61,067 nt of DNA, taken from the IMG/VR virus record IMGVR_UViG_3300027782_000090, positions 1 through 61,067 of that record. The stretch is one strand, 5' to 3'. The DNA is from a virus. The notes under the pieces were generated by a model. The model saw nothing but the letters and a program-made list of their open reading frames with translations, was not told the origin of the DNA and did not search any database. Below are positions 1 to 61,067 of this stretch, piece by piece. Numbering within the stretch: position 1 is the first letter of the stretch; each line of letters begins with the position of its first letter. The position numbers and the translations under genes were made by a program.

Positions 1-126
1 TGAGACATCAACTTCCTCACCAGTTACTGTTGTTTCTATTCCTGCAACAACATAGTCTCCTATGATTGCTGTAAGTATTGCTATGCCTACTAGCATAGAA
101 AGTAAATACATTGTTTTATCTTTCAT
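1..126 (-). CDS. small membrane protein, 3' end cut by window edge
   Basis: An ATG at 126 opens a frame that runs off the window after 42 codons. The product starts with a short basic N-terminus (MKDKT) followed by one hydrophobic helix at about residues 6-27 (LLSMLVGIAILTAII). The remainder is acidic. Its start overlaps the stop of the upstream gene as TAATG, which suggests translational coupling. A single-helix protein beside another tiny membrane protein at the end of the late region could be a holin, antiholin or spanin-like component, but no family motif is visible and the C-terminus is missing. Confidence 0.6.
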   Translation of the reverse strand, partial: MKDKTMYLLSMLVGIAILTAIIGDYVVAGIETTVTGEEVDVS

Positions 127-305
127 TATTCATCATCCCAATCTTTATTTCTAATCGGATAGGTAATTGCCCATGCAACTAACGTACATACAATTGCATA
201 GCCTACTATCGTCTTTGCAGAACCATCAAGGACTACCCAGGCAATAAACATACCTAGAAGTGTCCAAAGTTGGTCTATCATGTCTTGCATTATTTTCTTT
301 ATCAT
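126..305 (-). CDS. holin-like small membrane protein (59 aa)
   Basis: This 59-residue frame starts at ATG 305 after AAGGAGA, a good ribosome binding site 7-8 bases upstream. It overlaps the end of the preceding secreted protein gene by ATGA. Two hydrophobic segments are visible at about residues 14-27 and 32-49, followed by a charged tail ending KDWDDE. Two helices and a charged C-terminus fit a small class II holin, and the neighbouring gene is also a tiny membrane protein. No endolysin is in the window; it may lie beyond position 1. The holin role is inferred from size and topology only. Confidence 0.6.
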
Positions 306-2848
306 GGTCTTCTTCTCCTTATTCCCTTGGAATCGCCAGAGGCTCCTCCTCCACCTGATCCTCCAGAATTACCCCCGCCTGAACGAGAGCCCCCTGTAGA
401 TCCTCCAGTGGATCCCGTTGCAGCACCTACAGCATTCATTGCTGCTCCTGCTGCCACTACTGTTGCAACAACCATTTCGGTTGCTTCTTTTCTTTCTTCT
501 GTTGACATGTCAGCACCAATACTTCCAAGTGCTGCTAACGCTGCTCCTGGATCTGAAAATGCTTCTGCCAACAATGCTCCTGGGTCTTGCAATAACTCTA
601 CTTGAGCTGCTACTTCAGCAGTAATAACAACTGCGTTTCCTTGCTCATCTGTTCTAACATCAACTGGTGTTTCTGCTGGAAGATCTTTATACTCAATTCC
701 AGAATCTTTAATTTGCTCAGAACTTAGAGCTTTTCCATCTGCCTGTGCAACAAGGGCATCTGCTACTAATGATTTTTCTGATTCATTTAACTTACCGCCA
801 TCTGCAGTTAATACTTCTACAAGATTTGCAACTTCAGCCTTACTAACATTTCCATCAGCCATTAAAGTATTAACAACTTCGTTAGCTTGTGCCTGAGTAA
901 TAGTACTACCAGTAATTACTGCTGCTACTGCTTCCTTAACTTCTTCTTTAGTTGTTTCATTCTTAGCTTTTTCGGCAGCAATTCTTTCTGCTTCTATACG
1001 TGCCTCTTCTTTAGCTTTGGCTGCTGCCTTTTGTTTGGCTTCTTCTACTGCCTTAGCCTTTGTTTCCGCTTCTGCTTTCTCAGCAGCAATTCTTTCTTCT
1101 TCAATTCTTTGGCGTTCAATCTCTGCAAGACGTTCTGACTCTGCTAATTCTGCTGCAAGTCTTTCTTCTTCTGCTTTTGCAGCCGCTTCTTCTTTCGCTA
1201 TACGGTCAGCTTCTGCCTTTGCCTCAGCTTCTGCCTTTGCCTCAGCTTCTGCAACCTCTGCTGCAATACGCTCTGCTTCTTCCTTAGCCTCTATCTCTGC
1301 TTGAATTCTTGCTGCTTCAATTTCTGCCTCTATGCGATCAGCCTCGGCTTTTGCTTCTGCTTCCGCTTTAACTCTTTCTTCTTCTGCTGCTGCTTCTTCC
1401 GCTGCAATTCTCTCTGCCTCTGCTTGAGCTGCTTGTTCTGCTGCGATTCTAGCAGCCTCAACCTCTTCTGCTATTCTTGCTGCTTCAGCCTCTGCTGCGA
1501 TTCTAGCAGCCTCAATCCCTGCTGCTATTCTTTCAGCCTCAAGCCTTTCTGCTTCTGCTAGTCTGGCAGCTTCGGCTAATCTTGCTACCTCTGCTAGTCT
1601 TGCTACTTCTGCTAATCTTGCTGCTTCTGCTAACCTAGCAATCTCTGCAAGTCTTTCTACCTCTGCTAACCTAGCAACCTCTGCAAGTCTAGCAACTTCT
1701 GCAAGTCTTGCTACTTCTGCAGTAATTGCTGCTATTCTTGCTGCTTCTTGCTGTGCAGCCAACAATGCTGCAGCTTCTGCTTGAAGTCTTGCTACTTCAG
1801 CCAATCTTTCTACTTCTGCTATTCTGGCAACTTCTGCTAGTCTTGCAACCTCAGCAAGTCTTTCTACTTCTGCTAGTCTTGCTACTTCTGCTAATCTTGC
1901 CACCTCAGCTAGTCGTGCTACCTCTGCAGTTGCGGCTGCTATAGCCGCTTCAGCTGCTGCAGCTGCTGCCTGCTCTGCAGCAATTTCCTCTGCAGTCTTT
2001 CCAATTTTAAGTGTAACAACATTTGAGTTTACAGAGTATAGGGCTAATGTATCATTATCTGATCTAATATGAAATGACCAAACAGTTCCGCTTGGCCTTA
2101 AGCTTTCAAGTAGGGAGTGGTCAATTGTTATTGTTGTATTTAAAGAATTAGGTCCACCAACATTTCCAGTTGCAATTCCCCATCCGTTACACCCAGAACA
2201 ATTAAAACTTATTGCATACCTTTCTGGCTGAGTATTACCAGTATCTGGAGCATCCCAATCTAAAACTGTTGTTGTTGCACCATCTACTACCGTCAAATTT
2301 CTTGGAGCACCTATTGTTTTAACTACTGGTGCTGCCTGAGAAGTAAATGCTGATGCTGGGACAATTCCCATAGATCCAGACTGATCCCAGTAAAGAAATA
2401 CATTTGCTCCACCACCATTTTCATAATACAGCAATTCTATTGTTTTTGGAACTCCTGCTGTAAAAGATACTGGAGCAGATGTTGATCCTCCACCACCCTT
2501 GTCATACCAATCATTTGTTATATTAATCCCGTCAATGTAAAGTTTTGTTCCGTCATCTCCTGTAGCCATAAAGGATATATTTTGAGTAGAATCGCTTCTA
2601 ACTGAACCAGTAAACCGTACTATAACATCCTCTGAAGGTCCACCTAAGACGCTACCGCTACCCCACTGGAAGTCAATGTTGGGTACATTAGTCGTGACGA
2701 CTGGAGATGCTCCCTGGGGTATGTAAGGGGCATTGTTCTGTCCCAGCACATTATAGACTTGAGCAGTCAAACCTTCTGCAGCATGGGCTTTATCAATACC
2801 TACAATTAGGGGGAAGAGGGCTAGTGATAGCACTAAAAATATACGCAA
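302..2848 (-). CDS. secreted PA14-domain protein with FnIII-like domain and long hexapeptide-repeat helix
   Basis: The product begins with a signal peptide ending near AHA (about residue 24). Residues about 26-175 look like a PA14 sugar-binding beta-barrel (motifs [11 protein letters not shown] and FLYWDQSG). Residues about 178-282 resemble a fibronectin type III domain. Residues about 283-650 are an Ala/Glu/Arg-rich helix built of AEVARL-type hexads. A globular tail, a Gly/Ser linker and a basic RRRR end follow. The frame given starts at TTG 2848, but in-frame ATT at 2860 sits 8 bases after AAGGGGG and would add the MKKLL start typical of a signal peptide. It has its own promoter and follows a terminator. 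It is probably an exported surface or virion-associated carbohydrate-binding protein; the role is unknown. Confidence 0.75.
1545..1935 (-). repeat. 18-bp tandem repeats encoding AEVARL hexapeptides
   Basis: Two blocks of degenerate 18-bp repeats, about 1790-1930 and 1545-1735, lie inside the PA14-protein gene. Each unit encodes six residues of the pattern AEVARL with A/E/I variants. Third codon positions vary between units while the protein pattern holds. This indicates an in-frame coding repeat rather than a non-coding array. Confidence 0.8.
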
Positions 2849-2899
2849 TAATTTTTTAATCTCCAGTTCCCCCTTATTTACACAATGTGTAACAGGGTT

Positions 2900-2908
2900 A
2901 TTATATCA
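2900..2908 (-). promoter_or_regulatory. extended -10 promoter for the PA14-protein gene
   Basis: The minus strand reads TGATATAAT, a perfect extended -10 (TGn plus TATAAT). It lies about 40-50 bases upstream of the start and just downstream of a terminator hairpin. No clear -35 is visible. Confidence 0.6.
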
Positions 2909-2916
2909 TTTTATTA

Positions 2917-2948
2917 CAAAAAGAAAGGAGGCTGGCACTTGGCCAACC
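2917..2948 (-). terminator. Rho-independent terminator after the 439-aa secreted protein
   Basis: On the minus strand, GGTTGGC and GCCAGCC form a 7-bp stem (one G-U) around the loop CAAGT. TCCTTTCTTTTTG follows. The hairpin begins about 20 bases after the stop codon at 2969. Confidence 0.75.
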
Positions 2949-2968
2949 CCCTAACTTATGAAGTTTAA

Positions 2969-4288
2969 TTACTTCTTTAGTGCAACCTTGGCTTTTGGAT
3001 TAGCCTTATTCCACTTTGTAGCCAACTTATTATATTCGTTATTATAAGTTGTCTTAGCTGCTGCTGCTGCAACATCTGCTGCTGCCTTAGCATTAGCAAG
3101 TGCAAGATCTGATACTGCCTTAGCATCTGCTAAAGCTTTATCTGAAGCAACCTTTGCTGCTGTTAGAGCATCAGCAAGAGCCTTATCTGCTGCTGTCTTT
3201 GCTGTTACTGCTTCTGCCTTTGCGTTAGCAAGTGCTGCATCTGCAAGAGCCTTTGCTGTTACTGCTTCTGTCTTAGACTTTGCATTAGCATCAGCAAGTG
3301 CCTTATCTGAGGCAACCTTAGCATCTTCTAGAGCTTTGTCTGCAGCAGATTTTGCTACTGCGGTTGCTGCATCTGCTAATGCTTTTGCATCTGCTAGAGC
3401 CTTTGCAGCTGTTGCTGCATCTGCTGTACGTGATGCGTTTGATGCAGATAATGCTGCAACTGATGCTGCAAGATCTAACTTAAGTGCTGCAATGATTCCT
3501 GAAAGATCAGAAATTGTGAACTTAGTGATTACAGACTTTACTGGAGCAGCAAGACCAGTTACGGCTGTTACTGTTGAAAGACCTGTTGCAACTACAGTAA
3601 CTTCTCCAGCAACTCCTGTTGCTAGTGCTGCTGTTACAGTTCCAAGAACTGCTCCAGTTGAAGTGTTTGTTGCTGTTGCTGTAGTTAGTGACTTAGTAAC
3701 AGAACCATCAGCAAAGGTTGAGCCAATTAAAGTTACTGTTGCTGTATCTGAAACTGAGTTTCCAAATACATCTGTTGTTGTAAGAGCAATTGTAGGAACT
3801 GTACCAACTGCTGTTGCAGAAGGAACTGTTAGTCCTAGGTTGTATGCTGCTCCAGGAGTACCAGCGATGTAAACAATTGTTGAGTATGAACCATTAGTAA
3901 TGGTTACTGAGCCAACTGCTGTTGTAGTTGTATAAGCATAAACTGTTACTGCTGATCCAGCAGAAGCAATTGTAAGTGTTGACACACCTGATGCAACTGT
4001 CTTTGGTGCATCTGTTGTGTTAAGTGCTGATACCAACTTTACAGTTGATGAAGCAGTAAAGGTTACGTTTGTACCTGTGTCTGCAGTTGCTGCAAGAGCA
4101 ATAGTGTTTCCAGAAGTAATAACATTACTTGATGGAACTGCTACCGTTGCAGGTGCTGCAGAAGTTGTTGCGTTAGCTGCTGTTGCAACCGTAACGGCTA
4201 GTGGTGCTGCCGAAGATGGTGCTACAGAAAGTCCAACGATTGCTAGGGCTGCAGCAGTAGCAATTGAGATTTTCTTAAATGAATTCAT
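2969..4288 (-). CDS. secreted Ala/Thr-rich protein with Ig-like region and KALADAK helical repeats
   Basis: A clear signal peptide (about residues 1-28: MNSFKKIS, hydrophobic core, cut near SSAAP) is followed by a Thr/Val/Ala-rich beta region at about residues 30-260. The phrase TTDVFGNSVSDTATVTL there resembles invasin-type bacterial Ig repeats. Residues about 270-415 are Ala/Lys/Asp-rich helical repeats of the KALADAK type. The C-terminus is basic (NKANPKAKVALKK). AAGGA lies 5 bases before the ATG. It begins 12 bases after terL and ends at a strong terminator. A signal peptide is unusual for a phage protein; it resembles actinobacterial surface proteins and may have come from the host. The function is unknown (surface modification, exclusion or virion fibre). 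Confidence 0.75.
   Translation of the reverse strand: MNSFKKISIATAAALAIVGLSVAPSSAAPLAVTVATAANATTSAAPATVAVPSSNVITSGNTIALAATADTGTNVTFTASSTVKLVSALNTTDAPKTVASGVSTLTIASAGSAVTVYAYTTTTAVGSVTITNGSYSTIVYIAGTPGAAYNLGLTVPSATAVGTVPTIALTTTDVFGNSVSDTATVTLIGSTFADGSVTKSLTTATATNTSTGAVLGTVTAALATGVAGEVTVVATGLSTVTAVTGLAAPVKSVITKFTISDLSGIIAALKLDLAASVAALSASNASRTADAATAAKALADAKALADAATAVAKSAADKALEDAKVASDKALADANAKSKTEAVTAKALADAALANAKAEAVTAKTAADKALADALTAAKVASDKALADAKAVSDLALANAKAAADVAAAAAKTTYNNEYNKLATKWNKANPKAKVALKK
3060..3420 (-). repeat. degenerate coding repeat (KALADAK-type helix)
   Basis: Repeated gcatctgctaa/gcaagagcctt-like units encode imperfect KALADAK and KTAADKAL helical repeats in the 439-residue secreted protein. 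They are coding repeats with variable third positions. Confidence 0.65.
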
Positions 4289-4300
4289 TGTATTCCTTTT

Positions 4301-6076
4301 CTATAGTAAGTTGAATCTATCCAAATAGTCTTTTACATCATTTGGCATAGGTTTATATTCTATCACATTGGCAAAGGGGTTGTCAACTTTTGGTCTATCC
4401 CTAAATGTGTGTATCTCTATTTCTTGATCTAAATCCTTTGGAGTATGAGAGATAGCTCCAAAGATTGCTCCACAAACAGCATCTGCCAAGTCCTTGGAAG
4501 ATTTTCGTGGGTGGTCAACTCTGTTATTTTTCATAATTTTTAGCTCAGTTAGCTCTTCAAACAAAAGTTCTATTGCTGGCATAGCAAGCCTTTCCTCATA
4601 GATCAGCATAGCCATATCCTCATAATGCTTCTTAGCAACAGAAACAGTCTCAGTTCTTATACCAACCTGCTTTAATTCGTTCTGAATATCAAACGATTGC
4701 CAACGGTCAAAGGAAACCATTCCTATATCAAAACCTTGCCTTCTTAAATTCTGAATCCATAATTTTACTTCAGATAAATTAACAGGGCCTTCAACCTTTG
4801 GTTCCCAATACACTACAGCATCTACTACAACTACTGGTGCTACCTGTTGGTAATCTTTAATTACCTGAATATTTACCCACTTATCAACATGAGCAATAGC
4901 AACAGCACACTTGTCATGCTTTTGGGCTAAGTCAGCATGTACATAATACTTCTTAGTTGGATCTGGTTTAAATGTTTCATCAAATCTTTTATATGAATCA
5001 ATAGGGTTTCTAATTGTCATACAGGATCTAACCTTGTCTACCTGCTTAAAAAATGAATCACTAGAATATGTTGGAACGCAAGCAAAGCGTTGCATGGCAT
5101 CGCCAAGGTCTGTCATAAAAGCAATCTTAAAATCATCAATCTTACGAGTAGGGTTTACTTCCCATGTAGGTCTCTTTAATGCAAAGACTCCTGGATACTT
5201 GTATGAAATGATTTGATCTTCATCCCACTCAATTTCTAAAAAGTTACCGACCATATCTTCTGGAAGTTCATCGTTAATAATAAACTTGTGAGTCTTGTGT
5301 AGTGCTTCTTTTTCTAAAATTACAGCATCATATCTTTGTGAGATAAAGTCTCCTGGATAGCGGGGGAACGATAACAAAGCAACTTTACCAAGATCAGGGA
5401 AACGAGAGTCTACAGAGGCACGGAAAGCCTTGTAGATGTTATCTGCAGTCTTTCCTTGATCGTTTCCAGTACCTACATCATTAGCAAAACCAGATATCTC
5501 ATCAAGGACAGCAAGGATAAGGTTTAAACCTTCGTGTGATTCTCTTTCTGAGTGACCAGAATAAACAGTTATCGCATGATCAAATTCAATGCTTTCGGCT
5601 TTTGGATTATACTTTCCTTGAAACCAAGGGGACTTTTCAATCTTTGTTTTAAAACCTTTAAAGAAAACGTTCTTAGCTTGTTGAGCGTTAATAGCAACGT
5701 TAATAATATCAATAGCATCTCCAGAAGGTTTGCCAAAGTATCTTGCTGGTTCTTTTAAACATAATAGTTTATATACAATGTATGCACATGCTACTGTTGA
5801 GGTAAAGTCTTTACCAGATCCCTTGCCAAGTTGCAGAATAATTTCATTCTTAGTATATTTTTTATAATATCTTGCGCCTTCTTCTTCGCCCATCAAGTCT
5901 ATGAGATCTTCTTTTCTATAGATTTGACTCATTGCTTCAATAATGTCATACTGTGTTTGAGATAACGGAGGCTGTCCTAAATAATCTTCACCTTCAACAA
6001 ATGTCTTTGCGTTGACTGGTGTCTCAGCAAAGTTATTATTTTTTAAAGCCTCAAGGAAATCACCAAAATCAGCCAT
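4301..6076 (-). CDS. terL: terminase large subunit (ATPase and nuclease)
   Basis: This is the DNA-packaging motor. The Walker A motif is GKGSGKD at residues 84-90. Walker B is LILAVLDEIS with D192 and E193. The C-terminal RNase H-like nuclease carries acidic residues in YYVHADLAQ (D382), MVSFDRWQ (D457) and KDLADAVCG (D532). The length of 591 residues is usual for large terminases. It overlaps the small subunit gene by 8 bases and is followed after 12 bases by a secreted protein gene. The portal gene is about 38 kb away, which is unusual. Confidence 0.95.
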   Translation of the reverse strand: MADFGDFLEALKNNNFAETPVNAKTFVEGEDYLGQPPLSQTQYDIIEAMSQIYRKEDLIDLMGEEEGARYYKKYTKNEIILQLGKGSGKDFTSTVACAYIVYKLLCLKEPARYFGKPSGDAIDIINVAINAQQAKNVFFKGFKTKIEKSPWFQGKYNPKAESIEFDHAITVYSGHSERESHEGLNLILAVLDEISGFANDVGTGNDQGKTADNIYKAFRASVDSRFPDLGKVALLSFPRYPGDFISQRYDAVILEKEALHKTHKFIINDELPEDMVGNFLEIEWDEDQIISYKYPGVFALKRPTWEVNPTRKIDDFKIAFMTDLGDAMQRFACVPTYSSDSFFKQVDKVRSCMTIRNPIDSYKRFDETFKPDPTKKYYVHADLAQKHDKCAVAIAHVDKWVNIQVIKDYQQVAPVVVVDAVVYWEPKVEGPVNLSEVKLWIQNLRRQGFDIGMVSFDRWQSFDIQNELKQVGIRTETVSVAKKHYEDMAMLIYEERLAMPAIELLFEELTELKIMKNNRVDHPRKSSKDLADAVCGAIFGAISHTPKDLDQEIEIHTFRDRPKVDNPFANVIEYKPMPNDVKDYLDRFNLL

Positions 6077-6602
6077 CGTGTACTACCGTAATCACTTCAT
6101 CTTTTTTAGCAATAGAAGATAGTCGCTTCATAATTTCATCACGGATCTCTGGATGTTCTGAGGCAATGTCTTTAAGGATTGACATTAAAACCATTTGCCT
6201 ATTTTCAATCTCAACCATTTCTTCTGCCAGTTCTTTATTTTCAAGCAGTCCAGCTTTTTGTAACATATCAATACGCTTAGACTCAATGTCCATAACTAAC
6301 TTAATGCCAGCAGTTTTAGCACTAAGGTTATTTGTCATAGATGCTTCATCAATAACTTCATAAGATTTTGATATTAACTTGCCATAGTGAGCATCCGCAG
6401 CAGCAAGTGCTTCTTTTGCACGAGCACGGATAGCATCATTAGCAGATGCCATAACTTTCCACTCATTAATAAGCTGTACTACACGGGTGCGGGGAATAGC
6501 AAGGTCTTTAGAAATTTTTGTTGGATCGTTACCTTTTAGGTATTCTTCAACTACATCGTTGACTTGATCAAGATGTTTAACTAAATCATCTTCAGTTGAC
6601 AT
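6069..6602 (-). CDS. terS: terminase small subunit (probable)
   Basis: The 177-residue product has an N-terminal helix-turn-helix-like region (about residues 15-50, including TKISKDLAIPRTRVVQLINEW), as expected for packaging-site recognition. A helical middle region for oligomerisation (about residues 55-150) and a short C-terminus follow. Its position directly before terL, with an 8-base overlap, is the main support. The central part resembles terminase small subunit proteins of long-tailed phages. The DNA site it binds is not identified here. Confidence 0.75.
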   Translation of the reverse strand: MSTEDDLVKHLDQVNDVVEEYLKGNDPTKISKDLAIPRTRVVQLINEWKVMASANDAIRARAKEALAAADAHYGKLISKSYEVIDEASMTNNLSAKTAGIKLVMDIESKRIDMLQKAGLLENKELAEEMVEIENRQMVLMSILKDIASEHPEIRDEIMKRLSSIAKKDEVITVVHDG

Positions 6603-6834
6603 ATTTTCCCTCTAGTCTATTTATTTCATCTTTGATATAGAATATAGCTTTTTCTAAATCCTGTATGGTTTTGGACTCATCCTTAATTCCTGCTCTCCAA
6701 AGATATTTAAAAGCATTGCCAATATTAAAATTTCGGTGTCTTGTTATTTCAATACATTCGACACCAGAGGGATCTGTTGTATAGTGTTGTGGATGATTTA
6801 CTTGATCAACCGTAATGGTTAAATTCTCACTCAT
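6592..6834 (-). CDS. DUF3310 family protein (80 aa)
   Basis: The motif NHPQHYT near residue 12, then VECIEITRHRNFNIGNAFKYLWRAG and DLEKAIFYI, mark the DUF3310 family, which is common in phages and sometimes called SaV-like or nucleotide-kinase-like. I chose ATG 6834 (MSENLTI) because GGGAGG lies 6 bases upstream; an upstream extension lacks a binding site and would cover the previous gene. It overlaps terS by 11 bases. The biochemical role is not established. Confidence 0.85.
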   Translation of the reverse strand: MSENLTITVDQVNHPQHYTTDPSGVECIEITRHRNFNIGNAFKYLWRAGIKDESKTIQDLEKAIFYIKDEINRLEGKYVN

Positions 6835-6949
6835 CATCATCCTCCCAGTCAAAAGCATCTGGTATATCTTTAACAACTGATGCTGCGTAGGTTAACCCAA
6901 CAGAGCAGGCTATGACCAACCCAATAAAAACTTTCTGTGCTTTATTCAT
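6827..6949 (-). CDS. tiny membrane protein (40 aa)
   Basis: ATG 6949 is preceded by AAGGA at a 9-10 base spacing. The protein has a basic start (MNKAQK), one hydrophobic helix at about residues 7-25, and an acidic tail ending DWEDDDE. Its start overlaps the stop of the upstream HTH gene (ATGA) and its stop overlaps the DUF3310 start. Such tight coupling on both sides supports a real gene. The function is unknown. Confidence 0.65.
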   Translation of the reverse strand: MNKAQKVFIGLVIACSVGLTYAASVVKDIPDAFDWEDDDE

Positions 6950-7098
6950 CGTTTTGATTTCCTTAATCCAAACTTAGCAAGGTAAACATAAATTGTTTCA
7001 ACACTTGTACCACATTCTTTAGCAATCTCCTCTGGAGTTTTTTTGTCAATAATGTAACGTTTACGCAACCAAATATTGCTTGTATATAATTTAGCCAT
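6946..7098 (-). CDS. small helix-turn-helix protein (50 aa)
   Basis: The product is basic and contains a helix-turn-helix typical of sigma region 4 or resolvase-type domains: KKTPEEIAKECGTSVETIYVYLAKFGL at about residues 19-45 (read here as two adjoining helices). It likely binds DNA and may be a small regulator. It overlaps both neighbours by a few bases, consistent with operon coupling. Confidence 0.7.
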   Translation of the reverse strand: MAKLYTSNIWLRKRYIIDKKTPEEIAKECGTSVETIYVYLAKFGLRKSKR

Positions 7099-7342
7099 TT
7101 AAAAATCTTTCATTTATTTTCCACTTCATAACAACTGGACCTTGCTTAACCATTTCAAACATATGATCGTTAAAATCTTTTTTTAACTCTTTATACAAAT
7201 CTGGATTAACAAACTCTAGCCGTTCTGTAATAGAGTATATCGTTTCTCCAGTAGCGTTGTCAAATCCATCTATCTCAAGGGCATTCTGCAATATTAAATG
7301 TTCAATCATTGCTGCTGCCTTAAGTTCATTAGATGTTTTCAT
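7091..7342 (-). CDS. hypothetical protein (83 aa)
   Basis: I chose ATG 7342 (MKTSNELKAA) because AAAGG lies 5-6 bases upstream. The earlier in-frame ATG would overlap the preceding gene by about 50 bases. The sequence is mostly helical, with EFVNPDLYKELKKDFNDHMF in the middle. No family is recognised. It overlaps the small HTH gene by 8 bases. It could be a small regulatory or replication-accessory protein, but nothing specific supports that. Confidence 0.6.
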   Translation of the reverse strand: MKTSNELKAAAMIEHLILQNALEIDGFDNATGETIYSITERLEFVNPDLYKELKKDFNDHMFEMVKQGPVVMKWKINERFLNG

Positions 7343-7979
7343 TTTTACCTTTTTCAAAAATGTCATAGTTATAAGCATTGGAATCTTCTAACATCCACTT
7401 GTCATAACTTTCAACATCCCACTTGTTTGTATTTACAAGTCTATGTATAAGTAAACTATCTTTGGTAACAAAAGATGGCTCATATAATTTAACTCTGTTG
7501 TTAGGCTGGATGGCAAAGTTTCCATCATCTCTTTGAATTACATGCCCACACTTATGCTGCCCTGGATTTTCTGAATAGCCATCATCTAAGATGTTTGCTT
7601 CTGGGTTATGCCAGTCAAGGGTAAATAGATATTTCCCTGGAATGGTTTCTCTTTCTCTGTTAAGATATGAAATCCTCATGTTGTTAAGATTTGTAAACTT
7701 AGTAACAGCTATATGAGGACTAAAAGAATTCCATAAGACAAGGTTGTAAATTGGCTCTTCTGGAACTCCTGGCTTTGTACAAAAAGCATTTATTGGCATT
7801 CTCCACCATAGCCCACCATCTTCCATTAAGAAATGGAACAACGGACTTCTTCCCTTAATACTTGAGACTCCAAAGATAACACATGGGAAGTATTGGTCAT
7901 GACTATCTTCTTGATCTCTTAAAAAGTTTCCACGCACATAGCATTCTATTGGTGGAATGTTTGCATTTAACTCTGGCAT
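7329..7979 (-). CDS. conserved phage protein of unknown function (216 aa)
   Basis: The protein is rich in aromatic residues and histidine (LFHFLMEDGGLWWRMP, FTLDWHNPEAN, QHKCGHVIQRDDGNFAIQPNN), suggesting a compact beta-rich domain. Similar uncharacterised proteins occur in large aquatic phages as far as I recall, but I cannot name a family. It follows the RuvC-like gene with a TAATG overlap, so it is co-translated with the recombination genes. Confidence 0.6.
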   Translation of the reverse strand: MPELNANIPPIECYVRGNFLRDQEDSHDQYFPCVIFGVSSIKGRSPLFHFLMEDGGLWWRMPINAFCTKPGVPEEPIYNLVLWNSFSPHIAVTKFTNLNNMRISYLNRERETIPGKYLFTLDWHNPEANILDDGYSENPGQHKCGHVIQRDDGNFAIQPNNRVKLYEPSFVTKDSLLIHRLVNTNKWDVESYDKWMLEDSNAYNYDIFEKGKNENI

Positions 7980-8569
7980 TATTGATCAGCTCCTATTGCC
8001 TTGCCCCAATTTTTTACTGCCCAGTGTCCAATGCCACAAGCATCGGCCACATCATTATCAGTAATAGATTTATTATATATAGTGTTAACCATTGTAATAG
8101 TTCTTTCTTTTCTAAGATTTCTTTCATATGTCTTGTACCAAGAAACAGATTTTCCTGGATGAGCAGATCTAATTAAAGCCTGTTCTTCTTTTGACATCTT
8201 TTTGTTTCCTAAATAATTTTGCCAAGTGATTGGAGAAACTTTTCCAATAATCCTAATTCCAGATTGTCCTGCAGCACCAAGTAGGGCACCCTGAACCAAT
8301 GCAAGATCCGCAGCTGTCTTAGGACTATTCATAAATACAGTATGTTCAATAACAATTGCATCGACACTTACAATGTGATCAAATAGCCCAATTGATTTTC
8401 TTCCAGCATCAATAACTTTTTCATAGATATCTTTTCCTTGAAAATTAATTTTTCCACACTCTCGAAGATATCCTCCATGAAAAGTAGCATAAGCAAGGCT
8501 ATTAGTACTTGCGTCAATAGCACAAACACGTTCTGGTGCTTTTGAACCTATAGCTTCTGCTAATTTCAT
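7979..8569 (-). CDS. RuvC-like Holliday junction resolvase
   Basis: The RNase H-like fold signature is present: D19 in CAIDAST, E75 in AIVIEHTVF, and D173/D176 in DNDVADACGIGHWA. These match the acidic triad of RuvC-type resolvases. The length of 196 residues is close to bacterial RuvC. The enzyme would cut branched DNA before packaging or during recombination. It sits with RecA-like, Cas4-like and PD-(D/E)XK-like genes, in line with this role. The stop and start codons of neighbours overlap. Confidence 0.85.
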   Translation of the reverse strand: MKLAEAIGSKAPERVCAIDASTNSLAYATFHGGYLRECGKINFQGKDIYEKVIDAGRKSIGLFDHIVSVDAIVIEHTVFMNSPKTAADLALVQGALLGAAGQSGIRIIGKVSPITWQNYLGNKKMSKEEQALIRSAHPGKSVSWYKTYERNLRKERTITMVNTIYNKSITDNDVADACGIGHWAVKNWGKAIGADQ

Positions 8570-8841
8570 TTCAAGTTATCCCTAATTTCTTTTAATGCTT
8601 TCATTACGTCCTTTGGATTAATGTTGCACTTAGTACACAAGCTTTCGTCATTATAGATAGATAAAAGCTCTGTACAACTTTTGCACCGTCTGTCTTTGCC
8701 TATTCGTGTTTGACGACGTTCAATAATATATCGTGCTGCTATTTTTTCTTTTGTAGATTCGGTTCTACATTCTACAGAGCAATATATCTGATATTTTATT
8801 TGTGTGTTAAAGGTTTTATCACACCATTGACAATGCTTCAT
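8566..8841 (-). CDS. double zinc-finger protein (91 aa)
   Basis: Two Cys4 clusters are visible: C4/C7 with C21/C25, and C53/C56 with C69/C72. A basic segment lies between them (RYIIERRQTRIGKDRRC). It is probably a nucleic-acid-binding zinc protein. It overlaps the Cas4-like gene by 23 bases and the RuvC-like gene by 4 bases. The first cluster resembles small phage zinc fingers near HNH-type proteins, but the catalytic His-Asn-His is absent. Confidence 0.65.
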   Translation of the reverse strand: MKHCQWCDKTFNTQIKYQIYCSVECRTESTKEKIAARYIIERRQTRIGKDRRCKSCTELLSIYNDESLCTKCNINPKDVMKALKEIRDNLK

Positions 8842-9619
8842 CTATAGGCTCCAAGGACTTTAGTTTAAAGTCTCCTTTACCAGCCTCTGCACATGCCTTT
8901 TTAATTGGACATGATTTGCAGATCTTTGAATTGGATCGGTAATTCTTTTCAGGTAGGGTTCTATCGACCCAAGCCTTACGAACTGATCTCATCCATTCAA
9001 ACGTCTGGTCTACCCACCGACGATAATAATCATTTACTTCTACAGGAAGAATAAGCAACTCGTGATTATTTTTATTTTCATAAATAAGAACTGCTTTTGC
9101 TTTCTTGAGAATCTTCATATAAATAAGAAGCTGAACTAAGTGTCCAGTCTTTGGTTTCATGTGAGCTTTGCGGTACTCAAAGCCCTCGTTCATCATAGTT
9201 TTAATTTCACCAAGGAGTTCTTCTCCCTGCCAATTAACAATAACATCGCCATAACCAAAAATTGGCGGGTCATTGTTTACAATTTTAAATTCTGAATCAA
9301 CAAGAAAATCTGGAACGTTGCCCATTGCTTCTTGGATTCTTTCGTGAGACTTAGTTCCTGCAGTCATATTTGCTGCACTGTAAGGTGTTGCATCATCTTC
9401 AAACATTTGTCCGTCAAAAGCTAAGTACCAATATCTTGGGCACTCACCATGGCCATAGGCAATTGTTGATGGAGCAAAAGTCTTCTTCTGTGTTTGCTTG
9501 TCAATACGATTTACAGTATAGCCAGACTGAATCTTTTCAGCAATTCCCGCAACATCAATAGGATGAACTGGTGGCTTGTCCTGTTTAACCATAACCTGCT
9601 GTAATAAACTTTTTGTCAT
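8819..9619 (-). CDS. Cas4/RecB-like PD-(D/E)XK exonuclease with Fe-S cysteines
   Basis: RecB-family nuclease motifs are present in order: H92 (KSHERI), D125 (FGYGDVIV), E138-x-K140 (LGEIKT) and Q163-xxx-Y167 (QLLIY). Four cysteines, C60 (GECPRYW) and C234, C237, C243 (CKSCPIKKAC), match the Fe-S cluster arrangement of Cas4 and AddB. Such phage nucleases resect DNA ends for recombination. The gene has its own extended -10 just upstream. There is no CRISPR array in the window, so a recombination role is more likely. Confidence 0.85.
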   Translation of the reverse strand: MTKSLLQQVMVKQDKPPVHPIDVAGIAEKIQSGYTVNRIDKQTQKKTFAPSTIAYGHGECPRYWYLAFDGQMFEDDATPYSAANMTAGTKSHERIQEAMGNVPDFLVDSEFKIVNNDPPIFGYGDVIVNWQGEELLGEIKTMMNEGFEYRKAHMKPKTGHLVQLLIYMKILKKAKAVLIYENKNNHELLILPVEVNDYYRRWVDQTFEWMRSVRKAWVDRTLPEKNYRSNSKICKSCPIKKACAEAGKGDFKLKSLEPIDEALSMV

Positions 9620-9646
9620 TGTTTTATGCTCGTTTCTATTAGTATA

Positions 9647-9655
9647 AGTATAGCA
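9647..9655 (-). promoter_or_regulatory. extended -10 promoter for the Cas4-like nuclease operon
   Basis: The minus strand reads TGCTATACT in the 38-bp gap before the Cas4-like gene, 28 bases before the ATG. It matches the motif repeated across this genome. Confidence 0.6.
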
Positions 9656-9657
9656 GA

Positions 9658-9963
9658 TTATCGTGTTATGTATTTTAAAGCAGAGACTAAATTATTAATT
9701 GCTTCTGCTGCAGTATAATATAAATTCTTTTTGCCTCGATCTGACTTATCTACATTTGCCATCCATGTTGCTTTCAATGCCATCTTTGCTGCTATAGCTT
9801 GAAGCCTTACTATTTCTATATGAGCAACATTAATTGGAATGTCTGGCTTTATAATTAATTTAGCAATCATTGTTAAAGCTGTTGTTAATTCTTCATCTTC
9901 CATATAGTCAGCAATTTCTACCAAACCATTTACCATGTCTATTGTTGTTACTTGTTGTTCCAT
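9658..9963 (-). CDS. hypothetical helical protein (101 aa)
   Basis: The product is almost entirely helical and acidic at the N-terminus (NGLVEIADYMEDEELTTALTM), with a basic C-terminal half (NVDKSDRGKKNLYY). It starts in a TAATG overlap with the upstream nuclease-like gene, so it is co-translated. No known family is recognised. Confidence 0.6.
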   Translation of the reverse strand: MEQQVTTIDMVNGLVEIADYMEDEELTTALTMIAKLIIKPDIPINVAHIEIVRLQAIAAKMALKATWMANVDKSDRGKKNLYYTAAEAINNLVSALKYITR

Positions 9964-10268
9964 TATTCCTCCACTAGATCTTCTAATATGCTCATCTCAA
10001 TTATAGCAAGTCTGACTTTAGAGTTTCCCTCGCCTATCACGACAACGATGGCTGGATCTTTGCCGTTCTTCATTGCATCAGTTGTAGCCTTTGCCCAAAC
10101 ATCTTTATTTAAAGTAAAAGATTTTCCAACCTCTTTAAAATCTACCACAAAGTTTTTCCAAGAAGCATCTCCTTTTTGAGTATTGCGACCAGAGTTCTTA
10201 TGCTGCTTAGCACCTATCCTCTTAGACTCACTCTTCTCCGTCAAAGTCGCTCTTCTTTCTTTTACCAA
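9963..10268 (-). CDS. putative small PD-(D/E)XK-like nuclease or resolvase
   Basis: The pattern KNSGRNTQKGDASW followed by FVVDFKE and DPAIVVVIGE resembles small Holliday-resolvase or VRR-type nuclease cores: an Asp after the Gly-rich loop, then Asp-x-Lys-Glu. The frame begins with TTG 10268 overlapping the previous gene by 41 bases; an in-frame TTG at 10244 is an alternative, so the start is uncertain. It lies between the RecA-like and Cas4-like genes, in keeping with DNA processing. The family assignment is tentative. Confidence 0.55.
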   Translation of the reverse strand: MVKERRATLTEKSESKRIGAKQHKNSGRNTQKGDASWKNFVVDFKEVGKSFTLNKDVWAKATTDAMKNGKDPAIVVVIGEGNSKVRLAIIEMSILEDLVEE

Positions 10269-10404
10269 GAGAGACCTTGCTAAGATGTTTTTCCTTACAC
10301 ATCCAAGTAATCTCTTTTGTAATTGGGTATAACCTTAATGTTGGAACTTCTGCCTTGCAAGTATGGCAAAGAAACTTACCATTATAAACTGTATAATTAG
10401 GCAC
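10228..10404 (-). CDS. small zinc-ribbon-like protein (58 aa)
   Basis: The frame starts at GTG 10404, which overlaps the last codons of the RecA-like gene. Cys residues C13 and C16 (FLCHTCK) with C36 and H40 (WMCKEKH) could bind one zinc. The C-terminus is basic then acidic (GKRKKSDFDGEE). Continuous coding between two well-supported genes and the zinc motif support it. The role is unknown. Confidence 0.6.
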   Translation of the reverse strand: MPNYTVYNGKFLCHTCKAEVPTLRLYPITKEITWMCKEKHLSKVSLGKRKKSDFDGEE

Positions 10405-11407
10405 TTAGTCTATCCTTGATTGATTTTTGCAAATCAAGATCCTCTCTTACACGATTAATAAAAGCTTCCTTACCTTGTACCTTTGATCCGTCAGGGAGTA
10501 TATACCAAGCACCAGTGCGTTCTACAATACCGTTTAGTTCTGCGGTAGTAACCAGATCACCAATGGTATCAAGACCAATATCGTCACCTCTAAAATAAAA
10601 ATCATACTCACCATTTTGGAACCCTGGAGAGGTTTTAGAGAATTGTAATTCCCAACGAATAGTTCTGCCAATCTTTTCTTCAATTAGTTTATCTCCTACT
10701 TTAATCTTACCTTTAATTGCTTGATTGTCTGACTCTGAAGAAAAGAGCTTAACAATACATGAGGAATAAAACTTAGTAGCCTGACCACCAGAAGGCTGCT
10801 GGCTAGTATACATAGCATTGATATTGTTACGAGACTGAGAAATAAGAACAAGCAGAGTTGGCTTAACCTTATTGTTTGCGTAGTTAAGCATTTTCCATGC
10901 GTTACTAAAGTCACGAGATTCTGCTCCAATCTGTTTGGTATTTTCCAAAGCCTTCATCTCATCAGTATCTTTTTCAAAGTATATTGCAGGAAGCATTGAT
11001 GTAATAGAGTCTACTACAATTAAATCAACACCAGCATTCATTAATGCCACACCTACATCTACCATATCACTGATAGTTCTTGCTTGTGAATAAATAAGTT
11101 TTTCTGGATCTACCCCAAGAGATCTGGCCCAGTCTTCTGAGTATGACATTTCTGAATCAATCCAGGCACATAGCTTTCCTTCTGCCTGTGCTAAAGCAAT
11201 CATCTGAAGGCACATAGAGGACTTTGCAGAGGACTTTGACCCCCAGATAAGAACTTGTCTACCATACGGAAGACCACCGCCCAGGGCACGGTTTAAACCA
11301 TAACTAGGGGTTGGTTGATATTCATAATTAATCCCTACACCAGTGCCCAATTTCTTTCTTAGTTTTGGGTCGAGTTGTGCCATCGCTTCTTCTATTGTTA
11401 CAGTCAT
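10397..11407 (-). CDS. RecA/UvsX-like recombinase
   Basis: This is a strand-exchange ATPase. Walker A is GSKSSAKS at residues 56-63, where Ala61 replaces the usual Gly. The catalytic Glu lies in WIDSEMSYS (E86). Walker B is DLIVVDSI (D133). The L2-loop region reads QQPSGGQATKFYSS. The length of 336 residues is typical. It starts in a TAATG overlap with the MazG-like gene. The role is homologous recombination and replication restart, with the RuvC-like and Cas4-like enzymes downstream. Confidence 0.92.
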   Translation of the reverse strand: MTVTIEEAMAQLDPKLRKKLGTGVGINYEYQPTPSYGLNRALGGGLPYGRQVLIWGSKSSAKSSMCLQMIALAQAEGKLCAWIDSEMSYSEDWARSLGVDPEKLIYSQARTISDMVDVGVALMNAGVDLIVVDSITSMLPAIYFEKDTDEMKALENTKQIGAESRDFSNAWKMLNYANNKVKPTLLVLISQSRNNINAMYTSQQPSGGQATKFYSSCIVKLFSSESDNQAIKGKIKVGDKLIEEKIGRTIRWELQFSKTSPGFQNGEYDFYFRGDDIGLDTIGDLVTTAELNGIVERTGAWYILPDGSKVQGKEAFINRVREDLDLQKSIKDRLSA

Positions 11408-11742
11408 TAGAATCGTACTCCATGTTTCTCTGGTCTAGTTTTATTAAAGTCTACCTTTTCTCTTAATGCTTGGTCAAGCGAAAGCTTCGTATATCCTGCA
11501 TCAACAACACCAGCATATAAGTCAAGTGTACGAATTAAAATGTCGGCAAACTCTTTTGTAATTTCTTCCTCACCTTTATCTTTACGAATTGCTTCCATTA
11601 CTTCTGTTACCTCAGAAACAATCATCATAAGTTGTTTTGCAATAAAAATATCATCAACATCTTCTATCTTAGGCCAAAATCCTTTTTCAACTGCAGCCTT
11701 ATGCAAATTAATTGCTAAATTATCAAACACATTGTCATACAT
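11407..11742 (-). CDS. mazG: MazG-like nucleotide pyrophosphohydrolase
   Basis: The all-helical MazG metal site is seen as E44-xx-E47 (SEVTEV) and E64-xx-D67 (EFADIL). The C-terminal KVDFNKTRPEKHG also fits the family. Phage MazG proteins hydrolyse nucleotide triphosphates or affect ppGpp. GGAGG lies 6 bases before the ATG. It overlaps the end of dnaE by 8 bases. Confidence 0.85.
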   Translation of the reverse strand: MYDNVFDNLAINLHKAAVEKGFWPKIEDVDDIFIAKQLMMIVSEVTEVMEAIRKDKGEEEITKEFADILIRTLDLYAGVVDAGYTKLSLDQALREKVDFNKTRPEKHGVRF

Positions 11743-14700
11743 TTATATCCTCCAAGATAACTGTTCCATCTTTAGTCTTACCAAAACTAAACTTATAGAC
11801 ACTACCCTCTTCAAGTTTCATGTAAGCTTTTGCAAATGTTGTAGGAAAAACAGTTACAGAGTGTAAATCTCTTGAAGAGTCTGCAAGTGTAAGCGAAGCC
11901 ATCTTCTTTCCTGTTTTTGTAATCCTTGGTTTAAATGATACCACAAACATGTCATCATCTTTATATGGAAGCATCCTGTAGTTTAAAAACTTTACAAGAG
12001 CACTGTCAGAACCTTTTATTTGGTCGACAGGGATAGCAGAAAGAATCCTATTATCATTAGCCAAAATGAGATACGATATGCCAGCTTCAATAGTGGTGTT
12101 TTCATCATCAAATATTCCTACGCTTCCTGTTTTATCTAATAGTTCTACTCTTGACCAACCCTTTGATCTCTTAATACTTTTAATCATTCCCATGAGGATA
12201 AAAGAACCTTTTTCTTCATAGTCTTCATTTTGTGTAATCCAAGCATGATAATGAGATGGAACAGAAATATTAAACTCTGGTAAATTTAAATACTCATAAA
12301 GATTTTCTTTTATCTCATTTTCATTTCTTGGTTGATCACTAAACGTCGCAGCGCCGATGACTCGTAGCGCTTGCAGTGCTCTAGAATTGACTCCATTTCC
12401 TTTTGTAAACGTAAACTCTTCCAGTTGAGCATACGAATCAAACGGCCTTGCGGAGATATACCTTTCGGCGATTTTGTCAGATATAAACTTAATCCCCGAC
12501 AAACCAAAACGAATACCTTTTCCTTCAATTTTAAAATCGATATCCGAATCATTAATATGAGGTAGCTTAATGCTAATTCCCATTCTCTTTGCTTCAATAA
12601 GGTATTCAGTGCGAGCATCTTTGTCCTTTTCATTTTTTAGTAGTGAGTACATAAACTCTAATGGGTAATGATACTTTAACCATGCCGTCCAATACGAGAG
12701 CGTAGAGTAAGCAACCGCATGAGACTTGTTGAACGAGTATCCCGCATGCGCTTCAAAGTCATGCCATAGATCACGAGCCGAATTGGGACTAATATAGGCA
12801 GAAGCGCCTTCAACAAACTTGTCTTTGAATACGTCAAACTCTTTAGCATCTTTTTTCTTTCCGATGATCTTTCTAACTTTATCTGCTTCCGACATGGACA
12901 TACCGCCAAGCGATACGCATGCTTGCATAACTTGTTCTTGGTAAAGAATACAACCATAGGTTTCCTCCGTAAATTCTTTTAATACTTGATGAGTATACCC
13001 AATATTTTGACGACCATGCTTGCGCTCAATATAGTCTTTTCCAATTGTATTCATAGCACCTGGACGAACCAAAGCATTAGATGCAGCAAGTTCAGCAAGA
13101 TTTTTTACACCCATCTTAACAAGAAGGTTTGTGTATGGTGCTGCTTCACACTGAAAGACTCCCTTTGTATACCCGTCAGAAAGCATTTGATAAACATTTG
13201 TATCATCCATAGGTATTAGTAGTGGATCAATCAACTTGCCATCTCGTTCTTTAATAATCTGAATTGCATCTTGTAAAACTGATAAAGTCTTTAAACCAAG
13301 AGCATCAATCTTAATTAAGCCAATTCTTTCAGCTTCTTCCATGTCAACCGCAACAACAGGAATACGCTCATCGCTGCCAGTAGAAGAACGTGTCTCCATT
13401 GGTGCGAACCTAAAAATAGGATCTTTACTAGTGACAACACCAGCAGCGTGAATGCCAGTACCTCTAATACGACCACGAAGTTGTTCCCCATATATCTCTA
13501 CCTCTGGATATTTCTCACGGAATTCCCGTGTTGTTTTTGAACTGCAATATTCATCCCAAGTGTCAACTAATTTTAAAACCTTGTTAACATCAGTTAAAGG
13601 AATATTTAATACTCGTGCAACATCTCGGACTACACCTTTATCCTTAAATGAAAGGAATGTGGCAATTGATGCAACATGTTTGTATTGTCTAACAAGATAG
13701 TCTTTAACTTCTTCACGACGGCTATCTTGAATGTCTGTATCAATATCTGGAAAGTCATTTCGGTCTGGATTAATAAAACGAAAGAATAATAGCCCATGCT
13801 TAATTGGATCAATGTCTGTAATTCCAAGTGTGTAACAAAGCAATGAACCAGCAGAAGAACCACGACCTGGGCCGACCATAATTCCTTCTTTCTTTGCCCA
13901 TGTAATCATGCTACGCACAACAAGAAAGTAAGGACCAAACTTTTTATCTTTAATAATTTTTAGCTCTTCATCTAAACGATCTAGATATTCTTGGTTATCT
14001 TGTAAGCCACGCTGTGCTAAACCTTCTAGTGCAAGTGTCTTTAACTCTTTATCTGGATTCTTGTATTGTACTGGTAGTAGATCCATTCCTTCTTGAATTC
14101 CATAGTCCCCAACTTTTTCAGCAACAGAGATTGTGTTGGCGTAAATGTCTGGACGATCAATACCTTGTGCTTCCATAGCAGCCTTCATCTCTTCATAGGA
14201 AAGAAGATGGATGTCAAACTTATTAAATGTAATCTGACGATCATGCCCATATAGATAATCTAAACGATCCATCATATTTGTATGCTTTTTAGACTTCTCA
14301 AAGGTATGCTCTTTGTCAATCTTGACATGAGTATTAAGAAGTAATTTAAATTCCTGGATTTCTTTTTGATCCGTATGACTGTGATGGCAGTCTGGAGTAA
14401 CAACAACCTGAACACCAAACTCGTCAGCTAAAGCAATTAACTGCTTATTAATTTGAGCCTCATTGTGTGGCATAACCTCAATATAGTAATCATCTTTAAA
14501 TACACGCTTAAACCATTTGATATAATCTTTTGCTATTGCAAACTCATTATTTTCAAGTGCTTTTACGAGAACGCTACTTGGGCAAGCAGAGGTAACAATA
14601 ATACCTTCAGAATATTTTTCAAGGACTTCAAAGTCAAACCTTGGCTTTTTAAAGTATCCTTCTGTCCATGCAATCTCGTTAATCTTATTTAAATTCTCTA

Positions 14701-15007
14701 AACCAATTTGGTTCTTAGCGAGAAGGACTATATGGTTGTAGACTAAATCAAGATCGCCGTTTCTTTCCGACTTATCTCTTGTATCAAATCTATCAGCACA
14801 CATATAGCCTTCTACGCCAAGTATAGGCTTAATACCCTTCGCTTTTGCAATACGATGCAGTTCCCTATGCCCAGATAAAGTACCATGATCAGTGATGGCA
14901 ATGGCTGTCATCCCTAAATCAACTGCACGGTCAACATATTCTTCTGGAGTAGCGATCCCGTCAAATAACGAGTAGTGGGTGTGTACGTGTAAGCCTACGT
15001 AGGACAT
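11735..15007 (-). CDS. dnaE: DNA polymerase III alpha subunit (replicative polymerase)
   Basis: The N-terminal PHP domain keeps its metal ligands: H7-x-H9-x-H11 (LHVHTHYS), ITDHGTLSG and TPDCHHSH, so proofreading could be active. The polymerase core has GPGRGSSAGSL, the PDIDTD motif at about residue 420 and the third Asp in IKIDALGLK near residue 566. The helix-hairpin-helix region and a C-terminal OB-fold (FILMGMIKSIKRSKGW) follow. The length of about 1090 residues is close to bacterial DnaE. I start at ATG 15007; a TTG lies one codon earlier. A phage-encoded family C polymerase is less common than family A or B. Confidence 0.95.
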   Translation of the reverse strand: MSYVGLHVHTHYSLFDGIATPEEYVDRAVDLGMTAIAITDHGTLSGHRELHRIAKAKGIKPILGVEGYMCADRFDTRDKSERNGDLDLVYNHIVLLAKNQIGLENLNKINEIAWTEGYFKKPRFDFEVLEKYSEGIIVTSACPSSVLVKALENNEFAIAKDYIKWFKRVFKDDYYIEVMPHNEAQINKQLIALADEFGVQVVVTPDCHHSHTDQKEIQEFKLLLNTHVKIDKEHTFEKSKKHTNMMDRLDYLYGHDRQITFNKFDIHLLSYEEMKAAMEAQGIDRPDIYANTISVAEKVGDYGIQEGMDLLPVQYKNPDKELKTLALEGLAQRGLQDNQEYLDRLDEELKIIKDKKFGPYFLVVRSMITWAKKEGIMVGPGRGSSAGSLLCYTLGITDIDPIKHGLLFFRFINPDRNDFPDIDTDIQDSRREEVKDYLVRQYKHVASIATFLSFKDKGVVRDVARVLNIPLTDVNKVLKLVDTWDEYCSSKTTREFREKYPEVEIYGEQLRGRIRGTGIHAAGVVTSKDPIFRFAPMETRSSTGSDERIPVVAVDMEEAERIGLIKIDALGLKTLSVLQDAIQIIKERDGKLIDPLLIPMDDTNVYQMLSDGYTKGVFQCEAAPYTNLLVKMGVKNLAELAASNALVRPGAMNTIGKDYIERKHGRQNIGYTHQVLKEFTEETYGCILYQEQVMQACVSLGGMSMSEADKVRKIIGKKKDAKEFDVFKDKFVEGASAYISPNSARDLWHDFEAHAGYSFNKSHAVAYSTLSYWTAWLKYHYPLEFMYSLLKNEKDKDARTEYLIEAKRMGISIKLPHINDSDIDFKIEGKGIRFGLSGIKFISDKIAERYISARPFDSYAQLEEFTFTKGNGVNSRALQALRVIGAATFSDQPRNENEIKENLYEYLNLPEFNISVPSHYHAWITQNEDYEEKGSFILMGMIKSIKRSKGWSRVELLDKTGSVGIFDDENTTIEAGISYLILANDNRILSAIPVDQIKGSDSALVKFLNYRMLPYKDDDMFVVSFKPRITKTGKKMASLTLADSSRDLHSVTVFPTTFAKAYMKLEEGSVYKFSFGKTKDGTVILEDINV

Positions 15008-15010
15008 CAA

Positions 15011-15664
15011 TTACCAGTCAATATTTGTGCTGGTAACAGATGGAGTATCAAACCCGAAGTAAAAAGCTTCTTGCTCTGGATATGGAACTTCACGAACAAC
15101 CTTTTCTAGGTTGAAGAACTCATGGCTTTCCCAATTGAATGGCTCTGAGTCTGGCTTTGATGGAAGAAGTGTGTAATTAGTTTCAGTTCCCTGACCATTA
15201 CGCTTTAACTTCCATTCAAGATTTGAAACACTACCTGTGTCAAGTGCGTACTCACGAATATTATTGAATGCTGATTGCTTTGAAATACCCTGTGACCAAA
15301 CAGCAACGTATGGATCTTCTGTACCGTCATTGATTAGCACGTTGCAATAAAAACGAAGTCTTGCTCTCCAGCCTGACTTTGGTTCCTTGCGAGCCATCTC
15401 ACAACCAAAGCAACGGCCTTCTGCTTCTTGTGTACATGCAGCCTTACGCTTATAGTCTTTTGGATTTGTGTGTTCTGCAACTACAACAGATAAGCCACGT
15501 GCTTCTGCATAGTGTGCTGAATCCTGATCAAGTTCTTCAACGAAACGAACCTTTGCAGATTGTCCGTCAGCTAACTTAACCCAACGAACCTTTTGTCCTG
15601 TACCTTCATATTTTGGCTTTTCGAGTAGGGCGTTGATATCTTTTAATCCCTTAATTACACTCAT
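15011..15664 (-). CDS. gp32-like single-stranded DNA-binding protein
   Basis: H65 with C77, C85 and C88 (AACTQEAEGRCFGCE) mirrors the zinc site of T4 gp32, where His and three Cys occupy similar positions. Aromatic and basic strands (WRARLRFYCNVLIND) fit an OB-fold binding surface. AAGGAG precedes the ATG. It lies directly before dnaE and after the primase, with an extended -10 of its own. The C-terminus ends in STNIDW and is only mildly acidic. Confidence 0.8.
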   Translation of the reverse strand: MSVIKGLKDINALLEKPKYEGTGQKVRWVKLADGQSAKVRFVEELDQDSAHYAEARGLSVVVAEHTNPKDYKRKAACTQEAEGRCFGCEMARKEPKSGWRARLRFYCNVLINDGTEDPYVAVWSQGISKQSAFNNIREYALDTGSVSNLEWKLKRNGQGTETNYTLLPSKPDSEPFNWESHEFFNLEKVVREVPYPEQEAFYFGFDTPSVTSTNIDW

Positions 15665-15690
15665 GTTTTTCTCCTTTTGTGTTGTTTATA

Positions 15691-16635
15691 TTAGTTTAGC
15701 ATAGACTGTATAGTTTTGTCAAACGAAGACTCTAAAGTCTTTATTTCATCATCTGCCATATCGCCAATGTCTTTATATTGTTTATCTAGTTTGATAACGG
15801 AAACACGAGAGCCAAGTTTTTCAATTATCTTATCTTTCATATTTCCTCCCGCCTCATCATTATCAGCAATAACAATAATGTTATTGAAATACTTTTGAAG
15901 CAATTCTATTTGTATATTGGACACATTAGATCCAAGTGTTGCTACTGCTGGAAAACCAACCTGATCAAGCCTTATCGCATCAAAAGAAGACTCTACTACA
16001 TACACTTTGTCTGCTGTCTTTACTCTGTGTAAGTTAAATAATGTTTTTGCTTTTGGTAATCCTGGAGTATTTTTAAACTCTTTACCCTCAACGGATCTGC
16101 CAACAAATCCAACAGACATTCCATCTGGGCTGTGTACGGGAACAGTTACCATGTCTTGTTTTTCTGAATAACCTAAAGAAAACTTTGACCATGATGATGT
16201 ATCAATTTTGCGATACTTAAAATAATCTTTTGCTCTGTCTGATAAAAGTAATCCATTGTAAAGTCTTTTTAAAATCAATTCGTCAAACGGCACAAATTCT
16301 GGCTTAACATAAAGCTGTTTGTTAATTTCTTTTTCTAAATCCATCTGTGTTTCTTTATTCTTAATAAACCTAATAGACTCAAAGTAAGTTCTGCCAGTAG
16401 TATGTATTACTAATTCAATTAGATCTGCAACTTTGTGACAAGAAAAGCAAAAGAAGATCCCACTATTTTTATCTACTTCTCCTGCAGGGGTACGATTATT
16501 ATTATGAAATGGACAGAAAAGAATATAGTCTGAGTCAACCTCTGACTCAATAGTTAAACCTGAGCCTGTGATGACTCTTTTGATTTGTTCGGTTGTATAT
16601 GTATTGCCTTGGTTCCGTCTATTCCTGATATCCAT
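15691..16635 (-). CDS. DnaG-like primase (CHC2 zinc finger plus Toprim)
   Basis: The zinc finger is C41PFH44 with C63FSC66. The Toprim core has E215 (VYVVESSFDA) and D258/D260 (VIADNDEAGG). At 314 residues it lacks the helicase-binding domain of bacterial DnaG and has no fused helicase. The helicase is a separate gene upstream. It overlaps the preceding small gene by 82 bases, a longer overlap than usual here, so the start may be internal. Confidence 0.9.
   Translation of the reverse strand: MDIRNRRNQGNTYTTEQIKRVITGSGLTIESEVDSDYILFCPFHNNNRTPAGEVDKNSGIFFCFSCHKVADLIELVIHTTGRTYFESIRFIKNKETQMDLEKEINKQLYVKPEFVPFDELILKRLYNGLLLSDRAKDYFKYRKIDTSSWSKFSLGYSEKQDMVTVPVHSPDGMSVGFVGRSVEGKEFKNTPGLPKAKTLFNLHRVKTADKVYVVESSFDAIRLDQVGFPAVATLGSNVSNIQIELLQKYFNNIIVIADNDEAGGNMKDKIIEKLGSRVSVIKLDKQYKDIGDMADDEIKTLESSFDKTIQSMLN
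15693..15701 (-). promoter_or_regulatory. extended -10 promoter for the ssDNA-binding protein gene
   Basis: The minus strand reads TGCTAAACT across the end of the primase gene, followed about 30 bases later by AAGGAG and the ATG. It differs from the genome's TGnTATAMT motif at one base. Confidence 0.5.
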
Positions 16636-16880
16636 TCGCTTTGTCTCTTCCCTACGTATATTCCGTGTACTGTCAGTGCAAAATAAAAACTGTTCTTCTT
16701 CTCATTATAGTCTATCGTAAAATCTGGCTCAATATCAAACCTTGGAACATATCCACCAAGTCTCATCTCTGAAACAATTAATCTGATATATTCAATTTTA
16801 AGCCTACCAATAGATGCCTCATCGTGGATTAATCCATCCAGATAAAACTTCCTAATAGGCTTGTGGTGATAATTTTCCAT
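16554..16880 (-). CDS. conserved hypothetical protein (108 aa)
   Basis: The protein has a His-rich start (MENYHHKPIRKFYLDG) and a beta-rich core (FTIDYNEKKNSFYFALTVHGIYVGK). TATAAT lies only 5 bases before the ATG and no clear ribosome binding site is present, so the mRNA may be leaderless. It lies between helicase and primase. The family is unknown; a replication-accessory role is only a guess from position. Confidence 0.65.
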   Translation of the reverse strand: MENYHHKPIRKFYLDGLIHDEASIGRLKIEYIRLIVSEMRLGGYVPRFDIEPDFTIDYNEKKNSFYFALTVHGIYVGKRQSEWISGIDGTKAIHIQPNKSKESSQAQV

Positions 16881-16885
16881 ACCCT

Positions 16886-16891
16886 ATTATA
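16886..16891 (-). promoter_or_regulatory. -10 element for leaderless transcription
   Basis: TATAAT on the minus strand is separated from the ATG at 16880 by five bases, placing the expected transcription start at or next to the A of ATG. Confidence 0.5.
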
Positions 16892-16901
16892 ACTACTAAT
16901 C

Positions 16902-18125
16902 TTAATTTTTATCCTCAAAGTCCTTATATCTGTAATATCCCTTGTCAAAATCAACTTGAACAAGAAAGTCTCCCATAAAACCATTGCGGTTCTTTCTAAA
17001 GGCGCACTCAATGATATCACTATTGGTTGCTCGGCCTAAAGCAATAACCCAGTCAGCATCATAGGCAATTTGTCTTGACCAAGCAGTTTGACCTAATGTA
17101 GGTACTCCACTAAGATCATTAACATCATCTGGTGTTGCAGATGAGATAGCAATGATTGGAACCTCTTCGCCAATTGCCATTAACTTTAGTTCTCTTGAAA
17201 GGTTTTTCATTCGTACCGTTTCATTATCTGACTTCTGATTAGGAGCCATCAGTTGAAGGTAGTCAACGATTACAAAGTCTGGCTTGTACTGATCAATCTT
17301 TCCACGAAGTACTGAAGGATTAATCTCCCCACCTTGATCATTTGAAATAATATGGAACTCAGGCTTTCCCTGTAGATGTTTGGCATGCCACATCTTTAGC
17401 ATATCCATTTCAACTTCACCGTTACTTAATTTTCTGTGAGACCAAAGACCTTCGCCCATAATTGTAAATACACGGTTACGAACTTCTGTTTCAGACATCT
17501 CAAGTGATATTACAAGGGGTGTTTTACCCTGTTTCCAGGCCTGTACAGCAAAGTATAGAGCCATCCATGACTTTCCTATGCCTGGGTATGCTAAAAAGAC
17601 TCCTAGCTGCCCTGGCATGATTCCTGAAGGAAGATAGTTATCAAATCCTGGAAGGTTAGTTTTGATCCCAACATGGCCTGCTGCTTGTTGCGCTTTTAAG
17701 TTTTCAAAATACGCAACTGCTGACTCAAGATCGGTCACGTCAATGTCACGAATTGCTGATGTGTTTTTCTTTAGCTCGGATGTTTTAGTAATTAGTTGGT
17801 CAAGTGCTTCACCACCATTACCTGTTTGAATTTCTGAGGCTGCTGTGCGAATAATATCTTTTAGGCTATCAGTTAAGTACTCTGACTGTAACTCTTCAAG
17901 GTGATGTTTTGTAGCGCCAATGCCAGAAATGGGTTGAAAATCTCTAAATTTTTCTACAACCAACTCTACTGGTGGAACAGAACTATTGTGCTCAAAATAA
18001 TTTCTAATGAAATTCCAAACATCGTTATGAGTTCTAAGCAAGTTATCAACATTTGCTTGTAAGAGAACGTGAACTTGTTTATCGCTTAAAACTGCGGAGA
18101 TTAGTTTTGCTTCTGTATTATTCAC
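16902..18125 (-). CDS. DnaB-like replicative helicase
   Basis: The RecA-like helicase core has Walker A AYPGIGKS (residues 179-186), the catalytic Glu in VISLEMSE (E209) and Walker B FVIVDYLQL (D288). A conserved basic end (AFRKNRNGFMGDF) fits the DnaB H4 region. The N-terminal about 130 residues form the helical domain. It starts at GTG 18125, supported by AAAGGAG seven bases upstream. The 8-base overlap with the upstream gene suggests coupling. Confidence 0.92.
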   Translation of the reverse strand: MNNTEAKLISAVLSDKQVHVLLQANVDNLLRTHNDVWNFIRNYFEHNSSVPPVELVVEKFRDFQPISGIGATKHHLEELQSEYLTDSLKDIIRTAASEIQTGNGGEALDQLITKTSELKKNTSAIRDIDVTDLESAVAYFENLKAQQAAGHVGIKTNLPGFDNYLPSGIMPGQLGVFLAYPGIGKSWMALYFAVQAWKQGKTPLVISLEMSETEVRNRVFTIMGEGLWSHRKLSNGEVEMDMLKMWHAKHLQGKPEFHIISNDQGGEINPSVLRGKIDQYKPDFVIVDYLQLMAPNQKSDNETVRMKNLSRELKLMAIGEEVPIIAISSATPDDVNDLSGVPTLGQTAWSRQIAYDADWVIALGRATNSDIIECAFRKNRNGFMGDFLVQVDFDKGYYRYKDFEDKN

Positions 18126-18426
18126 TTAGCCACTCCTTTGCCATTCGTCTACGCTCTGCTCTCTCTTTGTCATCTCGACCTTTGTCTTTTTGTGCCTGTA
18201 AAATTTTTTCTGCGTTGTATGCAAAATAATTCCATGAAGGGTTTTCTGCAACCTTGAAATAGTACTCAAGTATATCGTAGCACCCAGAGACTCCGTATGA
18301 TTCTACAAGAGCATCTGCTGCCCATTGTTCTACATTTAAGTTTAGTGATGGCTTTTGCTCATACTTTGCAGTATGGTATTTACTGTAGCGTGAAAGCAAA
18401 GCCATTCGGTCTTTGCGTTCGGCCAT
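18118..18426 (-). CDS. hypothetical protein upstream of the helicase (102 aa)
   Basis: The protein is helical, with aromatic-rich NPSWNYFAYNAEKI and a highly charged end (DKGRDDKERAERRRMAKEWL). Immediate coupling to the DnaB-like helicase gene (8-base overlap) makes a helicase loader or partner plausible. I cannot match it to a known loader family. Confidence 0.6.
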   Translation of the reverse strand: MAERKDRMALLSRYSKYHTAKYEQKPSLNLNVEQWAADALVESYGVSGCYDILEYYFKVAENPSWNYFAYNAEKILQAQKDKGRDDKERAERRRMAKEWLSE

Positions 18427-18632
18427 TATTCGTTAATTTCAGACTTTGCTTCGTTAATCTTTTCAGCAAGTTTATCTTCAACAAATTTATACACACGCTC
18501 AAAAGCTTGATCTGGAGTCTCCCCATTACGTCTTGAATCAATAATGCCAAGATCAAGTCTTAGTGATTGAAAGTTTCCAAGGTTAAGTGTATATCCTAAT
18601 GTAACAGATACCTTTGTGTCTTCGTTTTCCAT
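18426..18632 (-). CDS. conserved small phage protein (68 aa)
   Basis: I chose ATG 18632 (MENEDTKVSV) because AAGGG lies 6 bases upstream. A longer frame from 18686 has no good binding site and overlaps the previous gene. The product has a beta hairpin-like start (VSVTLGYTLNLGNFQSLRLDLG) and a helical, acidic end. Similar short proteins occur in actinophages as far as I recall; the function is unknown. Confidence 0.6.
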   Translation of the reverse strand: MENEDTKVSVTLGYTLNLGNFQSLRLDLGIIDSRRNGETPDQAFERVYKFVEDKLAEKINEAKSEINE

Positions 18633-18645
18633 TTTATACCCTTCG

Positions 18646-19188
18646 TTAAATAGACTCATTCCAAATTGGAATAAATCTCCCATCATCAGTTCTCGTATAT
18701 GTAAGTATACCTTCTCCCATACGCCTTGTCAACTCTTGCTTAGTGGGAGTAATATCATTTGTTATTAAATTATCTTTTCTTGGTCTGCCAATATGGTTCA
18801 TTGCTAGTATATCACGTATCTCTTTTACTTGCGATTCTGAATAATATGATCGTACTTGCCATCCTCTTGCCCCGCCTTTTTGCGAGCCAGTAGGAAAGGG
18901 TATTAAACCTTTCTTCATTAATCTTGGCATATATTTTTTATGACGATTAACTAAATCAGCAGTCTCTCCAACGGTATATGCTTTCTCTCTTTTCTTTTTA
19001 AACTCACTAATTAAACAACTTTCAACTTGATCTTTGTTAATATTATAAACAGACATAATACCATTAGACTTATTGAAGTGATGAACTCTTACTAAATCCC
19101 CATTTAAAAACCAAACCTTTTTATTACCAGGGATTATAGGGAGGAGATTGTAGCCTTCGCTCTCTGTTGTTCCTTTTTTAGTAGCCAT
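18646..19188 (-). CDS. MerR/excisionase-like helix-turn-helix protein
   Basis: Residues about 70-130 contain a winged helix-turn-helix-like stretch: KAYTVGETADLVNRHKKYMP, then KKGLIPFPTG and RSYYSESQVKEIRDIL, the usual MerR or excisionase pattern. A small GRPRKD motif near residue 138 resembles an AT-hook. The N-terminus has a short SH3-like beta region (KVWFLNGDLVRVHHF). It is likely a DNA-binding regulator. It overlaps the upstream zinc protein gene by 55 bases. Confidence 0.7.
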   Translation of the reverse strand: MATKKGTTESEGYNLLPIIPGNKKVWFLNGDLVRVHHFNKSNGIMSVYNINKDQVESCLISEFKKKREKAYTVGETADLVNRHKKYMPRLMKKGLIPFPTGSQKGGARGWQVRSYYSESQVKEIRDILAMNHIGRPRKDNLITNDITPTKQELTRRMGEGILTYTRTDDGRFIPIWNESI

Positions 19189-19325
19189 AAACCCTCTGAT
19201 GTTTTTTCTGGAGGCGTAAAAAATACCCTGTTACCACAAAGCAGGCAATAGGTTTCAAGGTGTGTTGGAGTGCTGTAAATTCTATCAACTAGCATCCTGC
19301 CTTTGCATTTTTTGCATTTTAACAT
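19134..19325 (-). CDS. zinc-ribbon protein (63 aa)
   Basis: C4/C7 (KCKKCKG) and C27/C30 (YCLLCGN) form a simple zinc ribbon. It starts right at the end of the minor tail protein gene. Its 3' end overlaps the HTH gene by 55 bases; both frames keep coding character. It may bind nucleic acid; no specific function is visible. Confidence 0.6.
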   Translation of the reverse strand: MLKCKKCKGRMLVDRIYSTPTHLETYCLLCGNRVFFTPPEKTSEGLWLLKKEQQRAKATISSL

Positions 19326-19768
19326 TAATTAGGAATACCAATAACTATTAAGTTAACTCCAATAGTTGCATCACCTGTAGTACCAAATCTTACAATACCG
19401 TCAACCTTTGATGTTGTTGGAGATTTTAAAATAACTGAAATATTTTTACCAGCTGGTCTATCTGTTACGTTTACTACTGTTGCTGTTACAATTGGAGCAA
19501 ATTTAAACTCTACTCCAAAATCATAAGTAAATGCTTGCTCTTGACCTGCGGTAACAGTTCCTCCATTAATAATTTCTTTGTACCCGCCTAAAATTCTTGA
19601 CTCTGAAATTCTTCTGGTTTGCTTTCCATTAGTTCCAGCATCAACAGTTAAATACTTTGAGTTGGTTGGAGATACCTGGGTAGAAATATCGTTAATTGCT
19701 TCAGCTATTTTATAAATATATGTTACGTCTAGAGGCTGTCCTCTATCTGGAAGTGGTAGTTTTGCCAT
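19325..19768 (-). CDS. minor tail protein with H-type lectin-like C-terminus
   Basis: The N-terminal 40 residues (PLPDRGQPLDVTYIYKIAEAIND) look like a short tail-attachment or trimerisation segment. The rest is beta-rich (FTYDFGVEFKFAPIVTATVVN and DGIVRFGTTG), resembling H-type lectin domains of phage tail fibres. It is the last of the minor tail genes and probably a receptor-binding or accessory protein. The ATG has no ribosome binding site but has an extended -10 nine bases away, so transcription is near-leaderless. Confidence 0.65.
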   Translation of the reverse strand: MAKLPLPDRGQPLDVTYIYKIAEAINDISTQVSPTNSKYLTVDAGTNGKQTRRISESRILGGYKEIINGGTVTAGQEQAFTYDFGVEFKFAPIVTATVVNVTDRPAGKNISVILKSPTTSKVDGIVRFGTTGDATIGVNLIVIGIPN

Positions 19769-19777
19769 AGTTATTCT

Positions 19778-19786
19778 ATTATACCA
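19778..19786 (-). promoter_or_regulatory. extended -10 with near-leaderless start
   Basis: The minus strand reads TGGTATAAT nine bases before the ATG at 19768. The expected transcript start leaves a leader of only about three bases. Confidence 0.55.
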
Positions 19787-20242
19787 TTAAACGCTATACT
19801 GAATTGACTCAAACAGTGTAGATCCTGTAAATCTTTGCTTTGGAAATGTTGGGATCTGAACAGCTATTTTAAACTTTGTAGCCCCTGTTCTTTTTATTGT
19901 TACATATGATGGGGAATTTACAGTTGTAATATATTCCCAAGCCTCGGGAGATGATGCGCTATTCCAGTTTACATAAACATCATACCTGTCTGCACCTAGG
20001 CCTTGTGCTTGTTCCCAAACACAAGTTATAGTGCTACCAACAACAGTGACTGAATGGGGGCTAGGGCTAAGAACAGGATCTAATGGGGTTACAGGTAGGC
20101 TATATTGCGGAGACCAATGAGAAGATCTATTCTTATCTTCTGATATAATGCGATATCTTAAAGAATAGTCTTGTTTAACTCCACTAACTGCATTAATGTT
20201 TGACTTTAGGATGGTCACTTTTTTAATTCCTACATCTGCCAT
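19787..20242 (-). CDS. FnIII-like minor tail protein (151 aa)
   Basis: Two beta modules are visible: SLRYRIISEDKNRSSHWSP, and an FnIII-like repeat with VTVVGSTITCVWEQ and ADRYDVYVNW. Such Ig/FnIII folds decorate phage tails and aid carbohydrate attachment. It lies within the minor tail block and shares a start/stop overlap with the upstream gene. Confidence 0.7.
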   Translation of the reverse strand: MADVGIKKVTILKSNINAVSGVKQDYSLRYRIISEDKNRSSHWSPQYSLPVTPLDPVLSPSPHSVTVVGSTITCVWEQAQGLGADRYDVYVNWNSASSPEAWEYITTVNSPSYVTIKRTGATKFKIAVQIPTFPKQRFTGSTLFESIQYSV

Positions 20243-21465
20243 TATTGCACATCCACTGTAAATCTAAACTCTACATAGTTTGTAGTGTTTGATAGTTTAG
20301 TTATTGTTGCTCCATCTGTAGTTTTAATAACTGAATACCCTGTCAATCCATAAAGAGAATTTACTGTGCTAACATTTTCAAGCCTTAGAGCATCCAAAAC
20401 AATATAAAACTCTGAAGACGGTAGATCGTTTACTAAAGTACATGCAAAAATTTTAACAAGATTTATAGATGACCAAGTAAATGTTGTACTTTTTCTTAGC
20501 TGCTGGAGCTGTTTGGTTGAAACGTAATACCTGTTTGTTACAAAATCATAATCGTCTTTAGATAAGATTGTTTCAAACCTGGCCCATTCACCAGTGTCTT
20601 GAGAGTCTGAATTTGAAAATTCTATCATTATTCTAACTTCATCTGGAACAACAGAGCTTGCAGCTGAGCCGTTTCTATTCACTATTGAAAATGCAAGTCT
20701 AAGTTCGTCTGTAGGAGAGTTTTTGCCTAGGTCAACAGATGTTCCATATAGGTGAATATGATCTGATCCAGACTCTACCTTTAATCTTGTAAATCCGCCA
20801 ACTTCTTCTGTTGTAAGTTCTGAGCTATTTCCACGAATCATAATTAAATTATTTAAAAATCTACTTCTTTCATTCTTTGATACTCTATTCTGAAAACTAA
20901 AGATATGATTATCAACAGTAGTTTGAATTGCTGGTGTATCAACCAAAACTCCATTTGGACCTGGATCATACTGCTTTGTCAATGGATTAATCTTATACTC
21001 TCCCTCAATGACATTGCTATCAACTGAGTCTAATGGTGAGTATACTGTAGGAATTTTTTCTGCTGATGTTTGTGAATGATATTCCCAGTTTTCATTATTA
21101 TTAAAAGAGTAAAGTGTTTTACTGTCATAGGCTCCAGCAGAAGGATTAGATCCCGCAGAAAAAATACCGACTTCTGACATTTCGTATCTTTCTTCGGTTG
21201 GAAGTTCTGCTGTTAGCACCACTTTAGATATTTTTTGAATTGAGTCATCTACTGTGACCTCTTCAACAACATAGCCACGGGATGTAATCGGAACACGAAA
21301 CATTTCAAAATCAAGTGTTTCTTTATCTGAATAGTCTAATAAGCTTAAATCATCTGAATCGCTTAAAGGTTTTGGACCGCAGCCCACAGCAATGTATGAA
21401 GCATATGCAGGGGCTTGCCCAACAAGATACTTTGCTAAAATTCCTTTACCAGTATTAGTTATCAT
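20242..21465 (-). CDS. minor tail/baseplate protein (407 aa)
   Basis: The N-terminus (MITNTGKGILAKYLVGQAP, then YASYIAVGCGPKPL) is typical of phage tail proteins that attach distal fibres, similar to baseplate J-adjacent or gp12-type starts. It continues as beta-rich sequence with TAELPTEERYEMSEVGIF. It probably forms part of the tail tip. It is translationally coupled to both neighbours. Confidence 0.7.
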   Translation of the reverse strand: MITNTGKGILAKYLVGQAPAYASYIAVGCGPKPLSDSDDLSLLDYSDKETLDFEMFRVPITSRGYVVEEVTVDDSIQKISKVVLTAELPTEERYEMSEVGIFSAGSNPSAGAYDSKTLYSFNNNENWEYHSQTSAEKIPTVYSPLDSVDSNVIEGEYKINPLTKQYDPGPNGVLVDTPAIQTTVDNHIFSFQNRVSKNERSRFLNNLIMIRGNSSELTTEEVGGFTRLKVESGSDHIHLYGTSVDLGKNSPTDELRLAFSIVNRNGSAASSVVPDEVRIMIEFSNSDSQDTGEWARFETILSKDDYDFVTNRYYVSTKQLQQLRKSTTFTWSSINLVKIFACTLVNDLPSSEFYIVLDALRLENVSTVNSLYGLTGYSVIKTTDGATITKLSNTTNYVEFRFTVDVQ

Positions 21466-21956
21466 TAATCATTCACCTCATATATTGTACCATTAAGTAT
21501 CTCTCCACCGTTTAGGATCTCAACCTCTACCTGTTCATCTGTTTCCATATTAATTACATTAATAATAATATTACCAGTTTCTGCTTCAAGATACACTATT
21601 TCTCCGTTTGGTCCAGTGCCTACATCTGGTACTCTTTTTTCAAACCTAATAGGAAAATTTTTAAAATACACATCTGATGTATTTTGAAGGCTAAGAATAT
21701 TATTAGGATTATAGTCGAGATTAATTTGAGATAAATTTCTTACAACTTGACGGTTTTGATTTTGACCATTTACTAAATCATTTCGAACAATGTTAATCAT
21801 TTCTTGTCCACCAATGTCCTCAAAGACAAGGTCGATCATTGTTTCTTCAGGGATCTGCTTGTCATCAAACAAGATTAAATCGGGGGTAGCCACCTTTACT
21901 GCAGGAGAAACGCTAGGTGTTGCTGGTGTTGCTAAATTTGCTACTGGATCTACCAT
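21465..21956 (-). CDS. hypothetical tail-tip protein (163 aa)
   Basis: The N-terminal 35 residues are low complexity (Pro/Ala/Val, LATPATPSVSPAVKVATP). An acidic beta-rich region with DLVFEDIGGQEMINIVRND follows. Its location between two minor tail genes suggests a tail-tip component. No family is recognised. Confidence 0.6.
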   Translation of the reverse strand: MVDPVANLATPATPSVSPAVKVATPDLILFDDKQIPEETMIDLVFEDIGGQEMINIVRNDLVNGQNQNRQVVRNLSQINLDYNPNNILSLQNTSDVYFKNFPIRFEKRVPDVGTGPNGEIVYLEAETGNIIINVINMETDEQVEVEILNGGEILNGTIYEVND

Positions 21957-24900
21957 TATAAAACCTCACTTAAAAATACGTTCATTTCTGGACCATCCTT
22001 AGATTTGCTATACTCAATATTATAAATGACGAACCTTTTATCTGTTGTTCCAACAATGTCAACTCCGTTTTGATTGTAGTCAACACTAACTATATCTCCA
22101 AGTTGTAATATTGGCATAGAGAATAAACTAAGACCAATAGATTTTCTTGGCTTCATAACTTTTGATATAATCCATTTCATTAAATTATTTGCATCGTCGT
22201 CTGTTTGAATATACTCTACATCTAAAGAAAAATCTTTTTTGCCATAAGTCATGCGACTTAACTTAATATCTTCATAATCTTTTTTAGCTTTAAATGGAGA
22301 AGATACTAAAGAATCTCCTAAGAATTCTGGATTAGAAAAATCACTATTTTTAGAAAAATATTTATCTACAGTAAGAGTATTTTGAGATTGCTGTGTAAAA
22401 GTGATTCCTTGAACCTGTAGATAGTTTCCTTTTTCTTGATCAAGCCTGATTTGTGTGTCTGTTGCATTAAAGATTAAGAATTCTGCACCATAAGATCCTG
22501 CTCTAAATCCAGATACGGTATATCCTTTAACACGATTAAATGTTGGAGTTAGTTTTGCAAATAATGCTGGATAAGCTTTATCATATTTAAAATTAAATAG
22601 CGCTGCTTCTCTCATAATGCTTCCAAACTCATCAAAATAAATATTGTAGGCTGGAGTATCATTTGGACTAATCCCAGACAAATGTGTTCCTTGTATAATT
22701 CCACTCATTGAATATTTTCTAAATGCCTCATTGACATTTATCTCTCCATTATTAAATGCCGAATTTACTGGAGTGTCGAGTGCGAAGCCAGTATTTTGGC
22801 TATAATTATTTGTGATAGCATAAATGTTTTCAAACATAACTTTTGAAGACCCTCTTACAAACATTGCCATGTTATTATATGTTGGAAGTGGATCTGTGTC
22901 GTCAACTGTTGCTATTAGGTTATTGTTTATATATAGGTAGAATGTTCTTATTGATCCATTATCAATATACTCAGCAGATAGGTCGTAAACACTTGTACTC
23001 TCGTCACCAGTCATCCTATATTGACCTGTAAATAATCCTGGATCAATGTTAATATTTGTTAATCCCTCCCAAAGTTTTACAGGAACCGCCTCTGTACCAG
23101 ACTTTTTAATTTTATAAAACATAACATTATTTACATTAACCGAGTTAGTTGTTGTAAACCCTTCTGAGCCAAGACCAATAATCTCAAAATAATATCCATT
23201 ATTTGTTGTTGGATTTAAAAGAAAAGCTAGTCCACCAGACCCGCCAGAAATACTAATAGCTTTATCTGGTGATGTTCCGTCTACAGTAAAGTAGGTGGTA
23301 TTTCCAACAGCAGTCTGAGTATTGTTTTCGTCGTTTTGCAACTTTCCAATAATTCTCATACGAGTACCAAAATGCTTATATCTATTATCTAATTTTTTAT
23401 ATACGTAAGAAATAAAATCTAACGGCTTTTCAGTTGTTGTAAAAGAAGGGCCATTCATTATTAAGGCAGAAGATTGAATAGATCCGCTTCTTGGAGAACG
23501 CAGTGTGCCTATTTCATTTTCTGAAATATAGTTTGAAGAAAGTATGTTTTTTATAATGCTATTTCTTGTAGTTTTTTGAGCAAGAGTATTGTTTATTCCT
23601 GCCTCTCCCACAGTAGTTGCTACATCTACTCCTGTTGAAAATAAATATTCTGATTTCATATTGCAGCCACGAATATAAGCGTTGTCAAACCAATAAGGAT
23701 TTATCCCAGCATAATGCTCTACAACTTTTGTTCCAAACTGACCTCTACCATGTTTTGCTACTGAACCATTTTTTAATCTAAGGACACCAGCAACTTCTTC
23801 GTAGTTTGGCTCAGAATAAATTCTTACTCGGCCAGTTGGGTAAATCTTACCCTTAAAAGAAATTTGTGAAAAATATTTTTCGTATTCCTGAGTATCACTA
23901 ATCCAAACATTACCAATTTGACCAGTTGTTGTGGTTGTGTATATAGCTTGTCCATTATTTCCTTCTGAAACAATAATTTTTTCTGCTCCTGGAATATTAA
24001 ACTCAACTGCATCAAATTTAATTATTTCTCCATTACTGTAAAAGTATCCGTTATATCTGCTAAGCCAATATACGGCTTCTCCAAGATCCATTATGTTATC
24101 TACAACGGCATGGTTTGATACAGAAGGAACACTTAAAGTAAGGTTAGAGTTAAGTGGGATTGCAGATAAAGTATAAGTTGACGAACCAGAGTTGTCGTTA
24201 ATTGATTTTGTGCTTTCTGTCCCACTAACTTCCCATAATAATACTGGCTTATAGATCCAAGTCTTAGCATCATCAACAAGCATCCTCTGCCCAACACTAC
24301 CTTCAGATTTTTGAATATACCTCAAGGTGTAATTAATAACTCCATCATTATAGACGTGATTGTCTTGTGAAGATATTTCCATGATATTTGCAATCTTAGG
24401 TTTTGTTGTTTTGTTTTGATACACAGACACATCTTCTAAATCTGTTGATCCATAAAGAGTGATGTCTGTTTCTCTTTGAGTAATAGTTGGCATAATGTAG
24501 TCTTTACTCATCATAATAAAATTATTATACTCATCAAAGAACATTGCAGTTTGTGTTGATACGGCAATGCTTTGTAAAACTTCTGCCACATTTGTATCTG
24601 GTTTAACAAAAAAGAATGGAATAATTGTTTCAGATTCTCCAGGAACTCGTTTAAAAATATAATTAGAAAACCCAATAGAATCAAGAAGTAGGGATACCGC
24701 AGAGCTTACAGATGTGCTTGTAGATAAAATTGCTGGAGCAGTTAAAGACTCTAAATAAAAATATAAATCTCTTAATTCAATATCTACAGTTTTTGAAGAG
24801 TTATTATTTACTGGAAAACCATCTGAATACATTGTTTTAATTGGAATGTAATAATCATAACCACCAACATCTAAGATTATTTCATAAAACTTAAACTGAA

Positions 24901-26302
24901 TATGTCTTGATATATAATCTTTAATAATACTTGCAGAATTGTTTTGATTAAATGCGTCATCATAGTCAAATAATTCAAGAGATCCATTTGAAGCAAGAAG
25001 CTGACCAACTGGCATTCCGCTTACCCCTAAGTCTGATGCAGTTTTGTTAACAGAATAACTAAGGGTTTTTCCTGTAAGGTTAACACACAACCTTGGAGAT
25101 ATTTCAATTAAGTCAAAGGTGCAGTTGGGCTTGTTCATTGTTTGAACTACAACTCTAATACCACGTATATGCTCAAACTCTCTGTACTTAGATAGTCCAT
25201 CTAGTGTGCTGGTGTATGCAATTGGAGCAGTTAGGTCTGTAACAAAATTAGTTAATCTATCTACCGTGTCTTCTTGTAATGTCCATCCATATTCAGGGGT
25301 AAAGGTTTCATACTTATCTGCAACCCAAACATAAAATGTTCCTAAGTCATTATCGTTTTCCTGAACCAAGTAAGCATATCCATTTATAGAGCTTTCTGGT
25401 AGCAAAGTAATAGATGAATAAACTTCTGCAAAGACAAAGTTTGCTTCAAACTTAGTTGGTACTTTTAGTCCATAAGAAAGCTCAACATACCCATCAGACC
25501 TAATAATTTCTGTGCCGTCTTTTCTTTTTGTATTTTGATTAAATGATACAAGGTCTACCCAAGTATTTCCCTTAAGAGCTTGAATTTTCCAGTCTAGTGG
25601 AGTTGCTTTATTAATGTCTCCATAGTAGGGGTCGTTAAAAGATCCAGCTTTGTTAGAAAATGGGCCAAGGTCAATCTCTCCGATATGAGTTTGCATTTTA
25701 ACAACAACTCTATTTGCTGGAATGTTTTCTTTATAAGCAACAAAAGGAGCAGCATCATCTATAATATTTTTACCAGTTACTTGCTGGTTAGAGATTCCAT
25801 AATCATTTCCATTTTCAGACCTGTACGATGTCCAATACTTAAAAGTATCATTTTTGTCTGGCATGTAATATCTTGGTCTTTTTGCCATTTCAGAATTAGC
25901 ATTGTGTAAAAATGATCCTGGGAAGTATGCAGCTTTATTAATTCCCGATCTTGGACGGAAAGGCTTAAAACAATCTTCTAAAGAATAAAGCATTTTAAGT
26001 TTGTCTTTGGTGGATATTAAGGTTGTAGGGTTGTCACTATCATCAAAACCTCCATCAATTACAACATCGGCATCTGTTGCACCATAATAAAATTTTACCT
26101 CTGTATCTTTATTTTCGTCACCGCTAAAAAAATTTGGAATTGAACTATATATAGAATTTTGATTGTTTGATCTATAGCGATAGTTTCCAATTGTATGAAT
26201 ATTTGTTGGTATGTTCATGTTCCATTCTGCAATAATGGCAGACTGACTTTTAACAGATGAAGAGGTCTCTAGATGGTTTTGAAGTTCTGAACTGATAAAC
26301 AT
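21956..26302 (-). CDS. large minor tail protein / tail hub (1448 aa)
   Basis: The long beta-rich protein follows the distal tail-like gene, in the usual place of the tail-associated hub or host-recognition protein. Early motifs (AEWNMNIPTN, KFYYGATDADVVIDGG) match actinophage minor tail proteins as I know them. The region near residues 560-620 (FFVKPDTNVAEVLQSIA and AMFFDEYNNFIMMSKDY) resembles the tail hub fold. The middle third has lectin-like beta sandwiches (GGLAFLLNPTTNNGYYFEI, FYLYINNNLIATVDD). No obvious peptidoglycan hydrolase motif is seen. Confidence 0.8.
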   Translation of the reverse strand: MFISSELQNHLETSSSVKSQSAIIAEWNMNIPTNIHTIGNYRYRSNNQNSIYSSIPNFFSGDENKDTEVKFYYGATDADVVIDGGFDDSDNPTTLISTKDKLKMLYSLEDCFKPFRPRSGINKAAYFPGSFLHNANSEMAKRPRYYMPDKNDTFKYWTSYRSENGNDYGISNQQVTGKNIIDDAAPFVAYKENIPANRVVVKMQTHIGEIDLGPFSNKAGSFNDPYYGDINKATPLDWKIQALKGNTWVDLVSFNQNTKRKDGTEIIRSDGYVELSYGLKVPTKFEANFVFAEVYSSITLLPESSINGYAYLVQENDNDLGTFYVWVADKYETFTPEYGWTLQEDTVDRLTNFVTDLTAPIAYTSTLDGLSKYREFEHIRGIRVVVQTMNKPNCTFDLIEISPRLCVNLTGKTLSYSVNKTASDLGVSGMPVGQLLASNGSLELFDYDDAFNQNNSASIIKDYISRHIQFKFYEIILDVGGYDYYIPIKTMYSDGFPVNNNSSKTVDIELRDLYFYLESLTAPAILSTSTSVSSAVSLLLDSIGFSNYIFKRVPGESETIIPFFFVKPDTNVAEVLQSIAVSTQTAMFFDEYNNFIMMSKDYIMPTITQRETDITLYGSTDLEDVSVYQNKTTKPKIANIMEISSQDNHVYNDGVINYTLRYIQKSEGSVGQRMLVDDAKTWIYKPVLLWEVSGTESTKSINDNSGSSTYTLSAIPLNSNLTLSVPSVSNHAVVDNIMDLGEAVYWLSRYNGYFYSNGEIIKFDAVEFNIPGAEKIIVSEGNNGQAIYTTTTTGQIGNVWISDTQEYEKYFSQISFKGKIYPTGRVRIYSEPNYEEVAGVLRLKNGSVAKHGRGQFGTKVVEHYAGINPYWFDNAYIRGCNMKSEYLFSTGVDVATTVGEAGINNTLAQKTTRNSIIKNILSSNYISENEIGTLRSPRSGSIQSSALIMNGPSFTTTEKPLDFISYVYKKLDNRYKHFGTRMRIIGKLQNDENNTQTAVGNTTYFTVDGTSPDKAISISGGSGGLAFLLNPTTNNGYYFEIIGLGSEGFTTTNSVNVNNVMFYKIKKSGTEAVPVKLWEGLTNINIDPGLFTGQYRMTGDESTSVYDLSAEYIDNGSIRTFYLYINNNLIATVDDTDPLPTYNNMAMFVRGSSKVMFENIYAITNNYSQNTGFALDTPVNSAFNNGEINVNEAFRKYSMSGIIQGTHLSGISPNDTPAYNIYFDEFGSIMREAALFNFKYDKAYPALFAKLTPTFNRVKGYTVSGFRAGSYGAEFLIFNATDTQIRLDQEKGNYLQVQGITFTQQSQNTLTVDKYFSKNSDFSNPEFLGDSLVSSPFKAKKDYEDIKLSRMTYGKKDFSLDVEYIQTDDDANNLMKWIISKVMKPRKSIGLSLFSMPILQLGDIVSVDYNQNGVDIVGTTDKRFVIYNIEYSKSKDGPEMNVFLSEVL

Positions 26303-26949
26303 TATACTTCTTCCAAAGTAATGTCAACATCCCAAAAATCGTAATTACTTGATCCACGCTTAACAATTGAATATTTAAAATCAGAAAAGAAAACCTCAAC
26401 TAGCTGATTATATTGATCAAGGTGGGCGTAAGAATTATCATCAGTGCCAAAATTAGATTTTTTGTCATAAGCAAGGTATACCCAAAAAGAGCCTTTGTGA
26501 TTTTCATACCAATCAAGCAAATCTACACCACCTGCACCGCCATCTGTAGTATATTCCATTGAAGAGTTTGCCATAGAAGATAGACCAGTGGAATTAAACT
26601 CAGGGTCAAGGGCGTATGAGCGAGATGGCAACATTTTCCAAGATGTAGAAATATTTAGTTTATCAGCAATGTGGTATGATCTCATACGACCATTAATCAT
26701 TCTTTCACGTTTTTCAATTCTGGTTGTTTGCATATTAATGGCATCACGATTATCGTCAGATAAGATTATAAATTGGTTGATTAGACTTGTATCTGTCTCT
26801 GTGGTTCCAGATCCTATTTCATATCCATATGGTACGTAGATTCCATTTTTTAGGGTTCCTGCATTTTCTGACCATAGCATTGCTTGTGGTCTGGCATACT
26901 TCTTTCTACCTTGAATGTACGCTGAGTTAGCATCATTTGCTGTAGGCAT
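26302..26949 (-). CDS. distal tail-like protein (215 aa)
   Basis: The gene lies directly after the tape measure gene, where distal tail (Dit-like) proteins are found. The sequence contains RRKKYARPQAML-like basic segments near the N-terminus (QGRKKYARPQAMLWSENAG) and a beta-rich body with SFWVYLAYDKKSNF and YDFWDVDITLEEV. It likely joins the tube to the tail-tip hub. The assignment is from position and general character. Confidence 0.7.
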   Translation of the reverse strand: MPTANDANSAYIQGRKKYARPQAMLWSENAGTLKNGIYVPYGYEIGSGTTETDTSLINQFIILSDDNRDAINMQTTRIEKRERMINGRMRSYHIADKLNISTSWKMLPSRSYALDPEFNSTGLSSMANSSMEYTTDGGAGGVDLLDWYENHKGSFWVYLAYDKKSNFGTDDNSYAHLDQYNQLVEVFFSDFKYSIVKRGSSNYDFWDVDITLEEV

Positions 26950-29900
26950 TAGTTTCTATTCCCCCTAATTTTTTGACCATCAACTTGCTTTATTTGCATC
27001 ATTACCGCTCTTGCAATTTCATCTGGATTAGAATCAGATTTAACATTTACACTAACACTATAATTATACACTGAATCGCCAACTGAATCTCCATTATTTA
27101 TAGCTTTAAGTTTATCTACACCATGAGTGTTTACGGCGTACTTACTCATAACAAATTCTCCAGGAGTTAGCATTGCAGGTACAGTGTCTGTTCCTCTTGC
27201 ATATCCACCTGATGCAAAGTGTTTTGGAATTAGTCCGCCAGCTGCCTTATAGTATGATGTTCCTGTAAAATAATATCCACCAGAAGTTAAATCTTTTGCA
27301 TCTGCTGCTGCCTGAGCTGCAGCTGCTTCTGCTGCAATTTTTATAGCTTCAGCTGCTCTTGCCTCTGCTTCATCTTTAGCTTTTTGCGCTTTCATGGCTT
27401 CGGCTGCGTCGGCTTTAGCGACAGCGGCTGCTGTTGCTGCTGCTGCTGCTGTCTTAATTGCTAATGCTTCTGCTTTCTGTAGCGCTTGAAGAGCTGCACG
27501 AGTTACTCCAGGGTCGTCAGATGTTGCATTTTGTGCTGCAAGTGCTGCTAGAGCTGCATCTTCTGCTGTCTTTGTAGCTACCGCTGAAGTTGCTGCTGAA
27601 GTTGCTGCGTTAGTTGCTGCAATTGCTGCAGCTGCTGCTGCTTCTGCTGCATCCTTAATTGCCTTTGCGTCTGCATCTGCCTTAGTCTTTGCGTCTGCAT
27701 CTGCCTTAGTCTTTGCGTCTGCATCTGCTTTAATCTTTGCGTCTGCTTCTGCTTTAGCCTTTGCTGCAGCTGTCGCTGCTATGTCTGCATCTGCCTTAGT
27801 CTTAAGTGCAGCTGCTAATTTAATAGCTTGCTCAGTTGCTAGAGCTAACGTTTTTGTAAGGGTAGAGGCTGCAAGATCTGCTGCTAAAATATTTGTTTCT
27901 AAATCTACGTATGTTTGAGCTTGCTTATCAATTTCAGCCTGTTGTTTAGCAATTTCTGCCTGAAGATCTGCAAGTGCTTTTTCTGCTTTAGCTAATTCTG
28001 CATTAGCTTTTGTTAAATTATCCTCAGCAGATCTTAGTTCTGCTTGATATTTAGTTAAATTTGCTATGTGAGTTAACTCTGCTGCTTTAAGAGCCGCATC
28101 TTTTTCGGCAAGAAGTTTATTATAAGCTGCCTGTGTTACGTTAACTGCTGTTTGAGCTGTAGCAACAGCATCAACCAGTGGCTTCATTGCAAGTTCTTTT
28201 ACTGCAATTGCATCTAATGCAACCTGTCTTTCTTTAACAACCGAAGTCATTGTAGACTCAAGTGCGTTTAGCAAGCCTAATTGAGTCTTGCGCTCTTCTT
28301 CTTTTTTGTATATTGTCTCTTTAAGATCAAATATAATTTTATCTTCTTTTGATTGGTCTTGTTGAAGATTATAAATTTTTCTTGAAATCTTGTACTGCTC
28401 TTCTTCAATCTGCGCTCTTGTAAGTCCAGATGTTGAACCAGTTAATGCATTAATCTGACCTTCACGTGCTGCAGAGATAGACTGTTGCTGTGTTTTTGCC
28501 ATTTGAGAAACACGAGATGCCTGAATTTGTTGCATTGCTTTCGCAGCAGCACCAATGTCACCAGAGCTAATTGCACCAGCCAGATCTAACTGCTCTTTTT
28601 GTTGTCCAATTATTTGATCATTTATAGCAGAGACTTTATTTAATGCTTCTTCTTGAGCATCATATTTTTTATTAATCTCTTCTGCAGCACGATCTATTAA
28701 TGTTAAGTCGTCTGCATATTTGGCAGATGTTTCTTCAAGGGCAGCTATTGGGCGAGTAAAGTTTAGCTCAATTCTTCTTTCTGCTTGATCAATAAATTCT
28801 TGAGCTACTTCAATTGGCTTATCGATTGTGTTTTTAATAATTTCATTTCTGTCATCAATCTGACGTTGAAGAGATTCTGTTGACCTTATATTAATTATTC
28901 CATTGCCATCTTTATCGACACCAGAATAATAGCTATCATATTTTAATCTTGCAGCATCTTGCATATCTGAAATTTCTTTTTGAGCTTTTTCCATTGCAGC
29001 GTTTGCTTCATCTAATTTGTTTTGCTGGCCTATTAGCAATGATTCAAAACTATTAAGTCTTGCTGCGTATTCAGCTTCAATGTCCTGTGTTTGTCGCTCA
29101 TACCTTCTATTTTCAGCATCTATACTTGCTTGAACAGCGTCCATTCGTTCTTGTGCTTCTCTTGCAACGAACCCAGCGCTCTTTACTCCATCTTTGTTTG
29201 TATAGTATGGATCTACTGCATTACTTGCAGTTGCAAGTTTATCTCTAAAACTAGCCTCTAACTGTCTTCTTGCTAGCTCTATATACTTGCCAAACTTTTC
29301 AGAAGTATTTGCAAATTCATTTGTCATAAACTGAATAGGATCTGCCTCTGCTTCAATATTTATCTTAATCTTAATTGCTGCATCAATACCATTAATCCAG
29401 TCTTCAAGATCTGTTTTTAATTTTGCAAGTTCATCTTTTGTTCCAGCACCGCTAAATAGTTTAGCAAAACCCTTAATCATTGCTGGATTTTGCGATAGCG
29501 CATTAAGCTGATCTGCAGTTAGTGAAGGATATTTTGATTTAACCGCTTGAAGTGTAGCTAAAGTCTTTGATAATTCTACTAAGTCATCTCTTGATGCTTG
29601 GGCAGCAATTTTTAATTCAAGGTTTAAGTCTTCCATTTCATCTTTTGCAAGCTTAGCATCTTTAGCCATTTGCTGTAGTTTAGCTGAGTCAATCGTGCTT
29701 CCGTTAATTGCAACGGCATCGGCAGCATTGGCAACCATTGAAAGAGCTGTTGCATTATCTACTCCAGCAAGAGTAAGTTTAATTAATGCTGCTCTTTGTG
29801 CTTTAACATTTTGAGATGCTTCATATTGTGCAACGCTATACTCTCTAATTGATTTTTCGTTTAATGCTTCGTTTAGAGCTTCTCCTTTTGGTGTTAATTC

Positions 29901-32900
29901 TACAATTCCCTTTTTTAATTTTTGTGTGTTCAGGTATACGCCACGGGTGGCATCGTCCATCCCCTCAAGGTATGTTATGAACTCTCTATTAAAACCACCA
30001 TTTTGACCTCCGCCAAGAACACCCAATAGTTGTTGAGTAATGCCAGCAAATTTTGTTAACCCATCGCCAGAAGTAATTCGTATTAATTCATCAACACCAC
30101 CAGTTGCCTTAATTGCTGCATCTGAAATAAACTTTAATCTAGTTAGTAGTGAGTCAAGAGTTGTGTCTCTATCTTTTGTAGTAACGTCTGGTGTATTAAA
30201 ATTTTTAACTGGAGCTCCTTGTGAGCCTGCGCCAATACCAGTAAGCCAAGCTTGAGCCTTTGGCATTAATCGTTTCTTCTGGTCTGCAAAGCCTCTTCCC
30301 TTAAGTGGTGTAATTCCTGTTGCGACCATATAAGCTTTTAGCACATCGTTATCTGTACTCGCAGTTACAAAGTTAATTGCCATTGTCTTTGTAATTGTTT
30401 TAGCACTGCCAACAAGTGTTTGCCAATTATCTAGAATACCTTGAAACTGAGACTGATTTGGATTCTTTGGATCTTTTGCATATTTTGCAATAATGTCTTT
30501 AGTAATTTCTGTTTTATCATTTTTAAGTGAATTGATAATGCTTTTAACCTGTGCTATCTTTTGCTCACCATTAGTGTCAATATCTACAGTTACTCCATAT
30601 TGTTGCTGCATGTTTCCAAGTATATTTATAGCATCCATGTTTTTCTTAAAATCTTTTGGATTTTTTGTAAGCAATTCCATCATGCTTGTAATTGTTTCTG
30701 GTCTAGCTCCCGCCTTAGCAAGAAGCTGTAATGCAAGATTTGCCTCTGCTCCACCTTTTTGAGTAACTAATAAATTATATTTTTGTTCAAGTTTTTTATC
30801 TGTTGAAGCATATTTTATTAAAGACGTAAGAGTAATAGGGTCAAGGTTTCCAGATGCATACTCTAATTGAAGTGTTGTTTTAAAATCAGTTTCTTTCATT
30901 CCAGCAAGCGCCTTGTTTGCCTGATCAGCAAATACCTTCATAGGTCCTTCTTTATACATTGTATCGGTTTGCGCTTTTATTGCATCGGAAAATACTTTTG
31001 GATCTAAGCTATCTTTTTGTTTAATCAGAATAGCTAGATTTTCTTTATTTTTTAAATTTAAAGCATCTAAATCTTTTTTTCTATTTGCTTCGATTGTTTT
31101 AATCTCTTTTGCTGTTTTTGCAGTTTTAAGTTTTGTATCGTACTCTTCATTAAGTGAATCAACAAGACCTTGCTGTAGTGTTATCTGCTCAATACCAAGC
31201 TGAATTGCAGCACCCATAAGCTTATTGTTTTCTTCTTTTGCGGCATTATTTCTAGATTCTTGGGCTAGTGCTACTCCCCCTCCAATAACGGCGCCAGTTA
31301 CTGCGCCGATAGCATAACCAGGAATTGCACCAATACCACCAAAGCCTGCGCCAACGCCAGCGCCAGCTAGAGATCCTCCTGCAGCATAAGCTCCGACGGT
31401 TGCCATTCCGCCAGTTTTAATTGTTGGTTGTGCTAATTCAATAGCGTTTCTAAATGCATCTGCTTGTTGAGTCATTGAGTCTGATTGAATTTTAAGCCTA
31501 ATTCCAAGAGGATCTTTGGCAAGATTTTCTCCATTTGGTCCAAGAAGACTTACAAGGTTTCCACTAATAAGTGCTGGAATTTCATAACTTTTTAATTTTT
31601 CGCCAAGGGCTGATGAAATACTCTTTGCTTGGTCTACGGATATTACTCCCTGTGTAATTGCTACAGCAAGGCTTGTAGAAATACTTTTAGCAATTTGTTC
31701 TGGACCTGCACCAGTCTCTGCTTGTTTAGATATATCAGATAAGAGACCCTTTCCAAAGTCACTACCCAGTGTTGTCATTCCAAATTTTCTAGATACCGCA
31801 GTCGTGCCAGTAGCAGTATTTTGGCGCTTTCTATTTGCTGTTTCAGATGCGCTAACTGTTCCTGTTACTACAGAAAGATCTTGAAGTTTTTTAGATGTCA
31901 TAGACATTGATTTGCCTAAATTAATTCCTTCTTTTGTTGCATTTTCAAGATCTTTTTTAAACTTCCAAGCAAGCACACCTACTGCTGCCATAGCGGTTGC
32001 TGCTGCTACCCAAGGATTCATTAGTGCTGGAAGCAAACCTGCAACTGTGGATGCTGCAAACAAACCACCAGTAACCTTTGGATCCATACCAGTCATTGCA
32101 GCTCCCATTGCAACACCACCAAGAGTTCCTGCTGCTTTACCAGAGAACTTGCTAACTTTTTCTTTACGGGCTGCAAGTGCTAATGACTTGCTCTGTGTTA
32201 ATCTTTCACCTTCAATCTTTGCTAATTGTCTATCTCTTTGAGTTTGAGCATACTGATTTGCCTTTTCTTGTTCTGCAACAATAAGTCTCTTCTTGTGTTG
32301 TGATAGTGCTTGATCAATTTCTTGCTGTGAAAACTTATTTCTTAGCTTTAATAATCTTTCTTGTTCTTGAAGTTGATGAGTAATTCTTCCTTGTGCATTC
32401 TTGCTTAAAACATCTCCAGATTGACCAAAAGTAATATCTCCATCCTGCTTGCCAATAAACTGCATAGCTTTTTTAGAAGCAACTAATCCAGTTTGTTTTG
32501 GTATTCTTTCTCCGTCAGGACCGCCCTTGACAGTTGATCTAGATGGTCTAGGTGTTGAGTTTTGGCCAGTTACTTTTTTAGGCTTTAATTTTTTGCCAGG
32601 TTTTATTTTATCTACAGGAATTATTCCTTCACCCTTACCAACAGAAATTTTTCCAGTTCTCTTTTTTGTCTCAAGATTTACAACCTCTTTATATTTTTCT
32701 AAGTCGGTATAAAATGTTGAATCGTCTCCTAGTCTTGAGTTTAGCACAAAATATGCTGCATCCGCTGTATACTTTTTATTAGGTTTTATACCTACTGATG
32801 GCAATCCTCTTGGGGCTTTGCCACCATTGCGTGTGCTTTCTTCCATAAGAGTATGTGCTTTTAATTCAAGCTCTGCTGCAGACCTTACTAATTTTGCCTC

Positions 32901-35900
32901 TTCAATATTTGTAGGATGTCTTCCAGTAGCCATAAAGTCAGCAGCTTTTTTATATTGAATCTCATCTGCTGCAGATAGCTTTAGTGGATTTGTTCCATCT
33001 TTTTTATTCCAATCAAGTAACTTTTGAGTTTTTGTTTTATTTAATAAGTATTGGTTTACAGCTCCAAGGTCTGGGAACGCTTGGCCAGTTGCCCACTTTT
33101 CTGCTGATCTTGCTATAGACTTTCCGCTTTGAGATATTCCTGGATTAACGTGAACTGCTTCAGTTTGTGTTAGTCTTTCTAGTTGTTTTACAGAAAGATT
33201 TGGGTATCTTTCTTTCATTAATTTAACTAGATTAGTAGTTTCTTGACCTTTACCTGCACGTTTATTTCTTTCTTCTCTATCTGCTATAACTTTTTTATAT
33301 TCTTCATAGGCCTCTGGATTACCTACTCTTAATCCACCACTACCCTTTGATGCCCCGCCAATAGTAAGCTTTTGCTTTAGCTTATCCCATCTTGCAAAAG
33401 ATCCAGTAACCATAGCTCCATCTTTATTTGGCGCAAGGCCAAAAATGTACTTCATAGATTGCCTTAGTTGTGCTTCAGATGCTGGCTTTCCACCTTGACC
33501 TGTATCATACAAACCTTCTGGAGTAACAACTATTTGATTTGCAAAATTATCTAAAAATGTGCGCTTTTTTCCTTGCCAAGCCAGCTTAGAATCTTTAGAA
33601 ACTCCTGGTTTATTAATTTCTTCATCCATAAATCTTTCAATGTCTGTAACATATTTTGGAAGATCTGCAGCCTGGTTTGCTTTTTCTCCAAGACGTCCCT
33701 TTATAAATCCTTCAGCATAAAAGTTTTCATTATAAAAGTTTTGATTAGCGTGTCCTGATTGGCGCTTTTTTAATTGTTGCTCTTGAAATTTCTTTTCAAT
33801 GGCTGCAGCAGTAAGTTGTTTCTTCTTAGCAGGTTCAAGATTAACAAGGTTTGAATGTATTTCTCTCCAGTCAATATCTTCGGCTTCTTTACCCCTACTT
33901 AAAATATTTTGAGCATAAAACTTTTTTTCATCTGGAGTAAGTTTAGTTGTTGCTAGGGTACTTGCTAGTCTTGAATTGTGAGCAGTTACAGTACCTGTCA
34001 TTAGAGTATGGAATTCCTCTGCAGTCATTTTCTCTGCAATTGGTTTAATAGAATCTGCAAAAGCTCTTCTTGCATTACTGCCTGGGACTCCCATTGTATT
34101 TATTCGTGCTTGTTCTAATACTGATTTAAGAGAAGTAGTTTGTGTTCTTGGGCCAGAGGCTGCGCCATATGCATAAGAAGTTCCAGCATCAATTACCATG
34201 TTTCCAGAAACATTTGCTGTTTGTAAATCTTTGTCGCCTCTTAAAGAAGATGCATATAGTTGATCAGCCATCTGTTGTTTAGTAAACTTGCCATCTGGAT
34301 TTGCAAACTTAGGATCATATGGGGATACAAGGACTGCTAGCTTTCTTTTTCCTTTTACATCTGTGGGGTCCATGATTACTTTAATTTGCTGCTTTGGTGC
34401 GACCAGGTCGTGAGCTGGCGTAATTGTAGTTGATATCTCCTCTGCTCGTGCTGCATCCAAATCAGTTACTGGTTTAACAAATACCTGCTTGCCATCTTTC
34501 TGATAAATACCACCAACACCTTTAACTGGAAAACTGTGACCCGTTGTTGGTGCAACTAGTTTTCCAAGATCAGCAGGTTTTAATGTTTTTAATGAACTAT
34601 TTCTAATTGAACGATCTATGTCGTCTAACATTTTTTGATTTGCTATTTTTATACTGGTTTCTTTAAATGTTTTTGGCATTCCAAGAAATAAAGGTTCCCG
34701 TGAAGACTGTGGACCTTTCTTGGCACCAATTCTTCCAGCCATGTACCCTGGAACTTTATCTGACATAATTGCTTTAATAAGGCCACGATGTTTTTGAGAT
34801 TGCTTTGTTGGAATAACAGACTCTCCTGGCGAAAGCATTGCTGGTTGGATATCCCCTGCGCCCTTTGGTCCTGGAACAGACAACACTCCTTCAGCGTATT
34901 TTTTACTTTGAGGTAGCTTACTTACGGCACTCCTTGCGCCAGGGGCTGCAAACAGGCCTGGAGAGGATGTAGCAAGGCTTCTAGCTTGTGTTGCAGCGTT
35001 TGCGTATGAAGCTGCAAGAGAGTCTAAAGATCCCTTTTCAACATTAAATACTGAAATTAATTTTTGATGAGAAGTATGCAAGGCATTTGACTGTGCAAGA
35101 TTTTCAATTTCATTTTGAGTTAAGTAATCAAACCCTGCTCCCAAAACATTTGTTTGACCATTAAGTTTAGCGATTCCGCCACGAAGCAGTGTAAAGAATT
35201 TAATAACGTTTGCTACGCCATTTGCAAGCAAACCAAATGTCATAAGGGCTGCTGGGCCAATCAATCCAAGTGCTGCGGTAATAATTAATACAACTTTTTT
35301 AGTTCCATCTCCTAGATTGTTAAACTTGTCAAACATGTTTCCAAAAAACTCTATGATTGGTGTTGCAGCTTTTAAGAACTCTTTTCCAATTGGCATTAGG
35401 CTTTGCTTTAATTTTTCAATTGATGCTTGGAACTTAACTCCTACAGCGTCTTCAACTTTTGCAAGTTCTCGCTCAGACAGGATTGCTAACTCTTCAACTG
35501 ATGCTCCAGCAAGTTTTAGAGCCCTACTTGCTTGACTTCCATCTTTTGTAACGTTTTGAAATAATGTAGATAGACGTGCAAACTGGAACTTACCAAACAT
35601 TTGCTCAATAGCACGAGCACGTTGTAGTGGAGCAAGTGTATCTAGGGCATTTGCAAAACCAACTACAGTGCCTTTTAGATCTCCAGCATTGCCTTCAACA
35701 ATTGAATTTATATTAATGCCCATATCCTTAAGCATTGCTGTTGTTTGCTTTGTTGGGTTAATTAAAGATGCAAGACCAGACTTAAGTGCGTTAGCACCTT
35801 CTGACGCATTAATTCCACCTTCTTCCATTGCTGTTAAGAAGAACGCAAGGTCTTCTACAGATCCACCAAGTTGTTTAATTACTGGCGCTACTTTTGGAAT

Positions 35901-36947
35901 TGCGGTTGTAATATCATCAAGAGATACTACTGTTTGGTTTTCTACTGCGTTAAGAAAGTCAATCTTTTTTGCAAGTTCTTCAGAGGAAAGCCCAAAAGCA
36001 TTTTGTAGTGAGATTGTTGTCTCTAAAGCTTTTTGCTGATCAATCTGACCAAGTACTGAAAGTTTATTTGCCTGTCTTACTTGTGTGTCAAGTGCACTTC
36101 CAGTAAAGCCTGCTGCTGCAGCTTTTGCAGCCATTGACATTGTATCTTTTACTGCGATACCAAACTTAGTGTATTCTGTAGCAATACTTTGAATATTTTG
36201 AATTGCTCTTTCTGTTTCAGCATCACTGGTAAGCATGTCTCCATATACACGTCTAAAGGCTACTGTTTCTTGTTCTAATTCTCTAAATGCTTTTGCAGCA
36301 TACCCTGCCAACATGGAAAGCGGAATTGTCAAACCAACCATAAGTTGGCGACCAGCCCACTGCATATTCTTACCAAAATTTAAAAGCTGTGTAGAGCCTT
36401 GTTTAAGAAGTTGATTTAAGAATTGCTGCCTTTGAGCAGCCATCTGTATTCTTGTTCCAAGTTCTGTAAACTTACCATTTGTCATTTCAAGGCTACTTGG
36501 TAACACCTGAAGAGTTTTTACTAAAGCCCCATTAGCTTTATTTAGCTGAACATACTGAGATTGTAAAGCCTTAACTCTATCTCTACGTGCACGATTTAGA
36601 ATCTCACGCTCTGCTTCAAAAGCTCTTGTTAATACCTTTGTGTTTGCTGTTGCAGCTGCTGCGGAATACCTAAAGTATTCCTTCATGCTTAATTGATTTT
36701 TTTCAAGTGCATTAGTAAAAGATGCTGTACTTGTAGAAACAGTTTTTTGACTAGCAACAAACTTTCCAGTAGCATTGATTGATTGTATAAGACTTGATGT
36801 TAAACCTTTTTGAGCATTTGCTGCTGCAAGGTTTCCTTCAGCTAAAGTCTGATGAAATTTAGATAGACCAGCCTGTAAACTACGAAGTTGAGCAAGTGCC
36901 GAACCAGTGTCGAAATCAATCCGAATGTTAGAATTTATATCAGACAC
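26949..36947 (-). CDS. tape measure protein (3332 aa) with embedded kinase-like region
   Basis: This protein sets tail length and is threaded inside the tube. It starts at GTG 36947 after AGGGGTG. Residues about 180-480 form a TP901-type core (NMQWAGRQLMVGLTIPLSML). Hydrophobic stretches lie near 550-590, 1615-1660 and 1840-1890 (GYAIGAVTGAVIGGG). Loops with the phrase PGE occur near 705 (MLSPGESVIP) and 3260 (MLTPGEFVMS). Residues about 795-1000 look like a kinase fold: GGIYQKDGKQVFVKP with K825, an acidic helix, and NMVIDAG with D920. The C-terminal about 600 residues are coiled coil and Ala/Lys-rich repeats. At about 1.5 angstrom per residue the full length would span roughly 500 nm, less if domains are globular. 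Confidence 0.93.
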   Translation of the reverse strand: MSDINSNIRIDFDTGSALAQLRSLQAGLSKFHQTLAEGNLAAANAQKGLTSSLIQSINATGKFVASQKTVSTSTASFTNALEKNQLSMKEYFRYSAAAATANTKVLTRAFEAEREILNRARRDRVKALQSQYVQLNKANGALVKTLQVLPSSLEMTNGKFTELGTRIQMAAQRQQFLNQLLKQGSTQLLNFGKNMQWAGRQLMVGLTIPLSMLAGYAAKAFRELEQETVAFRRVYGDMLTSDAETERAIQNIQSIATEYTKFGIAVKDTMSMAAKAAAAGFTGSALDTQVRQANKLSVLGQIDQQKALETTISLQNAFGLSSEELAKKIDFLNAVENQTVVSLDDITTAIPKVAPVIKQLGGSVEDLAFFLTAMEEGGINASEGANALKSGLASLINPTKQTTAMLKDMGININSIVEGNAGDLKGTVVGFANALDTLAPLQRARAIEQMFGKFQFARLSTLFQNVTKDGSQASRALKLAGASVEELAILSERELAKVEDAVGVKFQASIEKLKQSLMPIGKEFLKAATPIIEFFGNMFDKFNNLGDGTKKVVLIITAALGLIGPAALMTFGLLANGVANVIKFFTLLRGGIAKLNGQTNVLGAGFDYLTQNEIENLAQSNALHTSHQKLISVFNVEKGSLDSLAASYANAATQARSLATSSPGLFAAPGARSAVSKLPQSKKYAEGVLSVPGPKGAGDIQPAMLSPGESVIPTKQSQKHRGLIKAIMSDKVPGYMAGRIGAKKGPQSSREPLFLGMPKTFKETSIKIANQKMLDDIDRSIRNSSLKTLKPADLGKLVAPTTGHSFPVKGVGGIYQKDGKQVFVKPVTDLDAARAEEISTTITPAHDLVAPKQQIKVIMDPTDVKGKRKLAVLVSPYDPKFANPDGKFTKQQMADQLYASSLRGDKDLQTANVSGNMVIDAGTSYAYGAASGPRTQTTSLKSVLEQARINTMGVPGSNARRAFADSIKPIAEKMTAEEFHTLMTGTVTAHNSRLASTLATTKLTPDEKKFYAQNILSRGKEAEDIDWREIHSNLVNLEPAKKKQLTAAAIEKKFQEQQLKKRQSGHANQNFYNENFYAEGFIKGRLGEKANQAADLPKYVTDIERFMDEEINKPGVSKDSKLAWQGKKRTFLDNFANQIVVTPEGLYDTGQGGKPASEAQLRQSMKYIFGLAPNKDGAMVTGSFARWDKLKQKLTIGGASKGSGGLRVGNPEAYEEYKKVIADREERNKRAGKGQETTNLVKLMKERYPNLSVKQLERLTQTEAVHVNPGISQSGKSIARSAEKWATGQAFPDLGAVNQYLLNKTKTQKLLDWNKKDGTNPLKLSAADEIQYKKAADFMATGRHPTNIEEAKLVRSAAELELKAHTLMEESTRNGGKAPRGLPSVGIKPNKKYTADAAYFVLNSRLGDDSTFYTDLEKYKEVVNLETKKRTGKISVGKGEGIIPVDKIKPGKKLKPKKVTGQNSTPRPSRSTVKGGPDGERIPKQTGLVASKKAMQFIGKQDGDITFGQSGDVLSKNAQGRITHQLQEQERLLKLRNKFSQQEIDQALSQHKKRLIVAEQEKANQYAQTQRDRQLAKIEGERLTQSKSLALAARKEKVSKFSGKAAGTLGGVAMGAAMTGMDPKVTGGLFAASTVAGLLPALMNPWVAAATAMAAVGVLAWKFKKDLENATKEGINLGKSMSMTSKKLQDLSVVTGTVSASETANRKRQNTATGTTAVSRKFGMTTLGSDFGKGLLSDISKQAETGAGPEQIAKSISTSLAVAITQGVISVDQAKSISSALGEKLKSYEIPALISGNLVSLLGPNGENLAKDPLGIRLKIQSDSMTQQADAFRNAIELAQPTIKTGGMATVGAYAAGGSLAGAGVGAGFGGIGAIPGYAIGAVTGAVIGGGVALAQESRNNAAKEENNKLMGAAIQLGIEQITLQQGLVDSLNEEYDTKLKTAKTAKEIKTIEANRKKDLDALNLKNKENLAILIKQKDSLDPKVFSDAIKAQTDTMYKEGPMKVFADQANKALAGMKETDFKTTLQLEYASGNLDPITLTSLIKYASTDKKLEQKYNLLVTQKGGAEANLALQLLAKAGARPETITSMMELLTKNPKDFKKNMDAINILGNMQQQYGVTVDIDTNGEQKIAQVKSIINSLKNDKTEITKDIIAKYAKDPKNPNQSQFQGILDNWQTLVGSAKTITKTMAINFVTASTDNDVLKAYMVATGITPLKGRGFADQKKRLMPKAQAWLTGIGAGSQGAPVKNFNTPDVTTKDRDTTLDSLLTRLKFISDAAIKATGGVDELIRITSGDGLTKFAGITQQLLGVLGGGQNGGFNREFITYLEGMDDATRGVYLNTQKLKKGIVELTPKGEALNEALNEKSIREYSVAQYEASQNVKAQRAALIKLTLAGVDNATALSMVANAADAVAINGSTIDSAKLQQMAKDAKLAKDEMEDLNLELKIAAQASRDDLVELSKTLATLQAVKSKYPSLTADQLNALSQNPAMIKGFAKLFSGAGTKDELAKLKTDLEDWINGIDAAIKIKINIEAEADPIQFMTNEFANTSEKFGKYIELARRQLEASFRDKLATASNAVDPYYTNKDGVKSAGFVAREAQERMDAVQASIDAENRRYERQTQDIEAEYAARLNSFESLLIGQQNKLDEANAAMEKAQKEISDMQDAARLKYDSYYSGVDKDGNGIINIRSTESLQRQIDDRNEIIKNTIDKPIEVAQEFIDQAERRIELNFTRPIAALEETSAKYADDLTLIDRAAEEINKKYDAQEEALNKVSAINDQIIGQQKEQLDLAGAISSGDIGAAAKAMQQIQASRVSQMAKTQQQSISAAREGQINALTGSTSGLTRAQIEEEQYKISRKIYNLQQDQSKEDKIIFDLKETIYKKEEERKTQLGLLNALESTMTSVVKERQVALDAIAVKELAMKPLVDAVATAQTAVNVTQAAYNKLLAEKDAALKAAELTHIANLTKYQAELRSAEDNLTKANAELAKAEKALADLQAEIAKQQAEIDKQAQTYVDLETNILAADLAASTLTKTLALATEQAIKLAAALKTKADADIAATAAAKAKAEADAKIKADADAKTKADADAKTKADADAKAIKDAAEAAAAAAIAATNAATSAATSAVATKTAEDAALAALAAQNATSDDPGVTRAALQALQKAEALAIKTAAAAATAAAVAKADAAEAMKAQKAKDEAEARAAEAIKIAAEAAAAQAAADAKDLTSGGYYFTGTSYYKAAGGLIPKHFASGGYARGTDTVPAMLTPGEFVMSKYAVNTHGVDKLKAINNGDSVGDSVYNYSVSVNVKSDSNPDEIARAVMMQIKQVDGQKIRGNRN
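27640..27800 (-). repeat. coding repeat in the tape measure C-terminus (KADADAKT)
   Basis: Repeats of about 24 bp (gcatctgccttagtctttgc units) encode tandem KTKADADA-type helical repeats near residues 3050-3100. It is a coding repeat within the Ala/Lys-rich coiled coil. Confidence 0.75.
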
Positions 36948-36970
36948 TGGTCATAGCACCCCTTTTTCCC

Positions 36971-37297
36971 CTACTTACTTAAAGAATTAACAACTGCAGT
37001 TGGATCTACAATTGGTACGCCTGAAGCAATGTCCACAATTTTATATACTGTTGGTAGATCTAGTTGATCTTCTAATGCTGCTCTGTCTACTGCCAACTCT
37101 GGCTTATACTGCTTCATTGCGATTTGTACGCACTCAAGCAAAATATCAATTGACTTATCGTTATCATCATTTACATTTGGAAGTTCTTGAAACTTTTTCA
37201 TAAATGGTCTTAGTAGTGAAATTTTTAATGGTTGTGCTGTAATAACTGTGCCGTCAAGAAATGAGATTTGATTTGGTTCTAGTGGCTTGTTTGCCAT
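36971..37297 (-). CDS. short tail assembly chaperone, paralogue of the next upstream gene (108 aa)
   Basis: The protein aligns along its length with the N-terminal domain of the 228-residue chaperone: shared DG near residue 15, PLK-x3-LR-x-FM, EC-x2-I-x-M-x-QY-x-P, LED and YKI-x2-IA-x-G. It corresponds to the short gpG-like form that lambda makes without frameshifting. It has its own promoter and an AGGAGG site. It lies immediately before the tape measure gene, the expected place for a tail chaperone. Confidence 0.85.
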   Translation of the reverse strand: MANKPLEPNQISFLDGTVITAQPLKISLLRPFMKKFQELPNVNDDNDKSIDILLECVQIAMKQYKPELAVDRAALEDQLDLPTVYKIVDIASGVPIVDPTAVVNSLSK

Positions 37298-37323
37298 GTA
37301 AATCCTCCTATGTTAGTAAATTA

Positions 37324-37332
37324 ATTATACCA
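37324..37332 (-). promoter_or_regulatory. extended -10 promoter for the short tail chaperone and tape measure
   Basis: TGGTATAAT on the minus strand lies in the 51-bp gap between the two chaperone genes, 27 bases before the ATG with AGGAGG between. It could set separate expression of the short form. Confidence 0.6.
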
Positions 37333-37348
37333 TAGGCGTGTCTTTGCT

Positions 37349-38035
37349 TTAGTCAATTTTTTCGTAACTTAGGCCCATTCCAATTCCAAAGCCAGCTTTT
37401 TGAGCATTTGCTCCTTGCAATGCCAAGACATCTTTTGCACCGTTTGCTTGACCATTGCTATAGACCCTAGCCTTTAAATCTTCCCAAGCATTAGTATTTG
37501 ACCTACCACTTTGTTTATCTAAGTCTACCCCTTGCATAGCTGCAAGAAACTTCTTATCGTTATATTCGCTATCTCGTTTAATGTTTAATGTAGCAGTGAT
37601 CTCTGGCATAGACAATGAGGTTTCAAGCTCTTCGTAGTCTTTCCATATTCCAAGCAAAAATAGTTCTGACTCTAATGCTGCTAAGTCAAGGTTATCCCAT
37701 GAAGATCCACCTTCTACTGCTTGTGTTTTTACTGGTTCCTCTGACTTTTCATTTATTTTAATTCCTGCAGCTATCTCAATAATCTTGTAGATGTTTGGCA
37801 TGTTTATAACATCTTCTAGTTGTTCAACTGTTTTAATGCTTGGCATATACTGCTGCATACTAATTCTGGCGCACTCAACTAGCCACTCTATTGCCTCGGA
37901 ATCGTTACTTGAAGTTTTTACATTTTCAAAAGCTACCATGAATTCCCTTAAATATTTAACTTTAAGAGGTGTTAGGTATACAGTGGATCCATCTACCAAG
38001 GTTATTTTTTCACTATCGTATATTTTTGTAGCCAT
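37349..38035 (-). CDS. long tail assembly chaperone (GT-like, 228 aa)
   Basis: The first about 95 residues match the short chaperone. The C-terminal part (LAALESELFLLGIW, SLSMPEITATLN, FLAAMQGVDLDKQSG, AGFGIGMGLSYE) is characteristic of actinophage tail chaperone C-termini, normally joined by a programmed -1 frameshift. Here it is one continuous frame. The A of ATG lies six bases after TATACT with no ribosome binding site, so it is probably leaderless. It acts by holding the tape measure during tail assembly. Confidence 0.88.
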   Translation of the reverse strand: MATKIYDSEKITLVDGSTVYLTPLKVKYLREFMVAFENVKTSSNDSEAIEWLVECARISMQQYMPSIKTVEQLEDVINMPNIYKIIEIAAGIKINEKSEEPVKTQAVEGGSSWDNLDLAALESELFLLGIWKDYEELETSLSMPEITATLNIKRDSEYNDKKFLAAMQGVDLDKQSGRSNTNAWEDLKARVYSNGQANGAKDVLALQGANAQKAGFGIGMGLSYEKID

Positions 38036-38041
38036 TAATAC

Positions 38042-38050
38042 AGTATACCA
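38042..38050 (-). promoter_or_regulatory. extended -10 for leaderless transcription of the long tail chaperone
   Basis: TGGTATACT is followed by GTATTA and then ATG, which puts the expected transcript start on the A of ATG. The element overlaps the U-tract end of the upstream terminator. Confidence 0.6.
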
Positions 38051-38087
38051 AAAACAAAATTGCCCCGCATCCGAAGATGAAGGGCAA
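38050..38087 (-). terminator. terminator with UUCG tetraloop after the tail tube gene
   Basis: On the minus strand TTGCCCTTCATC and GATGCGGGGCAA pair over about 12 positions (one mismatch, one G-U) around TTCG. TTTTGTTTTTGG follows. It ends transcription after the highly expressed tail tube gene. Confidence 0.85.
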
Positions 38088-38107
38088 CCCTGTATTATTA
38101 AGTTGTA

Positions 38108-38782
38108 TTATGATACTGCTGGGATAGTGCGGTCTACGATTTTACCGTATGATGCATCATCATTTGGAAGTAGACGGAATGAAACTTCAAACATTGTTGC
38201 TTCATCACGCTTTGCTGATACTGAAACATTCTCAATTGAGAGTGCACGGTATGCAACATAAATTCTTTCCAACTCTGAACCAATAGCACAGTCGCCTGTA
38301 CCTGGACCTACTGCTACCAAACCACGCTCAACTGGACATTCTCCGATGTCTCCTGCTGAAAGGTTAAGCGTTGGATTTCCTGAAACTGTTGTTAGATCTG
38401 GGTTAGCTGATTCGTCACCCTTGCCTGCGATTGCAAACAAAAGATTTTCTAATGTTGACTCAGCAAATGTGGTATTTAGGTTAACCTGCATACCTTGCTT
38501 GAACAACTTTGCTACGTCAAGAACCTGATCTACGGCAACTTCGCCGAAATCTGGCTGGAATTGAATTTCCAAACCATTCATTGTGTAACCAACGTTACGG
38601 AAGTTTGCTGCTTTTGTAGCATCTCCCGATAGTTGGCCTGAATAACCAGATAGAGAATCCTTAAAAGATTTTCCATCTGCATACGCTGGAAGATCAGCAT
38701 CTGTTAGAATGCCGTCATTGTATGTAAAAAGTGCTGCTGCACCAACGATAATGTTAGTACTGTCGCCTCTTGAATATGCCAT
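38108..38782 (-). CDS. major tail tube protein
   Basis: The 224-residue protein lies between the tail terminator and chaperone genes, the standard place for the tube protein. The sequence (MAYSRGDSTNIIVGAAALFTY, GYTMNGLEIQFQPDFGEV, TMFEVSFRLLPND) resembles actinophage major tail proteins. A strong extended -10 promoter, a GAGGTGG site and a strong terminator flank it, consistent with high expression as a single transcript. Confidence 0.85.
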   Translation of the reverse strand: MAYSRGDSTNIIVGAAALFTYNDGILTDADLPAYADGKSFKDSLSGYSGQLSGDATKAANFRNVGYTMNGLEIQFQPDFGEVAVDQVLDVAKLFKQGMQVNLNTTFAESTLENLLFAIAGKGDESANPDLTTVSGNPTLNLSAGDIGECPVERGLVAVGPGTGDCAIGSELERIYVAYRALSIENVSVSAKRDEATMFEVSFRLLPNDDASYGKIVDRTIPAVS

Positions 38783-38835
38783 AATTTTCCACCTCTTTCG
38801 ATTGTATTAAATTGTGGGCGTGTTTCCTCATATAA

Positions 38836-38844
38836 AGTATAACA
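38836..38844 (-). promoter_or_regulatory. extended -10 promoter for the tail tube gene
   Basis: The minus strand reads TGTTATACT, about 54 bases before the ATG at 38782. A leader of about 45 bases carries GAGGTGG close to the start. Confidence 0.6.
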
Positions 38845-38850
38845 CGGGTT

Positions 38851-39423
38851 TTATATAATTATTTTAGTAGCCAAACGGCTTTCGGGTCCTTCTGTGTTAA
38901 TTAAATCTGGCATTTGGTGATAATCAAAATCAATGATTATCTTATTTCCCCCATATGTACGAGCTGTTCCAAAATCAATGATGTCTCTGGTTTCTTCCAG
39001 TTGATATACCTTAAAGTTATGGAAATAGAACATGTTATCTATGACGGATCCATCGTCTAACTGTATCTGTCTATTTGCACACCATGCGTTAATTTCTTCT
39101 GCTGTTTCATCAAATCTATCCATTAACCTCAAGACTGCCTCTTGAATTTTAACCATATTTAAAACATTGTTTTCTGCTGTAGCATAAAAATAATAAAGTA
39201 GTTGCTCGCACTTTACATGCGGAAAACCCTTCTTGTTCATCTTGATTAACCTATCCCAAGTGGCCATAACTCCACCGTCAGGGAAATATTGAGTTAGATC
39301 ATTAATAGTTGATGGTGTTGATGGGAAAAAGGGTGTTTCTATATCAGTAAGTATCTGTATCTTGTCCTGTAAGTACTTGTTAATCCATAGTACTGGTGTG
39401 TTTAGTAAATCATTATTTGCCAT
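38851..39423 (-). CDS. tail terminator/completion protein (190 aa)
   Basis: I start at ATG 39423 (MANNDLLNTP), whose TAATG overlap with the upstream stop is the usual arrangement here. A longer frame exists but covers the preceding gene. The gene order (head closure, neck, this gene, tube) fits a tail completion protein of the Tc1 kind. Motifs DRLIKMNKKGFPHVKCEQLLYYF and LRLMDRFDETAEEINAW are in line with mixed alpha/beta completion proteins. Confidence 0.7.
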   Translation of the reverse strand: MANNDLLNTPVLWINKYLQDKIQILTDIETPFFPSTPSTINDLTQYFPDGGVMATWDRLIKMNKKGFPHVKCEQLLYYFYATAENNVLNMVKIQEAVLRLMDRFDETAEEINAWCANRQIQLDDGSVIDNMFYFHNFKVYQLEETRDIIDFGTARTYGGNKIIIDFDYHQMPDLINTEGPESRLATKIII

Positions 39424-40094
39424 TATGCACCTATCCCCGCAGAAGCTACCCACTGAAATCCTGTTTTAATTCCAGCTGAACGGCCCTGAGTTTTTCCATT
39501 TTTTAAATTTTTCTTATAAACTGATGGATTCTTAAAATGTTTATCTAATCCAGTTACTCTAAAAAATGTCTGCTTAAAGTATGAACTAAAAAATAAATCT
39601 ACTACATTTTCAAATTGGCCAGATGTGTTTCCTCCAGGATTATCAACCACAACCTCTGACTTAGTGTAGACAATGTCTCCATCAACCTCAAACCTTAATG
39701 CATCTGCTCTCTTAGGCTTTATGGTTATTGAAACTCCGCTTTCCATAATAGCTGCTTTGTTATAAAAAGGAACCTTAGATCCATCTTTAATAGATTGAGA
39801 TTGCTTAAATTTGCTGCTAAATGTTAGGCCAGCTCCAGTAATTGCATAATCAATATCAAACAGTCTTGCATTGGGGCTTCCTGTGTTATACCACTCATAT
39901 ACGTGATGCAAGCCTTGTGGACTCATTCTTGCGTTTGCATCAATAAACTCTGAAGCCAGCTCAGCTATTTGTGGACCAAGATTTTTATATAGAGAAGCCT
40001 TTCCCCTTTGAACACCCTCTAAAAAACCAAACGAGTATTCTAAAATATTGTTCATATCTTTAATAAATTTTTTATCATTTACTTGTAATCTCAT
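39423..40094 (-). CDS. neck / HK97 gp10-like protein (223 aa)
   Basis: The start has a helix (NDKKFIKDMNNILEYSFGFLEG) followed by GLHHVYEWYNTGSPNARLFDI, the pattern of HK97 gp10-like or Ne1 neck proteins. It lies between head closure and tail completion genes. It begins in an ATGA overlap with the head-closure gene. Confidence 0.75.
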   Translation of the reverse strand: MRLQVNDKKFIKDMNNILEYSFGFLEGVQRGKASLYKNLGPQIAELASEFIDANARMSPQGLHHVYEWYNTGSPNARLFDIDYAITGAGLTFSSKFKQSQSIKDGSKVPFYNKAAIMESGVSITIKPKRADALRFEVDGDIVYTKSEVVVDNPGGNTSGQFENVVDLFFSSYFKQTFFRVTGLDKHFKNPSVYKKNLKNGKTQGRSAGIKTGFQWVASAGIGA

Positions 40095-40537
40095 ATATCT
40101 ACCGCCTGATTCTCGGAACGGCGTATAACAATTTTATAGTACTCTACTCCACCAAATGGACCTACAAAAGGCTCTACGGTTGCTACTTCAAAGATAGTTG
40201 GCTTTCCAGATCTTGGACCAGAGGTCTCATTGTATATTTCGTTACAATTTTTATCACGTATATTTGTAACAAGTATGTTTGTTACTGAATTTCTTGAATC
40301 CCTACTTGAAATCCTAAGATCACTTTTAACTCTTCCAAGCAATAAAGATTCTTGAGTAATATTTACATTGGGGATGACTTCTTCTTTAAATGCTGACCCA
40401 GCTGAAGCAAAACTTCCTGCAATTGTTTTATCTAATATCCATTGTTTTTTAACATTACCATATGCGCCTTGTTCTACAATTGGATAGTATATATCTGCTT
40501 GCATTGGAAATATATAGTCCGTTGCTTCGCATATCAT
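40091..40537 (-). CDS. head closure protein (148 aa)
   Basis: The beta-rich small protein (YIFPMQADIYYPIVEQGAYG, KKQWILDKTIAGSFASAG, FEVATVEPFVGPFGGVEYYK) fits SPP1 gp16-like head closure proteins in length, composition and position after the adaptor gene. Both ends overlap neighbours by 1-4 bases. Confidence 0.75.
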   Translation of the reverse strand: MICEATDYIFPMQADIYYPIVEQGAYGNVKKQWILDKTIAGSFASAGSAFKEEVIPNVNITQESLLLGRVKSDLRISSRDSRNSVTNILVTNIRDKNCNEIYNETSGPRSGKPTIFEVATVEPFVGPFGGVEYYKIVIRRSENQAVDI

Positions 40538-41445
40538 TAGATTATCCCTGGTTTAAGAATAGTATTTGCATACTTATCTAATATCTTATCTACTAGCATA
40601 TTTCCAGTTCCATTAAGAACTGATTTATCAAACTGAATTCTAAACTGATCTGTATTGTAGGCAGTTACATATCTTTTATAATAGTCTAATTTACCACAAC
40701 TAATATCTTCAATTAATGCTTTTGTTGCAATCTCTACATCAGATGGGATTGTTTTATATCCACTATCTACAATAAAGGTGTAATCATATCCCGCTGGAAA
40801 TCCAACTGATTCATATCCATAATATCCAAGATCTCCTCTTGCAACTGGAATGTTTGGCGGAGATTGTTCTGAACGATTATAGGCATCTAAAACAACTCTT
40901 TGAATTGCAGAATTGTCTAGAGTAATAATATAATTATAAATATTTGTTTCGGGGGTTTCTATATCATATACAAGAATATTATTTTCATATACTTTTAAAA
41001 CTTTATTTGTGTCATGCCATACTGGAAAATAGTCTGTTCCTTGTCCTACTGCTTGAATAACTTGCTTATGATTATAAAAACCATTTGGAATAATTGTATC
41101 AATTACTGCTCTAGCAAGAAGTTCTTGCATTCTATACTCTGCAACCTCAGAGGCAGTTGTAGCCATCTTGGTAGCATTTACGTACGGTCTAATAATATCT
41201 AAATTTTCTTCATAAAGTGTATGAATATGTTCTGTGTCATAAAATTTAATGTAAAATTTTCTGTCATATTGTACTTTTTCTAAGGGTAGTTCATATAAAA
41301 CTACTCCATTTACATCTGACGTTACTTCTGTTTCTACTACTGAGTGATCCACCAGATCCTCAACATATTGGATATACGTATAATTTGGTATAGGTAATGT
41401 CCAAGTTGTTGTAATAGGATAAGGTGGAACTCTCATGACCTCCAT
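40537..41445 (-). CDS. head-tail adaptor protein (302 aa)
   Basis: The gene lies directly after the capsid genes and before head closure, as adaptors do. An N-terminal beta domain (LPIPNYTYIQYVEDLVDHS) precedes a C-terminal helical part (DVEIATKALIEDISCGKLDYY) like the adaptor fold. The length is greater than the usual about 100-150 residues, so the N-terminal beta domain is an addition. Confidence 0.7.
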   Translation of the reverse strand: MEVMRVPPYPITTTWTLPIPNYTYIQYVEDLVDHSVVETEVTSDVNGVVLYELPLEKVQYDRKFYIKFYDTEHIHTLYEENLDIIRPYVNATKMATTASEVAEYRMQELLARAVIDTIIPNGFYNHKQVIQAVGQGTDYFPVWHDTNKVLKVYENNILVYDIETPETNIYNYIITLDNSAIQRVVLDAYNRSEQSPPNIPVARGDLGYYGYESVGFPAGYDYTFIVDSGYKTIPSDVEIATKALIEDISCGKLDYYKRYVTAYNTDQFRIQFDKSVLNGTGNMLVDKILDKYANTILKPGII

Positions 41446-41448
41446 GAA

Positions 41449-41901
41449 TTACTTACCAAATTCCTTGGCAACTTCTTCTGGTGTAGCAAGTGAAATGTGT
41501 GATCTAGTTAGCCATTTTTCAGCTGCAGATGCTGGAACAATGTTGATACCAACATAGACTTTACCAACTTCTGACCAAGAAACATTTTTTGTTGATCGAA
41601 TAGCAACTTTTTCTTCTGCATCCATCTTTGACTTCTTAGATTGCTTAGGTGCTACTGGTGCTACTGTAACTCCAATTGCACCATTATCTACTTGACCAAC
41701 TGCTTGTACCTCAGAAGTTGATTTCTCAAAATCTGATGTATCAATTGCTGTTGGTGCTTGCTCAATAACTGATTCTTCTGCAACTGGTGCTTCAACTACT
41801 GGCTCTTCTACTACAGGGGTTTCAACAACCTCTGGTGTTTCTTCAACAACTGGAGTTTCAATATTTTCTTCTACAGTTGAGTTTTCATTTATATTTTCCA
41901 T
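41449..41901 (-). CDS. capsid-associated protein with PVVEE acidic repeats (150 aa)
   Basis: Residues about 1-55 are Pro/Val/Glu repeats (TPVVEETPEVVETPVVEEP). A compact C-terminal domain follows (WSEVGKVYVGINIVPASAAEKWLTR and ISLATPEEVAKEFG). It lies right after the major capsid gene with its own promoter and AGGAGG. It may be a head decoration or auxiliary protein. The Pro-rich segment is another possible target of the phage prolyl-hydroxylase-like enzymes, though its sequence is quite different. Confidence 0.7.
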   Translation of the reverse strand: MENINENSTVEENIETPVVEETPEVVETPVVEEPVVEAPVAEESVIEQAPTAIDTSDFEKSTSEVQAVGQVDNGAIGVTVAPVAPKQSKKSKMDAEEKVAIRSTKNVSWSEVGKVYVGINIVPASAAEKWLTRSHISLATPEEVAKEFGK

Positions 41902-41919
41902 TATTTCCTCCTAAATAGT

Positions 41920-41928
41920 ATTATATCA
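41920..41928 (-). promoter_or_regulatory. extended -10 promoter for the connector genes
   Basis: TGATATAAT lies just after the capsid terminator and 19 bases before the ATG at 41901, with AGGAGG in between. Confidence 0.6.
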
Positions 41929-41935
41929 TTATAAG

Positions 41936-41972
41936 TTAATAAGGGGAGTAAGAGAATTAACTCCTACTCCCC
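41936..41972 (-). terminator. terminator after the major capsid gene
   Basis: A 12-bp stem (GGGGAGTAGGAG with CTCTTACTCCCC, one G-U) encloses the loop TTAATT on the minus strand. TTATTAACTT follows. The stem is long but the U-tract is modest. It starts about 20 bases after the capsid stop codon. Confidence 0.8.
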
Positions 41973-41994
41973 CTAAAATTTTACTGTTTACAGA

Positions 41995-43143
41995 TTATGA
42001 ATCTGATGCAGCATCAGCGAATGCGATAGCATCTTGCTCTTCCCATGTAATACCGAAGCGAACGAAGACTGTGTATTCTACAGTGTCCTTCTTTGGCTTG
42101 TATTCACGGTTAACTGTGATGTCACGCTGGAATCCCCATACACGGTTCTGTGGGAATGTCAAGTCGATATATCCTGCAGGGTAGTAAGGAACTTCTTGTA
42201 CGTCAATTCCGAGAACACGTGTTGTACGTGCTCCGCCGAATGTCTGTGCTCCACCATCAAGGTATGCTTGACGATTAGTTGGAGTTCCGCCAGCCCGTGA
42301 AGCAAATGCTTCAGCGACTGCGTCTGCTAGGGTACCGTTATTCTTAACGATTCCCTGGAATGCATCTGTACCAGCATAGAACTTCAAGTTAGACTTGATA
42401 GCACGATACTTGCGTGGCATTGCAAGAATGATGTTCTGCATTACATCTGTTGTCCAAGCGTTATTAGCGACTGTTACAACTGACTCATGAGCATCACCCT
42501 CTGTTTTGACCTTATTAACAAAGCCTTCCATAATTCCAAGGAAAGCATCGTTGCCTGAACCTACACCATTAATGGCAAGGTCTTCAATGTCATTACCGAA
42601 TGCGTTTGTCATAAGACGAACGATGTGATCTTCAAGTGCTGCACCTTCGATGTTATCTTCTAGTGCTTCTGAAGTTACTTCCCAGTCAAGACGAATCTTC
42701 TTTGTAGTCAATTCAACCTTTGTGAAAGTTGCTCCAGCGTTTGTGTACTCTCCGAGTGATTGTGTTGCAGAACGAATTACACGCTCTCCGACGTTTACCT
42801 TTTCGAGTTCCATTGTGTTGGCTCTCATAGTAACACGACGGCCATCTTGGGCGAGAATGGTTGCATCCCACACGTAGTCAATAAAACGACGTGCTTGCTC
42901 TGGGCGTAGGATACCTGATCCAGCCTCACCTGAAGGGTTTACTGCGTTGGCACCTGATGTAATACCTGATAGTGCTGTTGGGATATTTCCCAATTCGCCA
43001 CCATTAGTATAGTTACCTGGTGTGTTAACTGCTGCATCTGAACCTGATGCAAATGCTCCCTGACCCTGATAGAGTCCTGGTGCTGTTCCGCCAATGTTAC
43101 CTGAAGTACCTGGCTGGTTCTTTTCTATATTTTGTTCCGACAT
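41995..43143 (-). CDS. major capsid protein (HK97 fold)
   Basis: The 382-residue protein follows the protease-scaffold gene and has features of HK97-fold capsids: a disordered Gly-rich N-terminus (about residues 1-85), an N-arm with RRFIDYVWDATILAQDGRR, a beta region (KKIRLDWEVTSEALEDNIEG), an A-domain helix (DAFLGIMEGFVNK) and a C-terminal strand (EYTVFVRFGITWEEQDAIAFA). AGGAGGTGA before the ATG is nearly ideal and suits a highly expressed gene. Confidence 0.92.
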   Translation of the reverse strand: MSEQNIEKNQPGTSGNIGGTAPGLYQGQGAFASGSDAAVNTPGNYTNGGELGNIPTALSGITSGANAVNPSGEAGSGILRPEQARRFIDYVWDATILAQDGRRVTMRANTMELEKVNVGERVIRSATQSLGEYTNAGATFTKVELTTKKIRLDWEVTSEALEDNIEGAALEDHIVRLMTNAFGNDIEDLAINGVGSGNDAFLGIMEGFVNKVKTEGDAHESVVTVANNAWTTDVMQNIILAMPRKYRAIKSNLKFYAGTDAFQGIVKNNGTLADAVAEAFASRAGGTPTNRQAYLDGGAQTFGGARTTRVLGIDVQEVPYYPAGYIDLTFPQNRVWGFQRDITVNREYKPKKDTVEYTVFVRFGITWEEQDAIAFADAASDS

Positions 43144-43178
43144 ATTGTCACCTCCTAGTGATTTTTACTTATCGATTT

Positions 43179-43820
43179 TTAATTGAATAAGTCGGCTGTT
43201 TTGAGGAAACTACCGCCCCATAGGGATTTTTCAACCGTTTCAGGTTGATTCTGTACTATCTCGCCGAGATCGCCAGACTTTCGGAAAGCAGTATCTGCTT
43301 CTACAGCATCTACTCTCTTACCAAATTCATTGAATACATTTGATGCTGCTGCAATATCTTTTGCTACCGCTTCAAATGAGTTTTTTACTTCATCTACATC
43401 TACCTTTGAAGACTTAAGAAGTTCTACTTCTGCTTGTAAAGATTTTACTGTTGATGCTAGATCGCTAAAGGCTTGGTTAAGATCGACAGTGTTGTCTGCC
43501 TCTGCAGTAACTTCGTCTGACTTAGGTGCCATAGGCTTTTTCTTAGCCTCTGCATCTTCATCTGCTGGAGTTTCTGCAGCAGCCATCGCAGCTGATTCTT
43601 CTTCATCAGTCATTGGCTTTGCAGCCTTTTCTGTTGAATCTTTTGAATCTTCTGCAGCATTTTCTTCATCAGTCATTGGCTTTTTATCAGCCTTGTCTGT
43701 TGTTTCTTCTGCTGGTGCTGTTTCTACTGCTTCTGCCTCTGGAGCGACCTCTACTGCTTCAACTGTAGCTTCTGATTTTGATACAATCTCATCTGCTACA
43801 TTTTTTGTTGTTTTTGCCAT
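43179..43820 (-). CDS. nested capsid scaffold protein from an internal start (213 aa)
   Basis: Within the protease-scaffold gene an in-frame ATG at 43820 (MAKTTKNVADEI) is preceded by AAGGAGG at 43829-43835, an ideal spacing of 8 bases. This start would release the acidic and coiled-coil scaffold part alone, like lambda Nu3 inside gene C. The start is seen directly; its use is inferred. Confidence 0.7.
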   Translation of the reverse strand: MAKTTKNVADEIVSKSEATVEAVEVAPEAEAVETAPAEETTDKADKKPMTDEENAAEDSKDSTEKAAKPMTDEEESAAMAAAETPADEDAEAKKKPMAPKSDEVTAEADNTVDLNQAFSDLASTVKSLQAEVELLKSSKVDVDEVKNSFEAVAKDIAAASNVFNEFGKRVDAVEADTAFRKSGDLGEIVQNQPETVEKSLWGGSFLKTADLFN

Positions 43821-44576
43821 AGGATTTGCCTCCTTGTTAATCTTAGAAGTATTAATGCCTTTAGCACTATCAACTAAGAACTTTATCATGTTTGTTTTTT
43901 CGTTATCCGTTTTTTCAACGAAACCTATATTTGACATCTCATTGCCATTGACTGGGCTTGTCTCAGATTCATTTTCTGAAACCATTACAAGGCCAGACTC
44001 TTTGTCCCAAAACACATTCTCAAGTAATGTTTCATCGCCTTTAATAATATCTACGCCATCTACTTTTTCAACAGATACAATGTTTGCAAATTGATTAGCA
44101 GGGGAATCAACAAGACTCAACTCTACTAAATCATATTGCTTAATAACTCTAATGGTCTTATCTGCTTTCTCATCATATGCGTCATCCCACTTATTCATTT
44201 TTCCGCCAATTGAAAATCCAGCAAGGGTTCCGTCAAGAACTTTTTCCCAAGTATCTTGTGCACCCTTAGAAACATAGGCAGAGACAAAAACTCCATTATA
44301 GAATTTCTTTGTTTCTGGATCAAAGTACTTATCTGATTTAAAAGATACCATTTTGCCTACTGCTAAAGGTTGATGCATTTCTCTAATGTTCCCACGAAAC
44401 TTTGCAAAGGCATCCATTGACGCTTCTGCTGTTACAATGTCATCTTGTTTATCTACATTATCTAATGATGCAAAGCCTGAAACAATACGTCGTTCTTTAT
44501 CGACCTTAGTAAGCGGCATTGATAGACGAACATTTTCCCCATCTGTATCCCAGTGGGCTTTTGATATACTATTCAC
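43179..44576 (-). CDS. prohead protease fused to scaffold (465 aa)
   Basis: Residues about 1-170 match XkdF-type U35 prohead proteases: VSGFASLDNVDKQDDIV, the conserved His in REMHQPLAVGK and the Ser in GTLAGFSIGGK. Residues about 240-400 are highly acidic (MTDEE repeats), then a coiled coil (AFSDLASTVKSLQAEVELL) and a short basic tail form the scaffold. It starts at GTG six bases after TATAAT, so it is probably leaderless. The fusion allows the protease to be built into the prohead. Confidence 0.88.
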   Translation of the reverse strand: MNSISKAHWDTDGENVRLSMPLTKVDKERRIVSGFASLDNVDKQDDIVTAEASMDAFAKFRGNIREMHQPLAVGKMVSFKSDKYFDPETKKFYNGVFVSAYVSKGAQDTWEKVLDGTLAGFSIGGKMNKWDDAYDEKADKTIRVIKQYDLVELSLVDSPANQFANIVSVEKVDGVDIIKGDETLLENVFWDKESGLVMVSENESETSPVNGNEMSNIGFVEKTDNEKTNMIKFLVDSAKGINTSKINKEANPMAKTTKNVADEIVSKSEATVEAVEVAPEAEAVETAPAEETTDKADKKPMTDEENAAEDSKDSTEKAAKPMTDEEESAAMAAAETPADEDAEAKKKPMAPKSDEVTAEADNTVDLNQAFSDLASTVKSLQAEVELLKSSKVDVDEVKNSFEAVAKDIAAASNVFNEFGKRVDAVEADTAFRKSGDLGEIVQNQPETVEKSLWGGSFLKTADLFN

Positions 44577-44582
44577 TATTAT

Positions 44583-44588
44583 ATTATA
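44583..44588 (-). promoter_or_regulatory. -10 element for leaderless start of the capsid protease gene
   Basis: TATAAT is separated from GTG 44576 by ATAATA, six bases, so the transcript should begin at the start codon. Confidence 0.5.
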
Positions 44589-44621
44589 ATCCCTTTTTAT
44601 TCGTTTATTTAAAAACCATGC

Positions 44622-46238
44622 TTATTCATCAAATTTACGGCCTTCGCCTTTTGGATTTCTTCCAGCAACAGTTGACGGGCTGTCAGAATTATTATTAGTT
44701 CTTTGTGAATCTCTTGCTCTATTGGCAGTAGCATCTGCTGCTTGTTCTGGCTTCATCTCTAAAGGTTCATCTCCGCCATCTCTTTGTGGCATACCCAAAA
44801 TTGTACGAGCCTCATTTGGAACCATAATCTGAGTCTTAACATATCTCTCAAGAATTTGAGACTGTGTAATCTCATCAGTTAGAGTAAGCTCGTTAAACTT
44901 AAAGTCTAGGATATCTGTTTTTTCACGAATAATCTTGCTAATCATCTTGTTTAATTTATCTTGTGCTGGTCTTGCTACCTGCTCTTTAAATGTTCTATCT
45001 TGAGAAAGTGCTGCTGCAATGCCAGAAGCATCGCTGCCACCTAACTTAGACAAAGGAACTTGATGGGCTATTAGAATATCATCACGGTTTTGTTTACGAT
45101 ACTTCTCAAATGATCCTTCTTGAACGCCGTTTTCAATTGGCTCCATTTTGAACTCAACCTTGTTGGTTTCTGAATCTCCTGGAAGTGGAATGTAAAGGGT
45201 TCTATGTGATTGACCTTTAAGTCCAGTTTGAAGGAATCTAAACATTTTGTCTTCTGCATCTGAGGAAAGCTTTGCACCTTTTAGAGTAACAACATATCTT
45301 GGAACAGCTTTGTTTTGGAAGTAGTCAATGTTGTATTGAGAAGCAAGGCTATCACCATATAAAGAATTTATAGCAGAAATAATATCTGGAACACCATAAA
45401 AAGTATTTAGAGGTGAGTATTGTTTAAAGTGAATAATCTCATTTGGTCTAGCGTCAGTACCTAATGGGTTTGGATTTGTTGCTCCAAAGTTACGGAAGTA
45501 GACAACCTTGTTTGCAATTACCTGAACAAAACCATCACGCAGTCTGCGAACACGAACTGTTGTAGAAGGGATGTGACCAATATAGCCAATTTCTCCTTTT
45601 ACAGTTCTGCCGACTTCAAGGTAACCATTACCCGTTGCCTGTAGATCTGTCTCAACCTTTTCCATAGATGTTGTAAAAGAGTCATCGCTGTTTAGACTTT
45701 CTAACCAGTCTCTAACTTCAATCTTTGCTCTTTCAATTCGCTTTCTTGCACGATCTATTGAAGCTGCATCTGAAGAAGACTCAAGCTTTAGCATTGTTCT
45801 TGGAGATACTTCAAAGTCATATCCTAGACCAACGATGTTCTCTACCTTTGCGTCAATAGCAGCATGATTGGCAAATGAAGTATCGTAAAAATTAGCGAGC
45901 TCATACATATTCCAAGGTGGAGTAATTACATCAAATAGTCCGTAGCCGTTACGATAAATTAATCCAGGATTTATCTCTTTTGATTGTGCTCCGTTAATAC
46001 CAGAGCTAACAGCACGAGCTGCATCAATATATCCTTGTGATGCGTCAACTTTAGATAAATCTGTTTCTAATGATTTGACTACACGAGAGCTTCGACGTTT
46101 AAAGTTATTATCTAAACCGCTAAGGTTTTTTAAATCATCCCAAGATTTATTGAATGGGTCTTGTTTTTCAAATGTGTCGTCGGCTGCAATTGCCTTATCA
46201 ATTCTTGCACCAATTACATAATCATTTGTATCTGACAT
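44622..46238 (-). CDS. portal protein (538 aa)
   Basis: The dodecameric head entry ring. Sequence features include a start rich in basic helices (NFKRRSSRVVKSLE), IVGLGYDFEVSPR, GNGYLEVGRTVKGEIGYIGHIP and QNKAVPRYVVTLKG, as in HK97/SPP1-type portals. It precedes the protease, as expected, and begins in an ATG/stop overlap with the preceding small gene. The C-terminus is charged and disordered (RNPKGEGRKFDE). Confidence 0.9.
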   Translation of the reverse strand: MSDTNDYVIGARIDKAIAADDTFEKQDPFNKSWDDLKNLSGLDNNFKRRSSRVVKSLETDLSKVDASQGYIDAARAVSSGINGAQSKEINPGLIYRNGYGLFDVITPPWNMYELANFYDTSFANHAAIDAKVENIVGLGYDFEVSPRTMLKLESSSDAASIDRARKRIERAKIEVRDWLESLNSDDSFTTSMEKVETDLQATGNGYLEVGRTVKGEIGYIGHIPSTTVRVRRLRDGFVQVIANKVVYFRNFGATNPNPLGTDARPNEIIHFKQYSPLNTFYGVPDIISAINSLYGDSLASQYNIDYFQNKAVPRYVVTLKGAKLSSDAEDKMFRFLQTGLKGQSHRTLYIPLPGDSETNKVEFKMEPIENGVQEGSFEKYRKQNRDDILIAHQVPLSKLGGSDASGIAAALSQDRTFKEQVARPAQDKLNKMISKIIREKTDILDFKFNELTLTDEITQSQILERYVKTQIMVPNEARTILGMPQRDGGDEPLEMKPEQAADATANRARDSQRTNNNSDSPSTVAGRNPKGEGRKFDE

Positions 46239-46642
46239 TAGTCATCACTTCCATATTTTGCAATTGTATCTTTTGCTGCCTGGACTGCACCAAGATCGTT
46301 TAAAGAAGGAATTAAGCCTTCTGACATTCTTTGTTTTTGCTCAGAATATTCTTCTTCTGAAATTCTAGTAAGTCCTGGAACAAATACACACGTTCCATCT
46401 CCTTCATCACCATAATACTTTGCTGCTGTTTTGAGTTCAGAAATTTTAGAAAGGTCACCCTTCATAGAGGGGATGTTTAAAACTGAGCCATTTCCGTCTG
46501 TAAACCATTTACCGCTAGCCTTTTTGTAAACATAAAGACCCCAATCGTAATGCTTTTCAATAACTTTTACCTTGGACTCACCAACTTGTCCCTTCATCTT
46601 AGGGGCTGGGTTACGCTTTTTCTTTTGATTTTCAATATTCAT
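46238..46642 (-). CDS. hypothetical protein before portal (134 aa)
   Basis: A basic N-terminus (NQKKKRNPAPKMKGQVGESK) precedes a compact domain (HYDWGLYVYKKASGKWFTD, GDGTCVFVPGLTRISEEEY). I chose ATG 46642 because it lies seven bases after TATACT with no ribosome binding site, the leaderless arrangement seen elsewhere here; ATG 46648 is only one base from it. Function unknown; it may be a small structural or portal-associated protein. Confidence 0.65.
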   Translation of the reverse strand: MNIENQKKKRNPAPKMKGQVGESKVKVIEKHYDWGLYVYKKASGKWFTDGNGSVLNIPSMKGDLSKISELKTAAKYYGDEGDGTCVFVPGLTRISEEEYSEQKQRMSEGLIPSLNDLGAVQAAKDTIAKYGSDD

Positions 46643-46649
46643 AACCATA

Positions 46650-46658
46650 AGTATACCA
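46650..46658 (-). promoter_or_regulatory. extended -10 promoter for leaderless start before the portal operon
   Basis: TGGTATACT lies seven bases before ATG 46642, so the transcript should start at or next to that ATG. No ribosome binding site is seen. Confidence 0.6.
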
Positions 46659-46660
46659 TA

Positions 46661-49600
46661 TTAGATAGCATTAAGGGTTGTTGCTTGCCAAGAAATATCT
46701 TTATGAAATGCGTACTCGTACAAGCCAAAGCTAAGCTTTTTACTGTAACCATCCCCGACTATAACCTTATTTGTTCCAGTATAAGTTTTATAAATTGTAG
46801 AGGGTTGGACTCCTCTAGAACTTGTTGACGCTAAGATCAAGACATTATTCCATACAAAAGGAGTCCAGAAATCCCACTCTGCAACCTGAAGTCCAATATT
46901 TTTAACCCTGTACCAAGGCCTATTGAATGTGCTACTAACTTCTTGTAAGCTTGTTGATTGATAATAAGAAATATTATTAATAATTATTGGCCCAGTAACA
47001 CTTACGTAGCCCAAAGTGCTTGAAAAATTAAGAGGCTGTAAGAACGAGATACCTATGAATCCCCACTCCCTAACAGTAATAACTGGCTCTTTAACTACAT
47101 TTCCATTCCAATAAAATAATATTCCATTTTCTAAAGCACCTGTTTTTGCATTAACTGCATAGATTTTTGCTCTTTTTCCATCTGGCCCATTTGCTACCAT
47201 AAAAAATTTAATAGTTGTTTCTTTGGATTTTACTTCAAATATTTCTGTTGGAGCATATGGGAAAAAGTCTTGGTCGTATCTAATTGATGCTTGAAGTGCA
47301 ATTACCTTATAGTCTGCAGCAACTGTAGTATTAATGGGAATAGATATTCCTCTATTTATTAATGGATCGTATGTACCTTTTAGCTCAATACCGCTATGCC
47401 TAGTTAAATAAAGATATGGTGAGCTTCCTTTGTAAATTGTAAAAGGATTTTTACTTTTATAGTCAAAATAAATTCCAGACTTTTTGTATGGATACATTTG
47501 AGAACCAAATTTAGTTCCTATTGGATTTGGAGAAATATCATTAAAAGCTTGAGAGCAAACTTCAAGGCTTTTAATATTTACTTTATTTTTTAAGATTGAC
47601 TTGCACTTAAAATCAATATGAAAAACAACTTTTAGTTCATTAAAATCAACTCCTGTTGGTGGATAAAGAATCATATTATTTACAACTTCATATTTTGTGT
47701 TAATCCAATTACTGTCAGGCTCTAGTACGCCATCTTTAGGTGCAGATTGTTGATATGTAAAAAATTGATCTATTGCATTTGCTCCATTTTGCACATACTC
47801 AAAACTTATGTATGTTTTTATTGGAGAATCCTGAGTGTCATAAGAGTATGACTTTGAAGATTTATTTTTAAGATCTTCATAACTCTCGTAACCTGTAAAT
47901 AATTGATTGTCTAGTGATTCGTATGTTCTTTGAATTGGATTAGAAAAAGCGTCCTTAAGTTCTGCGTATGTCCACGATCCAGATGTTTCTTCTTGAACAA
48001 ATATAGACGGCTCTGGATATGAGATATTAAACTGCATAAAATCAAGATCGTAGTAGGAGTTTCCTTTGGCATCAGTTACGTATTGAGCAAAATAACTAAG
48101 AGGCAAGTAGTCTTTCCATGATCCATCAACATTAATATCTAAAGAATATTTATCAAAATACATTGTCGGAGCTAGGGTATAGCTTGCCAAATGTTTTTTA
48201 AGAATGTAGGCGGCAAAACTAGATGGCGACCCTCCATCTAAAATAAAACTCCAGTAAGATGCCTCAGATCCAAAATAAGTTTCTCCTGCGTCGTGGTCAG
48301 TAGGGCCTCCGTACAAGTTAAAAACATCTTCATAATTTACTGGCAAACCAACTTCATTAAACACTTGTCTAATTTGTTCATAATTTTTATCTGTACAAAA
48401 TCCAACACTATAGATATTTCCAGCAAAGGTGCTTTCTAAGTCTTTTGAGCCACCAACATAAAATTTTAAACCACTTCTATTATTAAAGAATGAAGCTACT
48501 GATCCACCAAAATAAGAAATTGCCGTATCTATATCTAGACCAACGGTAAAAATTTCTCCAGTGCTGTATCCCAATGCTGTGTAAAAAGTTTGCTCTGCGC
48601 CGTTATATTTAATTTTATAGACTATGTTTGATCCATCTAGACTAACCTTAAAATAATTTTCAGTGTTTTCTGAGTCAACATAAAACAAAGTTTGATTCTC
48701 TGCTGCTGTTTTTGCTTTAAATACTCCATAAAAACACTTAATGTCTTCTCTTAAAAAATTAAAATCTTTAAACAATAGATAGCCATCTGTTGAAGACCAA
48801 GTGCTGTTTGGCTTTAAAGAAAAGAATAATGAGGACTCATTTTGAGCCAAAGCATTGTCAGTATAAAAGTTAGTCTCTGTCTTTTGATTAAAAACAATAT
48901 CTGGCAGCTGATAATCTGGAGTAGTCAATATATTATTTTGAACGACTAAATTGTCTATGCTTGCTTGTGACCATCTACCTATGTTAGGGTAGTTATAATT
49001 ATTTGTATAGTCAGCAAAAGAGTAGTCAATTGCTACAGAAGTTCCACTATATGCACTATTAATATTTTCTGGAAACTCTACCCCCTGTCCATAAACAAAC
49101 CTTCTTTTTGCCATAACAGAAGAAACTTTGTATGGGTATATTGCAACACAGTCAACCTGAACCTGAGAAATATCTCCATATGTCCATATACCAAGCCAGT
49201 CATTGTTTAGGTTTTCTCCACCTATAGATGAATACATGTCTGGCAAATTAATATCTGCTGTTATATAATTTAAAGATATTACCTCGTCACCATTAATTAA
49301 CAGACTGGCATTATTCTCTGCAACTCTGATATGAATAAGCATTGGCCTGTCCCATTCACCAACAAAATGAGATGCAACATTATCTCCTATTTTTAAAATA
49401 ATAAAGGGTCCGTTTACCCATAAACCATTATCGCCTCTAATGTTTCCAAATATTTTTTTAGGTAGAAGTGTGCCCGAAGCAATCCTTAACCACATTTCTG
49501 CCGTATAATTTTTATATTTTCCAGAAGAGTTTAAGAATCCTTTACCTGGAATAATTAAAGATGGTTGTCCATAATTTTCATATATATTTGTAACATTGCT

Positions 49601-50362
49601 AGAACCATATACTAATGGGACTCCCGCATTTTTGGCAGCAAGCTTATTACCATTGACAAGGTAGTATCCAAAAGACTCTTCTAGTCCATAAGAGCTTGCT
49701 GGAATAGAATAAGTCTGGGAACCTAAAATTCCAGATGGTACCTGGACTGGCTCAACACCTAAAGAAGAAGAGTTGAACTCTTCACTCCACTGACCTAAAG
49801 TTATTCCATTTACCAAAAAATGATAATCATCAGTGGAGTTTGAACCAGCTAAATAGTTTATCTTTAATACAATTTTTAACTCTGTGTCTTCAGAAGGAAT
49901 AGTAAATGTTTCTGAAATAAACTGCCAAGCATTAGATATTGATGTGTCAAAAGATTTTGTATGTTCAACTAAAGTCGAAGAAGTTGTATCATAATATTGA
50001 TATCCAATCTCAAAACCATCCATAAATGAGCTTTCGGGGTATATCCATCCACTAACTGAAAAAGTTTTTAAAGATTGATCAAGTTCTGTAAAGTTAATAA
50101 TATAATCGCTTACAGCAACAACTTGCCCCGTTTGAGATATTGGAACATTGCCAATAATTTTACCTAAATAACTTGTTGGAAATGGTTCATTAACAATATC
50201 TGTCAAAACTCCCAAAGATCCATTATCTATTTCCCAGTTTGTTAAATTTCTTTCAGGTTCAGAAATTAAAGAGATATAATCAGCCTTGTCATCCAATGCC
50301 CACAAAGCCAATGGATGTTCCGCAAAAATCTTTTCAGCATATAAGTTAGATGGGTTAGTCAT
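46661..50362 (-). CDS. large structural protein with concanavalin/LamG-like domains (1233 aa)
   Basis: The N-terminal phrase AEHPLALWALDD is typical of actinophage minor tail or fibre proteins. At least one lectin-like sandwich is visible near residues 280-420 (NYTAEMWLRIASGTLLPKKIFG, FIILKIGDNVASHFVGEW, ASLLINGDEVISLNYI). More beta-rich modules follow (YFKVSLDGSNIVYKIKYNG). It probably binds sugars on the host or decorates the virion. Unlike the other minor tail proteins it lies upstream of the portal. Confidence 0.78.
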   Translation of the reverse strand: MTNPSNLYAEKIFAEHPLALWALDDKADYISLISEPERNLTNWEIDNGSLGVLTDIVNEPFPTSYLGKIIGNVPISQTGQVVAVSDYIINFTELDQSLKTFSVSGWIYPESSFMDGFEIGYQYYDTTSSTLVEHTKSFDTSISNAWQFISETFTIPSEDTELKIVLKINYLAGSNSTDDYHFLVNGITLGQWSEEFNSSSLGVEPVQVPSGILGSQTYSIPASSYGLEESFGYYLVNGNKLAAKNAGVPLVYGSSNVTNIYENYGQPSLIIPGKGFLNSSGKYKNYTAEMWLRIASGTLLPKKIFGNIRGDNGLWVNGPFIILKIGDNVASHFVGEWDRPMLIHIRVAENNASLLINGDEVISLNYITADINLPDMYSSIGGENLNNDWLGIWTYGDISQVQVDCVAIYPYKVSSVMAKRRFVYGQGVEFPENINSAYSGTSVAIDYSFADYTNNYNYPNIGRWSQASIDNLVVQNNILTTPDYQLPDIVFNQKTETNFYTDNALAQNESSLFFSLKPNSTWSSTDGYLLFKDFNFLREDIKCFYGVFKAKTAAENQTLFYVDSENTENYFKVSLDGSNIVYKIKYNGAEQTFYTALGYSTGEIFTVGLDIDTAISYFGGSVASFFNNRSGLKFYVGGSKDLESTFAGNIYSVGFCTDKNYEQIRQVFNEVGLPVNYEDVFNLYGGPTDHDAGETYFGSEASYWSFILDGGSPSSFAAYILKKHLASYTLAPTMYFDKYSLDINVDGSWKDYLPLSYFAQYVTDAKGNSYYDLDFMQFNISYPEPSIFVQEETSGSWTYAELKDAFSNPIQRTYESLDNQLFTGYESYEDLKNKSSKSYSYDTQDSPIKTYISFEYVQNGANAIDQFFTYQQSAPKDGVLEPDSNWINTKYEVVNNMILYPPTGVDFNELKVVFHIDFKCKSILKNKVNIKSLEVCSQAFNDISPNPIGTKFGSQMYPYKKSGIYFDYKSKNPFTIYKGSSPYLYLTRHSGIELKGTYDPLINRGISIPINTTVAADYKVIALQASIRYDQDFFPYAPTEIFEVKSKETTIKFFMVANGPDGKRAKIYAVNAKTGALENGILFYWNGNVVKEPVITVREWGFIGISFLQPLNFSSTLGYVSVTGPIIINNISYYQSTSLQEVSSTFNRPWYRVKNIGLQVAEWDFWTPFVWNNVLILASTSSRGVQPSTIYKTYTGTNKVIVGDGYSKKLSFGLYEYAFHKDISWQATTLNAI

Positions 50363-50376
50363 AGTTCTCCTAACCT

Positions 50377-50385
50377 ATTTTACCA
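50377..50385 (-). promoter_or_regulatory. extended -10 promoter for the lectin-like structural gene
   Basis: The minus strand reads TGGTAAAAT in the 31-bp gap, with AGGAGA before the ATG. It differs from consensus at one base. Confidence 0.5.
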
Positions 50386-50393
50386 CAGAAGAC

Positions 50394-52424
50394 CTATTTA
50401 ATTTTAATCTCACAGTAGTCTGTAGTGCAATAGCTTTCGCCAAGTGCTTCAAGATTGTCTACCCCGTCATAAATAGCAGAGAAGTTAATATGACCAATTC
50501 GGCCGACATAGTAGTCGTATTCTTCTTCTGTGATCTGAGTATACGGCTGTTGTGGATAAGTATGGTTTCCCATTGGAAGGAATGATACTGCTTTTAGTTG
50601 TCCCTCGTACATATGCAAAACTGTTGGAACATGCTTTGACTCTGTTTCCTTGTCAAAGGATAGAGTTACAGAGACTCCATTGTCAGACCAATACTTTTGG
50701 GCTGTTGCAGCAAGGTTTATCTTTTCAAATAGAGTTACATCTTTTTCAGATCTTGGATGACCTGACTTAACTGGGAAATAAACTACTGATGTGTTTGCTG
50801 ATACTAGATCGTCTTCAATTTTATACCCTGCTGCTTTAAACAAATGAAGCATTGGATCTGTGTTTCCAAAACGAATAGCACGAAGGAAGAAGTTTCCTCC
50901 AGGTCCCCAGTGAACCCCAGGTGTGGCACCAGAAAGAATTGAAACTGATCCCGATGGTTTAACGGTTGTTACACGAATTGATTCACGAACACATAGCCAC
51001 TCTGAATATTTTTTATCATAATAACGTATCTTATTATAACCTTCGTCCATCCACTCACGCACAATTGGTAATCCATTTTGATCTGCAAATGATGCAATAC
51101 CAGTAAGGGATGTACCAATACGACGGTTACGTTGCATGATACCGTTTGTTTGCTGCCAATGTGTTGGAAGAAGAGTTACAGTCTTACCATAAAGATAAGC
51201 AAACTTTAATGTCTTGAGGAAGTCCTCCTTGGAATCATGACGATTTAGGTGCACTTCTACAAGTGTACAAAGTTCGTATGATTCTAATGGCTGCTCCGCA
51301 CAAGGATTAAAGCCCATAACACGATAGTCTTTTCCATCCGCAGGATCTGCAAGACGACCATAGTTACGAGCAACATCAAGCCAAATAAAACCTGGCTCTC
51401 CATTGTTTACAATTAAATCTGTATATTTTTCATAATCCATTCCAACTGTTGCTGCAATAGAATTATTAGACATCCATGCCCATCCTGGATTATCTGAATC
51501 ATAGGAGTTACGTTCTGGGAATACTTCTGGGTTTTTTAAATTAATAAAATCTTCATCTCCTGGAGCACCCAAAGCTAGCGTTGCAGAACGACGAACGTTT
51601 CCTGAAACAACACATGTTCCGATAAGGTTAACTATGTCTGTAATAGCACGAGAATCTAGGATTTCTCCCGCTCTAGAGCCTATTACGTGATTGATCTTAT
51701 CGTGTAATGCAATGAGTGGTGCTGGACCGCTGGCGACCCCTCCAAAGCCCTTAATTGGTGCTCCTAGAGGTCTGATGAGGTCATAATTAAACTTTTGAAT
51801 AGGCTGATTTGATCTTAGGTAAGAGTTTAACAGTATACGTACTGATTCTACCCAACCCTCACGAGTATCTGGAATTTCAAAGACAACTGCTGGTTCTGTT
51901 GGAGCATAAATAGAAAAATTCTTTTCTTGTCCTACTGTGTCAAACCCTACACCAATACCAAGCATTAAGGCATCCATAACCCAAGCAAACAAGGCCCCTG
52001 GATCATTCTTGTCAAGGTCTTTTGTGGAAACCATTGCACAGTTTTGCAGCGCTGCTGAGTTTTTCTTTTCCATAGTCATGGCTGTTCCAAATGTCCACAT
52101 ACCACGACCTGGAGGGGTCCACTTTAATTCAAACATTCTTTGAAATGCTTCTTGTGCAGACTTCTGAGCTTTATTATCATTCCAGCCTAGACGATTATCT
52201 TTAGCATGATTCTTTTGAACTGAATACATGCCTTCAATAACACGACGACAAACTTCGTGCCAACGTTCTTTTGTTCCGTCTTCTTTTACACGAGAATAGG
52301 TACGAATAAAAGTAATTTCTCCTAAAGAGTTCTCCCCCGCATCTGCAAATCCAAACGGTGCTGGAGTATTACTATATTTTGTTACAAAATCCTCTGATAA
52401 ACGAAATGAAAAAACATCTGACAT
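50394..52424 (-). CDS. nrdJ: adenosylcobalamin-dependent ribonucleoside-triphosphate reductase (class II)
   Basis: The enzyme makes deoxynucleotides with coenzyme B12. C129 (LQNCAMVS) and C386 (ELCTLVEV) match the reducing disulfide pair. C375 and E377 (NPCAEQPLES) match the thiyl-radical Cys and catalytic Glu. TVKPSGSVSILSGATPG is the conserved loop. The C-terminal C666/C671 pair (YCTTDYCEI) has the five-residue spacing of Lactobacillus RTPR. At 676 residues it is slightly shorter than that 739-residue monomeric enzyme. AAAGGTGG lies before the ATG. Confidence 0.93.
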   Translation of the reverse strand: MSDVFSFRLSEDFVTKYSNTPAPFGFADAGENSLGEITFIRTYSRVKEDGTKERWHEVCRRVIEGMYSVQKNHAKDNRLGWNDNKAQKSAQEAFQRMFELKWTPPGRGMWTFGTAMTMEKKNSAALQNCAMVSTKDLDKNDPGALFAWVMDALMLGIGVGFDTVGQEKNFSIYAPTEPAVVFEIPDTREGWVESVRILLNSYLRSNQPIQKFNYDLIRPLGAPIKGFGGVASGPAPLIALHDKINHVIGSRAGEILDSRAITDIVNLIGTCVVSGNVRRSATLALGAPGDEDFINLKNPEVFPERNSYDSDNPGWAWMSNNSIAATVGMDYEKYTDLIVNNGEPGFIWLDVARNYGRLADPADGKDYRVMGFNPCAEQPLESYELCTLVEVHLNRHDSKEDFLKTLKFAYLYGKTVTLLPTHWQQTNGIMQRNRRIGTSLTGIASFADQNGLPIVREWMDEGYNKIRYYDKKYSEWLCVRESIRVTTVKPSGSVSILSGATPGVHWGPGGNFFLRAIRFGNTDPMLHLFKAAGYKIEDDLVSANTSVVYFPVKSGHPRSEKDVTLFEKINLAATAQKYWSDNGVSVTLSFDKETESKHVPTVLHMYEGQLKAVSFLPMGNHTYPQQPYTQITEEEYDYYVGRIGHINFSAIYDGVDNLEALGESYCTTDYCEIKIK

Positions 52425-52454
52425 TTAAGTATGCCACCTTTCTATTATTGTATT

Positions 52455-52479
52455 AGTACTTTGTAGAATTAAAAGTACT
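52455..52479. promoter_or_regulatory. inverted repeat, possible operator for the ribonucleotide reductase gene
   Basis: AGTACTTT and AAAGTACT form a perfect 8-bp inverted repeat around a 9-base spacer. It lies just downstream of the extended -10, so it covers the expected transcript start and early leader. A third copy of AGTACTTT is at 52550-52557. It could bind a repressor or fold in the mRNA. Confidence 0.5.
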
Positions 52480-52483
52480 CCTA

Positions 52484-52492
52484 AGTATAACA
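52484..52492 (-). promoter_or_regulatory. extended -10 promoter for the ribonucleotide reductase gene
   Basis: The minus strand reads TGTTATACT about 60 bases before the ATG at 52424. The rest of the 162-bp gap is AT-rich. An ATAACA/TGTTAT hairpin near 52561-52577 could weakly terminate the upstream operon. Confidence 0.6.
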
Positions 52493-52586
52493 GGTAATTT
52501 AAAACAATTCTACGCTTGATTTCAATCTATAAAGTTATTGTTTATGGTTAGTACTTTTATATAACAAAAGTGTTATAAAAAAATAA

Positions 52587-53255
52587 TTAACTATACTTGC
52601 TACTGTGAATATGACAGATTTCAATTTCATTTATATTAACATGACTTGGTAATGATCCTACCCAGTAAATTGCTTCTGCTAAATCTTCTGCGGTTAATGC
52701 TTGATCCCGTTTTTGTTCTTGGGTATCAATAGTTGCTGGACAGATTTCTGTAATCTTAATCCCAAATTGAGGAAACTCAAGTCTCATTGTATCAATAAGA
52801 CCACGTTCACCTCTCTTCGCATTTGTATAGTTTCCTCCACCACGATATGGTACCTTTCCTCCAAAAGAAGTAATAAAGATAATTGTTGGAGACTCTGACT
52901 TTTCCATACATGGAGCAAATAGTTGAGATAGGTACATAGGGCCAGTTACATTTATATCATAAGCTTTTCTAAAGTTTTCTGGAGTCTCATTAATAATATG
53001 AGTTGGGCCTGACCCTCCTCCAGCATTATTAACTAAAAGGTCTAAAGTAATGTCTTTGTATTTTTCAAAGAACACTTCTATTGCTTTAGAATCTGTAACA
53101 TCTAGGCTATATACTTCAACATTATCAGATATTAGCTCAGAAACTTTTGAAAGGTTTCTTGAAACAGCAATGACTTTATAACCATTTTCAGACAAGCGTT
53201 TAACTGTTGCTAATCCAACACCCTTACTTGCTCCAGTTACAATTGCTGTTTTCAA
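52587..53255 (-). CDS. short-chain dehydrogenase/reductase (222 aa)
   Basis: The Rossmann NAD(P)-binding motif TGASKGVG lies at residues 7-14 and NNAGG near 76-80. The catalytic residues are S130 (FITSFGG), Y143 and K147 (NYTNAK). All are intact. It is the last gene of the oxygenase operon, one base after the previous gene. The substrate is not known; it could act on the oxygenase products or on cofactor or sugar metabolism. Confidence 0.9.
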   Translation of the reverse strand: MKTAIVTGASKGVGLATVKRLSENGYKVIAVSRNLSKVSELISDNVEVYSLDVTDSKAIEVFFEKYKDITLDLLVNNAGGGSGPTHIINETPENFRKAYDINVTGPMYLSQLFAPCMEKSESPTIIFITSFGGKVPYRGGGNYTNAKRGERGLIDTMRLEFPQFGIKITEICPATIDTQEQKRDQALTAEDLAEAIYWVGSLPSHVNINEIEICHIHSSKYS

Positions 53256-53987
53256 TTACATGCTCTGGCTTTGATTAAGATCCATAGTATTATGAATCCA
53301 GTGTCCAGGAACCATGTACTTTACACCAGATTTAACTGTGTGTGCCGTGTGAAAATATGGGGCAAATGCTGGAAAAATAACAACACTATTTTCTTTAGGT
53401 TTTACACCAAAACTAATAGCTTTGTTTTCAACTGCAAGGTCATAATCTAACTCTACTGCTGGAGCGCCACTTACCCAACCCTCTGTGCTTGTCCATCCAC
53501 CATCATAATCTTTTAGCTGAAAAGAAATTTCTCCACCTTCACAGTCATCGTTTAAATACATTACCAAAGAATATCTCAATGTCTTGTCGCCATCGAGTTG
53601 ATCAAAGTGTGCTCCCATAGCCATTCCAGTATTATATTTTTTAATGTTAAATGTTGGGAAAAGTCTTGGCTCATCAAAATCTCCCAAAGAAGAGGCATAG
53701 TCTTTACAAACATTATACATTGTAGTCATAATAGCGTCATAGATATACTTACTTTTTTCTGCTACTTCTCCACTAAGATTATTTATTGCGTTTATATCAA
53801 ATGTCTTTGTTTCTCCATAAATAAAAGTTTTATCGTTAGAAGATGTCCAAGGGTTCCAAACATTTACACCTGACTCATTATACTGTTCAAGAGTGTCTAG
53901 CTCTTTCCAAACCTGTTTAAAGGTATCAAAATTTTCAATTGCGTCAGTATAGTAGTATACCTTTGGATCTAGTAGTTCTTTATTCAT
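53256..53987 (-). CDS. 2OG-Fe(II) oxygenase, prolyl-4-hydroxylase-like (1)
   Basis: The double-stranded beta-helix core shows H127-x-D129 (MGAHFDQL), the P4H hallmark YLNDDCEGGEISF and distal H216 with K223 (HTVKSGVKYMVPG) for 2-oxoglutarate. All metal and cosubstrate ligands are present. GGGAG precedes the ATG. A 13-base gap separates it from the previous oxygenase. Its N-terminal half (about 110 residues) is unlike those of the other six enzymes, which may indicate a different substrate. Confidence 0.9.
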   Translation of the reverse strand: MNKELLDPKVYYYTDAIENFDTFKQVWKELDTLEQYNESGVNVWNPWTSSNDKTFIYGETKTFDINAINNLSGEVAEKSKYIYDAIMTTMYNVCKDYASSLGDFDEPRLFPTFNIKKYNTGMAMGAHFDQLDGDKTLRYSLVMYLNDDCEGGEISFQLKDYDGGWTSTEGWVSGAPAVELDYDLAVENKAISFGVKPKENSVVIFPAFAPYFHTAHTVKSGVKYMVPGHWIHNTMDLNQSQSM

Positions 53988-53999
53988 TTGTTTCTCCCT

Positions 54000-54659
54000 T
54001 TAGTATTTATTGTTATCGTAAAAATTTTTAACCTTGATAAAACCAACCAAAACGTATCTAATTGGTCCAGGGCCTACATGCTTTACTCCATGATTATACT
54101 CTGCAGTTCCTGGAAAAATAAGCATTGATCCAGGCTTTGGCTTAAACTCTAAACCATTGTTTGGAAAAAACAACTCTCCGTCAATGTAATCATCATTTAA
54201 ATATAGTATAGCAGCATACCTAATTGATGGGTCTGTATCTTGATCTGTGTGAGCTTTTAACTCAACACCCTCTTGCATCCTTTGAATAGTTGCAAAACCG
54301 CTTAGCTCTATTGTATTGTCAGACTGTTGAACTAAATTATTTAATCTATCAAAGAGGTCTCTTTGAAATAAATGATGTTTTATATTTAAATTTTTATCTT
54401 GCCAATTTTGAGTAATCTCAAATTTTCCTTCAGCAACTAAATTATCTACGTCGTCTCTTCCAAATTTTTGCAAACAAAAGTTTTTTAAATTAGCATGATA
54501 TTCTACAAACCAATCTTCATTTGGAGTAGAATCTATAATATTAAAAAACTGGTCTAGCTCTTCTTTAGATAAAAAATCTTTAACTAATAAAACATCATCA
54601 GTAATTTCCTCAATTTGAAAATTATCTTTTTCTAAAGCATCTTTTAAGAAATTAGGCAT
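54000..54659 (-). CDS. 2OG-Fe(II) oxygenase, prolyl-4-hydroxylase-like (2)
   Basis: H137-x-D139 (KAHTDQD), YLNDDYIDGELFFP, distal H190 (YNHGVKHV) and R201 (IRYVLVG) give a complete active site. Here Arg holds the cosubstrate rather than Lys. It overlaps the upstream oxygenase gene by 8 bases. The acidic N-terminal half (IEEITDDVLLVKDFLSKEEL) is the usual P4H helical lid. Confidence 0.9.
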   Translation of the reverse strand: MPNFLKDALEKDNFQIEEITDDVLLVKDFLSKEELDQFFNIIDSTPNEDWFVEYHANLKNFCLQKFGRDDVDNLVAEGKFEITQNWQDKNLNIKHHLFQRDLFDRLNNLVQQSDNTIELSGFATIQRMQEGVELKAHTDQDTDPSIRYAAILYLNDDYIDGELFFPNNGLEFKPKPGSMLIFPGTAEYNHGVKHVGPGPIRYVLVGFIKVKNFYDNNKY

Positions 54660-55410
54660 CTTTGTCTAAGTCCTCAACTTTATACTTATTGCCATCAGCA
54701 TCTAGCTTCCAGCCTTCTTTTAAGAGTTCTTGCCATTCGGCTCTCTCAATTTCTTGCTTGGCTCTAGTCTCTTTCATTTCTGCAGCCCATGCATCTCTTA
54801 GTTCTTGTGGATAAGCATCTTCTTCTCTATCATCCCAGAAAGATCCGATGGTGTATCTGACTCCACTTTCTATTAGGGATACTTCGTGCATGTTACTAAA
54901 TCCCCCGTCAAAAACAGCAAGCATTCCAACTTCTGGTTTAATTTCTAGGCTTTGATCTGGAAACTTGAGGAGCCCTCCCTCAAAATCATCATTTAGGTAT
55001 AAGAAGCCTGCATATCGACTTCTTGTAAATGCGCCTGAGTTTCCTTTGGCATCTGTATTATCTGAGTGCACTCTTGCGTATGCTCCTGGCTCCCACTTTT
55101 GTGTATGGTACCCAATCTTAGAGATTGTTTTTGGATCTAAGTCATGAACTGAAGCAATTGCCTCTGGCATTGTTTTTTCAATATCTGAAAAGATAGTTGG
55201 AGATAGTCCAGCATCAAGCAACTCTTGATCATTGTCTTGTGGAAGGACAGAGGAGTATGATTCATAAAATGAAATAGGCATCCAAGAAAGTGCCCCGTTA
55301 TCTGCCTGTGCATCTAAAGCTTGAATCATCTTTTGACAATCTTCTTTGCTTATAAAATTTTTATAAACAACTATGTCTTTTGTTAGCCTAACTTTATTTT
55401 CTAGGTTCAT
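54652..55410 (-). CDS. 2OG-Fe(II) oxygenase, prolyl-4-hydroxylase-like (3)
   Basis: The N-terminal VVYKNFISKEDCQKMI matches the entry helix of P4H domains. H115-x-D117 (ARVHSDN), FLYLNDDFEGGLLKFP, H175 (NMHEVSLI) and R185 (SGVRYTIGSFW) form the site. The C-terminal about 55 residues (WAAEMKETRAKQEIERAEWQ) are a charged helix absent from the other paralogues. It overlaps its neighbours by 4-8 bases. Confidence 0.9.
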   Translation of the reverse strand: MNLENKVRLTKDIVVYKNFISKEDCQKMIQALDAQADNGALSWMPISFYESYSSVLPQDNDQELLDAGLSPTIFSDIEKTMPEAIASVHDLDPKTISKIGYHTQKWEPGAYARVHSDNTDAKGNSGAFTRSRYAGFLYLNDDFEGGLLKFPDQSLEIKPEVGMLAVFDGGFSNMHEVSLIESGVRYTIGSFWDDREEDAYPQELRDAWAAEMKETRAKQEIERAEWQELLKEGWKLDADGNKYKVEDLDKDA

Positions 55411-56291
55411 TGTAATCTTACTCCATTTTCTATGTGATTTCTTTGAGGATGTTCTAGTCTAAACTGATCTTCTAAACTTTTTTGCATTCCAGCCCAAACT
55501 TCTTTTCCAAACTCTTTTTCTTTTTCATACCAGTCATCTGTTCCTCTTTGGTATTTTTGCCAGTACATTCTTGATAAAAACTTATTTTTATTGTATGACG
55601 GCAAAACTCCATGCAGATACGGCTTTCCTTCTTCAGTTAAGTAATCTGGGTGCCCTGAAGGAAAAACTAAAAAGTCTCCTGCTTCTGGCTTATACTTAAC
55701 AAGCTTATCTCCCATGGCAAAATCAACTTCTCCACCCTCGTAGTCATCATTAAAGTATGTTGTGCATGTTATTACAAATTTGTATCCTGGATAGTGACCT
55801 TGTTCTCTTATGTAGTCTGAATGATAGTTCATGCCAACTTTGCTATCTTCATTGCTTACATGATACTTTCCTATTGTTCCACCTGTCCATTTCCAAGTTG
55901 GTACAACATTTCCATACTCATCTATAGAGGTTTCATCTAAATCTACGTCAATGTTATATCTTTTAATATAGTCTTGTGTAACTAAGTGAAAATTTTCTAG
56001 TAATTCTATACCTAAATTTTTTTGATCTTCTTGAGTTTGTGTTGTTGTTTCTACGTTTTTAAAATTTCCATGTTTTTCGGAAGTAGAAAAAGAAGGAATT
56101 ATTGGATTTAAGTAATCTCCAAAAACAGACCAAGTAGTCCAAGGATTAAAAATACGATCTTCTGTTTCAATTAAAGAATCAGTCAAGACCTTGTAAGACT
56201 TTGAAACATCTTTAAAGAGATTTTTATATACAAGAATGTGAGGATATATCTCTATTGCTTCAAGTTGATTATTAGGCCAAGGATAAGTCAT
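55407..56291 (-). CDS. 2OG-Fe(II) oxygenase, prolyl-4-hydroxylase-like (4)
   Basis: This is the longest of the set (294 residues). H157-x-D159 (NYHSDYI), YFNDDYEGGEVDF and H227 (YLHGVLP) are clear. The cosubstrate-binding basic residue is less certain, because NKNKFLSRMYW replaces the usual G-x-R/K-Y; K237 or R241 are candidates. The C-terminal extension is charged. Both ends overlap neighbours by 4 bases. Confidence 0.87.
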   Translation of the reverse strand: MTYPWPNNQLEAIEIYPHILVYKNLFKDVSKSYKVLTDSLIETEDRIFNPWTTWSVFGDYLNPIIPSFSTSEKHGNFKNVETTTQTQEDQKNLGIELLENFHLVTQDYIKRYNIDVDLDETSIDEYGNVVPTWKWTGGTIGKYHVSNEDSKVGMNYHSDYIREQGHYPGYKFVITCTTYFNDDYEGGEVDFAMGDKLVKYKPEAGDFLVFPSGHPDYLTEEGKPYLHGVLPSYNKNKFLSRMYWQKYQRGTDDWYEKEKEFGKEVWAGMQKSLEDQFRLEHPQRNHIENGVRLQ

Positions 56292-56968
56292 GGTTGCCTT
56301 TCTCCTGTGTGCTTTTTAATTTCCCAAAAGAAAGGACATGTAAACCTTAAACCGCTCTTAATTTCAGTAACCCCGTGAACATAGTTTTTGTCTCCTGGGA
56401 AAAAATAAGCAGCGCCCTTTTTAGGTTTAAACTGAACCCCTTGTAGTGGGAAGTATAGCTCTCCACCTTCATAGTCATCGTTTAAATAAAACAAGCTTGA
56501 TAAATCATAGTTTGGAAAATCATTAGGAGTTCCAGCATCTGGTCCTTCGTGAAGCTCCTTATCTGCATGAGGATTTTGAAATTGTCCAGGAAGCCATTTA
56601 ACAATAGTTGTTCCAGTTGGATGAACTTCTACCTTATAAAATTCTTCAACAATTGGTTTTAGTCTTTGAAATAAACCAGCAATAACTGGTGCAATAGTAG
56701 GGTCATTTTTATCTAAAGATGGAGTGGTTGCAACCCTATCTTTCCAATAATCAGAGTCATAGGTAACTGTTCCGTTCTCATTCATATGACTTTCGGTTAC
56801 ATCCCAAATTGTTAAAGATTTAGCAGCTTTTTCAAGAAACTCTATTTCTTCTGGGGTCATAAAGTTTTCTAGCTCAACAATCATGTCTTTGCTATCTCCA
56901 AACCAGCCAGATGGAGTTATAGATGGTGTTCTTTTAACTACTGTATATGAATCTTTATTTTGTTCCAT
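56288..56968 (-). CDS. 2OG-Fe(II) oxygenase, prolyl-4-hydroxylase-like (5)
   Basis: H134-x-D136 (NPHADKE), FYLNDDYEGGELYFP, H198 (YVHGVTEI) and R208 (SGLRFTCPFFWE) are all present. This sequence is the closest of the set to classical P4H catalytic domains. A Trp-rich N-terminus and a PPG-type loop (KWLPGQFQNPH) precede the metal site. It begins two bases after the DUF6065-like gene. Confidence 0.92.
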   Translation of the reverse strand: MEQNKDSYTVVKRTPSITPSGWFGDSKDMIVELENFMTPEEIEFLEKAAKSLTIWDVTESHMNENGTVTYDSDYWKDRVATTPSLDKNDPTIAPVIAGLFQRLKPIVEEFYKVEVHPTGTTIVKWLPGQFQNPHADKELHEGPDAGTPNDFPNYDLSSLFYLNDDYEGGELYFPLQGVQFKPKKGAAYFFPGDKNYVHGVTEIKSGLRFTCPFFWEIKKHTGERQP

Positions 56969-56970
56969 TT

Positions 56971-57687
56971 TTATATTATATCACCTTTCGTTTTATCTGT
57001 TACACCTAATTTTAATATTTTTACCTCATGGGATCCCTGGGTTTCTCTTTTTTCATTTACAGCATCTCTGTACCAATCTGTCCATTTGCCAGCAGAGTTT
57101 ACTTCTTGTGCAGCAGACCCATAGGACATATTTGCTTCTAGTCTTTTTCTATCTTGATCTTCATAATTAACAATTTTAATGTCTGTACCATTTAAATTTG
57201 ACAAAGATATAGGAATTATTGTGGCAACTGGGGTTCCCGCTTTAATGACTACCCTTTTGTTTGCTACCTTTGCTTTAATGGCTAAAGGTAAAGGATTATC
57301 ATAAAAAGATGTGCTTATTAAAGATGACATGGTCTCAAACTCATCACTAAAATAATTTACTGGATTGATAGTAAAAATACTAACATCTTTGTCTGTTCTA
57401 AAAACTAAACCCGTATTTAAGCTTATAGAGGATTGACCTCTTCCAGAATAAGATCCTTCTGGACTAAATATTTCAATGTGATCTGAACTCTGATCATTAA
57501 CTCCATCCCAAATAAACTCAATATCTTCTACACAGGAAAGACTCCAGCCAATCACATTTGACTGAGTTACTGGAAAACATCTATAGGCATGATTCTCTGA
57601 TGTTGCATCCATCCAGTCTCTTTTAATCGACATAGGTTGAATGTCAAACAAAGCTCCCTGTGTTTTTTCAACCGAGATATTAAACAT
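56971..57687 (-). CDS. DUF6065-like uncharacterised protein A (238 aa)
   Basis: The central part resembles DUF6065: FPVTQSNVIGWSLSC, DIEFIWDG, then NTGLVFRTDKDVSIFTINPVN, and the late phrase AGTPVATIIPIS. It is probably a beta-sandwich of unknown activity. It starts in a TAATG overlap with oxygenase 6. The related protein B is coupled to oxygenase 7 in the same way, so oxygenase and DUF6065-like genes form a repeated two-gene unit. Confidence 0.65.
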   Translation of the reverse strand: MFNISVEKTQGALFDIQPMSIKRDWMDATSENHAYRCFPVTQSNVIGWSLSCVEDIEFIWDGVNDQSSDHIEIFSPEGSYSGRGQSSISLNTGLVFRTDKDVSIFTINPVNYFSDEFETMSSLISTSFYDNPLPLAIKAKVANKRVVIKAGTPVATIIPISLSNLNGTDIKIVNYEDQDRKRLEANMSYGSAAQEVNSAGKWTDWYRDAVNEKRETQGSHEVKILKLGVTDKTKGDII

Positions 57688-58343
57688 TAGTCTGCGTCTG
57701 CGCTATACATCTCTGGGGTATGAAACTTTTTACTGTAGTCAAGCATTGTAACTATAGAGTATTTAGTTCCAGAGGTTACTGGCATTGCTTGATGTGGGTA
57801 CATAAAGTTTGATGGGAAAATAAACAAGTCTCCAGCATCTGCTTTAACCTTTAGATTTTGCAGTCTAAAGAAAAGTTCTCCACCCTCATAATCATCATTT
57901 GGATATGAAACTAAAGAAACTGTACAGTTATAAGAAAATCCATGATCATGGTGCTCCATAAAGTGTTGGCCTTGGCCATACTTAATAAAGTTAAAAGCTT
58001 CCCAATATTTTAAATTATTAATATTATACATCTTGCAATAATCTTCTACTGCTGGTGACTTTACATCATAAAGATCTTGCCAAAGCGACTGAAGGTTTAA
58101 GCTGATCTGACTTTTATCGTTTTCAATATCTGTTTTCTTAAACTTAAAGTCATTACAATCTCTATAGTCTGGCATTAGTTGTTTGTAGCCCACATATGCA
58201 GGTTGCCAACTATATCCAGTGGTATCTCCTTCTGGTTTAAGGTTATCTTCAAGTCTTTTTATTACATCAATCTCTTTTTTAATTACACCCTTGTAAACAT
58301 ATATTCCATTGCCAAGGTCTACCTTCTCTGTCCATGTTTGCAT
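57687..58343 (-). CDS. 2OG-Fe(II) oxygenase, prolyl-4-hydroxylase-like (6)
   Basis: H131-x-D133 (MEHHDHGF), YPNDDYEGGELFF, H184 (MYPHQAMPV) and K194 (SGTKYSIVTM) are intact. NFIKYGQGQHF and the run into YNCTVS are nearly shared with oxygenase 7, indicating a recent duplication. AGGAG lies six bases before the ATG. Confidence 0.9.
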   Translation of the reverse strand: MQTWTEKVDLGNGIYVYKGVIKKEIDVIKRLEDNLKPEGDTTGYSWQPAYVGYKQLMPDYRDCNDFKFKKTDIENDKSQISLNLQSLWQDLYDVKSPAVEDYCKMYNINNLKYWEAFNFIKYGQGQHFMEHHDHGFSYNCTVSLVSYPNDDYEGGELFFRLQNLKVKADAGDLFIFPSNFMYPHQAMPVTSGTKYSIVTMLDYSKKFHTPEMYSADAD

Positions 58344-58352
58344 TTTATTCTC

Positions 58353-59126
58353 CTATTTGTATTCTCGTCTTGACCAAACTTTATTTTTATATACCCCGCC
58401 GTCAGGCTGTCTATAAAACTTCATGTTGTTAAACATTTTATCATAAATTTCAGACTGCCCCAATATCTCTACTTTGCTTTCCCAATTTTCTCTTTTAAAT
58501 GGCAAGACCTGTAGATATGGAGTGCCTGCTGGAATTGTTCCTTCCCAGCCCTCCGCAATAAAAAATGGAAAACTTCCAAGTAGATGAACTTTATCTGAAT
58601 CAACAATTCCTGTTGTATTTAAAAATGGTAAATCAAATCTATTCATTGGTGTCATAAACAGTGCACTATATCCTTCTGGAAGTTCAAGTCCCCAGTCCGA
58701 GCTCCAAGCAAAATGATGCTTGTAATGCCCTGCTGGATGCTCAAACTGTGGCATTGGAGGTCTTTGAGTACAGAAATCCTGATACCTTTTATCTTCAATC
58801 TTTACACCAATAACACCTTGTGCATTTTTAGAAAATATTAAATCGCAAGGAGTTTTAAAAACATACCCAGTTGAAAAAGCATCCATAATTGCAGGACATG
58901 CTTTCCAGGTAGGGATCTTTCCATAGTCATCTGTCGTTCCTTCTTTTGGGAAAGGACATGTTTCTTTTGGTGCATTGTAGTATTCATTATTAATTGGATT
59001 TTTTGCAAACCTGTCCGCATCTTTATACCAATCTGGAATTTCTTTTTGTGTTGGCGCAGGGACAGAAATACTATCTTTATTTAGCCACGGTCTAAAAGAT
59101 CTAAAAATTGCCAAGTTATTCATCAA
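58353..59126 (-). CDS. DUF6065-like uncharacterised protein B (257 aa)
   Basis: The protein contains IPDWYKDADRF, CPAIMDAFSTGYVFKTPCDL, GYSALFMTPMNRFDLPFLN, a GIVDSD step and the late GTPYLQVLPFKRENWES. This layout is shared with protein A and with uncharacterised phage proteins found near 2OG oxygenases. It overlaps oxygenase 7 by 4 bases. No catalytic motif is recognised. Confidence 0.65.
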   Translation of the reverse strand: MMNNLAIFRSFRPWLNKDSISVPAPTQKEIPDWYKDADRFAKNPINNEYYNAPKETCPFPKEGTTDDYGKIPTWKACPAIMDAFSTGYVFKTPCDLIFSKNAQGVIGVKIEDKRYQDFCTQRPPMPQFEHPAGHYKHHFAWSSDWGLELPEGYSALFMTPMNRFDLPFLNTTGIVDSDKVHLLGSFPFFIAEGWEGTIPAGTPYLQVLPFKRENWESKVEILGQSEIYDKMFNNMKFYRQPDGGVYKNKVWSRREYK

Positions 59127-59833
59127 TGACTCAATTCATTAATATCTGTCATGATGACAACACAATACTTTGTCCCTGATTTCATTGGCAAGGATGCATG
59201 CTCATAAATATAATTTGAAGGAAAAATTGCTATGTCTCCAACTTTAGGAGTGTGAATAAAATTATCTAATCTTGGGAATTTAATCTCTCCACCTTCATAA
59301 TCGTCATTAATATATATTACTGCAGATACTGTGCAGTTGTAGGCTGGGCCATGGTCAGCATGAATGTTGAAGTGAGTTCCTTCACCTTCATACTTCACAA
59401 AGTTAAATGCTTCATAATAAACAACATTTATACCCCAATATTGTGCATAGTCATCTATACACATCTTTAATTTTTGATAGATTTCTTCGTGTAAATCAAT
59501 GAGGCTTTCGTTATGCTCATCTTTTGGTCCAAGGTTTTCTTGCTTATATTTAAAGTCTACAGCGTCTCTTGCTTTTTTAATTGGAACTGTAGAGTTTGTT
59601 ACTTGTGCTTCAGACCATTTATATTTCTTATCCCCTGAAAGATTGTGCTCAAGCGTATCAATATATCTTTCTGAGTCATCTTTTGAAAAAACATTATGAT
59701 AAATATTTAACCCTAGTCCTGGGTTGCTAATAGATATATTACTTTGAGGCATTAGTCGTGCAATTCTTGCTGATGCAGTTTCTGATCTATCTTTAGTAAA
59801 CCAATGATTATTATTTTCATCATACGTGTTCAT
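59123..59833 (-). CDS. 2OG-Fe(II) oxygenase, prolyl-4-hydroxylase-like (7)
   Basis: This is the first gene of the operon. H158-x-D160 (NIHADHGP), YINDDYEGGEIKFP, H212 (YEHASLPM) and K222 (SGTKYCVVIM) give a full active site. It is the closest paralogue of oxygenase 6. An extended -10 and AGGAA before the ATG support this start, with a leader of about 25 bases. Confidence 0.9.
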   Translation of the reverse strand: MNTYDENNNHWFTKDRSETASARIARLMPQSNISISNPGLGLNIYHNVFSKDDSERYIDTLEHNLSGDKKYKWSEAQVTNSTVPIKKARDAVDFKYKQENLGPKDEHNESLIDLHEEIYQKLKMCIDDYAQYWGINVVYYEAFNFVKYEGEGTHFNIHADHGPAYNCTVSAVIYINDDYEGGEIKFPRLDNFIHTPKVGDIAIFPSNYIYEHASLPMKSGTKYCVVIMTDINELSH

Positions 59834-59864
59834 GATATTTCCTATCTTTAAATGGTATAACTTT

Positions 59865-59873
59865 ATTATAGCA
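59865..59873 (-). promoter_or_regulatory. extended -10 promoter for the oxygenase operon
   Basis: The minus strand reads TGCTATAAT, with TTGCTT as a possible -35 at an 18-base spacing. It precedes ten tightly coupled genes ending with the dehydrogenase at 52587. Confidence 0.65.
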
Positions 59874-59907
59874 TAAGACTACTATTTAAAGCAAAATAAG
59901 GCTAGGG

Positions 59908-60138
59908 CTACCACTTACTTAGTGGACATTTAGCAGCTTGTAGCTGAGTTTTGGCTTTCATAAAGCATCCGCATTTTTTACATTGTGAGGTAAGCTTTAT
60001 TAATTCTGGACAAGCGTTGCAGATGTCCATTCTTTTTTTAACTTTTTCTGTATCTGGTTCTTTAGCATTTTCAACAAGAAGATGCCATGGGCGTGTTTCA
60101 CCTACAGACTCTTTCCATTTTTCCCAAGCGTTTGACAT
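59908..60138 (-). CDS. DUF6171-like zinc protein (76 aa)
   Basis: The Cys pattern C40/C43 (CNACPELI), C53/C56/C58 (CKKCGCFM) and C71 (CPLSKW) with an N-terminal Trp-rich helix (WEKWKESVGETRPWHLL) matches DUF6171 proteins, common in phages and often near oxygenase genes. It is likely a small zinc-binding protein of unknown role. Confidence 0.75.
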   Translation of the reverse strand: MSNAWEKWKESVGETRPWHLLVENAKEPDTEKVKKRMDICNACPELIKLTSQCKKCGCFMKAKTQLQAAKCPLSKW

Positions 60139-60588
60139 TTATTGATCTCCTAAATATTTTTCTGGTGCAAAAAATTTTTCTCCGTCATAAGTATAGCCTA
60201 CATCTACTAAACTATCATCTTTTAGAGCAATAATATAAATTAAGTCAGAAAATGCTGCAATCAGTTTTGGGTCTGGATCTCTATCATTTTCTGGAGAACC
60301 AAACATAGCAAGAACAACATTATTAATCATAAAAACATAAACAAGCCTGTTAGTTGGTTGTAGTGTGCCCAATATAGATTTTTCTGAAATAGTAAAACTC
60401 TCTAAGTCTTCATTCCAAACAGAATAAATAGCAAGATTTTCTTTTCCAGAAATTACTTTAACTTTTATTGGTGATGATTTTGAAAGCAAGTTCCATCTGT
60501 CAATTAGGCCTTCTGGAGCTTTATCTTCTGGAAGAATAAATGAATGAAAGACATCCGAAATACCCTTACTGTTGCTTTCTGTTAACAT
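60139..60588 (-). CDS. hypothetical protein (149 aa)
   Basis: The product is a mixed alpha/beta protein with FILPEDKAPEGLIDRWNLL, a beta segment (IKVKVISGKENLAIYSVW) and a hydrophobic strand (RLVYVFMINNVVLAMFG). No family is recognised. GGGG lies 18 bases before the ATG at 60588; an in-frame ATT four codons earlier has a better spacing. It lies between the Pro/Phe/Tyr repeat gene and the oxygenase operon. Confidence 0.6.
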   Translation of the reverse strand: MLTESNSKGISDVFHSFILPEDKAPEGLIDRWNLLSKSSPIKVKVISGKENLAIYSVWNEDLESFTISEKSILGTLQPTNRLVYVFMINNVVLAMFGSPENDRDPDPKLIAAFSDLIYIIALKDDSLVDVGYTYDGEKFFAPEKYLGDQ

Positions 60589-60621
60589 TATATATTTAAT
60601 TTATTTCCCCTTTTTAATTTA

Positions 60622-60630
60622 AGTATAGCA
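60622..60630 (-). promoter_or_regulatory. extended -10 promoter before the 149-aa gene
   Basis: The minus strand reads TGCTATACT in an AT-rich gap of 124 bases. No strong hairpin follows the upstream gene's stop at 60713. Confidence 0.55.
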
Positions 60631-60712
60631 TAACAAAACTTAAATTTCTATTTAGAAAATATTTAAATATATAGTTTTATATAAAAATATTACTTGTTAT
60701 TTATTTCTACTT

Positions 60713-61066
60713 TTAGCAGAAGTAGTAACCACTAAGCACACACTGACAAGATGCGTTGTATGTATAAACATAATATGTTGCATCAGTGTAGAAACAGAAC
60801 GATCCACAGTCACCGCCTACGTTACAAGCTGGACCTGCTGCAAAGTAAGGTGGGAAGAAAGGTGGGAAGAACGGGAAGTAAGGTGGGAAGAACGGTGGGA
60901 AGAATGGGAAGTAAGGGAAGTAAGGTGGGAAGAAAGGTGGGAAGAACGGGAAGTAAGGTGGGAAGAACGGTGGGAAGAACGGTGGGAAGAAAGGTGGGAA
61001 GAACGGAAAGAACGGGAAGAACGGTGGAAAAAATGGAGGGAAGAACGGGGCTAATGTTGTAATTGA
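60713..61066 (-). CDS. Pro/Phe/Tyr repeat protein with Cys-rich C-terminus (5' end cut)
   Basis: The last 117 codons are in the window; the start lies beyond position 61067. After six residues (SITTLA) come 69 consecutive residues consisting only of Pro (31), Phe (33) and Tyr (5), arranged as FFPP and YFP units with a recurring YFPFFPPFFPP block. Then AAGPAC and a 42-residue tail with six Cys (for example GDCGSFC and SCQC) and many Tyr end at TAA 60713. Third codon positions vary (CCA, CCT, CCG), so coding selection is likely. The proximity to seven prolyl-hydroxylase-like enzymes suggests it may be hydroxylated. It may instead be a structural or surface protein. Confidence 0.8.
   Translation of the reverse strand, partial: SITTLAPFFPPFFPPFFPFFPFFPPFFPPFFPPFFPPYFPFFPPFFPPYFPYFPFFPPFFPPYFPFFPPFFPPYFAAGPACNVGGDCGSFCFYTDATYYVYTYNASCQCVLSGYYFC
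60841..61045 (-). repeat. tandem coding repeats of FFPP/YFP
   Basis: The plus strand shows repeated ggtgggaagaa and ggaagtaaggtgg units, which on the minus strand read CCN CCN TTC TTC. The larger repeated unit is 33 bp, encoding YFPFFPPFFPP, seen about three times with small indels of one repeat part. The repeats contract and expand in whole codons. Confidence 0.85.
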
Positions 61067-61067
61067 T

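Follow-up and report, generated by a model that had tools for sequence, protein, structure and literature searches.

Co-inheritance of a seven-gene 2OG-Fe(II) oxygenase array with a proline-aromatic adhesin stalk in phages: a candidate stalk-modification cassette

Genes for 2OG-Fe(II) oxygenases rank with the most frequent "auxiliary metabolic genes" in aquatic phages, and the published readings of the cyanophage enzymes are either metabolic or in terms of DNA repair. Cyanophage S-SCSM1 carries 24 such genes (PMC9602691), and other cyanomyoviruses have one to five (PMC3037559) or nine (PMC9146016); according to PMC9602691, no study has addressed specifically what these oxygenases do in viruses. 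On the side of potential substrates, the collagen-like fibers of E. coli prophages have been described as unhydroxylated, and viruses and bacteria have been said to lack the enzymes (PMC3368898). The window analyzed here, the entire 61,067-nucleotide stretch of the viral record IMGVR_UViG_3300027782_000090, encodes seven 2OG-Fe(II) oxygenases. This number is not unique because S-SCSM1 has 24, and the description of it as exceptional in an earlier note on this DNA does not stand. What bears on their role is the strongly supported coupling of the array to a single type of virion adhesin stalk.

The seven intact open reading frames lie on the minus strand at 53256-59833, and all match PF13640 (2OG-FeII_Oxy_3) above the Pfam gathering score, with E-values from 8e-8 to 9e-13. 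They are members of the 2OG-Fe(II) oxygenase superfamily, with catalysis predicted from sequence. The H-x-D motif, the distal His, and a Lys or Arg 10 to 11 residues further on are present in 7/7, bearing out the earlier note, and are conserved in every ortholog set: across alignments of 18 to 35 sequences per oxygenase, the iron ligands are invariant, as is the basic residue, or nearly so in Ox2. These residues are H158/D160/H212/K222 in Ox1 (59123..59833, 236 aa), H131/D133/H184/K194, with K194 nearly invariant, in Ox2 (57687..58343, 218 aa), H134/D136/H198/R208 in Ox3 (56288..56968, 226 aa), H157/D159/H227/K237 in Ox4 (55407..56291, 294 aa), H115/D117/H175/R185 in Ox5 (54652..55410, 252 aa), H137/D139/H190/R201 in Ox6 (54000..54659, 219 aa), and H127/D129/H213/K223 in Ox7 (53256..53987, 243 aa). 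The H-x-D of Ox4 is the HSD of YHSDY, and since its ligands and basic residue are invariant among orthologs, the latter, previously regarded as unclear, can be assigned to the Lys at +10 (K237). The paralogs are diverged, with 22-42% identity to Ox1, and in their tree Ox1 and Ox2 are sisters, as are Ox4 and Ox7. The initial impression of diverged enzymes is thus borne out by a tree of old, separately conserved paralogs, a pattern that fits distinct tasks. Purifying selection is strong on all seven (dN/dS 0.03-0.2), relatives hold seven to nine oxygenases in conserved order, and PF13640 is absent from 22/22 control contigs chosen by random 15-mers; the array is therefore far beyond chance. Its carriers are probably a group of viruses of actinobacteria; a nucleotide search of named phages with the whole region matched 65 bp and nothing more.

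The genes follow one another on a single strand throughout, with overlaps or short gaps, in the order Ox1-D1-Ox2-D2-Ox3-Ox4-Ox5-Ox6-Ox7-SDR. The proposal of seven genes in one operon holds insofar as the array is operon-like, but it is not strictly tandem, because D1 and D2, both of the DUF6065 kind, are interleaved. D2 (56971..57687, minus strand, 238 aa) passes the DUF6065 (PF19541) cut-off with 92.8 bits (E 2.9e-26); D1 (58353..59126, minus strand, 257 aa) has no Pfam DUF6065 match but falls in the same phrog_7084. The D1 model (pLDDT 68.7) points to a possible dUTPase/dCTP-deaminase-like fold, the best Foldseek match to such enzymes having an E-value of 1.8e-4 and a query TM of about 0.3, with motifs judged by eye only. 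PDB sequence searches with D1 and D2 gave nothing useful, and bacterial DUF6065 neighborhoods were set aside as a clue to role, as they held no constant neighbor and no oxygenase. DUF6065 is also found alongside stalks without the array. An SDR-family dehydrogenase/reductase (52587..53255, minus strand; adh_short E 8.8e-41) closes the cassette in most relatives, and a ribonucleotide reductase (RNR) gene adjoins the cassette. Upstream of Ox1, also on the minus strand, are z76 (59908..60138), a small Cys-rich protein of phrog_13558 that is DUF6171-like below the cut-off and precedes Ox1 in many relatives, and u149 (60139..60588), a small protein with no PHROG match that lies between the adhesin and the array. 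A promoter-like extended -10 element, TTATGCTATAAT, is located upstream of Ox1 (59865..59876, minus strand), with its only other exact match at 60622-60633. Of 114 relatives, 27 have the extended -10 pattern in the 150 bp preceding Ox1, with none before internal genes and none in the reversed control. In many relatives, the promoter-like sequence TTATGCTATAMT stands ahead of both Ox1 and RNR, and ahead of no gene between them. A scan for promoter and terminator consensus sequences gave no excess over shuffles.

The adhesin directly upstream of the array, a tail-fiber-like protein, combines fibronectin-III (FN3) with a stalk of (PFF/PPFF)n repeats; the 3' part of its gene retained in the window (60713..61066, minus strand), cut by the contig end, encodes a (PFF/PPFF/PYF)n proline-aromatic stalk and a Cys-rich tip. 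Complete FN3 + (PFF)n homologs stand immediately 5' of the array in 33/33 loci reaching 5 kb upstream. Locus G471, which by DNA pattern seemed to have an array without a PFF protein, proved on reading to encode the same adhesin, in a CPFFPNF version, immediately ahead of its array. We also sampled 46 loci by the RNR gene alone, with RNRs 91-97% identical to that of the query. All 22 PFF-stalk loci had four to eight oxygenases between the adhesin and the reductase, and all 24 loci with other stalks (GAF, FSPFG, YSFTP) had none there; PFF stalk against at least three PF13640 genes gives 22/0/0/24 (naive Fisher p 1e-13). Stalk and array switch jointly every time, at least seven times on the RNR tree and at least five on the portal tree (supported branches), and joint switching holds in 7/7 independent pairs on RNR (sign test p 0.016) and 5/5 on portal. 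Stalk type has no association with the RNR tree (14 changes versus 15.6 in shuffles). As the RNR beyond the array is thus unassociated with type, recombination is placed at the array edge, with adhesin and array staying coupled.

The association extends to contigs chosen only by the DNA pattern PFFPPFFPPFFP, which span several capsid lineages: 25/25 large ones have PF13640 genes, 22 of them at least four, versus 0/22 random contigs. A same-strand oxygenase lies within 2 kb downstream in 33/46 PFFP loci, and for some other kinds of PFF protein the fetched flank contains no oxygenase. While the array stays, the tips of the PFF adhesins vary (Cys-rich, Hint-like, other), and stalk repeat number shows no significant correlation with oxygenase number (rho 0.36, p 0.10). 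Loci with FSPFG/GVF stalks lack the Ox genes and in 10/11 cases have a different HDH...GHPH...RITIAYD protein, a putative oxygenase, whereas GAF stalks come with neither. Array-less relatives still hold zero to four (once seven) scattered oxygenases. Collagen was rejected as a general substrate, as at least eight Gly-X-Y repeats were found in only nine ORFs of array loci and at 1/33 loci, versus PFF in 33/33.

Since the array is found only with the PFF stalk, its oxygenases most likely modify the stalk rather than host metabolism. We consider it probable that the seven form a phage-encoded post-translational modification cassette, chiefly for prolyl hydroxylation, dedicated to the phage's own upstream adhesin stalk. 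We infer the substrate, the residues modified, the timing of expression, the benefit, and the chemistry as follows. The array would be transcribed late in infection from its own promoter-like site, and P4H-like enzymes, with Fe(II), O2, and 2-oxoglutarate, would act on the low-complexity (PFF/PPFF)n stalk, hydroxylating chiefly its prolines (giving 4- or 3-hydroxyproline) and possibly also aromatic or tip residues. Diverged members may act at different positions or in sequence, and hydroxylation before assembly could make a polyproline-type rod more stable or change how sticky the stalk is. Peptidyl-proline hydroxylation is a candidate activity suggested by the genetic linkage to a proline-rich stalk. 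In favor of this reading, the model of Ox3 (pLDDT 85.7), the one oxygenase modeled, has a predicted double-stranded beta-helix fold, and its top 50 PDB matches are nearly all prolyl hydroxylases, the first being PBCV-1 vCPH (viral collagen prolyl hydroxylase); as modeled, Ox3 is structurally nearer to P4H than to other 2OG classes. That the nearest solved relative of an oxygenase is a P4H we rejected as substrate evidence and give little weight, because a control cyanophage PF13640 enzyme yields the same matches, such kinship being general to PF13640. Counting against the stalk as substrate, seven enzymes for one repeat exceed the need of collagen systems, and the SDR and DUF6065 proteins are left unexplained; the oxygenase-free flanks of some PFF proteins and the scattered oxygenases of array-less relatives also tell against it. 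It is an evenly balanced question whether, more widely, each low-complexity stalk type (PFF, FSPFG, etc.) travels with its own hydroxylases, so that hydroxyproline or hydroxylated residues of other kinds are present in virion adhesins.

The array would also be linked to the adhesin gene if the enzymes modified a host surface molecule, or blocked or released the receptor, with adhesin type fixing the receptor. The SDR in the cassette and a weak glycosyltransferase match at the same site in one array-less relative would agree with such a role, but the same array occurs with very different adhesin C-terminal tips, tracking the stalk repeat and not the tip, and the Ox3 model resembles protein prolyl hydroxylases; we regard it as unlikely. 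Part of the coupling could also reflect physical linkage, because adhesin and array are neighbors. That adjacency and block recombination explain all of it is a good deal less likely still: modules are often swapped, yet recombination separates the array from the adjacent RNR and never from the adhesin (0 mismatches in 46 loci), and other capsid lineages, in which the gene order differs, show the association again.

The earlier note implied a metabolic role. In this reading, seven enzymes with different small-molecule substrates would reprogram the host at the expense of 2-oxoglutarate and oxygen; a role of this kind has been put forward for the 2OG oxygenases of cyanophages (PMC3037559, PMC9602691). 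The divergence of the paralogs from Ox1 would be compatible with this, but neither the perfect association with stalk repeat type nor the joint switching is predicted by it, and close relatives with RNRs 91-97% identical manage without the array. Co-inheritance with one virion-adhesin stalk type suggests that the substrate is a virion protein, and we hold the metabolic role to be improbable, if slightly less so than mere adjacency. Least probable is that TET/JBP-like oxygenases, the dUTPase-like DUF6065 proteins, and RNR jointly produce modified bases, in favor of which are Tet_JBP (PF12851) matches of Ox3 and Ox6, the tentative resemblance of the D1 model to dUTPase/dCTP deaminase, the RNR adjoining the cassette, and a D1 homolog near RNR in HF2. 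The Tet_JBP matches, at 21 and 16.2 bits, are below the cut-off of 34.9, however, and the structural matches are prolyl hydroxylases. Moreover, RNR and DUF6065 persist where the array is absent, and no obvious base-modification methylase was recognized among the listed proteins of relative G003, which is not exhaustively annotated.

Modification of the stalk would thus give a specific, testable answer for a large phage group, namely that the oxygenases mature virion adhesins. If true, oxygenase genes move from metabolism to virion assembly, the supply of oxygen and 2-oxoglutarate becomes a factor in phage infectivity, and the array becomes a natural collection of peptide hydroxylases whose candidate substrate is a simple repeat. 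A stalk-matched maturation pathway is not described for bacteriophages in the literature searched, and an adhesin-and-enzyme module inherited together appears undescribed. The S-SCSM1 genes share superfamily and PHROG (phrog_61) with the array, and several are clustered around tail-fiber genes (210.7-219.7 kb), but they are scattered and of mixed families, and no conserved DUF6065-interleaved array was found there. Weak profile similarity links Ox2, Ox3, and Ox7 to the PKHD-type hydroxylases (PiuC/YbiX), far below equivalog cut-offs (NCBIfam PRK05467, best 38 versus 143 bits). The Bacillus anthracis P4H (PDB 3itq, 5hv0, 5v7y), a bacterial PF13640-type prolyl hydroxylase, ranks with the closest solved sequences to each of the six oxygenases searched, although it is cellular and single copy, with an overall identity of about 20%. 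Like Ox3, whose model it matches best, vCPH of PBCV-1 (PDB 5c5t/5c5u) is virus-encoded with a P4H fold; it is, however, a single enzyme of an algal virus associated with collagen-type sequence, whereas the array comprises seven paralogs of a phage with a PFF-repeat, not Gly-X-Y, candidate substrate. The PFF adhesin itself finds its counterpart in the collagen-like fiber proteins of phages, which are similarly low-complexity tail-fiber stalks, and relative G003 also has a collagen-like protein.

The window, a complete IMG/VR record of 61,067 bases, is a phage fragment encoding a terminase, a Pol III-type DNA polymerase, a DnaB-like helicase, a portal and a major capsid protein. On its minus strand, the cut 3' end of a fibronectin-III tail-fibre-like adhesin (60713-61066) is followed by two small genes, u149 and z76, and by seven 2OG-Fe(II) oxygenases (53256-59833) interleaved with two DUF6065-type genes, in the order Ox1, D1 (58353-59126), Ox2, D2 (56971-57687), Ox3, Ox4, Ox5, Ox6, Ox7; beyond these lie a dehydrogenase/reductase (SDR), a ribonucleotide reductase (RNR), a large tail-region protein and the portal. 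The z76 product (59908-60138), which precedes Ox1, is a small Cys-rich DUF6171-like protein, and the pairing recurs with a similar protein before a separate oxygenase elsewhere (L224:19560-19760) in G003, a near relative of 104,993 bases (98.6% identity in the terminase, 97% in the RNR). Since G003 encodes a WhiB protein (L220:16434-16727; PF02467, E 6.5e-12), reported to be a key indicator of actinophages (PMC10202952), the host of the window phage is likely to be actinobacterial, judging from gene content; a WhiB-looking ORF in another relative, G474 (L500:16842-17126), likewise points to such hosts.

All seven oxygenases are intact and match the PF13640 profile above its cut-off. The H-x-D, distal His and Arg/Lys residues that the earlier note had recognized in them are retained in each ortholog set, and the basic residue that it had found unclear in the fourth member is a Lys ten positions after the distal His (+10), which does not vary among 28 orthologs. 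The dN/dS values against orthologs (0.03-0.2) are as low as those of the RNR and portal, indicating selection. In a maximum-likelihood tree, each member clusters with its own orthologs (with Ox1/Ox2 and Ox4/Ox7 as sister pairs); the seven are therefore old, separately maintained paralogs rather than recent duplicates. Relatives carry seven to nine members in nearly the same order, and Ox2 peptide patterns are matched by at least 600 IMG/VR stretches. Three array regions (L087, L088, L089) have the variant order Ox1-Ox2-D2-D1-Ox3, with D1, D2 and Ox2 only 52-66% identical as against 92-96% for the flanking Ox1 and Ox3, a pattern that we read as recombination replacing genes within the array. 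The names "DNA endonuclease V" (phrog_274) and "ferrochelatase" (phrog_3531) given in PHROGs to some relatives of the seven, and ferrochelatase given to one oxygenase of cyanophage S-SCSM1 in RefSeq, are probable misannotations.

The presence of the array is coupled to the type of adhesin stalk. In all 33 loci that reach 5 kb upstream, a protein with a long (PFF/PPFF)n repeat lies upstream of it; where these proteins were read, they proved to be fibronectin-III adhesins whose tips vary. PF13640 genes occur in each of 25 contigs (40-105 kb) picked solely by the PFFPPFFPPFFP DNA pattern, 22 having four or more; their capsid proteins represent several lineages (8 at 74-86%, 7 at 37-43%, 10 without a match). 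Both the PFF pattern and PF13640 genes are absent from 22 control contigs picked by two random 15-mers. Eighteen contigs with terminases 82-91% identical to that of the window, and without the PFFP DNA pattern, have zero to four PF13640 genes each, except G474 (7, scattered) and G471 (10). The latter was rejected as a case of an array without a PFF adhesin, for a CPFFPNF adhesin variant lies directly upstream of its array. Seven of these relatives, read at the syntenic site, have the same adhesin N-terminus with C-terminal parts of GAF, FSPFG, NYY or other type; next come genes of the DUF6065-like and other kinds and, in contigs that include it, the RNR. The oxygenase array is absent from this site in all seven. 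Among loci picked by RNR alone, 46 contain both adhesin and RNR: four to eight oxygenases are present in 22/22 with a PFF stalk and none in the 24 with another stalk (naive Fisher p 1e-13, which ignores kinship and is not to stand alone).

For INDEPENDENCE, the PFF/array state changes 14 times on the RNR DNA tree and 7 times on the portal DNA tree, with at least seven and at least five changes, respectively, on supported branches; neither adhesin nor array ever switches without the other (7/7 for RNR, sign test p 0.016; 5/5 for the portal). Although the RNR adjoins the array, it shows no association with this state itself (14 changes versus 15.6 with shuffled labels), and therefore recombination cuts at the edge of the array. 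This argues against simple hitchhiking and is still compatible with some linkage effect.

As the best reading, we infer that the array is expressed and that its enzymes hydroxylate the PFF-repeat stalk of the phage's own adhesin, mainly on proline residues and before assembly; the order in which they would act and the gain for the phage belong to the same inference. The predicted model of Ox3 (mean pLDDT 85.7) has a prolyl-hydroxylase-like fold, its top 50 PDB matches being almost all such enzymes (PBCV-1 vCPH, B. anthracis P4H, Chlamydomonas P4H, PHD2, P3H1). Profile searches of the PDB place Ox1 and Ox3-Ox7 (Ox7 weakly) nearest to P4H, P3H1 or LH3; by themselves these matches say little about substrate, because a control cyanophage PF13640 enzyme gives the same ones. 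Different repeat contexts, successive steps or other target residues are possible reasons for having seven enzymes. It is also possible that the enzymes modify the receptor, which would link them to adhesin type, but this is weakened by the fact that PFF adhesins with diverse tips have the same array. A role in metabolism or in base modification is less likely, as is hitchhiking of the array with its neighbors.

The fibre that precedes the adhesin in G003 begins with a major-tropism-determinant domain, and a collagen-like (Gly-X-Y) protein of the fibre module there (L224:17587-18342; PF01391, E 8.2e-10) is possibly another hydroxylase substrate. Judging from sequence, many members of the adhesin family have a Hint/intein-like C-terminal region (...HNK or similar) and could be self-processing; others end in Cys-rich tips (such ends were read at L138:3036-4334, L501:2561-3919 and L502:6037-7203). 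With FSPFG/GVF stalks, 10/11 loci have one or two copies of a protein of about 220 aa with the motif HDH...GHPH...RITIAYD (family members at L501:6034-7358, L504:5222-5887, L506:4330-5001 and L507:3777-5071), which finds no match in Pfam and at most a weak one in PHROGs; going by the motif, it may be an oxygenase and a second type of stalk-modifying enzyme. The ten loci with GAF stalks have neither the array nor this protein, just a DUF6065 gene. DUF6065 goes with adhesins of several stalk types, and so probably serves the adhesin in general rather than hydroxylation. The D1 model (pLDDT 68.7) resembles dUTPase/dCTP deaminase; D1 homologs lie beside the RNR in HF2-like haloarchaeal viruses and also occur in gammaproteobacterial MAGs.

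In the literature searched, whose coverage leaves out most subscription journals, we came across no phage oxygenase array described as being inherited together with an adhesin stalk. As an enzyme kind, the virus-encoded prolyl hydroxylase is already known from an algal virus (5c5t/5c5u). Nor is seven an exceptional number, as the earlier note had supposed: S-SCSM1 has 24 2OG-Fe(II) genes (PMC9602691), several of which sit around tail-fibre genes. What is unusual in the window is the compact, ordered and DUF6065-interleaved arrangement of the array.
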